DNA of 43,343 nucleotides from Bacteroidales bacterium (GTDB taxonomy: Bacteria > Bacteroidota > Bacteroidia > Bacteroidales > F082), in assembly GCA_024400195.1 (NCBI GenBank), contig JAKSNC010000014.1:1-43343 (forward strand). Reading direction: 5' to 3'. Numbering within the stretch: the stretch's first letter is position 1; the number at the start of each line of letters is the position of its first letter. The notes beneath the pieces are model-generated. The model was given only the letters and a program-made list of their open reading frames with translations. It had not been told where the DNA came from and did no database searches. Positions 1-43,343 of this stretch are shown in pieces. The position numbers and the translations under genes are program-made.

Positions 1-1
1 T

Positions 2-55
2 CTGCTCGAAAATATAATGCAAATCCCTATCGAACAAATCAAAACAGCTTCTTAA
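2..55 (+). CDS. possible 3' end of a gene cut by the window edge
   Basis: The frame starting at base 2 is open from the window edge to TAA at 53-55 and would encode a C-terminus ending in EQIKTAS. Only 17 codons are visible, so no family can be named. The frame starting at base 1 is also open, to TGA at 58-60, so the assignment is weak. Confidence 0.2.
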   Translation: MLENIMQIPIEQIKTAS

Positions 56-72
56 AGTGAACTCCTTGATCT

Positions 73-107
73 TTCTAACTTCTAACTTCTAACTTCTAAC
101 TTCTAAC
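73..107 (+). repeat. five tandem copies of heptamer TTCTAAC
   Basis: TTCTAAC is repeated five times without a mismatch. The last copy runs into the stop codon (complement of 103-105) of the acyl-CoA synthetase gene. The reverse complement GTTAGAA makes up the left arm flanking the four-helix-bundle gene at 31.5 kb, so the same word is used at two distant places. Confidence 0.9.
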
Positions 108-1866
108 TGAATATCTTGTCTATCAGTTCTTTGTATTCTTTCTTGACTACCGGACGCTTTACTTTGAGCGTTGGCGTAAGGATTCCGTTCATAGGCGTCC
201 ATTCGTCAGCGAGAAGCTCGTAACGCTTGATTTTTTCCGTGTCGCCGAAGTTTGCGTTGATTTTTTTGATTTCTTCGGCAAATCTTGCCTTGACTTGCGG
301 ATTGGTGATCATCTCCTTCGGTGTGGTAAACTTGATTTCGTGACGTTTGCACCATGAACGGAGAAACGCAAAGTCTGGAATGATTATGGCAGCGGCGAAT
401 TTCTGGTTTTCTCCTAAAACAACGATGTGTTCTATAAATCCCGATTCAGCGAACTTGTTTTCAATGACTTCCGGATTGATGTATTTTCCGAGTGATGTCT
501 TGAACAGGTTCTTTATTCGTCCGGTGATGCGCAGGTTGCCGTGTTCGTTAAATTCGCCCAAGTCGCCGGTGTGGAACCAGCCGTCTTTGTCAATGACTTC
601 GGCTGTGAGTTCCGGCTTGTTGTAATATCCCAGCATCACATTGTAGCCGCGGCAGATGATTTCTCCGTTTTCGGCTATCTTCACTTCCACACCCGGAATC
701 GCCGGACCGACATATCCGACTTCTCTTCCGTAAGGAACATTAGACGATGTCGCTATCACCGGAGAACATTCCGTGAGACCGTATCCTTCATAAACAGGCA
801 TTCTTATAGCGGAGAAAAATGCTGATATGTTCCTCGGAAGACTTGCTGCTCCCGAAACGATGATGTCGAAATTTTCACCACCGACTTTTTCCCTGATTTT
901 GCTATACACAAGCTTGTCGGCTATCGCGTGTTTGAGGTTGTACCAGCATGAACGGTTGTCGATGGTGTATTTTTCGGCAAGGTTCATTGCCCAAATGAAA
1001 ATATATTTTGAGATGCCCTTCATCTCGTGCTTCATCTGGCTGACTTTCAAGTACATCTTTTCCAAAATCCGCGGGACGCATGTCATGAAGGTGGGGTGGA
1101 TCTCGCGCATGTTGTCAACTATCGTCGCAAGATTTTCAGCGTAATACACCGACATCGTAAGGTATTGATACAGAAATACCATCAGCCTTTCGTATGCATG
1201 GCACAACGGAAGGAAACTGAATGCCTTGTTCGACCATTTTGCCGGCGTCACTTTTAATTGCTCAATCTGTTTCATGATGTTGCTGTGTGCTATCATCACG
1301 CCTTTTGGGACTCCAGTCGTTCCTGAAGTATAGACTATTGTCGCACAGTCACTTTCTTTTATCGACTCCTTGATGGCGTCAACTTCCTGCTGATGATTGT
1401 GCTGTCTGCCGAACTCAAGAATGTCGTTGAAGCTTTCATATCCTTCTTTCGTCGTGAATGTATAAATCTTCTCTATTGATTTGACGTTTTCTCGGACAGA
1501 TTCCACCTTCTGAAGCACCGAATTTCCGTCGGCAAATATCAACTTCGCACCGCAGTCGTTGAGGATGCACTCATAATCCTCCTTTGTTATCGTTGGATAG
1601 ATTGGAACTGTTATCGCCCCGACCTGCATGATGGCCATGTCGAGAATATTCCATTCCGGACAGTTGCTGTTGATGATGGCTATTTTTTCACCTCTGCCGA
1701 CTCCGAGTTCGATGAGTGCGGAACTTACGGCGTTGACGTGTTCCACATAATCGCGAATGGAGTAGTTGATCCATTTGCCGTTGACCTTTTTTGACAAAGC
1801 GATGTCTTGTTCTGGCTTAGTCTCCAAATAGTGTGTCAGAATGTCGAAAATGCGTTTTTCCTTCAT
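103..1866 (-). CDS. long-chain acyl-CoA synthetase (AMP-forming)
   Basis: This is a 587-residue ANL-superfamily enzyme that would activate a fatty acid with ATP and CoA to acyl-CoA and AMP. Visible motifs are the phosphate-binding YTSGTTGVPKGV at about residues 179-190, the adenine-binding YGLTECSP near 360, and the GWFHTGDLG motif near 430 followed by the hinge region GRIKNLFKTSLGKYINP. The length is usual for bacterial FadD-like or AMP-dependent synthetases (about 550-640). There is no signal peptide, so the enzyme is cytosolic or membrane-peripheral. The ATG at 1866 is the first in frame and is preceded by a plausible -7 element. The gene stands alone on the minus strand. Substrate chain length cannot be read from the sequence. 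Use in phospholipid synthesis or in salvage of exogenous fatty acids is inference. Confidence 0.9.
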   Translation of the reverse strand: MKEKRIFDILTHYLETKPEQDIALSKKVNGKWINYSIRDYVEHVNAVSSALIELGVGRGEKIAIINSNCPEWNILDMAIMQVGAITVPIYPTITKEDYECILNDCGAKLIFADGNSVLQKVESVRENVKSIEKIYTFTTKEGYESFNDILEFGRQHNHQQEVDAIKESIKESDCATIVYTSGTTGVPKGVMIAHSNIMKQIEQLKVTPAKWSNKAFSFLPLCHAYERLMVFLYQYLTMSVYYAENLATIVDNMREIHPTFMTCVPRILEKMYLKVSQMKHEMKGISKYIFIWAMNLAEKYTIDNRSCWYNLKHAIADKLVYSKIREKVGGENFDIIVSGAASLPRNISAFFSAIRMPVYEGYGLTECSPVIATSSNVPYGREVGYVGPAIPGVEVKIAENGEIICRGYNVMLGYYNKPELTAEVIDKDGWFHTGDLGEFNEHGNLRITGRIKNLFKTSLGKYINPEVIENKFAESGFIEHIVVLGENQKFAAAIIIPDFAFLRSWCKRHEIKFTTPKEMITNPQVKARFAEEIKKINANFGDTEKIKRYELLADEWTPMNGILTPTLKVKRPVVKKEYKELIDKIFS

Positions 1867-1891
1867 TGCGTTTTTCTGGTTTTAAAACGTG

Positions 1892-1899
1892 CAAAAATA
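1892..1899 (-). promoter_or_regulatory. putative -7 element TATTTTTG of the acyl-CoA synthetase gene
   Basis: On the minus strand the sequence reads TATTTTTG, which matches the Bacteroidota -7 consensus TAnnTTTG. It lies 25 bases upstream of the ATG at 1866. No clear -33 TTTG is seen at the right distance. Confidence 0.4.
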
Positions 1900-1929
1900 G
1901 ACAAAAAAAACGTCTCTATGTTAAAAAGG

Positions 1930-2046
1930 TGCGTAGGGGTGAAATTATTGTTAAAAATATCGTCTAAGGGGCGAAAAAGTCGTTTTTAGGGGCGAAATGA
2001 TGATGTTTCAGGGTAAAATGTGGCGAAAAGTCGATTTTAGGTGCCT
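1930..2046. repeat. degenerate direct repeats with GGGGCGAAA units
   Basis: This gap between two minus-strand genes holds several imperfect copies of a unit containing (T)AGGGGCGAAA. One is at about 1932, two lie around 1966-1997 separated by AAGTCGTTTTT, and a variant at 2021-2045 has GCGAAAAGTCGATTTTAGG. Units are not regularly spaced and no ORF is convincing. It may be a transcription-end region or a decayed repeat. Confidence 0.5.
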
Positions 2047-2052
2047 CCATTA

Positions 2053-4329
2053 TTAGTGCTTAAGTGTGTTTTTGTGGTGGTTTGAGCGCGTTTCCTGACC
2101 CATTTTGATGATTGCGTTGGCGGATTCGTCGGTGCTTACGAACCAGATGGTTTCACCTTCTTTAAAGTCAGCAGAAGCTTGCGGATTCAGTTTGAAGTCG
2201 TCGTCATGTTGAAAGGCTATTATCATGGCGTTGAATTTCTCCTTGAGCTGCGAGTCGCAAATGCGGACATTGCATAGCGGATGTGTCGCCGTCATAACCA
2301 ATTTGTGCAGGTTCATGTCGCTCGTCTTGCGTTCGCGAACTAACACATTGTCGTGATTTTCAATTATCTGACGGAGAATTGCTATGTTTTTTTCTTCGCC
2401 GACGACCGTCACCTTGTCGTAAGGATAAAAGACGGACTCCTTATGCGGTAAGTCGATTATCGTGTCGCCGCGTTCGATACAGACCACGCTGACATTGTAT
2501 TTGCTTCTGAATGCGGTGTCCATAAGGCGCTTTCCGACTATCGAACTGTTGACTCCTACGACCATTTTGCCTAAGGTGAAGTTCTGCTGGAGGATTTCCG
2601 GAATGACAAACGAATTCTGAGATTGCCGTTTGTTGAGGTTTTCAAGAAACTTCTTCTCAATTTTGTCGTAGAAAAACATTATATGGTTCGACAAGGCGAG
2701 GATTATGCTTCCGACAAATCCGACTCCGAGGCATATCCAGAAATTTACGTCCGGGAAGAAATGTGTTATGATGTTGACTATTATTGATAATGAGATGATA
2801 AACCTCAGTATAAAGATTGTTATGATGATGTTTCTGCTGAATCTCGTGTTGGCGAGCAGTTTGTGCGTTGTGGCTGTAAAATGGTGCTTGAAGGCCATCG
2901 CCCACAAAAACGGTGACACGACGGCAAGGCATATCAGGCAGTTGGCTATTTCAGACCAAACCGTTGGCACAATGCTTTCTATGAATGGTTCTACGAAGAT
3001 GAAGCACAACAGCATCAGCGCGATGATGATAGTTGCGTATATTACGAGGTTTTTCAGCTGTTGTGAGAGAAATGCCTTCATCGTTACGCTGACAGAGTTG
3101 GTTATCTTGACACCTTCGTCTTTCTGAGTGAAATTCGCTTTCCAACGTTCCGGCATTCTTTTTTCGATAAAGTTGTACAAAGGTGTGGCCGATTTGATAG
3201 TATATGGTGTTAGAAAAGTCGTGATGATTGATACTGAAACGATTATCGGATAAAGGAAGTCGTCTATGACTCCGAAACTCATACCGACGGTCGCTATGAT
3301 GAACGAAAATTCACCTATCTGTCCGAAGCACATTCCTGCTTGTGTGGCCGATTTGATGCTGTGCCCGGAAATTATCATTCCAAGAAACGAACTCACTGAT
3401 TTTAAAGTCAAAACAATGATTGTTATGATGATGATGGGCCAGATGTACGATATTATAATGTGCGGGCTGACCATCATACCAACCGAGACAAAAAACACTG
3501 CGCCGAAAAGATCCTTTATCGGTTCTGTGACCTTGTGGATGACGTCTGCTTCGAGCGTCTCAGCGAGAATGGAACCCATGATAAAGGCTCCGAGGGCGGT
3601 CGAAAAACCGAGGTAGTTGGCCAAAACGACCATCACAAAACAAAGGCCGACGGCCACAATCGTTATGGTTTCGGCGTTCATAAACTTCCTGATGCGCTTG
3701 AGCAGCGACGGAATGATGAATATGCCGAAAATAAACCACGCGACGAGGAAGAAAACCAACCTGACGACGCAATAGAGCAATTCCGTCCCGTCAAAAGCCT
3801 TGTTGACAGAGATTGTTGATAAAATGACCATCATCAGTATCGCTACAAGGTCTTCCACAATAAGAACGCCGATGACGCTTTCCGTGTATTTCTCTCCCTT
3901 GAGATTCAAGTCTTCAAAGGCCTTCGCTATAATCGTCGTTGACGACATCGAAAGCATTGCGCCGAGAAAGATGCTGTCCATTTTCGACCATCCGAGAAGC
4001 ATTCCGAGTACATATCCGACAATGAGCATAACTACAATCTCAGTCAAAGCCGTTATCCCAACGGTGCTTCCAACTTTCTTTAACTTTTTGAAACTGAATT
4101 CGAGACCAATGGCGAATAAGAGAAAAACCATCCCGATTTCACTCCAGACATGCACGCTGTCATGGTCGGTTATGACCGGAAAATATGTGAAATAAGGACC
4201 TATGAGGAAACCCGCCACAATGTATCCGAGCACGAGAGGCTGTTTCAACCACTTGAAAATGACCGTCGTGACACCGGCTGTAACCAGTATTAGCGCGAGG
4301 TCTGAAAATAACGCAGGAAGATTGTCCAT
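2053..4329 (-). CDS. CPA2-family monovalent cation/proton antiporter with TrkA-like domains
   Basis: This is an integral membrane protein of 758 residues from the start chosen here. The first ~390 residues hold about a dozen hydrophobic segments typical of the Na+/H+ exchanger domain, with the family-like stretch FLLFAIGLEFSFKKLK. A second hydrophobic block of about 150 residues follows. The C-terminal ~140 residues resemble a TrkA-C/RCK-like cytosolic domain (for example VGVNSSIVGKRLMDTAFRSK). The likely role is K+ or Na+ exchange for protons across the inner membrane, gated by the C-terminal domain. An in-frame ATG 19 codons upstream (4386) exists, but the hydrophobic domain begins at MDNLPALFSDLALIL, so ATG 4329 is preferred. 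The ion specificity is not determinable by eye. Confidence 0.88.
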   Translation of the reverse strand: MDNLPALFSDLALILVTAGVTTVIFKWLKQPLVLGYIVAGFLIGPYFTYFPVITDHDSVHVWSEIGMVFLLFAIGLEFSFKKLKKVGSTVGITALTEIVVMLIVGYVLGMLLGWSKMDSIFLGAMLSMSSTTIIAKAFEDLNLKGEKYTESVIGVLIVEDLVAILMMVILSTISVNKAFDGTELLYCVVRLVFFLVAWFIFGIFIIPSLLKRIRKFMNAETITIVAVGLCFVMVVLANYLGFSTALGAFIMGSILAETLEADVIHKVTEPIKDLFGAVFFVSVGMMVSPHIIISYIWPIIIITIIVLTLKSVSSFLGMIISGHSIKSATQAGMCFGQIGEFSFIIATVGMSFGVIDDFLYPIIVSVSIITTFLTPYTIKSATPLYNFIEKRMPERWKANFTQKDEGVKITNSVSVTMKAFLSQQLKNLVIYATIIIALMLLCFIFVEPFIESIVPTVWSEIANCLICLAVVSPFLWAMAFKHHFTATTHKLLANTRFSRNIIITIFILRFIISLSIIVNIITHFFPDVNFWICLGVGFVGSIILALSNHIMFFYDKIEKKFLENLNKRQSQNSFVIPEILQQNFTLGKMVVGVNSSIVGKRLMDTAFRSKYNVSVVCIERGDTIIDLPHKESVFYPYDKVTVVGEEKNIAILRQIIENHDNVLVRERKTSDMNLHKLVMTATHPLCNVRICDSQLKEKFNAMIIAFQHDDDFKLNPQASADFKEGETIWFVSTDESANAIIKMGQETRSNHHKNTLKH

Positions 4330-4414
4330 CTTTGATGAAATTGCTATTGCAAAATTAAGAAAAAAAGATGACATGCGCTGCGTCAAAAATCGATCTGATT
4401 TGTGATAAATTGAG

Positions 4415-4422
4415 TATCTTTG
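4415..4422 (+). promoter_or_regulatory. -7 element TATCTTTG for the thioredoxin-like/GH3 operon
   Basis: TATCTTTG fits TAnnTTTG and is 23 bases before the ATG at 4446. It lies in the short divergent gap after the antiporter start. A good -33 element at 19-21 bases upstream is not visible. Confidence 0.5.
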
Positions 4423-4445
4423 CGCAAAAAAATCGGTCGTAAAAA

Positions 4446-5285
4446 ATGAGGTTTTGTAGAATTTTGTTTTTTGTCTTTCTGCTGCTTCCGAGTGCTTCGA
4501 TTTTTGCTCAGGAAGATGTAATTGACCATTTTTTTGATGATGTGGATTTTGCTGATACTGTGGCTGTTAAGTCTGATGACTTCAAGTATAGGATTATAGA
4601 TTATATCACTCTTCACCAAGAACAGGAAAAAGACGATAAGAACAGAACTTACGCCGCCATGTTTGCCGTTGACAAGGTCCTTGAGTTCTCGGTTGTGAGT
4701 TATGATTCGTATCGTGAGATATTTATGTTTCTGATTGACGGATTTAGCGCACTCGGTTATGATGATTTGGTTGAGTTTATGGCGAATTATCCCCATTTTT
4801 ACGAGATAAAGGGTACGACAGAATCGCAGTTTATGGAACTTTATAATGCGACGGAATGTCACAGCAGGGTCGGGATAGGGAAGAATGCGCCGGAGATTGA
4901 TACGGTTACTGTAGATGGTAAAAGGTTTAGTATCAATACAATAGATTCTGAATACGTCATCGTTGCCTTCTGGTCGTATGATTGTCCACATTGTCGTGAT
5001 TTTATGCACGAAGTCGGCGCGTTTCTTGATGAAAATCCCGATTTTGCCATTGTCGCAGTGAACGTCATCGGGACAAAGAGGGAAGTTAAAAGACTGATGC
5101 GTCGCGAAAAGTTGAAAAATTCGTTCTTTTACCGAGAAGAACTCGAATGGCAGGGCCCTTTCGCTAAGGCTTATGCCGTGAACTCACTGCCTTCGGTCTT
5201 CCTGCTGGATGAAAGCCGTACTATCGTGTTGAAACCTATGGAAATTTCAGATTTGTATGATTTTGTAAATAATATTTCAAGATGA
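4446..5285 (+). CDS. secreted thioredoxin-like (TlpA-type) protein
   Basis: This is a 279-residue exported protein with an N-terminal signal sequence (MRFCRILFFVFLLLPSASIFA, cleavage likely after about residue 21). Residues ~22-140 are a helical region of unknown function. Residues ~143-275 form a thioredoxin/AhpC-TSA-like fold with the active-site motif SYDCPHCRDF (CPHC) and the cis-proline segment NSLPSVFLLD. It probably acts in the periplasm as a thiol-disulfide oxidoreductase. The CPHC dipeptide resembles DsbA more than the CGPC of thioredoxin. The last four bases overlap the start of the GH3 fusion gene (ATGA), so the two are probably translationally coupled. The specific partner is unknown. 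Confidence 0.8.
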   Translation: MRFCRILFFVFLLLPSASIFAQEDVIDHFFDDVDFADTVAVKSDDFKYRIIDYITLHQEQEKDDKNRTYAAMFAVDKVLEFSVVSYDSYREIFMFLIDGFSALGYDDLVEFMANYPHFYEIKGTTESQFMELYNATECHSRVGIGKNAPEIDTVTVDGKRFSINTIDSEYVIVAFWSYDCPHCRDFMHEVGAFLDENPDFAIVAVNVIGTKREVKRLMRREKLKNSFFYREELEWQGPFAKAYAVNSLPSVFLLDESRTIVLKPMEISDLYDFVNNISR

Positions 5286-8158
5286 GAAAAGTTTTTTTTG
5301 CACTGAGTTTTATTGTAGTTCTTGCTAATCACTCTTTTGCCCAAAAGCAGGAACAAGAATGGGTCGATTCTGTCTATATGAGCCTCACACTCGAACAGAA
5401 GGTCGGCCAACTGATGAATCTTCGCACCAACCAGCCGGATCAGCCGTATTTTCCGCTGATTGACGAAATGATTAGGAAATATAACATCGGCGGAGTGACG
5501 TATTTCCGCAGCGGAGATTCGAAGTCTCAAATGGAACAGACAATGAAATGGCAGTCTGAAGCCCAAACGCCACTTATGATAACCATTGATGGAGAATGGG
5601 GACTTGGAATGCGTATAAAAGATTGTATATCATATCCTTATCAGATGACGCTTGGAGCTTTACGTGAAGATGATTTGATTTCTGAAATGGGGTGTCAGAT
5701 TGCCGAACAATGCCGTCTGCTTGGAATTCAGTCGAATTTCTCTCCAGTGGTAGATGTGAACAGCGAACCGTCAAACCCCGTCATCGGAATGAGGAGCTTC
5801 GGCGAAAATCCGGAGAAAGTCGCACGAAAGGGCTTGGCCTATGCTCGTGCTCTGCAGGACAACGGTATCCTTCCCACTATGAAGCATTTTCCGGGACACG
5901 GCGATACTCACACAGATTCGCATGTAGCTCTGCCGGTAGTCGCGAAAAGTCTTTCAGAATTAGAAAAAACGGAATTTGTGCCGTTTAAATATATGATAGA
6001 CAACGGTATATCAGGACTTATGGTCGGTCATCTCTCTTATCCTGCCATTGACGACAGCGGAACTCCGACATCATTGTCAGAAAAGACTATCAATGGCTTC
6101 TTACGTAAAAAACTTGGTTTTGAAGGACTTGTCGTCACTGACGGTTTGGATATGAAAGGGCTTACAGGCGGTAATGATCCAGATAAAGCCTGTTTGATGG
6201 CTCTGATGGCTGGTGCCGACGTTCTGCTTCTGCCCGTAAATCCTGAAAATTCAATCAAAATTATCGTTGAAGCTGCAAAATCAGATGACAATGTGATGCG
6301 TCGCGTCTCCGAAAGCTGCCGGCGTATCCTGACCTGGAAATATCGTCTCGGATTAGCTGAAAAACAGTCGTTTGAACCTTCCGAAATATCTGCCAAAATG
6401 AAAAATCCCCGCTATTCGGAATTGAAACAGCGTATCTACGACGAAGCGGTGACAGTTCTTTCAAACAATGATTTCGCCCCGTTGAATAAAGATGAAAAAA
6501 TCGCCTTCATCAGCACAATGCCCGATGATAATATGTTTTTCCTCTTGAAAAACAAGGGCTTTAAGTGCGAAAAGATTTCTTTTGAAAATTGTTGTCAGAA
6601 TTCGAAAGAAATGGTGAAAAAGCTTAAGGATTATGACCGCGTCATCGTCAACCTAAGAAATACGTCTGTCTATGCAAGCAGACATTACGGTATAAATCAG
6701 GAAATGATAAGTTTGGTTAACGCCTTGAGTAAGAATAAAAATTTGGTTCTCAACCTTTTTACTCTGCCTTACGCCATAGATATGTTCGATTTTGCAAAAA
6801 AAACGACAGACATCATCGTCGGATACGAGGATAATGTCATGGTAGAGCGTTCTGTGACGGCCGTATTGTGCGGCGACAGAGTTGCACGCGGAGTACTTCC
6901 GGTGAGTACTAAACTTTACAAAGAAGGATCAGGAATCGCTTGCGAAAATGATGTCAAATCAATCAAGAACGAAGGCGGAATTATGGATCCCGTTTTTGAG
7001 CGCAAGGTCGATTCCATTGTCCTTGAAGGATTGGGACAGCAGGCTTATCCCGGATGTCAGGTTCTCGCAGTGAAGGACGGCGTCGTCATATACGACAAGT
7101 GTTTCGGCACTTTTACATACGAAGACAGCCGCGCCGTGCAACCGGACGATGTTTATGACATCGCTTCGCTGACAAAAATTTTCGGCTCGACAATTGCCAT
7201 TATGAAGCTTTATGACGAGAATAAAATCGATATTAATGCGAAATTGAGCGATTTTTTCCCTTTTTTACGCGGAACTAACAAGGCCGATATAACGCTTTTG
7301 GAAATTATGACTCATCAGTCGGGAATGCAGGCGTGGCATCCGTTTTATCTTGAGACAATCGAAAAAGAAAAACTTAATCCATTGATTTATAGTGATTGTC
7401 TTGATGAAGACCATCCTCTGTGCGTGGCCGAAAATGTCTATATCGAAAAAAACTACTGGCGTGAGATGCTTGAGTGTTTTGTAACGACTGAAATGGGGGA
7501 GAAGAAGTACAAATATTGCGATATGGGCTTCTATTTTATGCCGAAAATTGTGGAATTGACGACCGGAATGCCTTTCGAAGAATATCTTGATGAAACGTTT
7601 TACAGACCAATGGGATTGTCGCATCTGTTCTTTAATCCTTTGAAACACATTGAAATAGAAAAAATCGTGCCTACGTCTTACGACTCTGTTTTCAGGAAAC
7701 AGCTTCTGCGTGGTTATGTCAATGACCAGGCGGCGGCAATGATGGGCGGCGTCTCTGGACATGCCGGGCTTTTTGCCAATGCGCACGACCTCGCGGCAAT
7801 AATGCAGATGCTTGTCGATGGCGGTGTTTACAACGGCAGACGCTACCTCTCGAAGGCAACCGTGAAGATGTTTACAACCGCACCGTTTACCGATAACGAC
7901 AACAGACGTGGAATAGGTTTCGACAAGCCTAATATCGACCCGGATTGCCCGTTTACAACGCCGTCGCTGCGTGCTTCGATGAAGAGTTTCGGTCATACCG
8001 GTTTCACTGGAACTTTCGTCTGGGCTGACCCTGAAAACAAACTCGTGGTAGTGTTCCTTTCAAATCGCGTCTGCCCTGATGAGAATAACAACAAACTGTC
8101 AAAAATGGATATAAGAACCAATATCCACGACGTGTTTTATCAAATGGAAGAAAAATAA
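5282..8158 (+). CDS. secreted GH3 glycosidase fused to a class-C beta-lactamase-like serine hydrolase
   Basis: This is a 958-residue two-domain exported protein. After a signal peptide (MRKVFFALSFIVVLANHSFAQ), residues ~30-350 match the NagZ-type glycoside hydrolase family 3 domain. They contain KHFPGHGDTHTDSH near 205 and the likely nucleophile region VVTDGLDMKGL near 285. A GH3 C-terminal-like part follows. From ~570 onward there is a serine beta-lactamase/transpeptidase-like domain with SLTK (the SxxK nucleophile), YCDMG in the place of YxN, and GHTGFTG in the place of the KTG box. This architecture recurs in Bacteroidota. It suggests a periplasmic beta-N-acetylhexosaminidase coupled to a D-Ala or amidase-type hydrolase acting on peptidoglycan fragments, but the substrate is inferred. 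It is translationally coupled to the thioredoxin-like gene. Confidence 0.87.
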   Translation: MRKVFFALSFIVVLANHSFAQKQEQEWVDSVYMSLTLEQKVGQLMNLRTNQPDQPYFPLIDEMIRKYNIGGVTYFRSGDSKSQMEQTMKWQSEAQTPLMITIDGEWGLGMRIKDCISYPYQMTLGALREDDLISEMGCQIAEQCRLLGIQSNFSPVVDVNSEPSNPVIGMRSFGENPEKVARKGLAYARALQDNGILPTMKHFPGHGDTHTDSHVALPVVAKSLSELEKTEFVPFKYMIDNGISGLMVGHLSYPAIDDSGTPTSLSEKTINGFLRKKLGFEGLVVTDGLDMKGLTGGNDPDKACLMALMAGADVLLLPVNPENSIKIIVEAAKSDDNVMRRVSESCRRILTWKYRLGLAEKQSFEPSEISAKMKNPRYSELKQRIYDEAVTVLSNNDFAPLNKDEKIAFISTMPDDNMFFLLKNKGFKCEKISFENCCQNSKEMVKKLKDYDRVIVNLRNTSVYASRHYGINQEMISLVNALSKNKNLVLNLFTLPYAIDMFDFAKKTTDIIVGYEDNVMVERSVTAVLCGDRVARGVLPVSTKLYKEGSGIACENDVKSIKNEGGIMDPVFERKVDSIVLEGLGQQAYPGCQVLAVKDGVVIYDKCFGTFTYEDSRAVQPDDVYDIASLTKIFGSTIAIMKLYDENKIDINAKLSDFFPFLRGTNKADITLLEIMTHQSGMQAWHPFYLETIEKEKLNPLIYSDCLDEDHPLCVAENVYIEKNYWREMLECFVTTEMGEKKYKYCDMGFYFMPKIVELTTGMPFEEYLDETFYRPMGLSHLFFNPLKHIEIEKIVPTSYDSVFRKQLLRGYVNDQAAAMMGGVSGHAGLFANAHDLAAIMQMLVDGGVYNGRRYLSKATVKMFTTAPFTDNDNRRGIGFDKPNIDPDCPFTTPSLRASMKSFGHTGFTGTFVWADPENKLVVVFLSNRVCPDENNNKLSKMDIRTNIHDVFYQMEEK

Positions 8159-8164
8159 CGGATT

Positions 8165-10510
8165 CTAAAACGATTCTGCTAAGAATTTGTCAACGGCTTC
8201 CATAAACGTGAGGGCTTCCTGCTCCCAACATTCAAATTCGTCTGATTGATCCATCTTTATCAAAAATTCAGCTAATTCGTTTTTTTGAAGTTGGATGAAC
8301 ATCGGTTTCATCCTGTGACAAATAGATTTTGCTTCTGAAAAAGAATGACTGTCAACACTTTTATTTAGAAATACGAGATTGTCGGCAGTCGTTTCAGCAA
8401 AGGTGTTCAGAATCTGCTCGATGACAGCCTCGTCTCCGCCGAACATTTCGTCAAGTATGGGGTATGATTTCGCAAAACGAGACTTCTTCTTTGTCATTTC
8501 GACTTCATTACAATGAAATAATGTTGTTAAATCGTTGATTGTAAATGGTTTTCTTAGATAGCCGTCGAAACCTTGAGATTTGGCCAAAATATCGCTGTAT
8601 TCGGTCCGCGCCGTCATCAGAACGACGATGTTTTCTTTGTTCCTTGCTTTGACGGCTTTGAGGATGTCGTTGCCGCTCAAAGCACCCATTTCACGGTCGG
8701 TTATAACAGCGTCGTATTGCGAAATCTTGTCTAAGACTTCGTCAAATTCGGCTTTGGAACAGCATGTCTCGGCCTCTATCTCAATGCGTTTCAGCATAGC
8801 CAATATTACCGCTAACAAATTCGCGTCGTCGTCAATGACAAGGATTTTTTTGATGTCTTTTTTGATAATATTTTCAGAATCAATTGTTTCAATAGGTATT
8901 TCCACCCTGAACCTTGTTCCCACGCCCGTCTCCGACCAGACTTCTATTGTTCCCTGCAGAAATTCGACGAGCCCTTTCACAACGTAGAGTCCGAATCCGT
9001 TTCCCTCGGTCATGTTTTTGCTGTTGATTCGGCTGAACGGCTCGTAAATGTCCTCTAATTTGTCTTTGTCAATGCCGATGCCTTCGTCATTTACCTTGAA
9101 AACTAGTTTGTTGTTGTAAAGGAAAGACTGAAATTCGACGTTGCCGTGCAAAGTGTATTTGAGCGCGTTCGACAGCAGGTTCGTCAGTATCTGCTTGATT
9201 TTGAGAGGGTCGCTTTTGATGAGCACGGTCTTGTCGATTTCGTTTTGCGTGACGAATCCGAGTTTTCTGCTCATGGCAATCGGGCTGAACATGTGTATGA
9301 GGCTTTCGCATAGTTCGTATGCGTTGAACTGCGAGATTGACAGTGTCTGATTTCCTTGCTCAAGGCTTGAGAAATCAAGGAGGTTGGTGAGGAGGTCGAG
9401 TATGTGCGCGGCCGATTCCTGCATCGAGCCGAGCCGTTGTTTTTCATCATCGCCGGCATCAATGTGCATCAGTTCGATGTTGCCGATGATAGACGAAAGA
9501 GGCGCCTTGATGTCGTGCGATACCGACAAAAGCAGTTTGTGCCGACTGTCCATCAGTTTTTCGACTTGTCTTTTTGCCTGTTCGGTCTCTCTTTTAGCCT
9601 TCGCAAGACGGTGTATATTGCTGAAAATGAGAATGATAAATAATATTATTAACGATAGGACTATTGCCGTTCCGTATGTCGAAATGCTGATGTTGTGGTC
9701 GATGTCTTCTTCGCTTTTGCTGATGTCTTCCGATATTCTTTTGATAGCGTTTTGGTGTAGCAACAACAGTACTTTAGTCAGTTCTTCGTTAATATTCCTG
9801 TCGTTGTTGATGAATGATTCGTATTGTTTGCGCATTTTCTCCATCCGTTTGATTTGTTCGTGGGTGCCTTTCTCGGTCACTTCGCGGATGTCGGAAAAAA
9901 TCGCCGTCGTGTCGATGTCGGTCTGCCGGATGTCTTGAACGCTGTCGATTGTCGTTGTTGTCGTTATGATGACGCTGTCTTGTTCTTCGGATGAAGAGAA
10001 GAGGTCGAGAAATCGTCTTCCGAAACCGCGCCGTGTTTTTTTCACGATGACGGTGTCCTGTTTCGTTGTCGTTATCTGCGTCGTACTTTTGATTTCCGGC
10101 TTCTGTTCTGAGGTGTGTTTCGACAGGATTGCGTATATCTCGTCGTACGGGTTGAAGGTCTCGAAATGCCTCGCGATGTTTGAAATAGACTTTTCCTTTT
10201 TCTTCAGAAGTAGCGATAATGTGTCAATTGTTAGTCTTTCTTCAGAAAAAGATATTGATAATGAGTCTGCTGTTGTTTTTATATCCTTTTGAAGAGAAAC
10301 AAATGCTTTCAGGCTTTTAGTATTGCCGTTGGCGATGAAGATGTCGGCTTGATGTTGAGCTTCATTGACTTCCGTGATGAGTTTGTTCGTAAGAGCCAAT
10401 GTCTTTTCGCTTTCGCGGATGTTGGAACGTCGTTGTGATGTGTCATCTCGCATCAGTTTGAGGAAATAAACGAGGCCGGCGGCGAGTAATATAACGAAAA
10501 AACCCACCAT
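8165..10510 (-). CDS. hybrid sensor histidine kinase with receiver and HPt-like domain
   Basis: This is a 781-residue membrane kinase. TM1 lies at residues ~2-20, followed by a ~250-residue sensor region rich in predicted coiled coil, then TM2 at ~275-297 and a linker coiled coil. The dimerisation/phosphoacceptor box is VSHDIKAPLSS with His332. The ATP-binding domain has N and G boxes (NLLSNALKYT, DEGIGIDKDKL, GNGFGLYVVKG). A receiver domain follows, with VIDDDAN and phosphoacceptor Asp605 (VITDREMG), and then a C-terminal HPt-like helix bundle with His732 in CHRMKP. All catalytic positions are intact, so a full phosphorelay is possible. No output response regulator is adjacent. In-frame codons continue upstream of ATG 10510 to a stop at 10598-10600, but without another ATG. 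The signal sensed is unknown. Confidence 0.9.
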   Translation of the reverse strand: MVGFFVILLAAGLVYFLKLMRDDTSQRRSNIRESEKTLALTNKLITEVNEAQHQADIFIANGNTKSLKAFVSLQKDIKTTADSLSISFSEERLTIDTLSLLLKKKEKSISNIARHFETFNPYDEIYAILSKHTSEQKPEIKSTTQITTTKQDTVIVKKTRRGFGRRFLDLFSSSEEQDSVIITTTTTIDSVQDIRQTDIDTTAIFSDIREVTEKGTHEQIKRMEKMRKQYESFINNDRNINEELTKVLLLLHQNAIKRISEDISKSEEDIDHNISISTYGTAIVLSLIILFIILIFSNIHRLAKAKRETEQAKRQVEKLMDSRHKLLLSVSHDIKAPLSSIIGNIELMHIDAGDDEKQRLGSMQESAAHILDLLTNLLDFSSLEQGNQTLSISQFNAYELCESLIHMFSPIAMSRKLGFVTQNEIDKTVLIKSDPLKIKQILTNLLSNALKYTLHGNVEFQSFLYNNKLVFKVNDEGIGIDKDKLEDIYEPFSRINSKNMTEGNGFGLYVVKGLVEFLQGTIEVWSETGVGTRFRVEIPIETIDSENIIKKDIKKILVIDDDANLLAVILAMLKRIEIEAETCCSKAEFDEVLDKISQYDAVITDREMGALSGNDILKAVKARNKENIVVLMTARTEYSDILAKSQGFDGYLRKPFTINDLTTLFHCNEVEMTKKKSRFAKSYPILDEMFGGDEAVIEQILNTFAETTADNLVFLNKSVDSHSFSEAKSICHRMKPMFIQLQKNELAEFLIKMDQSDEFECWEQEALTFMEAVDKFLAESF

Positions 10511-10608
10511 GACCGTATTCGTGCGGAGACGGCTGTCGTAATGTCTGATATGTTTGTTTTTTTTCAGGATGCGATTGTTTTTCAGATGATTATAGCGTTA
10601 GGATAGAC

Positions 10609-13425
10609 TTATTTCCCATCGGTGTTTATTTTGTTGACGAGGCATTTTCCCGTGTGTGACGCGGCGCATTTTATGATGTCTTCCGGAGTGCCTTCAAAAA
10701 CGATGTTTCCGCCTTTGTCACCGCCTTCCGGACCGAGGTCGATAATCCAGTCCGCCATCTTTATCACATCAGGGTCGTGTTCAATAACGACGATGGAATG
10801 TCCTCTGTCTATCAATGCGTTAAATGCAGCCATGAGTTTGTTTACGTCGTGGAAGTGCAGTCCGGTCGTCGGTTCGTCGAAGATGAAGAGCGTAGGCTTG
10901 CTTTCTGCTCCGTTGATGAGGAATGACGCGAGTTTTATGCGTTGTGCCTCGCCGCCCGAAAGCGTTGATGACGGCTGTCCGACCTTGAGATAACCGAGTC
11001 CGACGTCTTGCAGTGCCTTCATCTTGGCGATGATGCGTTCCGTGATGTTTTTGTAATTGCTTTCGGCACGGAAAAAGTCCACGGCTTCGTCGATTGTCAT
11101 ATCAAGAATCTCGCTGATATTCTTGCCTTTGAACTTGATTTCGAGAGTCTCTTCCTTGTAGCGTGTCCCGTGACAGACGTCACAGGTGAGGAAGAGGTCG
11201 GCCATAAACTGCATCTCGATTTTGAGGACGCCTTCGCCTTCGCAGTTGTCACAACGTCCGCCGGGCATGTTGAAAGAGAAATAACCGGCTTTGAGTCCGC
11301 GCATCTTTGCTAATTTCTGTTCCGCGAAAAGTTGCCTTATATCGTCGAATGCTTTGACGTAAGTTATTGGATTTGAACGAGTTGAACGTCCTATCGGGTT
11401 CTGGTCGATGTATTCCACGCCTTTAATGGCCGTCAAACTTCCCTGCATCTTTGCGAATGCGCCTGTTCTTTCTGAATTGCCGTCAAATTCGCGTTTTAAT
11501 GCATTGAAAATGATGTTATTAACTAATGACGATTTGCCGGATCCGGAGACGCCCGTGATGACGGTCAGCACATTGAGCGGAATCTTTACGTTGATGTTTT
11601 TCAGGTTGTTTTCCCTGCATCCGACAAACTCTATCGAATTGCGCCATTTCCTTCGTCTTGCGGGAAGTTTGACCTCCATTTCTCCGGACAGATATTTTGC
11701 CGTCAGCGAGTCGCCTTTTTTCGTCATTTCTTCCATAGTACCTTGAAAGACAAGCTTTCCGCCGTTACTTCCTGCCAAAGGACCTATGTCGATTATCTGG
11801 TCGGCACTGCGAATGATTTCTTCGTCATGTTCGACCACGATGACCGTGTTTCCGATGTCGCGCAGTTTGCGCAAAACGTTGATGAGTCTTTCGGTGTCTC
11901 GCTGATGTAGGCCGATGCTTGGCTCGTCGAGAATGTAAATCGAACCGACGAGGCTGCTCCCCAATGATGTCGCGAGGTTTATACGTTGGGCTTCGCCGCC
12001 TGAAAGTGTGTTGGCAGCTCTGTTAAGTGTCAGATAACCAAGGCCGATCTCAATCATGAAACTTATGCGGTTGCGAATCTCCGTCAGAAGTCTTTCCGCC
12101 ACGACGCTGTCGGTTTTTGAGAGTTTGAGGTTGTCGAAGAAGTCTTTCAGTTCAGTCATCGGCATTGATACTAACTGAGTTATGTCTTTGCCTCCGACCT
12201 TTACATACGTTGCTTCTAAGCGGAGTCGCGTTCCATGACAATCTGGGCACGTCGTCTTTCCCCTATAGCGGGCGAGAATTACGCGATACTGTATCTTATA
12301 TGACTGTTCTTCAACGTCTTTGAAAAAATCGTTGATGCCTCTGAAATGAGAAGTCCCGTCCCAAAGCATCCGTTTCTGCTTCTCGTTTAACTCAATGTAC
12401 GGCTTGTGAATAGGGAATCCGCTTTTAGATGCGTTAAGTATAACATTATCACGCCATAAGCCCATTTTCTCTCCTCGCCAGCATGCTACGGCTCCATCAT
12501 AAACCGACAGAGTCTTGTTTGGAATGACGAGATCCTCGTCAATGCCGATTGTGCTTCCGAAACCGTTACATTTTTTGCAGGCCCCATAAGGATTGTTGAA
12601 CGAGAAAAGGTGTGGCGAAGGCTGCTCGAAAGTGATTCCGTCGGCTTCAAAACGCGAACAAAACTGATGCTGTTTCTTCTTTCCGTCAATGTCAACGACA
12701 ACGACGCAGGTTCCGTTTCCTTCGTAAAAAGCTGTCTGCACAGAATCGGCAATCTGCGATGTCTGCGATTTAGTGTCTGCATTGGCGCGAAGCCTGTCAA
12801 TCATGATGTAACTGTCTGATTTACATTTCTTGGGACAGTCTGTCAGTACGTCTTCGATGCGTCTCGTCTCACCGGAAATCATTATTCTGTTGAAGCCTTG
12901 CTGAAGCACCGTTTCAAGATGTTCCTTGAAGTTTCTTCCTTCTGGAATGATTATCGGCGACAAGATATAGATGATGCCTTCTTGTTGTTCTATAATGAAA
13001 TCCACGACGTCGGATGGCTGATGACATTTCACTTCTATGCCTGAAACGGGAGAGAATGTCTTACCGACACGCGCGAAAAGGAGTTTGAGGTATTCGTAAA
13101 TTTCGGTTGTCGTCCCGACTGTCGAACGCGGGTTGTGCGTGTTTGTGTGCTGCTCGATGGCGATGGCGGGCGAGAGACCGTCGATGAGCCCAACATCAGG
13201 CTTGCTGATACGTCCCATAAACTGTCGCGCGTACGAACTCAGACTCTCGACGTAGCGGCGTTGCCCTTCGGCATAAATCGTGTCGAAAGCTAACGACGAC
13301 TTGCCCGAACCGGAAAGCCCCGTGATGACAATCAACTGGTTCTTAGGGATTTTCAGGCTCAGATTCTTCAAGTTGTTGACGTTGGCGTTCCGAATGTCAA
13401 TATATGATGTCTTGTTTGCCTTCAA
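10609..13425 (-). CDS. uvrA: excinuclease ABC subunit A
   Basis: This is a 938-residue UvrA, the DNA damage sensor of nucleotide excision repair, which loads UvrB. Two ABC ATPase modules are visible. The first has Walker A GLSGSGKSSLAFDT (~35) and signature LSGGEAQRINLA. The second has Walker A GVSGSGKSSLVNN and signature LSGGEAQRIKLA, with Walker B FIFDEPTTGLHFHD. Zinc-binding cysteine pairs are present (CKKCNGFG, CPDCHGTR, CDNCEGEG, CDVCHGTR). The length is normal for the family. The start ATG at 13425 begins MKANKTSYIDIRNANVNNLKN, which matches the usual N-terminus. It is the first gene of a minus-strand pair with the hybrid kinase downstream, about 98 bases away. Confidence 0.97.
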   Translation of the reverse strand: MKANKTSYIDIRNANVNNLKNLSLKIPKNQLIVITGLSGSGKSSLAFDTIYAEGQRRYVESLSSYARQFMGRISKPDVGLIDGLSPAIAIEQHTNTHNPRSTVGTTTEIYEYLKLLFARVGKTFSPVSGIEVKCHQPSDVVDFIIEQQEGIIYILSPIIIPEGRNFKEHLETVLQQGFNRIMISGETRRIEDVLTDCPKKCKSDSYIMIDRLRANADTKSQTSQIADSVQTAFYEGNGTCVVVVDIDGKKKQHQFCSRFEADGITFEQPSPHLFSFNNPYGACKKCNGFGSTIGIDEDLVIPNKTLSVYDGAVACWRGEKMGLWRDNVILNASKSGFPIHKPYIELNEKQKRMLWDGTSHFRGINDFFKDVEEQSYKIQYRVILARYRGKTTCPDCHGTRLRLEATYVKVGGKDITQLVSMPMTELKDFFDNLKLSKTDSVVAERLLTEIRNRISFMIEIGLGYLTLNRAANTLSGGEAQRINLATSLGSSLVGSIYILDEPSIGLHQRDTERLINVLRKLRDIGNTVIVVEHDEEIIRSADQIIDIGPLAGSNGGKLVFQGTMEEMTKKGDSLTAKYLSGEMEVKLPARRRKWRNSIEFVGCRENNLKNINVKIPLNVLTVITGVSGSGKSSLVNNIIFNALKREFDGNSERTGAFAKMQGSLTAIKGVEYIDQNPIGRSTRSNPITYVKAFDDIRQLFAEQKLAKMRGLKAGYFSFNMPGGRCDNCEGEGVLKIEMQFMADLFLTCDVCHGTRYKEETLEIKFKGKNISEILDMTIDEAVDFFRAESNYKNITERIIAKMKALQDVGLGYLKVGQPSSTLSGGEAQRIKLASFLINGAESKPTLFIFDEPTTGLHFHDVNKLMAAFNALIDRGHSIVVIEHDPDVIKMADWIIDLGPEGGDKGGNIVFEGTPEDIIKCAASHTGKCLVNKINTDGK

Positions 13426-13444
13426 AAGTGAAAAATTTAGGGTG

Positions 13445-13452
13445 CAAAGTTA
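13445..13452 (-). promoter_or_regulatory. -7 element TAACTTTG of uvrA
   Basis: The minus strand reads TAACTTTG, a match to TAnnTTTG, 19 bases from the uvrA ATG. No convincing -33 TTG was found. Confidence 0.5.
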
Positions 13453-13546
13453 CGAAAAAAGCAGTTTTGGATTTATAGAATCTACCTTGAAAAGAATGCC
13501 AATAGCGCAGTTGAAAAAAATATTATATCGAAGCATAAAAAAAATA

Positions 13547-13577
13547 TCTGCGGATTTTTGATTTTTTTGTACATTTG
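13547..13577 (+). promoter_or_regulatory. promoter of the sigma factor gene
   Basis: TACATTTG at 13570-13577 matches the -7 consensus, and TCTG at 13547-13550 is a weak -33 with a 19-base spacer. The untranslated leader to the ATG at 13659 would be about 75 bases. Confidence 0.5.
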
Positions 13578-13658
13578 CGGTTCAAAAGTTTAACGCAAAA
13601 AATAGGAGAGAGGCTATAGAATAGATTTTTACCATTTCGTTTAATAAAAAAAAGACTT

Positions 13659-14246
13659 ATGTCTGAATTGACAGATCGTCAACTTGTTGACGCTTTTAGA
13701 AATGGTGATTCTGATAGTTTCGGCGTTCTTTTGAAACGTTATCAGAACAAGGTTTTTTCGTATATACTGATGCATGTGAAAAATCGTCAGCAGGCTGAGG
13801 ATTTGTTTCAGGATACATTCGTAAAAATCATACAGACCATCAAGTCGGGAGCTTATAGAGAAGAGGGAAAATTCCTCCAATTCGCGATTCGGATAGCACA
13901 TAATATCGTGATGGACAACTTCAGATATGGCTCACGGATTCCGGTTACGGACGGTCCGGATAAGGAGAAGAACATTGTCGATGATGTCAGAATTGAGGAC
14001 GGAAATGTCGAAGACCAGATGATGAGGGAACAGGTTTATGTCGATGTCGCAAAGCTGGTCGATATGCTTCCCGACGACCAGAGGGAAGTTGTCCACATGC
14101 GCATGTACGACGACTTTTCGTTCAAGGAGATAGCCGATATTACCAACGTGAGCATCAACACCGCTCTCGGAAGGATGAGGTACGCACTGATAAACTTGCG
14201 CAAGATGATCCATGAACACGGTTTGGATTTCTCGCTTGACGTGTAA
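13659..14246 (+). CDS. RNA polymerase sigma-70 family factor (ECF-like)
   Basis: This 195-residue protein has sigma region 2 at ~20-90 (FGVLLKRYQNKVFSYIL, then AEDLFQDTFVKIIQTI, the core-binding DLFQDTF box). Sigma region 4 lies at ~135-188 (LPDDQREVVHMRMYDDF and the helix-turn-helix FKEIADITNVSINTALGRMRYAL). The length and the lack of regions 1 and 3 fit an ECF-type or small group-4 sigma factor. No anti-sigma gene with a transmembrane segment follows, only a possible short ORF. It begins at ATG 13659 in an AT-rich leader. The regulon is unknown. It is the last gene before the lysine fermentation cluster and need not be related to it. Confidence 0.9.
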   Translation: MSELTDRQLVDAFRNGDSDSFGVLLKRYQNKVFSYILMHVKNRQQAEDLFQDTFVKIIQTIKSGAYREEGKFLQFAIRIAHNIVMDNFRYGSRIPVTDGPDKEKNIVDDVRIEDGNVEDQMMREQVYVDVAKLVDMLPDDQREVVHMRMYDDFSFKEIADITNVSINTALGRMRYALINLRKMIHEHGLDFSLDV

Positions 14247-14318
14247 AAGATTTTTTCCAAAATATGCAATAAAAATTAATAATCCGGCGTTTTGATGTCG
14301 TATAAATTCAAAATGCCT

Positions 14319-14465
14319 ATGGATAAAAAATCTACGTTATCAAAATTACAGAAAAACGACAAATTAAAAAATATCATACGGGAGTCCGTCTGTAGGAGGT
14401 TTCTCAATGAAGAGCCGTCGCAGGGCGTTTTGGATTCCCTGATGTTGTTTTGCCGCAGCGTGTAG
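14319..14465 (+). CDS. possible small protein following the sigma factor gene
   Basis: A 48-codon frame begins MDKKSTLSKLQKNDKLKNII and ends CRSV before TAG at 14463-14465. In-frame ATGs at 14313 and 14295 would lengthen it to 50 or 56 codons. It is basic and helical-looking at the N-terminus and sits 72 bases after the sigma gene on the same strand. That position is compatible with a short co-transcribed gene of the kind often found after Bacteroidota sigma factors. No motif is recognised and it may be non-coding. Confidence 0.35.
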   Translation: MDKKSTLSKLQKNDKLKNIIRESVCRRFLNEEPSQGVLDSLMLFCRSV

Positions 14466-14590
14466 AAATGTGACGATTTGACAGCCTGCTTTTTTATGGT
14501 TCGATATTTTTGACTTCTTAAAGTTGGAAATATCGTAAGCATTTCGACTCTTGTCTTCTGTCAAAAAAAATACACCTTATATAAAATACA

Positions 14591-14622
14591 CTTGTTTTTT
14601 CGGCTTGCTTTTTGTAAATTTG
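14591..14622 (+). promoter_or_regulatory. promoter of the lysine fermentation operon
   Basis: CTTG at 14591-14594, a 20-base spacer and TAAATTTG at 14615-14622 together form a good Bacteroidota promoter (TTTG, N19-21, TAnnTTTG). The atoD ATG follows 44 bases later. Confidence 0.7.
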
Positions 14623-14666
14623 CGGATTATATTTTGCGAAAAATAATGATTTAAATACAAATAGTT

Positions 14667-15317
14667 ATGAATAAGCAGATTACATTAGAACAGGCCGTCG
14701 AAAGAGTGCATGACGGCATGACGATTATGTTCGGCGGATTCCTCGGAGTAGGCAGCGCCGTTCAGATTATAGACGCAATCGTCGCCAAAGGCGTGAAAGA
14801 CCTTACGATTATTGCCAACGATACGGCATACGACAACGTCGCACACGGCAAACTCGTTGCCAACCATCAGGTGAAGAAGGCTATTGTGTCACACACCGGT
14901 ACTAACAAGGAAACGGCTGCGCAGAAGAACGCCGGAACGTTGGAAGTCGAATACGTTCCACAAGGAACTCTTGCTGAAAGGATTCGCGCTTATGGTGCAG
15001 GTTTAGGCGGTGTGTTGACACCGACAGGTCTCGGTACCATCATAGCCGACGGCAAGGAAATCGTCAAAGTTGACGGCAAAGATTATCTTCTCGAGAAACC
15101 TCTGAAGGCCGACATCGCATTCCTGCGCGCCAACATTGTTGACGAGGAAGGTAATATGGTGTTTTTGGGAACGACGCAGAATTTCAATCCCATGATGGCT
15201 ACTGCCGCCGATTATGTCGTCGTTGAGGCCGAAAAACTCGTCAAGAGGGGAGATATAGCTCCGGAACAAGTTCATGTTTCAGGCGTTTACGTTAATGCGA
15301 TTTATGTTGAAAAATAA
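14667..15317 (+). CDS. atoD: butyryl-CoA:acetoacetate CoA-transferase, subunit A
   Basis: This 216-residue protein is the alpha subunit of a family I CoA transferase. The glycine-rich [17 protein letters not shown] segment and the [10 protein letters not shown] region are characteristic, and the length equals that of AtoD/ScoA. With the beta subunit (atoA at 28 kb) it would move CoA from butyryl-CoA to acetoacetate, releasing butyrate and giving acetoacetyl-CoA at the end of lysine fermentation. It is the first gene of the operon, with 11 bases between its stop and kal. The two subunit genes are separated by about 12.7 kb, although the subunits must form a complex. The substrate assignment rests on the pathway context. 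Confidence 0.9.
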
Positions 15318-15328
15318 TTTTTAAGTCA

Positions 15329-15715
15329 ATGGAATACAGAACAAAACTTAGACTTCGTATGAGCGCAAAGGATGCTCATTACGGTGGAAATTTGGTTGAT
15401 GGCGCACACATGGTGCATCTTTTTGGTGATGTTGCAACGGAATTGCTCATAATGAGGGACGGCGATGAAGGTCTTTTCCGTGCGTACGACAGTATTGATT
15501 TTCTCGCTCCGGTCTATGCCGGCGACTATATTGAGGCTGAAGGCTGGATTGACAAGGAAGGCAATACTTCGCGTCACATGATGTTTGAAGCCCGTAAGGT
15601 AGCCGTTGCCCGTCCTGACATCTCGGCTTCAGCTGCCGACGAACTCGAAGAGCCAATCGTCGTTTGCCGCGCTTCAGGTACCTGCGTAACACCTAAAAAC
15701 TGTCAGAGGAAGTAA
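15329..15715 (+). CDS. kal: 3-aminobutyryl-CoA ammonia-lyase
   Basis: This is a 128-residue hotdog-fold enzyme that removes ammonia from 3-aminobutyryl-CoA, giving crotonyl-CoA. The N-terminus [20 protein letters not shown], the acyl-CoA-fold core ([20 protein letters not shown]) and the size match Kal of lysine fermenters. It sits between atoD and kce with gaps of 11 and 18 bases, as expected for one transcript. The identification is strengthened by kce and kdd directly downstream. Confidence 0.9.
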
Positions 15716-15733
15716 GAAACAAATTAATCAGCA

Positions 15734-16564
15734 ATGGATAAACTTATAATAACAGCCGCTATATGCGGTGCAGAAGTTACCAAGGAACAGAATCCCAACG
15801 TTCCTTATACCGTTGATGAAATTGTCCGTGAGGCCAAGTCAGCAGTCGATGCCGGAGCCGCCATCGTTCATCTTCATGTGCGTTTCGACGACGGTACTCC
15901 GACACAGAGCCGCGAGCGTTTTCAGGAATGTGAAGAAGCCATACTCAAGGTTTGCCCCGATGTCATCCTTATCCCTTCGACAGGTGGCGCAGTCGGTATG
16001 ACACCTGACGAGAGACTTCAGTCAACTGATACGAACCCGCTTCCGGAAATGGCTACCCTCGACTGTGGAACATGCAATTTCGGCGATGAGATTTTTGATA
16101 ACACGATGCCGACGATGCGCGCTTTCGGAAAACGTATGATAGAACGCGGTATCAAACCTGAATATGAATGCTTCGAGATGGGACATCTTGACACCATTCT
16201 GACAATGGCCCGTAAAGGCGAAGTGCCTGGTGCACCGATGCAGTTCAACTTCGTACTCGGCGTCCCTGGCTGCACCCCGGCAACCGTCGCCAACCTCTGC
16301 TGGCTCGTCAACGGCATTCCGGCAGGTTCGACATGGACAGTCACCGGAGTCGGTCGTAACGCCTTCCCGATGGCCGCTGCGGCAATAGCCATGGGCGGTA
16401 ACGTCCGCGTCGGATTTGAAGACAATCTTTATCTTTCAAAAGGCGTTCTCGCCAAATCAAACGGCGAACTCGTCGAGAAAGTCGTCCGCCTCGCAAAAGA
16501 ACTCGGACGTCCGATTGCGACATCAGCCGAAGCTCGCGAAATACTCGGATTGAAGAAGAGATAG
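15734..16564 (+). CDS. kce: 3-keto-5-aminohexanoate cleavage enzyme
   Basis: This is a 276-residue BKACE (DUF849) family TIM-barrel enzyme. It condenses 3-keto-5-aminohexanoate with acetyl-CoA and cleaves it to acetoacetate and 3-aminobutyryl-CoA. The zinc-binding HLH motif is at His46/His48 (IVHLHVRFDDG). These are the positions known in the characterised Kce. The C-terminal segment AMGGNVRVGFEDNLYLSKG supplies the third ligand Glu. It is cytosolic and follows kal closely. Length and motifs are intact. Confidence 0.95.
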   Translation: MDKLIITAAICGAEVTKEQNPNVPYTVDEIVREAKSAVDAGAAIVHLHVRFDDGTPTQSRERFQECEEAILKVCPDVILIPSTGGAVGMTPDERLQSTDTNPLPEMATLDCGTCNFGDEIFDNTMPTMRAFGKRMIERGIKPEYECFEMGHLDTILTMARKGEVPGAPMQFNFVLGVPGCTPATVANLCWLVNGIPAGSTWTVTGVGRNAFPMAAAAIAMGGNVRVGFEDNLYLSKGVLAKSNGELVEKVVRLAKELGRPIATSAEAREILGLKKR

Positions 16565-16616
16565 TTTAGATTTTTTTATAAACAATTGAATAACAACTTT
16601 TAAATTTATAAATAAA

Positions 16617-17690
16617 ATGCAGAAAAAAGGAAATAAATACGGTACACACCGCGTAATCGAACCCAAAGGCGTTCTTCCACAGCCAGCCAACAAACTTGAC
16701 AACAATATGGACGAAATCTACGACAATGAGATTTTGATTGACGTCCAGACTTTGAATATCGACTCGGCATCGTTCACCGACATTCATAACTATGCAAAAC
16801 AGCAGGCCGGTGAAGGCGCAAGCGAAGCCAAGATTATGGAAGAAGTGAAGAAGGAGATGCTTTACAACGTCGAATTGCAGGGCAAACACCGTAACCGTCG
16901 TACAGGTTCCGGCGGTATGCTTCTCGGTAAGGTTGAAAAAATCGGTGACGCTCTGAAAGGTAAAATCGATCTGAAAGAAGGCGACCGCGTTGCAACTCTC
17001 GTCTCATTGTCACTGACACCTCTCCGTATTGACGAAATCTTAGCTATCCGTCCTGATGTCGATCAAGTCGATATTAAAGGCAAGGCTATTCTTTTCGAAA
17101 GCGGTATTTATGCAAAGATTCCGACCGATATGCCCGAAAAACTCGCTCTGTCAGCTCTCGACGTTGCCGGTGCTCCGGCTCAGACAGCAAAACTCTGCCA
17201 GTATGGTCAGAATGTCGTCATCCTCGGTGCCGGTGGTAAGAGCGGAATGCTCTGCTGCTACGAGGCTAAGAAGCGCGTCGGTGTTACCGGAAAGGTCATT
17301 GGTCTCGCCAACAGCCCGAAATCGACCAACCGTATCAAGGAGCTCGGCTTCTGCGATGTCGTTGAAAGCGTCGCCGGCATGACTCCGGTTCAGGTTCACG
17401 AACTCGTCGAAAAACTCACCAATGGCAAGATGGCTGATGTGACCATCAACTGCGTCAACGTTCCGGATCAGGAAATGACCGCAATCCTCTGCACGAAGGA
17501 TGATGGCGTCGTCTATTTCTTCTCAATGGCGACCAGCTTTACTAAGGCTTCTCTCGGTGCCGAAGGTATTGGTGCTGACGTGAATATGATTATGGGTAAC
17601 GGATATACCAAAGGTCACGCCGAGTTCACACTTCAGGAACTCCGCGAATGCCCGAAACTCCGTAAGATTTTTGAAGAACTTTATGCATAA
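16617..17690 (+). CDS. kdd: L-erythro-3,5-diaminohexanoate dehydrogenase
   Basis: This is a 357-residue NAD(P)-dependent oxidative deaminase that converts 3,5-diaminohexanoate to 3-keto-5-aminohexanoate and ammonia. It has a zinc-less alcohol dehydrogenase-like fold, and the Rossmann segment VVILGAGGKSGMLCCYEAK lies at ~201-219. The N-terminus NKYGTHRVIEPKGVLPQPA is typical of Kdd. It is located between kce and kamA, as in other lysine clusters. The start ATG at 16617 follows an AT-rich 52-base gap. Confidence 0.93.
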   Translation: MQKKGNKYGTHRVIEPKGVLPQPANKLDNNMDEIYDNEILIDVQTLNIDSASFTDIHNYAKQQAGEGASEAKIMEEVKKEMLYNVELQGKHRNRRTGSGGMLLGKVEKIGDALKGKIDLKEGDRVATLVSLSLTPLRIDEILAIRPDVDQVDIKGKAILFESGIYAKIPTDMPEKLALSALDVAGAPAQTAKLCQYGQNVVILGAGGKSGMLCCYEAKKRVGVTGKVIGLANSPKSTNRIKELGFCDVVESVAGMTPVQVHELVEKLTNGKMADVTINCVNVPDQEMTAILCTKDDGVVYFFSMATSFTKASLGAEGIGADVNMIMGNGYTKGHAEFTLQELRECPKLRKIFEELYA

Positions 17691-17694
17691 CCGA

Positions 17695-17757
17695 TTTTAG
17701 CCATTAGTTGTTAGCCATTAGTCGCCAAACACGGCAACCAATGGCTAATGGCTAAAA
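17695..17757. repeat. hairpin built from repeated ATTAGCC words between kdd and kamA
   Basis: TTTTAGCCATTAG (17695-17707) pairs perfectly with CTAATGGCTAAAA (17745-17757). A second AGCCATTAG copy lies inside at 17713-17721, so several registers can pair. It begins right after the kdd stop. It could modulate transcript ends inside the operon, or be one of this genome's dispersed intergenic word repeats. Confidence 0.75.
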
Positions 17758-17780
17758 GCTAAAAGTTAAAAGCTGAAATT

Positions 17781-19106
17781 ATGGCAGAATCAAGACGAAA
17801 ACAATTATTCCCAGACGTTACCGACGAACAGTGGAACGACTGGAAATGGCAGGTGAAGAACCGCGTCGAGACGTTGGAAGATCTGAAAAAGTATGTCAAA
17901 CTGACCCCTGAGGAGGAAGAAGGCGTGAAGAAGACCCTTTCAACACTCCGCATGGCCATCACTCCTTATTATTTGAGCCTTATCAATCAGGACGACCCAT
18001 ACGATCCGGTTCGCCGTCAGTGCATTCCTACAGCTGCCGAGACCCATCAGGCCAAGGCCGACCTGCTCGACCCATTGCACGAAGATGAAGATTCACCGGT
18101 TCCAGGTTTGACACACCGTTATCCAGACAGAGTGTTGTTCCTCATCACGGATATGTGCTCCATGTATTGCCGTCACTGCACACGCCGCCGTTTCGCCGGC
18201 CAGACCGACAACGAATGCGGCGCCGACCGCATCGAAAAGGCATTGGAATACATCGAAAAGACGGAATGTGTCCGCGACGTGTTGCTGTCAGGCGGTGACG
18301 CTCTGATGGTCAGCGACAAGAAACTGGAATACATCATTTCGCGTCTGCGTCAGATTCCTCATGTCGAAATAGTTCGTTTAGGTACTCGTACTCCTGTGGT
18401 TTGCCCACAGCGTATCACCCCTGAACTCTGTGACATGCTGAAGAAATATCATCCTGTTTGGATTAACACACACTTCAATCACCCGAACGAGGTTACGGCA
18501 GAATCAAAGCGCGCTTGCGAAATGCTGGCAAATGCTGGTATTCCGCTGGGCAACCAAAGCGTGTTGCTCCGTGGCGTCAACGACTGCGTCCATGTCATGA
18601 TGAACCTTGTTCACGAACTCGTGAAGATGCGTGTGCGTCCTTACTACATCTATCAGTGCGACCTCTCGATGGGTCTGGAACATTTCCGCACGCCGGTTTC
18701 AAAAGGAATCGAAATAATCGAAGGTTTGCGCGGTCACACATCAGGTTTCTGCATTCCTACCTTTGTGGTGGATGCTCCAGGCGGAGGTGGAAAGACTCCC
18801 GTCATGCCTCAGTATGTCATCTCACAGGCTCCAGGTAAAGTCGTCCTCAGAAACTTCGAAGGCGTTATTACAACTTATACAGAACCTGTTGAATATCATA
18901 ACGATTGCCACTGCGCCGAATGCGAGGCGGCAAGGAAGAAGGCTGAAGTCGAAGCCGGTAAGGCCGTTGACGGAGTGATTTCATTGTTAGAAGGCGAAAG
19001 AATGAACATCGAGCCATCGGCACTGAAACGTCACGAGAGAAACGAAAAACGTAATGCTGAAGAAGCACCGAAAGCAAAAAAATGCGGCTGCAGAGCCAAA
19101 AAATAA
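17781..19106 (+). CDS. kamA: lysine 2,3-aminomutase
   Basis: This 441-residue radical SAM, PLP-dependent enzyme converts L-lysine to L-beta-lysine, the first step of the pathway. The [4Fe-4S]-binding CX3CX2C motif is Cys126, Cys130 and Cys133 (MCSMYCRHCTRRR). The PLP lysine lies in DAPGGGGKTPVMPQY. Cysteines near the C-terminus (CHCAEC) match the zinc-binding region of the family. The C-terminus carries an extra basic tail ending KKCGCRAKK, a little longer than the ~416-residue clostridial enzyme. A terminator follows within 12 bases of the stop. Confidence 0.97.
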   Translation: MAESRRKQLFPDVTDEQWNDWKWQVKNRVETLEDLKKYVKLTPEEEEGVKKTLSTLRMAITPYYLSLINQDDPYDPVRRQCIPTAAETHQAKADLLDPLHEDEDSPVPGLTHRYPDRVLFLITDMCSMYCRHCTRRRFAGQTDNECGADRIEKALEYIEKTECVRDVLLSGGDALMVSDKKLEYIISRLRQIPHVEIVRLGTRTPVVCPQRITPELCDMLKKYHPVWINTHFNHPNEVTAESKRACEMLANAGIPLGNQSVLLRGVNDCVHVMMNLVHELVKMRVRPYYIYQCDLSMGLEHFRTPVSKGIEIIEGLRGHTSGFCIPTFVVDAPGGGGKTPVMPQYVISQAPGKVVLRNFEGVITTYTEPVEYHNDCHCAECEAARKKAEVEAGKAVDGVISLLEGERMNIEPSALKRHERNEKRNAEEAPKAKKCGCRAKK

Positions 19107-19117
19107 ATGAATCACAG

Positions 19118-19156
19118 AGTCGGAAACTTCTGTAATGGGAGTTTCCGACTATTTTT
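19118..19156 (+). terminator. intrinsic terminator after kamA
   Basis: An 11-bp perfect stem AGTCGGAAACT / AGTTTCCGACT with an 11-base loop is followed by ATTTTT. It probably attenuates transcription, because pathway genes continue downstream on the same strand. Confidence 0.8.
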
Positions 19157-19167
19157 AAAAAGAAAAA

Positions 19168-19416
19168 ATGGCAACAAAATACACACGTTTCCCGAGATGG
19201 AAGGCCGGCGTTCTCTTCGCCGTGATATTGTGGCTTCTCATAGCAGTGGAAGTCCTTATCATTCACCCGATAAATAGATTTGAGTCAATCGTTGAAGGAG
19301 TTGTTTATGCGGTTATGGGCGGAGTTCTTTATATTGTCTTCTCATGGTTTATGGGGGAGAAGATGAAGAGCGTGAAGGTCGAAGTGTCGGAAGAAAAAAC
19401 ATCGGAGGAAAAATAA
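19168..19416 (+). CDS. small two-helix membrane protein
   Basis: This 82-residue protein has two hydrophobic segments (about 14-32, VLFAVILWLLIAVEVLII, and 42-61, GVVYAVMGGVLYIVFSWFM) and a charged tail rich in Glu and Lys. It lies between kamA and the kamB-like gene, seven bases before the latter. That spacing suggests co-expression with lysine catabolism. The family is not recognised. A role near a lysine or acid transport step is speculation. Confidence 0.65.
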   Translation: MATKYTRFPRWKAGVLFAVILWLLIAVEVLIIHPINRFESIVEGVVYAVMGGVLYIVFSWFMGEKMKSVKVEVSEEKTSEEK

Positions 19417-19422
19417 TCCGAG

Positions 19423-20439
19423 ATGCCTTTCATCGCTGAGCTGATGAAATATAAAAGTTGTTCAATCGTCGGATTGGAGAAAAATACAGGTAAGACCGAG
19501 TGTTTGAACTACGTCTTGAATAGGATGCCTGTTGATGAGAGGAGAATTGCCGTCACCTCGATAGGCATTGACGGAGAGAGCGTTGACCAAGTGACCCAGA
19601 CGGCCAAGCCGGAAATCTATCTGCGCGAAGGCATGTATTTCGGAACATCCGAGATGCATTATCGTCAACGCAAACTTGTCTCCGAATTGATTGACATCAG
19701 CGACGTGAGTACATCATTAGGACGAGTCGTGACAGCGAAAACGTTGACAAAAGGCAGGGTTCTGCTGTCAGGGCCATCGACGGGGGCAAGTCTGCGCCGT
19801 TGGATGAAAGAGCTGCGCAAACATGACATAGATCTTGTTATTGTTGATGGTGCCTTGTCGAGGTTGAGTTCCGCATCGCCAGCCGTTAGTGAGTCAATGA
19901 TACTTTCGACGGGCGCGGCATTTTCGGCAAATATGCAGACTTTGGTGCAGAAAACGGCGTTTGTGGTTGACCTTATTAATATAGGTGTCACCAATGAGCG
20001 AAATCTTGAAGTGCTAGCTCCTATTGAGAAAGGTCTTTGGTCGGTTGACAAGGATGGACAACTCCATGATTTGAATACGGTTTCGTCGTTGTCGAAGGAA
20101 ATCCATTTCGAAGGCATGGAGAATTGCGAGACTTTGTTTGTCGCCGGTGCTTTGGTTGACAGTTTCCTTGAAAAAGTCAGGCAGAACAAGCAGTTGAAAG
20201 GTGTTGAACTCGTTGTTCGTGACTTTACCAAGATTTTCGCTTCGCAGCAAGCTTTGAGGCAATTCTACCATTCGGGCGGAAAACTTCATGTGCTGCAAAG
20301 AAGCAAACTGATAGCCGTATGCGTCAACCCGACATCGCCAAGCGGTTATGTGCTTGATTCGCAAACACTTTGCAAGACCTTGTCGGAAGCCATACAATTA
20401 CCGGTTTACGATTTAAAGAAGAGTTATTTATGCAATTGA
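19423..20439 (+). CDS. kamB: P-loop protein of the lysine fermentation cluster (KamB-like)
   Basis: This 338-residue protein has an N-terminal nucleotide-binding loop VGLEKNTGKT (residues 16-25), of the MobB/MurE-like GxxNxGKT kind, and a conserved-looking core VLLSGPSTGASLRRWMKEL near 115. Genes of this type stand between kamA and kamD in other lysine fermenters and have been called kamB. Their biochemical function is not established. Its end overlaps the kamC start by 10 bases, so the two are probably made together. A role in maintaining or reactivating the B12-dependent mutase is an inference from context. The symbol is given by position and general resemblance, not by a search. Confidence 0.65.
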   Translation: MPFIAELMKYKSCSIVGLEKNTGKTECLNYVLNRMPVDERRIAVTSIGIDGESVDQVTQTAKPEIYLREGMYFGTSEMHYRQRKLVSELIDISDVSTSLGRVVTAKTLTKGRVLLSGPSTGASLRRWMKELRKHDIDLVIVDGALSRLSSASPAVSESMILSTGAAFSANMQTLVQKTAFVVDLINIGVTNERNLEVLAPIEKGLWSVDKDGQLHDLNTVSSLSKEIHFEGMENCETLFVAGALVDSFLEKVRQNKQLKGVELVVRDFTKIFASQQALRQFYHSGGKLHVLQRSKLIAVCVNPTSPSGYVLDSQTLCKTLSEAIQLPVYDLKKSYLCN

Positions 20440-21779
20440 AAGACGTCATAGAATCACCTTGCGGACTGCGTTATATGTTCGATCAGCTTGACTTGCAGTC
20501 GAGTTTCGGTCGTCGTAGCCTTTTGGACATGCCGATGATGAAAAACGCATCGGAGATAGGGAAGTGCTACGCTGTTTTGAAATCGTTCCATGACTTTGTC
20601 TTTGAACCGGAAAATACACCTTATATTAATACGTTGCAGTCGAAACTGCAATGCCTGAAAGATGTCCGCACAACCATCAAGCATTTGAGCGAATCTGTCG
20701 TTTTGGATGACATAGAGTTTTTTGAAGTGAAACAACTTGCCATCCTGACGGCTGACATTTCGGAGCGTTTACATAAATTGGGTTTGGATAGGGTCATCGC
20801 TTTGCCAGACATGCAGAACGTGATTTCGATTCTTGACCCCGATGGCTTGAAGATTGCGACATTCTACATCTACGATTCCTACTCTGAGGACTTGAAGGAA
20901 CTGCGTGCGCAGATTCGCAAAAGTCCTGATATGCAGGAAGAACTGCTGCTTAAGGCGAATGAAATCGAAGACGGAATACGTCTTGAATTGAGCAGAAAAC
21001 TCCGTCCTTTTGCGGCGGAAATTGAACAAGCACAGCAGGCTTTGGCACAAGTTGACATCAATCTTGCGAAAGCCTTGCAAATGAAACAGTTGGGACTTGT
21101 TTTCCCAAGCGTTTCAAAGGGAACGACTTCGTATCGGGGACTGTTCCATCCGCAAGTGAAGAACTCGCTTGCAGCGGTTGGCAAGCTGTATCAGCCTGTT
21201 GACATCAGTTTCGGTCAGCAGCCAACCTTAATCACGGGTGCCAATATGGGCGGTAAGACCGTGGTTTTGAAGACCTTGACATTATGTCAATATCTCTTCC
21301 AATTCGGTTTCGGCATTCCGGCTGAAAAGGCGGAAATTGATGTCAGGGACGAAATTTATTTTTGCATTGGCGATGAGCAGTCGATTGAAAAAGGGCTGTC
21401 ATCGTTTGCCGCAGAGATGAAAAACATCGATGCCGTGATTAAGGCATCGCGAAAAGAAGAAAATATTGTGGCGATGGTCGATGAGCCGGCCCGCACCACC
21501 AACCCGACGGAAGGCGCAGCCTTGGTGACGGCCTTGATAGAATTGCTTTCGGGTAAGAATGTGAGCCTCGTCTTGACTACGCACTATGATATAGAGTCGG
21601 CAAGTTCGAAACGCCTGCGCGTAAAGGGCTTTGTCGACGGACAGATGAACTACCAGCTTGTCGAGGTGAAGGAAGGCGAAGTGCCGCACGAAGCGTTGAA
21701 CATAGCCGAAAGTCTTGGCATTGACAGTGAATGGATCGTTTTAGCTAAAAAAGTGGTCGAATTTGACCACTTTAAATAG
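20430..21779 (+). CDS. kamC: MutS-like ATPase of the lysine fermentation cluster (KamC-like)
   Basis: A 449-residue protein starts at ATG 20430 (MQLKDVIESPCGLRYMFDQ). An earlier in-frame ATG at 20370 lies inside the preceding gene and is less likely. A helical MutS core-like region is followed by a MutS-type ATPase, with Walker A TGANMGGKTVVLKTL (270-277 around GANMGGKT), Walker B IVAMVDEPARTTNPTEG and a downstream His (LTTHYD). The mismatch-binding domain is absent, so it is not a repair MutS. Related genes occur next to kamDE in lysine fermenters, and a chaperone or reactivase role for aminomutase is plausible but unproven. Its last codons lie inside a palindrome (21750-21773), next to the accessory insertion that separates it from kamD. 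Confidence 0.8.
   Translation: MQLKDVIESPCGLRYMFDQLDLQSSFGRRSLLDMPMMKNASEIGKCYAVLKSFHDFVFEPENTPYINTLQSKLQCLKDVRTTIKHLSESVVLDDIEFFEVKQLAILTADISERLHKLGLDRVIALPDMQNVISILDPDGLKIATFYIYDSYSEDLKELRAQIRKSPDMQEELLLKANEIEDGIRLELSRKLRPFAAEIEQAQQALAQVDINLAKALQMKQLGLVFPSVSKGTTSYRGLFHPQVKNSLAAVGKLYQPVDISFGQQPTLITGANMGGKTVVLKTLTLCQYLFQFGFGIPAEKAEIDVRDEIYFCIGDEQSIEKGLSSFAAEMKNIDAVIKASRKEENIVAMVDEPARTTNPTEGAALVTALIELLSGKNVSLVLTTHYDIESASSKRLRVKGFVDGQMNYQLVEVKEGEVPHEALNIAESLGIDSEWIVLAKKVVEFDHFK
21750..21773. repeat. palindrome with AATT core at the 3' end of kamC
   Basis: Arms AAAGTGGTC (21750-21758) and GACCACTTT (21765-21773) enclose GAATTT. It overlaps the last codons of kamC (VVEFDHF) and is 27 bases before the RhuM gene. 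The core GTCGAATTTGAC is nearly the same as the GTCGAATTCGAC palindrome on the other side of that gene. Confidence 0.85.
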
Positions 21780-21799
21780 TTGTAAAACAAATTTGAATT

Positions 21800-22840
21800 A
21801 TGAAAGGAAAGAAAGACATATCGACTGAAGGAACTTCCAATAACTCATTGGTTGGAGCTAATTCGCGCATGATTCTATTCAAGACTGATGATGAACAGGT
21901 TAGCGTCGATGTGCTGTTTGCAGAAGAAACAGTGTGGTTAACTATTGAATCAATGTCGCAGTTGTTTGACAAATCAAGATCAACTATTAACGAGCATATT
22001 CTGAATATTTTTAAAGAAGGAGAACTCCGTGAAGAAGAAGTGTTGAGAAAAATCGGAAATTCCGATTTTTCCACCAAGCCTACTAATTTTTACAATCTCG
22101 ATGTGATTATCAGTGTCGGTTATCGTGTTAAATCATTACGCGGCACGCAGTTCCGTCAATGGGCTACGAAGCGTTTGAATGAATATATTCGTAAAGGATT
22201 TACTCTTGATGATGAAAGGTTGAAGAATCTTGGCGGAGGCGGTTATTGGAAGGAATTGCTCGAAAGAATCCGTGACATTCGTTCTTCTGAAAAAGTCTTT
22301 TATCGCCAAGTACTTGATATATATGCTACAAGTGTTGATTATGACCCGAAATCAGATGTCTCGGTTGAATTTTTCAAGCGTGTCCAAAACAAGATTCATT
22401 ATGCAGTTCATGGACAAACTGCCTCCGAAGTGATTTTCAGTCGTGCCGACGCGGAATTGGCTTTTATGGGATTGAAGAGTTTCGAGGGAAGCCGGCCTCA
22501 TTTGAAAGATGCCGTTGTCGCAAAAAATTATTTGGATGAAAAAGAGTTGAGAGCCATGGGGCAGATCGTCAGTGGATATCTTGATTTTGCAGAACGACAG
22601 GCGGAAAAGGAAATCCCGATGACAATGAAAGACTGGGCGCAGCGTCTTGATAGGATTTTGACTTCTGCCGGCGAACAGCTTTTGGATGGAAATGGCTCTG
22701 TAAGTCACGAAAAGGCGATGGAAAAAGCGACGAATGAGTATAGGAAATATCAGCAGAAGACTTTAAGTGAAGTGGAAACGGCTTTCTTGGAGTCGGTGGA
22801 AAAATTGAATAGACAAACGAGGTTGTTAGCAAATAATTGA
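21800..22840 (+). CDS. RhuM-family protein (first copy)
   Basis: This 346-residue member of the virulence RhuM family was first named for a Salmonella pathogenicity island gene and has no settled biochemical role. The N-terminal part resembles a winged-helix DNA-binding domain (TVWLTIESMSQLFDKSRSTI). The conserved block FYNLDVIISVGYRVKSLRGT and then QFRQWATKRLNEYIRKGF follows. The C-terminal half is helical. It stands between kamC and kamD, where lysine clusters normally have no gene, so it is accessory cargo. A 23-base perfect palindrome sits in codons 83-91. A paralogue lies at 29.6 kb. Confidence 0.85.
   Translation: MKGKKDISTEGTSNNSLVGANSRMILFKTDDEQVSVDVLFAEETVWLTIESMSQLFDKSRSTINEHILNIFKEGELREEEVLRKIGNSDFSTKPTNFYNLDVIISVGYRVKSLRGTQFRQWATKRLNEYIRKGFTLDDERLKNLGGGGYWKELLERIRDIRSSEKVFYRQVLDIYATSVDYDPKSDVSVEFFKRVQNKIHYAVHGQTASEVIFSRADAELAFMGLKSFEGSRPHLKDAVVAKNYLDEKELRAMGQIVSGYLDFAERQAEKEIPMTMKDWAQRLDRILTSAGEQLLDGNGSVSHEKAMEKATNEYRKYQQKTLSEVETAFLESVEKLNRQTRLLANN
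22048..22070. repeat. perfect palindrome inside the first RhuM gene
   Basis: AAAAATCGGAA (22048-22058) and TTCCGATTTTT (22060-22070) are perfect reverse complements around a single A. They encode KIGNSDFS, just before the conserved FYNLD block. Confidence 0.9.
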
Positions 22841-22887
22841 CATGGCAAAGGTGATGGTCGTTGATAATGAAGTTGGTTTAATTATGG

Positions 22888-22954
22888 CGAATTCGACACA
22901 ATTAAACCTATCGAATTCGAGGGGTTGGTAAAATAGGGGGTCGAATTCGACCCC
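22888..22954. repeat. three CGAATTCGA boxes including an 18-bp palindrome
   Basis: The 258-base gap 22841-23098 holds CGAATTCGA at 22888-22896, 22912-22920 and 22942-22950. The last is the centre of GGGGTCGAATTCGACCCC (22937-22954). An additional arm pair GGTTTAATT / AATTAAACC surrounds the first box. The rest of the gap (22955-23098) is AT-rich without a convincing gene. Confidence 0.85.
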
Positions 22955-23098
22955 TGTAAAGAAAGGAGATTGCTGAAATGAGTGAAGTGAAGATAATAGA
23001 AGAATTAAAACTTATTGAAATATAGAGATTTATAACGAAAACCAGTGTTAAATGTACCGAAATCGGTATAATTAAGAATTTGAATAAATAATATAAAT

Positions 23099-24907
23099 AT
23101 GGCAGAAAAATATAGTCCATCGAATTATTCAATTGAGCAGATTTTGAATTTTATCAAGTCTGGCGAAATTGCCATCCCTGAAATACAGCGTCCGTTTGTT
23201 TGGAAACCTAAACAAGTTCGTGATTTGATAGATTCACTTTATACAGGCTATCCGACTGGTTATTTGATCATATCTCAAAATCCCAATATGAAATTGAAAG
23301 ATGGTTCAATTTCTGAAGGAAAAAAGATAATGATTGATGGACAACAACGTGTTACATCCTTAATGACTGCCATAGCTGGTTTTGAAGTGGTAAATTCAAA
23401 TTTTACCAGAAAACGTATTAAAATATCATTTAATCCTTTTGCCACGGAAGAAGATGAGCGATTCAAGGTGCAGGATAACGCCATTTTGAAAGATAAAAAA
23501 TGGATAGCCGATATTGCAGACTTATTTGTTCCGGATTTCGATTCGTATTCTTTTATTCAAGAATACTGCGAAAAAAATACTGATATTCAGCCAAAAGAAT
23601 TAAATAAAAAAATCACCCAACTGTTGAGTATAAGAAATCGGCAAATTGGTGTAATCACTCTTGATAAGGATTTGACTATCGATGAAGTTACAGAAATTTT
23701 TATTCGAATTAACAATCAAGGTGCAAAACTGAATCAGGCCGATTTTGCCATGTCGAAAATTGCTGCGAATAGTAAATACAGTGGAAATATTCTTAGAAAA
23801 GCTGTTGATTACTTTTCGCATTTAGCCATTGAGCCTAATTGGTACGATGAAATGCAAAAAGACAAAGACTTTATGGCTACTGACTATGCACAGAAACTCA
23901 AATGGTTGAAAGATGATAGGGAAGATATTTTCGACCCTGATTATGGTGATATTTTGCGAGTCTCTTTTATGTATAAATTCGGTCGTGGCAAAATGAAAGA
24001 TTTGGTTAGTCTGTTAGGTGGCCGTGATTTTGAAACCCGTGATTATAAAGAAGAAATTGCAGAACAATCATTTAGTAATTTGCGACAAGGCGTCATGTCT
24101 TTTATGAGTGAATTTTCATTTACGAATTTTGTTTTGGCAATTAAATCGGCTGGTTTCGTGTCAAGCAAATTGATTAATTCTCAAATGACATTAGACTTTG
24201 CCTATACATTATATCTTTTGCTGAATGATGACAAGAATATTGACAAGACAAAGATAAAGCATTATGTTTCAAAATGGTATGTTCTTTCGACTTTGACAAG
24301 TAGATATATAACTTCACCAGAAACGGTGATGGATAAAGATATTAGAAGAATTACTGAAAAAGGTTTCATTGAATTTTTGAAAGAGAATGAAGAAGCTGAA
24401 CTTTCTGATACTTTCTGGAATGTTGGTTTGGTTCAAAATCTTGAAACCTCAGCCGTCAACAGTCCGTTTTTTAATACATTTTTGGCTTCTCAAATTTATA
24501 ATAGTGAAGACTCCTTGTTTATGAAGAGTGTTAAGGTGCGTGATTTGGTTACTACTATGGGAGATGTCCATCATATTTTCCCCAAGAAGTATCTTCAGAA
24601 CAGTGGAATAAACGACAAAGCCAAATATAATCAGATAGCCAACTTTACCTATTTCGATACCCAAAACAATATTTCGGTAGGTGAAAAAGCACCAAATGAG
24701 TATTTCGGGGTTGTGTTTGGTCAATGTGATACGAAAAATTGTGTTTTTGGAGATATAGATAATAAAGAAGCGTTGGAGAAGAATTTGAAAATGAATTGCA
24801 TACCATTGGATATTGTGTTGATGGATTATACGCGTTATGATGATTTTCTTTTAGAACGTCGAAAACTAATGGCGGCAAAAATTAAGGATTATTATTATTC
24901 ATTGTAA
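23099..24907 (+). CDS. DUF262/HNH protein, GmrSD- or SspE-like putative defence nuclease
   Basis: This is a 602-residue protein. The N-terminal DUF262 domain is recognised by IPEIQRPFVWKPKQVRDLIDSL and the nucleotide-binding/hydrolysis motif IDGQQRVTSL (DGQQR at residues 80-84). The C-terminal part has DVHHIFPKKYL (His491-His492, Pro495) followed by an NxxNxS-like stretch (TQNNISVGEKAPNEYF), as in the DUF1524/HNH nuclease domain. The DUF262 plus DUF1524 layout is shared by the type IV restriction enzyme GmrSD and by SspE of phosphorothioation-dependent defence. No ssp or dnd modification genes are visible here. It is more AT-rich than the kam genes around it, in agreement with recent acquisition. 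A defence function is inferred, not shown. Confidence 0.8.
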   Translation: MAEKYSPSNYSIEQILNFIKSGEIAIPEIQRPFVWKPKQVRDLIDSLYTGYPTGYLIISQNPNMKLKDGSISEGKKIMIDGQQRVTSLMTAIAGFEVVNSNFTRKRIKISFNPFATEEDERFKVQDNAILKDKKWIADIADLFVPDFDSYSFIQEYCEKNTDIQPKELNKKITQLLSIRNRQIGVITLDKDLTIDEVTEIFIRINNQGAKLNQADFAMSKIAANSKYSGNILRKAVDYFSHLAIEPNWYDEMQKDKDFMATDYAQKLKWLKDDREDIFDPDYGDILRVSFMYKFGRGKMKDLVSLLGGRDFETRDYKEEIAEQSFSNLRQGVMSFMSEFSFTNFVLAIKSAGFVSSKLINSQMTLDFAYTLYLLLNDDKNIDKTKIKHYVSKWYVLSTLTSRYITSPETVMDKDIRRITEKGFIEFLKENEEAELSDTFWNVGLVQNLETSAVNSPFFNTFLASQIYNSEDSLFMKSVKVRDLVTTMGDVHHIFPKKYLQNSGINDKAKYNQIANFTYFDTQNNISVGEKAPNEYFGVVFGQCDTKNCVFGDIDNKEALEKNLKMNCIPLDIVLMDYTRYDDFLLERRKLMAAKIKDYYYSL

Positions 24908-24970
24908 TTATCAGGATTATATGTCAACTATGAAACCCATATCAAGCAACACATCAATTTCCGCATCAGA

Positions 24971-24987
24971 AAACGGGACTCCCGTTT
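24971..24987. repeat. 17-bp palindrome near the start of the YhcG remnant
   Basis: AAACGGGA (24971-24978) and TCCCGTTT (24980-24987) flank a single C inside the coding frame. A weaker pair CAACGC / GCGTTG follows at 25031-25050. Confidence 0.8.
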
Positions 24988-25236
24988 CGTTCTACTCCGA
25001 AGTGCGTCAAATAATTGACGAGGCCCGCAGCAACGCAGTGCGAAGCGTTGACTTCTGCCGCGTGATGATGTATTGGAATATTGGAAGACGTATTTTTGAG
25101 GAAGAACAGCAGGGAAAGGATAGGGCTGAATACGGAACGTATCTAATCAAAAATCTTGCTGAGAATTTGGAACCGGAATACGGAAGTGGATTCTCGATAC
25201 GTCAATTGGAGAGAGCAAGAAAATTTTATCGGTTGT

Positions 25237-25271
25237 ATTCAATTGCGTCCGCAGTGCGGACGCAATTGAAT
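25237..25271. repeat. 35-bp palindrome inside the YhcG remnant
   Basis: ATTCAATTGCGTCCGC (25237-25252) and GCGGACGCAATTGAAT (25256-25271) are perfect 16-bp complements around AGT. They lie in the codons for SIASAVRTQLN. Confidence 0.92.
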
Positions 25272-25479
25272 TGGTCTCAGTATAAGCTACTTATATCAAT
25301 CGACGATTCTGATAAGCGTGAATATTACGAGCTTGAAGCAGTCAACAATTGGCATCACAATATTCACTATATTTGCCAACAGTGGAACAGTTGAAAAAAG
25401 AAATAGAAGAAGTTAAGAGTTTAGTGAAACAACTTGATAAAGAAGAATAAACAAATCATAAAGAAATAAACTTAATACA

Positions 25480-27036
25480 ATGCAAAAGAGCAAATTAGGA
25501 TTAGATTTTGAGAAAGTTGAGTATGCCAGAGGTCTGGCGAAAAACATTGCAGAAGATGTTCAGTCTTTTGTTGAACAGTACACGACTGTTGCCGTCGAGC
25601 GCACGCTGTGCCGCCTGATGGGTATCGACGGCGTTGATGAAAACGGCGTTCCGTTGCCAAATGTGGTGGTGGAATACCTGAAAGAAAAAGGTGTCCTGAA
25701 TGAAGGTGCCTTGTTCTTCATCGCTAATGCCATGATTCAGACCAAGTTGAATCCACAGCAGATTGCCGAAAAGGTCGCTGCCGGCGAACTCGACATTACA
25801 AAGGTCGTGACAAAAGACCAGAAGCAGATTGCAGAAGCCCTGCAACCAGTCATTGACGAAAGCATGAGCCGCATCCGCACACGTCGTGCCCGCCGCGAAC
25901 ATTATCTCGACACTATCGGCGAAGGCCCGAAGCCTTACCTTTACATCATCGTTGCTACAGGTAACATCTACGAAGATGTCGTTCAGGCTCAGGCTGGCGC
26001 ACGCCAAGGTGCCGATGTCATTGCCGTAATCCGTACTACGGGTCAGAGCTTGCTCGACTATGTGCCTTACGGCGCTACGACAGAAGGTTTCGGCGGCACT
26101 TTCGCCACTCAGGAGAACTTCCGCATCATGCGTAAGGCTCTTGATGAAGTAGGCGAGGAGCAAGGCCGTTACATCCGTCTTTGCAACTACTGCTCAGGTC
26201 TTTGCATGCCTGAAATCGCCATCATGGGTGCTTTCGAAGGCCTCGATGTCATGCTGAACGATGCACTTTACGGCATTCTTTTCCGCGACATCAATATGCA
26301 ACGCACCTTGGTTGATCAGTATATGTCGCGCATTATCAACGGTTTCGCTGGCGTAATCATCAATACTGGTGAAGACAATTATCTCACCACCGCTGATGCC
26401 GTTGAAGCAGCTCACACCGTTTTGGCTTCCGACCTCATCAACGAACAACTCGCTTTGATGGCTGGTCTGAAAGAAGAACAGATGGGCTTAGGTCACGCAT
26501 TCGAAATGGATCCGATGCTTGAAAACGGTTTCCTCATGGAACTGGCTCAGGCTCAGATGACACGCGAAATCTTCCCGAAGGCAACGCTGAAATACATGCC
26601 GCCTACCAAGTTCATGACGGGCAACATCTTCCGTGGTCACATTCAGGATGCTTTGTTCAACATGATTGGCATTTGGACGCACCAAGGCATTCAGCTTTTG
26701 GGTATGCCTACCGAAGCCATCCACACACCATTCATGAGCGACCGTTACCTGTCAATCGAAAACGCCAAGTATATCTTCAACAACATGAAGAGCATTGGCG
26801 ACGAAATGCAGTTTGCCGAGGATGGTATCTGCCGCCGCCGCGCTAAGGAAGTGGTTGACAACACCATCAAACTGTTGGAAGAAATCAACAAGGAAGGTCT
26901 GTTTACGGCACTCGAAAAGGGTATCTTCGGCGATGTGAAACGCCCGAAGAACGGTGGTAAGGGTTTGGAAGGCGTCACCATGAAGGGTGAAAACTACCTG
27001 AACCCATTTGTTGAACTGATGAAAGGTAAGAGATAA
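25480..27036 (+). CDS. kamD: lysine 5,6-aminomutase, alpha subunit
   Basis: This 518-residue large subunit of the adenosylcobalamin- and PLP-dependent mutase moves the terminal amino group of beta-lysine (or D-lysine) to carbon 5. The sequence has the expected length and typical segments (ARQGADVIAVIRTTGQSLLD, YVPYGATTEGFGGTFATQEN) of the TIM-barrel that houses the cofactor. It is cytosolic and forms a complex with KamE downstream. In a clean lysine cluster it would directly follow kamC; here 3.7 kb of accessory DNA lies in between. Confidence 0.96.
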   Translation: MQKSKLGLDFEKVEYARGLAKNIAEDVQSFVEQYTTVAVERTLCRLMGIDGVDENGVPLPNVVVEYLKEKGVLNEGALFFIANAMIQTKLNPQQIAEKVAAGELDITKVVTKDQKQIAEALQPVIDESMSRIRTRRARREHYLDTIGEGPKPYLYIIVATGNIYEDVVQAQAGARQGADVIAVIRTTGQSLLDYVPYGATTEGFGGTFATQENFRIMRKALDEVGEEQGRYIRLCNYCSGLCMPEIAIMGAFEGLDVMLNDALYGILFRDINMQRTLVDQYMSRIINGFAGVIINTGEDNYLTTADAVEAAHTVLASDLINEQLALMAGLKEEQMGLGHAFEMDPMLENGFLMELAQAQMTREIFPKATLKYMPPTKFMTGNIFRGHIQDALFNMIGIWTHQGIQLLGMPTEAIHTPFMSDRYLSIENAKYIFNNMKSIGDEMQFAEDGICRRRAKEVVDNTIKLLEEINKEGLFTALEKGIFGDVKRPKNGGKGLEGVTMKGENYLNPFVELMKGKR

Positions 27037-27062
27037 GAGAAGACGATTTGACATTTAGATAA

Positions 27063-27108
27063 TTTGACAATTAGACAGTCTAAAAGTCAAATAAGTCCAA
27101 TTGTCAAA
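27063..27108. repeat. hairpin of TTTGACA words between kamD and kamE
   Basis: TTTGACAATTAGAC (27063-27076) pairs with GTCCAATTGTCAAA (27095-27108) with one mismatch. Extra TTTGACA/GTCAAA words lie on both sides (27047-27116). The 117-base gap has no ORF. Confidence 0.7.
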
Positions 27109-27153
27109 GGGTCAAAAAATCCAATTTTATAACGAATAATAAACTACAAGATA

Positions 27154-27942
27154 ATGAGCGAAGGATTATATTCAATGGAAGCTAAGGATTTCGACAAAAC
27201 CTTAGACTTAACGAAAATCAAACCTTACGGCGACACCATGAACGATGGTAAGGTGCAACTGAGTTTCACGCTGCCGGTGCCGTGTGGCGCGGAGGCTGTC
27301 GAAGCTGCCAAACAAATGATGAAGAAAATGGGATTGGAGAATCCGGGCGTGGTCTATTACAAGGAGCTGACTCCGGGCTTCACTTTCTTCAACTGCTACG
27401 GAAGCTGCACACACACAGTTGATTACTCGACAATTTATGTTCCGAAAGTCGAGTCAAACACGATGGATATGTACGAAACCGATAAGTTCATCAAGGAAAA
27501 CATCGGTCGTAAGATTGTCGTTGTTGGTGCATCAACCGGAACTGATGCTCACACTGTGGGTATCGATGCTGTCATGAACATGAAGGGTTATGCCGGTCAC
27601 TACGGACTTGAACGCTACGAAATGATTGAAGCCTACAACCTTGGTTCGCAGGTTCCTAACGAAGAATTTATCGCCAAAGGCATTGAACTTCATGCTGACG
27701 CATTGATCATTTCACAGACGGTGACCCAGAAGGATGTTCATATTAAGAACATGACCAATTTCATCGAACTGATGGAAGCCGAAGGTCTGCGCGACAAGAT
27801 GATTTGCTGCTGCGGTGGTGCCCGTGTCACTCACGAACTGGCCAAGGAACTCGGTTTTGATGCTGGTTTCGGCATGAACACATACGCTGATGACGTGGCT
27901 TCATTCATCGTTCAGGAAATGGTGAAAAGAAATATGAAGTAA
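27154..27942 (+). CDS. kamE: lysine 5,6-aminomutase, beta subunit
   Basis: This 262-residue B12-binding subunit has the base-off cobalamin motif TDAHTVGID with His133, and Lys144 (NMKGYAGHYG) as the PLP Schiff-base residue. The numbering agrees with the characterised clostridial enzyme. The C-terminal Rossmann-like domain includes MICCCGGARVTHELAKELGF. It works with KamD, and residues and length are intact. Confidence 0.97.
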   Translation: MSEGLYSMEAKDFDKTLDLTKIKPYGDTMNDGKVQLSFTLPVPCGAEAVEAAKQMMKKMGLENPGVVYYKELTPGFTFFNCYGSCTHTVDYSTIYVPKVESNTMDMYETDKFIKENIGRKIVVVGASTGTDAHTVGIDAVMNMKGYAGHYGLERYEMIEAYNLGSQVPNEEFIAKGIELHADALIISQTVTQKDVHIKNMTNFIELMEAEGLRDKMICCCGGARVTHELAKELGFDAGFGMNTYADDVASFIVQEMVKRNMK

Positions 27943-27957
27943 AAATTCAAAACAGTC

Positions 27958-27988
27958 TTTGAATTTGGGGATAAAATATGTAAATTTG
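27958..27988 (+). promoter_or_regulatory. internal promoter before atoA
   Basis: TTTG at 27958-27961, a 19-base spacer and TAAATTTG at 27981-27988 fit the Bacteroidota consensus fully. It gives the distal genes (atoA onward) their own promoter. Confidence 0.75.
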
Positions 27989-28005
27989 TATCTTTAAAAA
28001 GATAC
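27988..28005 (+). promoter_or_regulatory. stem-loop at the atoA transcript start
   Basis: GTATCTTT, AA, AAAGATAC forms a perfect 8-bp stem just after the -7 element. It would be the first structure of the leader RNA, or an operator for a dimeric regulator. Confidence 0.5.
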
Positions 28006-28055
28006 TTTTACATTGGTATGAAATTAAGTAATTAACAAATAAAACTTTTCGAATT

Positions 28056-28715
28056 ATGGATAAAAACGAAATGAGAGAGGTTATCGCTAAAAGGGCGGCT
28101 AAAGAACTGCATGACGGTGATGTCGTCAATCTTGGAATCGGTATTCCAACACTTATCCCTGACTATCTTCCGGAAGGCGTCTCGGTGACACTTCAAACAG
28201 AAAACGGTGCGATGGGCATGGGCAGCACACCGGCAGAAGGCACGGAAGACAAGAACCTCATTAATGCTGGTGGCGGTTTCATCACCCTCAATCCGGGAGC
28301 AAGCACTTTCGATTCGGCAACATCATTCGCCATCATTCGCGGCGGGCACGTAAACGTGTCGTTCTTGGGTGCTCTTCAGGTTGATGAAAAAGGCAATCTC
28401 GCCAACTGGATTATTCCTGGAAAAATGGCTCCGGGCATGGGCGGCGCAATGGACCTTGTTGTTGGTGCAAAACGCGTGATTCTCACCATGGAACACACAC
28501 AGAAAGGCGCTCCGAAAATCTTGAAGGAATGCACTCTGCCTCTTACGGCTGCCGGTCAGGTTAATATGATTATCACAGAGATGGGTGTTATGGAGATTAC
28601 TCCGGAAGGCATCGTCCTTACCGAGAAACATCCTGAATTTACTGTCGAGGATATTCAGGCTGCAACAGAGGCCAAACTCATTGTATCGCCAAACCTCAAG
28701 TCAATGATTGATTGA
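28056..28715 (+). CDS. atoA: butyryl-CoA:acetoacetate CoA-transferase, subunit B
   Basis: This 219-residue beta subunit carries the catalytic glutamate of family I CoA transferases in TENGAMGMG (Glu49), after GDVVNLGIGIPTLIPDYLP. It partners with the atoD product encoded at 14.7 kb. It is transcribed from a strong promoter directly upstream and is followed at once by crt, whose ATG is 11 bases after the stop. Confidence 0.95.
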   Translation: MDKNEMREVIAKRAAKELHDGDVVNLGIGIPTLIPDYLPEGVSVTLQTENGAMGMGSTPAEGTEDKNLINAGGGFITLNPGASTFDSATSFAIIRGGHVNVSFLGALQVDEKGNLANWIIPGKMAPGMGGAMDLVVGAKRVILTMEHTQKGAPKILKECTLPLTAAGQVNMIITEMGVMEITPEGIVLTEKHPEFTVEDIQAATEAKLIVSPNLKSMID

Positions 28716-28726
28716 AGTCTCTGATT

Positions 28727-29509
28727 ATGAACTATCAATATTTGAAGGTAGAGGATAGGAATGACGGCATATCGGTGCTCACTATATCTGCTCCGAAAAC
28801 GCTGAACGCCCTTAACTCAACTATTTTGCGTGAGATTGACGACTATGTCAGTAATATCGACCTAAGCCGAGTCAAGTCGTTGGTTATCACTGGCGACGGT
28901 GAGAAGTCTTTTGTGGCTGGTGCCGACATCTCTGAGATGGTGCATCTCGGCGAAAAAGAGGGTTTCGAGTTGTCGAAACTCGGAGCAGGTGCGTTCCGTA
29001 AGCTTGAACAACTCCCGATTCCGACAGTGGCAGCCGTCAATGGTTTTGCCTTGGGCGGTGGCTGTGAACTTGCGATGGCGTGCGACATACGTATCGCCTC
29101 GGTCAATGCCAAATTCGGTCAGCCTGAAGTCGGCCTCGGCATCATTCCCGGATTCTCGGGAACTTACCGTCTGTGGAAACTCGTCGGTCAGGCCTACGCT
29201 AAGGAACTCATCTTTACGGGAAAGATGATTGACGCGCAGGAAGCACTTCGTATAGGTCTCGTGAATGCCGTTTGTGAGCCGGCGGAGCTGATGAACAACG
29301 TCTTCGCCATGGTAGGTAAGATGCTCAGAAACGCCCCGTTGGCAATAGCGGCTGCTAAACGCTGCATTAACAATGGCTTCGATATGACCGCCGATGAAGC
29401 TATCGCACTCGAAAATGTCGAGTTCGGAAAGCTGTTTGCGACAGAAGACCAGAAAAACGGCATGTCGGCGTTCCTCGAAAAGAGAAAAGTCATGTTTAAA
29501 GGGAAATAA
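28727..29509 (+). CDS. crt: enoyl-CoA hydratase (crotonase)
   Basis: This is a crotonase-fold enzyme of 260 residues from ATG 28727. A TTG start at 28712 would add five residues and overlap atoA, which is less likely. The oxyanion-hole segments are SFVAGADISEM and NGFALGGGCELAMACD, and the catalytic-Glu region is FGQPEVGLGIIPGFSGT. It would interconvert crotonyl-CoA and 3-hydroxybutyryl-CoA, linking Kal and the Hbd enzyme. The gene ends before a hairpin and an accessory RhuM gene. Confidence 0.9.
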   Translation: MNYQYLKVEDRNDGISVLTISAPKTLNALNSTILREIDDYVSNIDLSRVKSLVITGDGEKSFVAGADISEMVHLGEKEGFELSKLGAGAFRKLEQLPIPTVAAVNGFALGGGCELAMACDIRIASVNAKFGQPEVGLGIIPGFSGTYRLWKLVGQAYAKELIFTGKMIDAQEALRIGLVNAVCEPAELMNNVFAMVGKMLRNAPLAIAAAKRCINNGFDMTADEAIALENVEFGKLFATEDQKNGMSAFLEKRKVMFKGK

Positions 29510-29523
29510 ATTACAATCAGTTA

Positions 29524-29560
29524 TCAGCTAACAGCTTGGTTTGCCCAAACTGTTAGTTGA
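29524..29560. terminator. 37-base hairpin after crt
   Basis: TCAGCTAACAG (29524-29534) pairs with CTGTTAGTTGA (29550-29560) with one G-T pair, and TTGG/CCAA extends the stem inward. There is no T-run, so it may be a weak terminator or one of the dispersed word hairpins. It separates crt from the second RhuM gene. Confidence 0.55.
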
Positions 29561-29601
29561 TTTCTGAAATTCTGAAAGCGGATTTTAGCAAAAAAGGCAT
29601 T

Positions 29602-30618
29602 ATGAGTGATATTGTACCAAACAAGCAGAATCTCATTATCTACAACACCATTGATGGCAAGGTGAGTGTGACGATGATGGCTCGTGATGGCAATGTCTGG
29701 ATGAACCAGAAGCAGATGGCAGAACTTTTTGCCACCTCGATTCCAAATGTCAATATTCATATATCTAACATACTGAATGAAAATGAATTGGATAAAAATT
29801 CAGTTATTAAGGATTATTTAATAACTGCTGCTGATGGTAAGCATTACAATGTCACTTTTTACACCTTGGATATGGTTTTGGCGGTTGGTTTTAGAGTAAA
29901 GGGAAAACGCGGCACGCAATTCCGCATTTGGGCCAATCAGCACTTAAAGGAGTTCATCGTGAAAGGTTTCGTACTTGATGATGAGCGACTCAAGAACCCT
30001 GATGGCCGTCCCGACTACTTTGATGAGTTGCTTGAACGCATCCGCGATATTCGTGCTTCGGAGAAACGATTCTACCAGAAACTACGCGATTTATTTGCCC
30101 TAAGCAGTGACTACGATTCCACCGACAAAGCTACACAGATGTTATTCGCCGAAACACAGAATAAACTGCTTTACGCTGTCACTCACCAAACGGCTGCCGA
30201 AATCGTTGTCAGCCGCGCCGATGCTTCGCAGCCCAACATGGCACTCACTTCATGGAAAGGTTCGGTGGTGCGCAAGCAAGACATCTATATCGCCAAGAAC
30301 TATCTCCGCGCTGATGAGATTGACTTGCTCAACCGTCTTACGACACTTTTCCTTGAATCGGCTGAAATCCGTGTGAAGGAACGTCTCGACTTGACAATCA
30401 ACTATTGGCGACAGAATGTTGATATTCTTCTTCAATTCCAAAACAAAGATGTGCTTCGCGACTCCGGCAGTGTCTCCAATAAGGAAATGGAAGCCCGTGT
30501 TGAGGATGTCTATAAGCAGTTTGACCAGTTTCGCAAACAAGCCGACGCACAACTTGCCGACCAAATGGACGATGAAGAACTGAAGCATTTGGAACAGCTG
30601 ATTGAAAAACGAAAATAA
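29602..30618 (+). CDS. RhuM-family protein (second copy)
   Basis: This is a 338-residue RhuM-family member from ATG 29602. An upstream TTG at 29557 is in frame but poorly placed. Visible blocks are NVWMNQKQMAELFATSIPNV (helix-turn-helix-like), FYTLDMVLAVGFRVKGKRGT and QFRIWANQHLKEFIVKGFVL. The C-terminus is helical with EELKHLEQLIEKRK. It is only distantly similar to the copy at 21.8 kb, so this is not a recent duplication. It carries its own palindrome at the homologous position. It splits crt from hbd and is interpreted as accessory cargo. The function of the family is unresolved. Confidence 0.87.
   Translation: MSDIVPNKQNLIIYNTIDGKVSVTMMARDGNVWMNQKQMAELFATSIPNVNIHISNILNENELDKNSVIKDYLITAADGKHYNVTFYTLDMVLAVGFRVKGKRGTQFRIWANQHLKEFIVKGFVLDDERLKNPDGRPDYFDELLERIRDIRASEKRFYQKLRDLFALSSDYDSTDKATQMLFAETQNKLLYAVTHQTAAEIVVSRADASQPNMALTSWKGSVVRKQDIYIAKNYLRADEIDLLNRLTTLFLESAEIRVKERLDLTINYWRQNVDILLQFQNKDVLRDSGSVSNKEMEARVEDVYKQFDQFRKQADAQLADQMDDEELKHLEQLIEKRK
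29801..29827. repeat. perfect palindrome inside the second RhuM gene
   Basis: CAGTTATTAA (29801-29810) and TTAATAACTG (29818-29827) enclose a 7-base loop, in codons 67-76 (SVIKDYLIT). This is the same alignment column as the palindrome in the first RhuM gene. Confidence 0.88.
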
Positions 30619-30685
30619 TTGTGCATAGTAAATAAACTTCAAAATTGTATAAATCTTAATAGTTAAATCATTAAACCTAAAAGTC

Positions 30686-31522
30686 ATGAAAATTTGCATT
30701 ATTGGAACGGGTACGATGGCAAAAGGTATCGTCAAGGCCTTTGCAGCCAAGATGCCTGTTGTGATGAAGAGCCGCTCGCAGGCAAGCATCGATAAGGCCA
30801 TGGGTTCCATCTCGAAGTCGTACGCCAAACTCGTAGAAAAGGGCAAAATGACTCAGGATGTGATGGATTCCATCATGAAAAACATCATCACGACGACTGA
30901 TTATGCCACATTCGCCGATGCAGACCTCGTTATCGAAGCCGCCGTCGAGGAAATGCAGCTGAAGAAAGAAGTCTTTGCTGAACTCGACAAAATCTGCAAG
31001 CCGGAGACGGTTTTCGCGACCAACTCGTCATCATTGTCAATCACTGAGATAGCCGCTTCAACGACGCGTCCTTCACAGTTCATCGGAATGCACTTCTTCA
31101 ATCCCGCCGACCGTATGGCATTGGTGGAAGTCATCAAGGGACAGCTCACCTCAGCCGAAGTGTGCAAGAACATCGTTGAATTAGCGACTTCGATAGGCAA
31201 GACTCCGGTCGAAGTCAATGAAGCCCCCGGTTTCGTCGTCAACCGCATACTCATCCCGATGATTAACGAGGCAGTCGGTATTCTCGCCGACGGTATCGCA
31301 TCCGCAGAGGATATCGACAAGTGCATGATGCTCGGAGCAAATCATCCAATGGGACCGTTGGCTCTTGCCGACCTCATCGGAAACGATGTTAACCTGGCTA
31401 TCATGGAAGTCCTCTACAAAGAGTTCGGCGATCCGAAATATCGTCCGCATCCCTTGTTGAGAAAGATGGTTCGCGCAGGTTTGCTCGGACGTAAGACTGG
31501 AGAAGGATTCTATAAATATTAA
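30686..31522 (+). CDS. hbd: 3-hydroxybutyryl-CoA dehydrogenase
   Basis: This 278-residue NAD(P)-dependent enzyme interconverts acetoacetyl-CoA and 3-hydroxybutyryl-CoA. The Rossmann motif [15 protein letters not shown] is at the N-terminus, the catalytic His lies in [17 protein letters not shown], and [20 protein letters not shown] marks the C-terminal helical domain. It begins [10 protein letters not shown], a little different from the GxGxxG norm (GTGTMA). It belongs to the lysine pathway by context. Confidence 0.93.
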
Positions 31523-31533
31523 TAAACAAGAAG

Positions 31534-31568
31534 TTAGAAGATAGAAGTTAGAAGTTAGAAGTTAGAAT
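31534..31568 (+). repeat. left arm of the 35-bp inverted repeat framing the four-helix-bundle gene
   Basis: This stretch of GTTAGAA/GATAGAA heptamers ends at the AT of the start codon. It pairs with 31943-31977 in 30 of 35 positions. Confidence 0.9.
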
Positions 31569-31938
31569 GGCGACTCGGTCTTTTAAGGAACTTATCGTTT
31601 GGCAAAAAGCGCACTCGTTTGTCTTGAATGTCTATAAATTCGCGCAGTCTTTTCCAAAAGACGAAATGTACGGATTGACATCCCAGTTCAAAAGAGCCGC
31701 AGTTTCAATTGCGGGAAACATTGCCGAGGGATATGCAAAAAAATCCTTAGCAGATAAGTTGAAATTCTTTAATATTTCTCAAGGCTCTTTGGAAGAATGT
31801 GAATATTACATTGTTCTGTCAAGAGATTTGGAATTTATTTCAAAAGAACAAGAAAAAGTTCTTGATTCATTGTCAGATGAAATCGGAAAACTTCTTCAAT
31901 CTTATATGAAAAAGATGCAGTCTTCTAAAAATTCTTAA
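31567..31938 (+). CDS. four-helix-bundle protein (23S rRNA intervening-sequence protein family)
   Basis: This 123-residue protein has family hallmarks ELIVWQKAHSFVLNVYKFAQ, FPKDEMYGLTSQFKRAAVSI and NIAEGYAKKSLADKLKFFN. The family is named after proteins encoded in intervening sequences of bacterial 23S rRNA genes and is also common as a free-standing gene. The molecular role is unclear. The ORF is enclosed almost exactly by a 35-bp imperfect inverted repeat made of GTTAGAA words, so the RNA can fold with the whole gene in the loop, as intervening sequences do. It splits hbd from bcd and is probably mobile or formerly mobile cargo. Confidence 0.88.
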   Translation: MATRSFKELIVWQKAHSFVLNVYKFAQSFPKDEMYGLTSQFKRAAVSIAGNIAEGYAKKSLADKLKFFNISQGSLEECEYYIVLSRDLEFISKEQEKVLDSLSDEIGKLLQSYMKKMQSSKNS

Positions 31939-31942
31939 TTCT

Positions 31943-31977
31943 ATTCTAACTACTATCTCCTAACTCCTATATTCTAA
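31943..31977 (+). repeat. right arm of the 35-bp inverted repeat framing the four-helix-bundle gene
   Basis: It begins four bases after the stop codon and is complementary to 31534-31568 at 30 of 35 positions. The five differences are scattered, so the stem is old or was assembled from words rather than copied. Confidence 0.9.
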
Positions 31978-31987
31978 AAAAAAGATC

Positions 31988-33127
31988 ATGGATTTTAGTT
32001 ATTCAAAGACAGAAGAACTCTTCTTGCAGATGATCAGGTCATTTGCTGAGAATGAAGTCAAGCCTTTGGCCGCCGAAGTTGACGAGCAGGAACGTTTTCC
32101 TGAAGAGACCGTCAAAAAGATGGCGAAACTTGGGCTGATGGGTATTCCGGTGCCGAAACAGTATGGTGGTGCCGGCGGAACAGTCCAGATGTATATCATG
32201 GCTGTTGAAGAACTCTCGAGAGTATGTGCTACGACAGGCGTCATCGTCTCGGCTCATACCTCATTGTGCATGGCTCCTATACTTGAACATGGCACAGAAG
32301 AACAGAAGATGAAATATTTGCCGAAACTTGCGTCAGGCGAATGGATCGGTGCATTCGGACTTACCGAACCTAATGCTGGAACCGATGCCGCTATGCAGCA
32401 GACCACAGCTGTCGATGCCGGCGACAAATGGATTCTCAACGGTAGCAAGATTTTTATCACCAATGCTGCTTACGCAAACGTCTTTATCGTTATGGCGATG
32501 ACAGATAAGTCATTGGGAACCAAAGGAATCTCTGCTTTCATCGTTGAAAAGGGATTCAAGGGATTCTCCATTGGAAAGAAGGAATTGAAGATGGGTATCC
32601 GTGGTTCGGCCACATGCGAACTTATTTTTGAAAACTGCGAAGTGCCGAAGGAAAACCTCCTCGGACCTCTCGGAAAAGGTTTCAGCATCGCTATGAAGAC
32701 CCTTGATGGCGGTCGTATCGGTATTGCTTCGCAGGCTCTCGGCATAGCTCAGGGCGCGATGGACGAGACAGTCAAATACACCAAGGAACGCAAGCAGTTC
32801 GGAAGAAGCATCTCGGCTTTTCAGAATACGCAGTTCCAGATGGCCGACCTCAAAACTAAGGTCGAAGCAGCCCGTCTTCTCGTCCGCAGTGCGGCTTGGA
32901 AGAAGGACAAAGGACTGCCTTATACCGCCGACGCTGCCATGGCAAAGCTTTTCGCCGCCGAGACAGCAATGGAGGTGACGACGAAGGCCGTCCAGTTCCA
33001 TGGAGGCTACGGATATACACGCGAATATCCTGTCGAGCGTATGATGCGCGACGCTAAGATTACTGAGATTTACGAAGGTACTTCGGAAGTCCAGAGAATG
33101 GTTATTGCAGGTCAGTTATTCAAATAG
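31988..33127 (+). CDS. bcd: butyryl-CoA dehydrogenase (short-chain acyl-CoA dehydrogenase)
   Basis: This 379-residue FAD enzyme reduces crotonyl-CoA to butyryl-CoA, or performs the reverse reaction. Family signatures are GAFGLTEPNAGTDAAMQQT (substrate/FAD binding), the QFGRSISAFQNTQFQMAD segment, and the C-terminal YEGTSEVQRMVIAGQLF near the catalytic Glu. It is followed after 12 bases by etfB, the arrangement of the electron-bifurcating Bcd-EtfAB complex of butyrate producers. Bifurcation itself cannot be read directly. Confidence 0.92.
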   Translation: MDFSYSKTEELFLQMIRSFAENEVKPLAAEVDEQERFPEETVKKMAKLGLMGIPVPKQYGGAGGTVQMYIMAVEELSRVCATTGVIVSAHTSLCMAPILEHGTEEQKMKYLPKLASGEWIGAFGLTEPNAGTDAAMQQTTAVDAGDKWILNGSKIFITNAAYANVFIVMAMTDKSLGTKGISAFIVEKGFKGFSIGKKELKMGIRGSATCELIFENCEVPKENLLGPLGKGFSIAMKTLDGGRIGIASQALGIAQGAMDETVKYTKERKQFGRSISAFQNTQFQMADLKTKVEAARLLVRSAAWKKDKGLPYTADAAMAKLFAAETAMEVTTKAVQFHGGYGYTREYPVERMMRDAKITEIYEGTSEVQRMVIAGQLFK

Positions 33128-33139
33128 GAGGGAAGATTT

Positions 33140-33919
33140 ATGAATATTATAGTTTGTATTAAACAGGTTCCGGATACTACCGAAATAAAAATCGACCCGG
33201 TAAAGAACACGCTTATCCGCGACGGCGTTCCGAGCATCATGAACCCGGACGACAAGGGCGGACTTGAACTCGCTCTCAGAATGAAGGATCAGTATGGCGC
33301 AAATATTACCGTCATCACTATGGGCCCTCCGCAAGCCGACGTCATCCTCAGAGAAGCCTACGCTATGGGCGTTGACAGAGCTATCCTGTTGAGCGACAGG
33401 AAGTTCGCGGGAGCAGATACCCTCGCGACATCATACGCTTTGGCTGGCGCAATCAAGACCATGGACCATGACCTCGTCATCGCAGGCCGTCAGGCTATCG
33501 ACGGAGACACGGCGCAAGTGGGCCCGGAAATGGCTGAACATCTCGGCCTTCCGCAGGTTTCATACGTCATCGATGCACAGAGAAACGGAAGCAAACTCAT
33601 CGTCAGAAAGGAAAACGAAGACAGCGTTCAGACTCTCGAAGTCGAAGGAAAATGCGTCCTTACCGTTCTCGCTTCCGCTTTCCAACCTCGTTACATGAGC
33701 GTCTCAGGTATCATGGAGGCTTACAATAAGGAAGTCGAAGTGTGGAGTGCCGACAAGATTGACGTCGAAGAGGAAAAACTCGGACTGAAAGGCTCGCCGA
33801 CAAAGGTGTTCCAGTCGTTCCCGAAGGCTATGAAGGCTCCGGGAGAGGTTCACGAAGTCACCAACGAAGAGGCCGTTGAGATTATTATCAATAAATTGAA
33901 AGAAAAACACATCATCTAA
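33140..33919 (+). CDS. etfB: electron transfer flavoprotein, beta subunit
   Basis: This 259-residue EtfB starts with the typical MNIIVCIKQVPDTTEIKIDP. VIAGRQAIDGDTAQVGPEMA is the nucleotide-binding signature. It pairs with EtfA and delivers electrons to or from Bcd, possibly with ferredoxin reduction. It is encoded between bcd and etfA with gaps of 12 and 11 bases. Confidence 0.96.
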   Translation: MNIIVCIKQVPDTTEIKIDPVKNTLIRDGVPSIMNPDDKGGLELALRMKDQYGANITVITMGPPQADVILREAYAMGVDRAILLSDRKFAGADTLATSYALAGAIKTMDHDLVIAGRQAIDGDTAQVGPEMAEHLGLPQVSYVIDAQRNGSKLIVRKENEDSVQTLEVEGKCVLTVLASAFQPRYMSVSGIMEAYNKEVEVWSADKIDVEEEKLGLKGSPTKVFQSFPKAMKAPGEVHEVTNEEAVEIIINKLKEKHII

Positions 33920-33930
33920 AAGTTATTGCC

Positions 33931-34950
33931 ATGGAAATCAAAGATTATAAAAACGTTTATGTGTTCGCTGAACAACGTGACGGTGAGATTCAATCCGTTG
34001 CATACGAACTTTTAGGTAAGGCCCGTGACCTTGCAGACGCTCTCGGCGAAAAAGTCGTGGCGATACTTGCAGGATATGGTGTCAAAGAGAAGGCCCAGAG
34101 CCTCATCGAGATGGGTGCCGACGAAGTCGTCGTCTGTGACAGCCCCGAATTGAAGGACTATCTTACAGAACAATATTCGCAGGTCGTCTATCAGATTATT
34201 ATGGATAGGAAACCAGGCATCGTGCTTTACGGAGCAACGACGATAGGCCGTGACCTTGCCCCGCGTCTCGCATCAAGACTCAGGACTGGTCTTACTGCCG
34301 ACTGTACCAAACTTGAAATCGCCGATGACGAGAAGACTGGTGAGAAACAGTTCCGTAGTACACGTCCGGCTTTTGGCGGCAACCTTATGGCAACCATCAT
34401 CTGTCCGAACACGCGTCCTCAGATGTCAACAGTGCGTCCAGGCGTTATGCAGAAACGTCAGTGCGAAGCCGGCAGAAAAGGCGTTGTGACGATGTTTGAA
34501 GCCAAATTCGACACAAGCAAGTTCAAGGTGAAGGTTCTTGAGACTGTCAAAAACAGCAAGCAGGCCGCCGATATCGCCGATGCAAAGATTTTAGTTTCAG
34601 GCGGTAGGGGAGTCCACGACAGAGAAGGATTTGACAAACTCCAGGCTTTGGCCGACGTGCTTGGCGGAATGGTCTCGTCGTCGCGTGCTATGGTTGATGC
34701 TGGCGTTATCGACCACGCTTATCAGGTCGGACAGACTGGTAAGACAGTGCGTCCGAATCTTTATATGGCTTGCGGTATCTCGGGAGCTATCCAGCATCTT
34801 GCCGGTATGGAAGAGTCGGGTTATATCATTGCCATCAATAAAGACAAGTTCGCACCTATATTCAGCGCAGCCGATCTCGGTATCGTCGGTGACCTTCACA
34901 AGATTGTTCCAATGCTGACGGAACGTCTCAAGAAGGAAATCGCGAAATAA
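33931..34950 (+). CDS. etfA: electron transfer flavoprotein, alpha subunit
   Basis: This 339-residue EtfA has the FAD-binding C-terminal signature LYMACGISGAIQHLAGMEES and the preceding SRAMVDAGVIDHAYQVGQTG. The N-terminus is a Rossmann-like domain (YVFAEQRDGEIQSVAYELL). It is the last gene of the fermentation cluster and is followed by a strong palindromic terminator. Confidence 0.96.
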   Translation: MEIKDYKNVYVFAEQRDGEIQSVAYELLGKARDLADALGEKVVAILAGYGVKEKAQSLIEMGADEVVVCDSPELKDYLTEQYSQVVYQIIMDRKPGIVLYGATTIGRDLAPRLASRLRTGLTADCTKLEIADDEKTGEKQFRSTRPAFGGNLMATIICPNTRPQMSTVRPGVMQKRQCEAGRKGVVTMFEAKFDTSKFKVKVLETVKNSKQAADIADAKILVSGGRGVHDREGFDKLQALADVLGGMVSSSRAMVDAGVIDHAYQVGQTGKTVRPNLYMACGISGAIQHLAGMEESGYIIAINKDKFAPIFSAADLGIVGDLHKIVPMLTERLKKEIAK

Positions 34951-34972
34951 TTGAATTTATGTTCCGTCCCGT

Positions 34973-35002
34973 AGAGACGCGATTTATCGCGTCTCTATTT
35001 TT
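34973..35002 (+). terminator. intrinsic terminator after etfA
   Basis: A perfect 10-bp stem AGAGACGCGA / TCGCGTCTCT with a TTTA loop is followed by ATTTTT. It ends the lysine operon. Confidence 0.88.
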
Positions 35003-35011
35003 CGGGCGGAA

Positions 35012-35034
35012 TTTATCGCGTCTCTGTTTTTCGG
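35012..35034 (+). repeat. duplicate of the terminator's 3' half
   Basis: TTTATCGCGTCTCT, then GTTTTTCGG, repeats 34983-35005 with one change at an offset of 29 bases. The copy lacks its own left arm but can pair with the first one. It looks like a slipped duplication of a dispersed palindrome. Confidence 0.75.
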
Positions 35035-35093
35035 ACGTAATATCACAATCCTCGAATTAGAAAAAGTTTAGACAGTAAACAACAACAAAAGTT

Positions 35094-35750
35094 ATGGTCA
35101 AGGAAGATGCACAAGGTTTTGTATATATTTTGACAAATCCGAGTTTTAAGGAAGATTGGGTGAAAATCGGAAAAAGTTCGCGTCCTGTTGATGTGAGGTC
35201 AAAAGAACTTGATAATACGGCGGTTCCATTGCCTTTTGAAATTTTTGCAACACTTAAAACCGTAAAATATAACGAAGTAGAGAAACTTGTTCATAAAACT
35301 ATTGACCGACTGACCGATTTGCGCATCAGGCAAAATAGGGAGTTTTTCAATGTAAATCCATACGTTGCGTTGGATATTTTGAAAGATATTGCCATGACTT
35401 TGGATGATGCGGAAATTGAAATCATCAGTCTGGAAGCGAAAGAAATAGAGGCGACAGGCGATATTGCAAAGCCATCAGAGCATCGCAAGCAACGCCCTAA
35501 TTTCCGCTTCTCAATGGTTGATATTCAAGTGGGAGAGACAATTACGTTTATTCCTACAGGACAAATTGTTAAAGTCGCTTCGGACAATACCATAGAATTT
35601 GAAGGTAGAATTTACAAATTGTCGAATTTTGCAGCGACATTTATGCCTGATGACAAGCGCAATGCAGCTGATGCCTATCAAGGCCCAAAATATTTCAGCC
35701 ACAATGGCAAAGTTTTGTCTGATTTGCGGGACGAAATGGAAGAATGCTAA
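35094..35750 (+). CDS. GIY-YIG nuclease family protein (T5orf172-like)
   Basis: In this 218-residue protein, residues ~9-105 resemble the T5orf172/MUG113 branch of the GIY-YIG fold. FVYILTNPSFKEDWVKIGKS supplies the YI and KIGKS elements and NREFFNVNPYVALDIL follows. Residues ~145-215 (VGETITFIPTGQIVKVASDN, then YKLSNFAATF) look like the small C-terminal beta domain often joined to such nucleases (DUF4357/RAMA-like). It lies between the lysine cluster and the CRISPR locus with its own 143-base upstream gap. A DNA-cleaving role is inferred from the fold only. It could be mobile-element or defence related. Confidence 0.75.
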   Translation: MVKEDAQGFVYILTNPSFKEDWVKIGKSSRPVDVRSKELDNTAVPLPFEIFATLKTVKYNEVEKLVHKTIDRLTDLRIRQNREFFNVNPYVALDILKDIAMTLDDAEIEIISLEAKEIEATGDIAKPSEHRKQRPNFRFSMVDIQVGETITFIPTGQIVKVASDNTIEFEGRIYKLSNFAATFMPDDKRNAADAYQGPKYFSHNGKVLSDLRDEMEEC

Positions 35751-35790
35751 AATTTTCTACAGTAAGGAATGTCGATTTGACTACTGAATT

Positions 35791-36108
35791 TCAATACGTT
35801 GATGTCAGTATTATAAGCATCACGAATCCTACGACGGTCAGGAAGACCATACAGCCGTTGTTTTGTGTGGGCGGTTGGTTGCGCATCCGCTCGGTGTAGC
35901 CGGCGAAGTCGCTTCTTTGCGGTGGTTCGTCCCTGTAATACCAGGGAATCCCGATGCAGTCCTCTTTCCATTGTTCGTAAGCCTCTTGGAAAGCTTCTTC
36001 GTCTTCATCGCTCAAGCGTCCGTCGTTAGGTGCGTCATCGGCGGGGCAGAGGCTGTCGTATTCCAAAAATTCTTCAGAAGAGTCGTATTCGTCTTCGTAA
36101 TCGTCCAT
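35791..36108 (-). CDS. small acidic tail-anchored protein
   Basis: This 105-residue protein is strongly acidic in the first ~55 residues (MDDYEDEYDSSEEFLEYDS, then DEDEEAFQEAYEQWKED). A Pro/Arg-rich stretch follows, then one C-terminal hydrophobic segment (CMVFLTVVGFVMLIILTSTY), as in tail-anchored membrane proteins. The + strand frame over the same bases lacks such order, so the minus strand is preferred. It is located just downstream of the predicted tracrRNA and could receive read-through from it. A weak -7 (TAACTTTA, 36131-36138) lies before the ATG. No family is recognised. Confidence 0.55.
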   Translation of the reverse strand: MDDYEDEYDSSEEFLEYDSLCPADDAPNDGRLSDEDEEAFQEAYEQWKEDCIGIPWYYRDEPPQRSDFAGYTERMRNQPPTQNNGCMVFLTVVGFVMLIILTSTY

Positions 36109-36140
36109 GGCGTTCTGTCTTTATTTATGGTAAAGTTAGT

Positions 36141-36224
36141 AAAAAAAACGAGGCGATAAAAACCGCCCCGCTTTAAATGTTTTCACAACGGAATAATCCT
36201 TATTGTGAATTGCTTGAAATTTTG
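36141..36224 (-). ncRNA. predicted tracrRNA of the type II CRISPR system
   Basis: Read on the minus strand there is a -7 element TACTTTTG, then an anti-repeat whose complement is TTGTGAATTGCTTGAAATTT (36203-36222). This closely resembles the 5' part of known Bacteroidota type II-C repeats, which begin GTTGTGA. A nexus-like segment CACAATAAGGATTATTCCG followed by TTGTGAAAAC has the AATAAGG...CCG feature seen in II-C tracrRNAs. A terminator stem CGGGGCG / CGCCTCG (one G-U pair) with eight T at 36148-36141 ends it. The length is about 85 nt. It is encoded divergently from cas9. The array repeat itself is outside the window, so pairing with it is predicted, not seen. Confidence 0.8.
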
Positions 36225-36229
36225 TCCTG

Positions 36230-36237
36230 CAAAAGTA
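36230..36237 (-). promoter_or_regulatory. -7 element TACTTTTG of the tracrRNA
   Basis: The minus strand reads TACTTTTG (TAnnTTTG), placing transcription start near 36224. TTTG on the minus strand at 36262-36265 is a possible -33 with a somewhat long 24-base spacer. Confidence 0.6.
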
Positions 36238-36284
36238 CAAAAAAAATAGTTCGTTTTATCGCAAAAAAAAGTTAAAATTTTTAT

Positions 36285-36292
36285 TACATTTG
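36285..36292 (+). promoter_or_regulatory. -7 element TACATTTG of cas9
   Basis: TACATTTG matches the consensus and lies 28 bases before the cas9 ATG. The -33 region is A-rich without a clear TTG. Confidence 0.55.
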
Positions 36293-36320
36293 TTTCTAAC
36301 AATGAAATAAACATTTTTGT

Positions 36321-39300
36321 ATGAAAAATATATTAGGTTTGGATTTGGGGACGAACAGCATAGGCTGGGCGGTAGTCAGCACAAATAGTGAAGGGAACCC
36401 TCAGAAAATTGAGGGAATGGGAAGTCGAATCATTCCAATGGACGCAACCATTTTAGGAGATTTTGACAAGGGAAATACTAAATCTCAAACATCGGAACGC
36501 ACAGGGTTAAGAGGTGTTCGTCGTTTGCATGAACGTTATCTGCTTCGCCGCGAAAGATTGCATCGTGTTTTGTCCGTAATGGATTTCATTCCGAAACATT
36601 ATGCTGAAAAATTAGATAAATACGGACATTTTCTGAAAGAAAGCGAACCTAAATTGGCATGGGATAATGGTCGTTTTTTGTTTATGGATTCATTTCAAGA
36701 AATGCTTGCCGATTTTGCTGAAAATCAACCCGGATTAGTTAGCGGTGGCAAAAAAGTTCCATTGGACTGGACCGTTTATTATCTTCGCAAAAAAGCACTG
36801 ACACAAGCAATTACCAAAGAAGAGTTTGCTTGGATTCTTCTTCAATTCAACCAAAAACGTGGTTATAATCAGTTGAGGGACGAGGAAGAGGAACAAAGAA
36901 ACGATGTCGAAGAAACAATTATTTCAACCAAAATATTAAAAGTTGAAAAGCAAGAAAAAGATAAAAAATACGAGAAATATTGGTACCAAGTTTCCTTAGA
37001 AAACGAGCAAGAGCCATATAGGGCTGCTTTCTACAACGATATTTCGTTTTGGGAAGGAACAACACGTGATTTTGTTAAAAAAGTGACCATCCTTAAAGAC
37101 GGAAGCCAAAAAACCGAATTTTCTTTCTTGCCTACTTTTGATGAAATAGACAAGATGGATAGTAAACGCAAGGACCAAATGTATTCCAAAATAAAATTAA
37201 AGACCGAAAAATCCATCATTGATTCCGGCAATACCGTCGGCGAATACATTTACAATTCCCTGCTGAATAATCCCGACCAGAAAATCATCGGAAAACTGGT
37301 GCGCACCATTGAAAGGAAGTATTTCAAAGACGAATTAAAAGCAATCATCAATAAGCAGAAAGAGTTTATTCCAGAATTAAACGATCCTAAGTTGTTTGCT
37401 GCCTGCATTGAAGAACTTTATCCGTCTAATGATGACTATAGAAACAGCATTGCCTCCAGAGATTTTACTTATTTGCTCGTTGAAGACGTCCTGTTTTATC
37501 AGCGTCCGTTAAAAAGCAAAAAATCCACAATCGCCAATTGCCCATACGAATCTCATTTTGACAAAGAAGGTAAAGAATATCCCATTAAATGTGTTGCCAA
37601 ATCCAATCCTTTGTTCCAAGAATTCCGTTTGTGGCAGTTTGTACAAAATTTGAAAATTTATCAGAGAGAAAGATTTGTAAACGACGGGCAAATGGACTTG
37701 TTCGGAACTGCATCAACGGGCAAACTTGAAACCGATGTTGATGTAACCAACGAATTCATCCGTTCAGAAGAGGAGTTGGTAGCTCTGTTTGATTTTTTGA
37801 ACGACAAAAAAGAAATTACCCAAGATTCTCTTTTGACTACATATTTCAAAATCAAGAAGCCTAAAGTGAAAGACTCCGCACTGCCATTCCGTTGGAATTA
37901 TGTGGAAGATAAGATATATCCATGCAACAAAACACGCGCCATTCTTTTGGCAAAACTCACTAAAGAGGATAAAACAAAACTCACCAAAGAATTAGAATAT
38001 GCACTTTGGCACCTGCTTTACTCTGTGAATTCCAAGACTGAAATTGATGCGGTTTTTGCTGAAAACAAACGAAATAATTCTAAAGGCATTTATCATAAAC
38101 TTTTGGAAGCCGGTTTTTCTGATGAAAGCATTGAGAATTTGAAGAAAGCCAAATTTGACGAAAAAGATTACGGTTCTTATTCGGAGAAGGCCATCAAGAA
38201 ATTGTTGGCACTGATGCGCATGGGTAAATATTGGAATCAGGACAATATTGATGCGAAAACACTTGATAGGATTGAGAAAATTATTTCGGGAGAATACGAT
38301 GAAAAGATCCGCAATCGTGTGCGTGAAAAAGCCATCAATCTTACTGAAATCTCCCATTTCAAAGGACTTCCAATCTGGCTTGCTTGTTATATAGTTTACG
38401 ACAGACATTCGGAAGCCAGCGATATTCAGAAGTGGGAAAAACCAGAAGACATTGACAAATGGTTGAAAGACTTCAAGCAGCATTCTATGCGAAATCCCAT
38501 TGTTGAGCAAGTTGTTACAGAAACTATGCGTACCGTGCGCGACATTTGGAAACAGGTTGGGACTATTGATGAAATACACGTCGAATTGGGCCGCGAGATG
38601 AAAAATCCTGCTGACAAGCGCAAAAAGATGACTGAACGCATCAACGAGAATGAAAACACCAACCTGCGCATCAAAGCAATGCTGATGGAGTTTCAAAATC
38701 CCGAATTTGGCATTGAGAATGTACGACCATATTCTCCTACACAACAAGATATTTTGAGAATCTACGAGGAAGACGCGCTGCTGAATTTGTCTAACGAGGA
38801 TAGCGATTTTGAATTCGTTTCCAAAATATCAAAAGCCGCACAACCATCTAAAAATGACGTACTTCGCTATAAGTGTTGGCTCGAACAAAAATATCGCTCA
38901 CCTTATACAGGAGAAATGATTCCATTGAGTAAACTATTCACCACAGCATATGAAATAGAGCACGTCATCCCGCAATCTCGATATTTTGATGATTCTTTCA
39001 GCAACAAGATTATTTGCGAATCAGAAGTAAACAAATTAAAAGACAATCGACTAGGGTTTGAATTTATCAAAAACTACAAAGGCGAAAAGGTCACTTTAAC
39101 CGGAGGAAAAGTCGTCGAAATATTCTCAATAGACGCTTATCAGGATTTTGTCAGAAAACATTATGCAAAAAATCCATCCAAGATGAAAAAACTGTTGATG
39201 GATGATATTCCCGACAAATTCATCGAAAGACAATTGAACGACAGCCGATACATCAGCAAGTATATTAAAGGTATTCTATCCAATATCGTTCGTGAAAAGG

Positions 39301-40976
39301 ATGAAAATGGCAACTTGGAACAAGAAGCTGTCTCCAAAAATCTTATTTCTTGCAACGGAAACATTACTGATAGATTAAAGAAAGATTGGGGAATGAATGA
39401 CATTTGGAACCGCATTATTCTGCCTCGATTCATCAGAATGAACGAGCTGACCAATTCCACACATTTCACCTCTACCAATACAAGTGGTGAAATCATTCCC
39501 GCTATGCCTTTGGAATTGCAGAAAGGTTTCAACAAAAAGCGTATCGATCACCGACATCACGCTATGGATGCCGTCGTTATCGCCTGCACCACCCGAGACC
39601 ATGTAAATCTGTTGAACAACGAATCTGCTATGTCTGAGCACAAAGAAAACAGATATGCACTTTCCCACAAACTGCGCCGTTACGAAACAGAAGAAATCTC
39701 TAAAAAAGTCAAAAATTCAGATGGATGTTGGGTTGATGGTGAAAAAACCAAAAGGCTTGTTCCAAAAGAATTCTTCAAACCTTGGAAAACTTTTACACAA
39801 GACGCACAAAGTGCATTGGAAAATATTGTGGTCAGTTTCAAACAGAATCTGCGTGTCATTAACAAAATGGTCAACCATTATCAGCATTTTGAAAATGGCA
39901 AAAAGGTGATGATCAAGCAAGAAAAGGGCGAAAGTTGGGCCATCCGCAAATCCCTGCACGCTGCCACTGGTTGGGGAGAAATCAATCTGCGCTTCAAGAA
40001 AGAAGTTTCACTGAATGAAGCACTAAAGAATCCAAAAACCATCGTCAACAAAGATTTCAAAGAGAAAGTATTGGAACTGCTTGGTGAAAACAGAGATGCT
40101 AAATACATCAAGAAATATGTTGAGGACAACAAAGACGTCTGGTCGGATATCGATCTCAAAAAAATAGAGGTTTACTATTTTACTAAAGATACCAAAGATC
40201 GCTATTTTGCAACTCGCTTTATCAGTGATTTGGTTTCCTATTTTTCCAGTGCCACAACATACGATGCAGCCATCAAGAAAATTGAAGGCATTACCGATAC
40301 GGGCATTCAGAAAATTCTCAGAGCACACTTGGCAGCAAAAAACAATGACCCAGTCTTAGCATTCTGCGCTGATGGCATTGATGAAATGAATCAAAACATA
40401 GTCGCTCTCAACAATGGAAAATTACACAAACCAATATACAAAGTGCGCCGTTTTGAAAAAGCCGACAAATTCGCTATCGGACAGATAGGCAACAAAGGAA
40501 AGAAATTTGTGGAAGCAGCCAAAGGAACGAACCTGTTTTTCTTCGTTTATGAAAATAATGACAAAAAACGTTCATTCGTTACCGTTCCTCTTAACTTAGT
40601 CATTGATTGCCAAAAACGTTTCACCAAAAATTGGGTAAGTGAATTAGATAAAATCTTGAAAGAGACCAACGAGGTTGCGCAAGATACACATTTCTTATTT
40701 TCTCTTTCCCCAGGCGACTTGGTTTATTTGCCTAAGAATGGAGAAACAACTGTTGATGACAAGACGAGAATTTATAAAATGGTATCGTCCAGCGGTCCTC
40801 AATGTTTCTTTGTCTATCAAAAAGTTGCGAGTCCAATAATTGACAAATTAGAATTCTCATCTTTGAATAAAATGGAGCGTTCTATCACAGGCGAAATGAT
40901 TAAAGAAGTCTGCGTTCCAATAAAGGTAGATCGTTTAGGAAATATCATTGAAATAAACAATTGTAGCGTGGAATAA
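36321..40976 (+). CDS. cas9: CRISPR-associated endonuclease Cas9 (type II-C-like)
   Basis: This is a 1551-residue RNA-guided DNA endonuclease. RuvC-I is at the N-terminus (LGLDLGTNSIGWAVV, Asp8), followed by an Arg-rich bridge helix at ~53-80 (RGVRRLHERYLLRRERLHRV). A long recognition lobe extends to ~740, with charged inserts around 175-320. RuvC-II has Glu755 (IHVELGREM). HNH has His881 (YEIEHVIPQSRYFDDSFSNK). RuvC-III has HHAMDA with Asp1083. The C-terminal ~400 residues form the PAM-interacting part. All catalytic residues are intact, so cleavage is expected. The length is at the upper end for II-C enzymes, in the range of large Bacteroidota members. Subtype II-C is inferred from the absence of csn2 and cas4 and from the anti-repeat. 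Confidence 0.97.
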   Translation: MKNILGLDLGTNSIGWAVVSTNSEGNPQKIEGMGSRIIPMDATILGDFDKGNTKSQTSERTGLRGVRRLHERYLLRRERLHRVLSVMDFIPKHYAEKLDKYGHFLKESEPKLAWDNGRFLFMDSFQEMLADFAENQPGLVSGGKKVPLDWTVYYLRKKALTQAITKEEFAWILLQFNQKRGYNQLRDEEEEQRNDVEETIISTKILKVEKQEKDKKYEKYWYQVSLENEQEPYRAAFYNDISFWEGTTRDFVKKVTILKDGSQKTEFSFLPTFDEIDKMDSKRKDQMYSKIKLKTEKSIIDSGNTVGEYIYNSLLNNPDQKIIGKLVRTIERKYFKDELKAIINKQKEFIPELNDPKLFAACIEELYPSNDDYRNSIASRDFTYLLVEDVLFYQRPLKSKKSTIANCPYESHFDKEGKEYPIKCVAKSNPLFQEFRLWQFVQNLKIYQRERFVNDGQMDLFGTASTGKLETDVDVTNEFIRSEEELVALFDFLNDKKEITQDSLLTTYFKIKKPKVKDSALPFRWNYVEDKIYPCNKTRAILLAKLTKEDKTKLTKELEYALWHLLYSVNSKTEIDAVFAENKRNNSKGIYHKLLEAGFSDESIENLKKAKFDEKDYGSYSEKAIKKLLALMRMGKYWNQDNIDAKTLDRIEKIISGEYDEKIRNRVREKAINLTEISHFKGLPIWLACYIVYDRHSEASDIQKWEKPEDIDKWLKDFKQHSMRNPIVEQVVTETMRTVRDIWKQVGTIDEIHVELGREMKNPADKRKKMTERINENENTNLRIKAMLMEFQNPEFGIENVRPYSPTQQDILRIYEEDALLNLSNEDSDFEFVSKISKAAQPSKNDVLRYKCWLEQKYRSPYTGEMIPLSKLFTTAYEIEHVIPQSRYFDDSFSNKIICESEVNKLKDNRLGFEFIKNYKGEKVTLTGGKVVEIFSIDAYQDFVRKHYAKNPSKMKKLLMDDIPDKFIERQLNDSRYISKYIKGILSNIVREKDENGNLEQEAVSKNLISCNGNITDRLKKDWGMNDIWNRIILPRFIRMNELTNSTHFTSTNTSGEIIPAMPLELQKGFNKKRIDHRHHAMDAVVIACTTRDHVNLLNNESAMSEHKENRYALSHKLRRYETEEISKKVKNSDGCWVDGEKTKRLVPKEFFKPWKTFTQDAQSALENIVVSFKQNLRVINKMVNHYQHFENGKKVMIKQEKGESWAIRKSLHAATGWGEINLRFKKEVSLNEALKNPKTIVNKDFKEKVLELLGENRDAKYIKKYVEDNKDVWSDIDLKKIEVYYFTKDTKDRYFATRFISDLVSYFSSATTYDAAIKKIEGITDTGIQKILRAHLAAKNNDPVLAFCADGIDEMNQNIVALNNGKLHKPIYKVRRFEKADKFAIGQIGNKGKKFVEAAKGTNLFFFVYENNDKKRSFVTVPLNLVIDCQKRFTKNWVSELDKILKETNEVAQDTHFLFSLSPGDLVYLPKNGETTVDDKTRIYKMVSSSGPQCFFVYQKVASPIIDKLEFSSLNKMERSITGEMIKEVCVPIKVDRLGNIIEINNCSVE

Positions 40977-41009
40977 CCAACTTATTCATTAACCCAAAAA
41001 CACAAAACT

Positions 41010-41837
41010 ATGAGCAACATCAAACTGTTTCAAGACAAAAAAATCCGTTCCACTTGGAATGAAGAAGAAGAACAATGGTATTTTTCCGTTGTTGATGTGG
41101 TGGAAGTATTAACAGACTCTCCCAATCCCCGCCAGTATTGGCGCAAGATGAAAGATCGTGATTTGAAAGAATATGAAACGTACCCAATTTGGGTACAGTT
41201 GAAATTATCGGCTCCAGATGGGAAAATGCGAAATACCGATTGCGCCAACGTCAAATCCCTGCTGCGCATCATTCAATCCATTCCGTCACCTAATGCGGAA
41301 CCTTTCAAGCAATGGTTGGCGCATGTGGGCTACGAAAGATTGCAGGAAATAGAAAATCCTGAACTGGCACAGGAAAGGATGAAAGAACTTTACGAAAAGA
41401 AAGGTTACCCAAAAGAGTGGATTGACAAACGACTGCGCGGAATTGCCATCAGGCAAAATCTCACGGATGAATGGAAAAAACGCGGCATTACCAAGGAACA
41501 GGATTTTGCTATTCTTACCGCAGAAATCAGCAAAGCAACTTTCGGAATGACTCCTTCTGAATACAAGGAATTCAAAGGCCTCACCAAAAAGAACCAGAAC
41601 CTGCGTGACCACATGAACGACCTTGAGCTTATTTTTACAATGCTTGGCGAACGCGTCACGACTGAAATTTCTGAGAAAGAAGAGCCCAACTCCTTTAATG
41701 AAAATAAAAAGATAGCCCAACGCGGCGGAAAAGTTGCCGGCATTGCCCGTGAAGCCACGGAAAAAGAAATAGGGCACAGCATTGTCTCAAAAGAGAACTT
41801 CCTGCTTAATAAAAACGAGAACAACCTAATAGAGTAA
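41010..41837 (+). CDS. Bro-N domain protein (phage antirepressor-like) inserted in the cas operon
   Basis: This 275-residue protein has an N-terminal Bro-N-type DNA-binding domain (STWNEEEEQWYFSVVDVVEVLTDS in the domain position, then NPRQYWRKMKDRD). The family block RIIQSIPSPNAEPFKQWLAH follows, with YERLQEIENPELAQERMKEL and a C-terminal helical part ending in AQRGGKVAGIAREATEKEIG, as in DinD/antirepressor-like proteins. It begins 33 bases after cas9 and ends two bases before cas1, so it is in the same transcript and may influence cas1 translation. Type II-C operons normally run cas9-cas1-cas2, so this gene is an insertion. A 17-bp palindrome sits in its coding frame. A regulatory or anti-CRISPR-like role is possible but undemonstrated. 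Confidence 0.82.
   Translation: MSNIKLFQDKKIRSTWNEEEEQWYFSVVDVVEVLTDSPNPRQYWRKMKDRDLKEYETYPIWVQLKLSAPDGKMRNTDCANVKSLLRIIQSIPSPNAEPFKQWLAHVGYERLQEIENPELAQERMKELYEKKGYPKEWIDKRLRGIAIRQNLTDEWKKRGITKEQDFAILTAEISKATFGMTPSEYKEFKGLTKKNQNLRDHMNDLELIFTMLGERVTTEISEKEEPNSFNENKKIAQRGGKVAGIAREATEKEIGHSIVSKENFLLNKNENNLIE
41180..41196. repeat. 17-bp palindrome inside the Bro-N gene
   Basis: GTACCCA (41180-41186) and TGGGTAC (41190-41196) enclose ATT, in the codons for TYPIWVQ. It has an AATT-containing centre like the palindromes near the first RhuM gene, and lies just before the conserved APDGKMR block. Confidence 0.8.
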
Positions 41838-41839
41838 TC

Positions 41840-43126
<1,287 letters not shown>

Positions 43127-43175
43127 CAAGCTTGCTTGAACTATCCCGAGGCGAAAAAAAAGTCTGACACAGTCA

Positions 43176-43203
43176 AACTTTTTTGATAAGCCGAGAGGAG
43201 GGT
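43176..43203 (+). repeat. direct repeat copy 2 downstream of cas2
   Basis: This is the second copy of the cas2-end sequence, offset by 77 bases. The bases between the copies hold a small hairpin TCAAGC / GCTTGA at 43126-43139. Flanks of the two copies are unrelated. Confidence 0.85.
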
Positions 43204-43343
43204 GGGGAAGTGTCAAATCGTCAAAATGTCAAAAGGAATTTACGATGCGAAAAAGCGGTTAAACAAAATAAAAAATCCTCCGATTTTGGACGTATAGGTC
43301 AATTTGCAGGATTTTTAGTCTGTGTATGTCGCTATAGGTCAAA
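43204..43343. other. non-coding tail after cas2, probable CRISPR leader region
   Basis: No gene is seen here. It contains GTCAAA words (43212-43232), nested inverted repeats AAAAATCCT / AGGATTTTT (43271-43279, 43308-43316) and AAAATC / GATTTT (43272-43287), and the decamer TATAGGTCAA at 43293-43302 and again at 43333-43342, exactly 40 bases apart. Its position after cas2 suggests a leader or the edge of the array, but no copy of the repeat predicted from the tracrRNA is present before the window ends. Confidence 0.4.

Follow-up and report, generated by a model that had tools for sequence, protein, structure and literature searches.

Genes of the RhuM, DUF1016/YhcG, Bro-N, ORF6N and KilA-N types are widespread among bacteria and phages; to our knowledge, most of them have no assigned role. 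PurR represses purB by roadblock, from an operator that lies inside the coding sequence. The operators of the LacI family lie in promoters, and a study of that family reportedly derived a recognition code from the local binding sites of autoregulated transcription factors. The Rickettsia palindromic elements are palindromes that sit within genes and are translated in frame; they are mobile inserts that share a common sequence and occur at different places in unrelated genes. For DNA-bound LacI, a roadblock to the polymerase is established at a spacing of 102 bp (PMC4132739). Here, we describe coding-sequence palindromes that change together with the DNA-reading domain encoded by the same gene, a pattern suggesting that the protein recognizes its own gene and probably shuts it off.

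As in the PurR and LacI roadblocks, so far as the available sources describe them, the proposed repressor would sit deep in a transcription unit and stop RNA polymerase independently of the promoter. PurR and LacI block other genes, whereas the RhuM site sits in the gene of its apparent reader; unlike theirs, it is also conserved across the family and overlaps the coding sequence of the DNA-binding domain, with which it evolves in concert. The likeness to the LacI family is that the recognition-helix residues that set specificity vary in step with sites close to the regulator gene, but the LacI operators are located in promoters and the sole RhuM site found is intragenic. Unlike the Rickettsia elements, the RhuM site has a fixed place in one domain, is gene-specific and follows the recognition helix, and each site in the stretch analyzed here occurs singly in its genome, which sets it apart from those elements. 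A mobile hairpin of that kind, one of the readings offered in the preliminary description, would keep its own sequence; since the RhuM site is gene-specific, varies between genes and forms a regular part of the wing, that reading is not favored. We recognized no report of an intragenic self-operator in RhuM, ORF6N, BRO, DUF1016 or KilA-N genes in the literature covered, with most subscription papers and bioRxiv lying outside its scope. Genes of the stretch match the PADLOC profiles PDC-S05 (RhuM), PDC-S02 (DUF1016) and PDC-S13 (Bro-N), which denote single-gene candidates for phage defence; the resemblance is one of profile, and a defence role would be putative. The PDC systems are described as poorly associated with other defence loci, and their description, in its available part, makes no mention of an internal operator or self-recognition.

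The stretch in question, hereafter the window, comprises 43,343 nt of a Bacteroidales bacterium (contig JAKSNC010000014.1, assembly GCA_024400195.1). Two RhuM genes lie on its plus strand: copy 1 (21800..22840, 346 aa) and copy 2 (29557..30618, 353 aa from a TTG, with an alternative ATG at 29602). They match PF13310 with E-values of 5.9e-105 and 1.5e-103, scoring 350.5 and 345.9 bits against a curated cut-off of 33.7. The palindrome of copy 1 (22047..22071, codons 83–91) reads GAAAAATCGGAA-A-TTCCGATTTTTC, with CGG as its inner triplet; the single central A and the codons had been described correctly, whereas the arms are 12 bp long and not 11. That of copy 2 (29801..29827, inner triplet AAG) has, as described, 10-bp arms around 7 bases in codons 67–76, numbered from the ATG at 29602, and the two palindromes do directly precede FYNLD and FYTLD. 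Both are among the four longest in the window (arms of at least 9, loop of at most 8), and a third RhuM gene in the same genome carries a third palindrome (12-3-12) at the equivalent position.

An AlphaFold2 model of copy 2 predicts an N-terminal winged helix-turn-helix, with helices 51–57 and 62–74 forming the helix-turn-helix, followed by strands 84–90 and 96–103. The palindrome would thus encode the predicted first wing strand (residues 84–90), and the codons of the recognition helix lie about 20 codons before it. The helix codons of copy 2 lie at 29734..29757 on the plus strand (T-S-I-P-N-V-N-I, residues 60–67 from the TTG); those of copy 1, assigned by alignment to copy 2 and its predicted fold, lie at 21971..21994 on the same strand (K-S-R-S-T-I-N-E). 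The latter helix ends in E, and a final E accompanies the inner triplet CGG or AGG. Foldseek returned no solved structure similar to the model at E ≤ 0.001; the nearest solved fold, at E 1.1e-3 and a TM-score of at most 0.36, was DdrC of Deinococcus radiodurans (8u0g, 7qvb), a DNA-binding protein that is dimeric in 8u0g.

The palindrome is a property of the family. Across 230 RhuM-type frames of bacterial, archaeal and viral-contig origin, 227 have eight or more of the ten arm positions paired within one short region. A first set of 171 motif matches was reduced to 162 distinct frames, and 159 of these reach at least 8/10 (3 fall below), as opposed to 34.7 on average once synonymous codons are shuffled; complete 10/10 pairing is found in 93, against 0.45. 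This is the codon-shuffled control called for earlier, and it agrees with the view that a chance palindrome is unlikely. Chance combined with codon bias is ruled out by the shuffles. A less clean argument to the same effect comes from other ORFs of the RhuM loci, where 35 of 455 frames reach 8/10 and 8 reach 10/10; these controls were filtered by in-frame family motifs only, and some may overlap family genes out of frame. A relaxed motif gave no frame in 27 of 196 loci. L007 aside, these loci (26) were read again from a different anchor: 24 showed 9 or 10 paired positions, near-duplicates possibly included (L117 and L118 are nearly alike), and L113 and L190 gave no frame; on later reading, L113 showed 10/10.

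The arms change jointly, which was the other check that had been proposed. For this and the helix-based predictions, 5 of the 162 frames with a different best centre were excluded; the remaining 157 genes hold 72 forms of the half-site, and position 7 is paired in every one of them (157/157), with all four pair types. Enrichment over shuffled codons together with this covariation bears out the suggestion that the column requires a palindrome. Selection for an RNA or single-stranded DNA hairpin, for example as a translational or decay element, could account for paired arms, and many sites do have an unpaired centre of 5–7 bases that might serve as a loop. An RNA stem would, however, favor G-U, whereas mismatches in the 162 frames comprise 25 G-T and 20 A-C, with neither strand asymmetry nor an RNA-like bias. 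Hairpin RNA is rejected on this symmetry, and the covariation with recognition-helix residues described below is not expected of a hairpin either; we regard the hairpin explanation, in whichever form, as very improbable.

What, then, does the half-site follow? At positions 3–9, covariation with residues beyond the encoded segment falls mainly in columns 56–63, in the helix-turn-helix. Among held-out RhuM genes, included irrespective of their closeness to the training genes, the inner half-site was predicted from helix residues in 38 of 42, with 8.4 expected (2 of 44 new frames, centred at −35, were excluded). With only neighbors less than 50% identical elsewhere, the inner triplet was again best predicted by helix windows (0.66, median 0.155). 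The outer positions 10–12 follow residues at or after the wing rather than the helix (D89, z 21.9; Y93, z 17.0), and they track subfamily architecture. The rule linking helix and half-site holds in both copies of the window.

Shared descent contributes to this pattern. On a tree built without the columns concerned, the inner triplet changes 69 times, compared with 97 for shuffled labels, so some phylogenetic inertia is present; as the full cause it is rejected, since the helix still predicts the triplet among genes less than 50% identical. In sister pairs with differing triplets, helix residues also differ in 23 of 23. Another conceivable cause is coupling at the protein level only, in which the helix packs on the palindrome-encoded wing strand and the dyad is a by-product. 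Consistent with such packing, the palindrome-encoded residues 81 and 84 show the same kind of covariation with the half-site as the helix. Yet arm complementarity is not produced by protein coupling, and even synonymous codons follow the helix: arginine is encoded by CGG or AGG with Glu63 in 53 of 53 cases and by CGA with Tyr63 in 7 of 7 (association of residue 63 with codon, P = 2.6e-9). Unless something else drives codon choice, these codons rule out the protein-only explanation, which we find barely credible. Because helix residues predict the half-site down to synonymous codons, each RhuM protein very probably reads the palindrome within its own gene, and the earlier proposal, an operator by which the winged-helix domain recognizes its own gene, gains support at the level of sequence.

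Palindromes that occupy a place particular to the family, in excess of what synonymous shuffling yields, were also found in ORF6N, Bro-N, DUF1016 and KilA-N genes, the KilA-N sample being 25 frames only. Since single-protein scans gave few loci (Bro-N 2, ORF6N 10, DUF1016 7), alignments took their place for these three families; pattern filters removed ORF6N frames that have no upstream RFP, and likewise DUF1016 frames lacking the helix and LSW-like motifs. The coupling of helix and half-site in ORF6N and Bro-N is similar to that in RhuM. In DUF1016 (n = 58) it is weak, with z at most 3.4 for presumed-helix residues, and the presumed-helix columns do no better than some others. The palindrome-bearing genes include yhcG (DUF1016) of E. 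coli K-12, which has a 33-bp palindrome and, in 102 nt of its coding sequence, three sites that share a core; in dinD (Bro-N) of the same strain the arms reach 7 bp at most, and one 7-2-7 is present. In the window, a DUF1016_N gene fragment (24921..25394, plus strand, 157 aa; PF17761, E 6.4e-35) lacks the C-terminal nuclease part, with no YhcG_C match, and contains the longest palindrome of the window by the same arm and loop limits (17-1-17, 25237..25271), just before its LNWSQY motif; other DUF1016 members likewise carry one just before an LNWSQY-type motif. A Bro-N gene (41010..41837, plus strand, 275 aa; PF02498, E 3.2e-11) has an 8-1-8 palindrome at the family-typical position (41180..41196). 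In the window, such single genes lie in an operon for lysine fermentation and in a cas9-cas1 locus.

The evidence for binding would equally serve an explanation in which the protein reads its own gene for mobility or identity (homing, copy exclusion or domain exchange) instead of repression, the protein or a partner nuclease or recombinase acting at the palindrome on incoming or sister copies. In keeping with it, the genes are single inserts in operons, RhuM-type N-terminal parts are joined to different C-terminal parts (L005, L007), and a PDDEXK nuclease domain is part of the DUF1016 protein YhcG of E. coli K-12. Moreover, the gap between the mutS-like and aminomutase genes varies, holding different palindrome-family genes in two genomes of one genus, and in the window a probable scar of an earlier KilA-N gene (22877..23075). 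Compared by blastn with the KilA-N gene at locus L548 of the same genus, 22877-22920 resembles its leader (44 bases), 22959-22981 the gene end (23 bases) and 23055-23075 the internal palindrome (21 bases), each 95% identical. Against mobility, the site is mid-gene and intact rather than at an insertion junction, cleaving one's own gene would be self-destructive, and the two RhuM proteins of the window have no match to a Pfam nuclease family. Nor was a second site found in any of 137 RhuM gene neighborhoods (fetched flanks of up to 2.5 kb), searched for frames of L008–L196 with at least 9/10 pairs, requiring an identical 5-nt centre and at most 2 mismatches in 16 arm positions; foreign half-sites as control gave 1 of 129. 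In the draft genome, neither the copy 1 nor the copy 2 palindrome occurs again at up to 3 mismatches. We consider this explanation unlikely. A plain insertion or recombination site, as also suggested in the preliminary description, is not favored, because it would not follow the recognition helix residue by residue.

It is also conceivable, though we judge it distinctly unlikely, that the encoded domain reads the palindrome mainly for activation or DNA looping. The binding evidence fits activation as well as repression, and the three same-core sites of yhcG could allow cooperative binding; the lack of a second site in the 137 RhuM flanks, however, argues against looping to a site at the promoter. 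Paralogues may avoid shared sites, the data being suggestive only: 5 of 59 pairs share the inner triplet (avoidance P = 0.014) and 1 of 59 shares 5 nt (P = 0.12, not significant).

Most likely, then, the palindrome would be an operator that genes bring with them into foreign operons and through which they repress themselves. It would act as double-stranded DNA, bound by the encoded winged helix-turn-helix protein as a dimer whose recognition helices contact about 5–7 bp per half-site, and the operator DNA would double as code for the first strand of the wing. The bound protein would probably halt RNA polymerase within the gene, at 212 and 259 bp past the start codons of the two window copies, thereby repressing its own synthesis regardless of the upstream promoter. 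Such an operator would fit genes inserted singly into foreign operons. We infer physical binding, the dimer geometry, roadblock repression and the advantage of portability from these patterns, and we hold it probable, with reasonable confidence, that every RhuM gene harbors the site to which its own product binds, serving roadblock self-repression and portability. A roadblock would also lower expression of downstream genes of the host operon, a benefit of which is not obvious.

If this is true, the operator site and the code of the residues reading it are both known from the gene sequence alone, and the idea is testable with E. coli K-12 yhcG. Genes of these families would also supply, in large number and from nature, protein-site pairs that match each other and from which winged-helix DNA recognition could be learned. 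More tentatively, and with less than even confidence, five or more families (RhuM, ORF6N, Bro-N, DUF1016 and KilA-N) may be self-addressed genes, in which a DNA-binding domain and its target are co-encoded within a few hundred bases and evolve as a unit; the address would be private to each gene, copies would be silent at an occupied address and expressed immediately on entering a naive cell, and paralogues in a genome would be mutually deaf. Were that so, they would offer a natural, readable recognition code with very many matched protein-site pairs. Self-repression of this kind would explain how single genes can sit inside unrelated operons under their own control, the lysine-fermentation operon and the cas9-cas1 locus of the window being examples of such hosts.

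Both RhuM genes of the window match PF13310 in profile searches and contain a palindrome, with arms of 12 bp around one base at 22047–22071 in copy 1 (21800–22840, forward strand) and arms of 10 bp around seven bases at 29801–29827 in copy 2 (29557–30618, forward strand). The preliminary description had the two palindromes right, but gave 11 bp for the arms of copy 1, each of which is one base pair longer. A third RhuM gene in the same draft genome (89.7% complete) has a different palindrome, 12-3-12 (arm-spacer-arm), at the identical place. The observation is real and general. RhuM genes were collected from GTDB genomes (best 80 loci), the same phylum and viral contigs (best 80), giving 162 distinct frames. 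In 157 of these, the centre of best symmetry falls exactly 43, 52 or 61 nt 5′ of the codons for the conserved FYNLD block, offsets that are spaced by 9 nt, or three codons; counted from the conserved W(L/M)T codons upstream, the centre is 119 nt away, a value shared by the median and the 5% and 95% points. Ten arm pairs (positions 3–12, numbered from the centre) were scored, with synonymous codons shuffled within each gene as the control. At least eight were Watson-Crick in 159/162 genes (34.7 after shuffling) and all ten in 93 (0.45 after shuffling), so that palindromes at this column indeed exceed chance, as had been suspected. At least eight pairs were also found in 44/44 additional frames and in 24 of 26 loci missed by the motif search, the remaining two giving no frame there, which brings the total to 227/230.

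The arms also co-vary, another expectation that held: 157 RhuM genes use 72 different 10-nt half-sites, and position 7 is paired in all 157, with all four pair types. Pairing at positions 4, 10, 11 and 12 occurs in 155 or 156 genes; it is less frequent at positions 8 and 9 (117 and 137). Selection for an RNA stem was considered, and no sign of it was seen, because G-T (25) and A-C (20) mismatches are about equally common.

Solved relatives were sought by sequence: RhuM, Bro-N and DUF1016 had none, and ORF6N had nothing beyond weak coiled-coil matches (E of at least 0.34). By AlphaFold2, copy 2 (36 sequences, mean pLDDT 83.9, pTM 0.65) is predicted to form a winged helix-turn-helix, with helices 51–57 and 62–74 and a two-stranded wing (84–90/96–103), whose first strand would be encoded by the palindrome. 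The nearest solved fold is that of the DNA-binding protein DdrC (E 1.1e-3, TM-score ≤0.36), a likeness that is not firm.

Half-sites were compared with every well-covered protein column by average-product-corrected mutual information, in the numbering of the L012 fragment, whose residues 56–63 correspond to 60–67 of copy 2 and span the turn of a helix-turn-helix and the beginning of its recognition helix. For positions 3–9, covariation peaks sharply outside the palindrome-encoded segment. The inner triplet covaries with E63 (z 11.4), T60 (8.2), R59 (7.7), K56 (6.7) and D57 (5.7); positions 6–7 with R59 and V58 (7.8 each) and N62 (5.6); and positions 8–9 with V58 (6.8) and N62 (5.2). The outer positions 10–12 differ in that they follow D89, Y93 and other residues at or after the wing, which are subfamily markers. 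The resulting code is visible by eye: E63 goes with CGG, Y63 with CGA or AAA, QN..L with AAG, DN..L with GAG, PA..K with TCC and S[TV]..R with GCA. Copy 1 (K-S-R-S-T-I-N-E, CGG) and copy 2 (T-S-I-P-N-V-N-I, AAG) both fit, and their palindromes are unrelated in sequence and the same in place because each follows the helix code of its own gene.

Several controls bear on this code. With prediction restricted to neighbours that share under 50% identity elsewhere, helix windows give the triplet with an accuracy of 0.66; the median over all windows is 0.155, and the remainder of the protein reaches 0.10. When the nearest helix among the first 157 genes served as the predictor, the triplet was correct in 38 of 42 held-out genes (8.4 expected), a set comprising genes with usable offsets, unscreened for closeness to the training genes. 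Among the four misses, two frames share one unseen helix, one has a Tyr63 that fits the CGA rule and one differs by a single base. On a tree from which the columns concerned were excluded, 69 changes of the triplet are counted. Of 47 sister pairs, 23 differ in both the triplet and helix residues 59/60/63, 13 in the helix alone, 11 in neither and none in the triplet alone (P = 1.4e-4, equalled by 1/300 random residue trios). Against selection on the protein alone, the synonymous codons are decisive. At position 81, the arginine codons CGG and AGG accompany Glu63 in 53/53 cases and CGA accompanies Tyr63 in 7/7 (P = 2.6e-9), one further arginine codon, CGT, accompanying Asp63; the lysine codon AAA accompanies Tyr63 in 4/6, versus 0/56 for AAG. 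Since synonymous codons track helix residue 63, protein-level selection is insufficient. Our comparisons of gene sequences show a dyad that is selected as DNA and corresponds to the recognition helix of the gene's own protein product, and the earlier proposal of self-recognition by the encoded winged helix gains strong support from them.

Other families carry such palindromes too. At least 7/8 pairs occur at a family-specific place in 42/45 ORF6N frames (2.85 in shuffles) and 33/49 Bro-N frames (4.9), and at least 8/9 in 21/25 KilA-N frames (0.75); DUF1016 has a palindrome in 58/65 frames (5.0), more variable in position. Helix coupling is strong in ORF6N (Q32, z 17.5), where the outer positions also follow residues just downstream, clear in Bro-N (residues 49, 52 and 53, z 3.9–6.0) and weak in DUF1016. 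Among genes less than 50% identical, the Bro-N segment NPRDYWFRMK predicts four half-site bases at 0.63 versus a median of 0.06, and its ORF6N counterpart at 0.58 versus 0.23. In E. coli K-12 yhcG, a DUF1016 gene, there are three palindromes, one of 15-3-15 and two that are smaller (7-1-7 and 6-3-6); the three share the core CAGAC/GTCTG within coding nt 309–410 and resemble an operator array within the gene. In dinD, a Bro-N gene of E. coli K-12, no palindrome longer than 7-2-7 was found. In loci L005 and L007, the N-terminal part of RhuM is fused to a different C-terminal part, with a weak PLD-like match (below cut-off) in L005 and ORF6N in L007, which suggests that helix-turn-helix and palindrome form a portable module. 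The L007 fusion has two tandem, slightly different in-frame 13-1-13 palindromes (1815–1868), and the duplication also repeats nine residues. Shortened genes (the DUF1016 fragment at 24921–25394 of the window, L004 and L006) keep the palindrome-bearing N-terminus without the usual C-terminus, and could serve as free-standing repressors for relatives that carry the same address.

By raw counts, the 1.84-Mb draft genome bears a heavy load of these families, with 7 RhuM, 11 DUF1016, 6 Bro-N, 3 KilA-N and 2 ORF6N profile matches, among which some are split, fall below cut-off or count for more than one profile. Copy 1 is accompanied by a GmrSD-like gene and a DUF1016 fragment in the gap between mutS-like and aminomutase genes of what we take to be a lysine-fermentation operon; copy 2 sits between two later genes of the same putative operon. 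In another genome of the genus, a KilA-N gene with a 16-0-16 palindrome occupies this gap, and window 22877–23075 is probably its scar; thus, the gap looks like a repeated landing place. A CRISPR locus, too, hosts a single-gene insert, a Bro-N gene (41010–41837) between genes presumed to be cas9 (36321–40976) and cas1 (41840–42775). The sequence AGACGCGATNNATCGCGTCT (34972–34997) has six copies in the draft genome, on contigs C1, C24 and C31, versus none in a reversed control; three flank the RhuM gene of locus L001 on C24, one on one side and two on the other. RhuM, DUF1016 and Bro-N match the PADLOC single-gene defence candidates PDC-S05, PDC-S02 and PDC-S13. For this class, a 2026 paper cites a preprint about defences nested within other immune systems and describes poor association with other defence loci.

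Allowing for as many as three mismatches, each window palindrome occurs once in its draft genome. A search for each gene's own site in the loci of 137 RhuM genes (704 kb, counting repeats), at the same spacing and with at most two arm mismatches, found no second copy. Paralogues within a genome share the inner triplet in 5/59 pairs, below the permutation mean of 11.1 (P = 0.014); five-base sharing (1/59 versus 3.5) is not significantly low (P = 0.12). A dimer of the encoded protein would bind the palindrome, which lies 212 or 259 bp past the start codon, and would probably stall RNA polymerase there. In PMC4132739, a LacI roadblock at a strong operator cut transcription by 73–96% at a spacing of 102 bp. 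Alternatively, the palindrome may serve activation, or copy recognition or mobility. Regulation by a self-operator, of which the literature searched yielded no earlier account, is plausible from these gene comparisons. We propose that, with such an operator within its coding sequence, the gene would stay self-controlled whichever operon it sits in.
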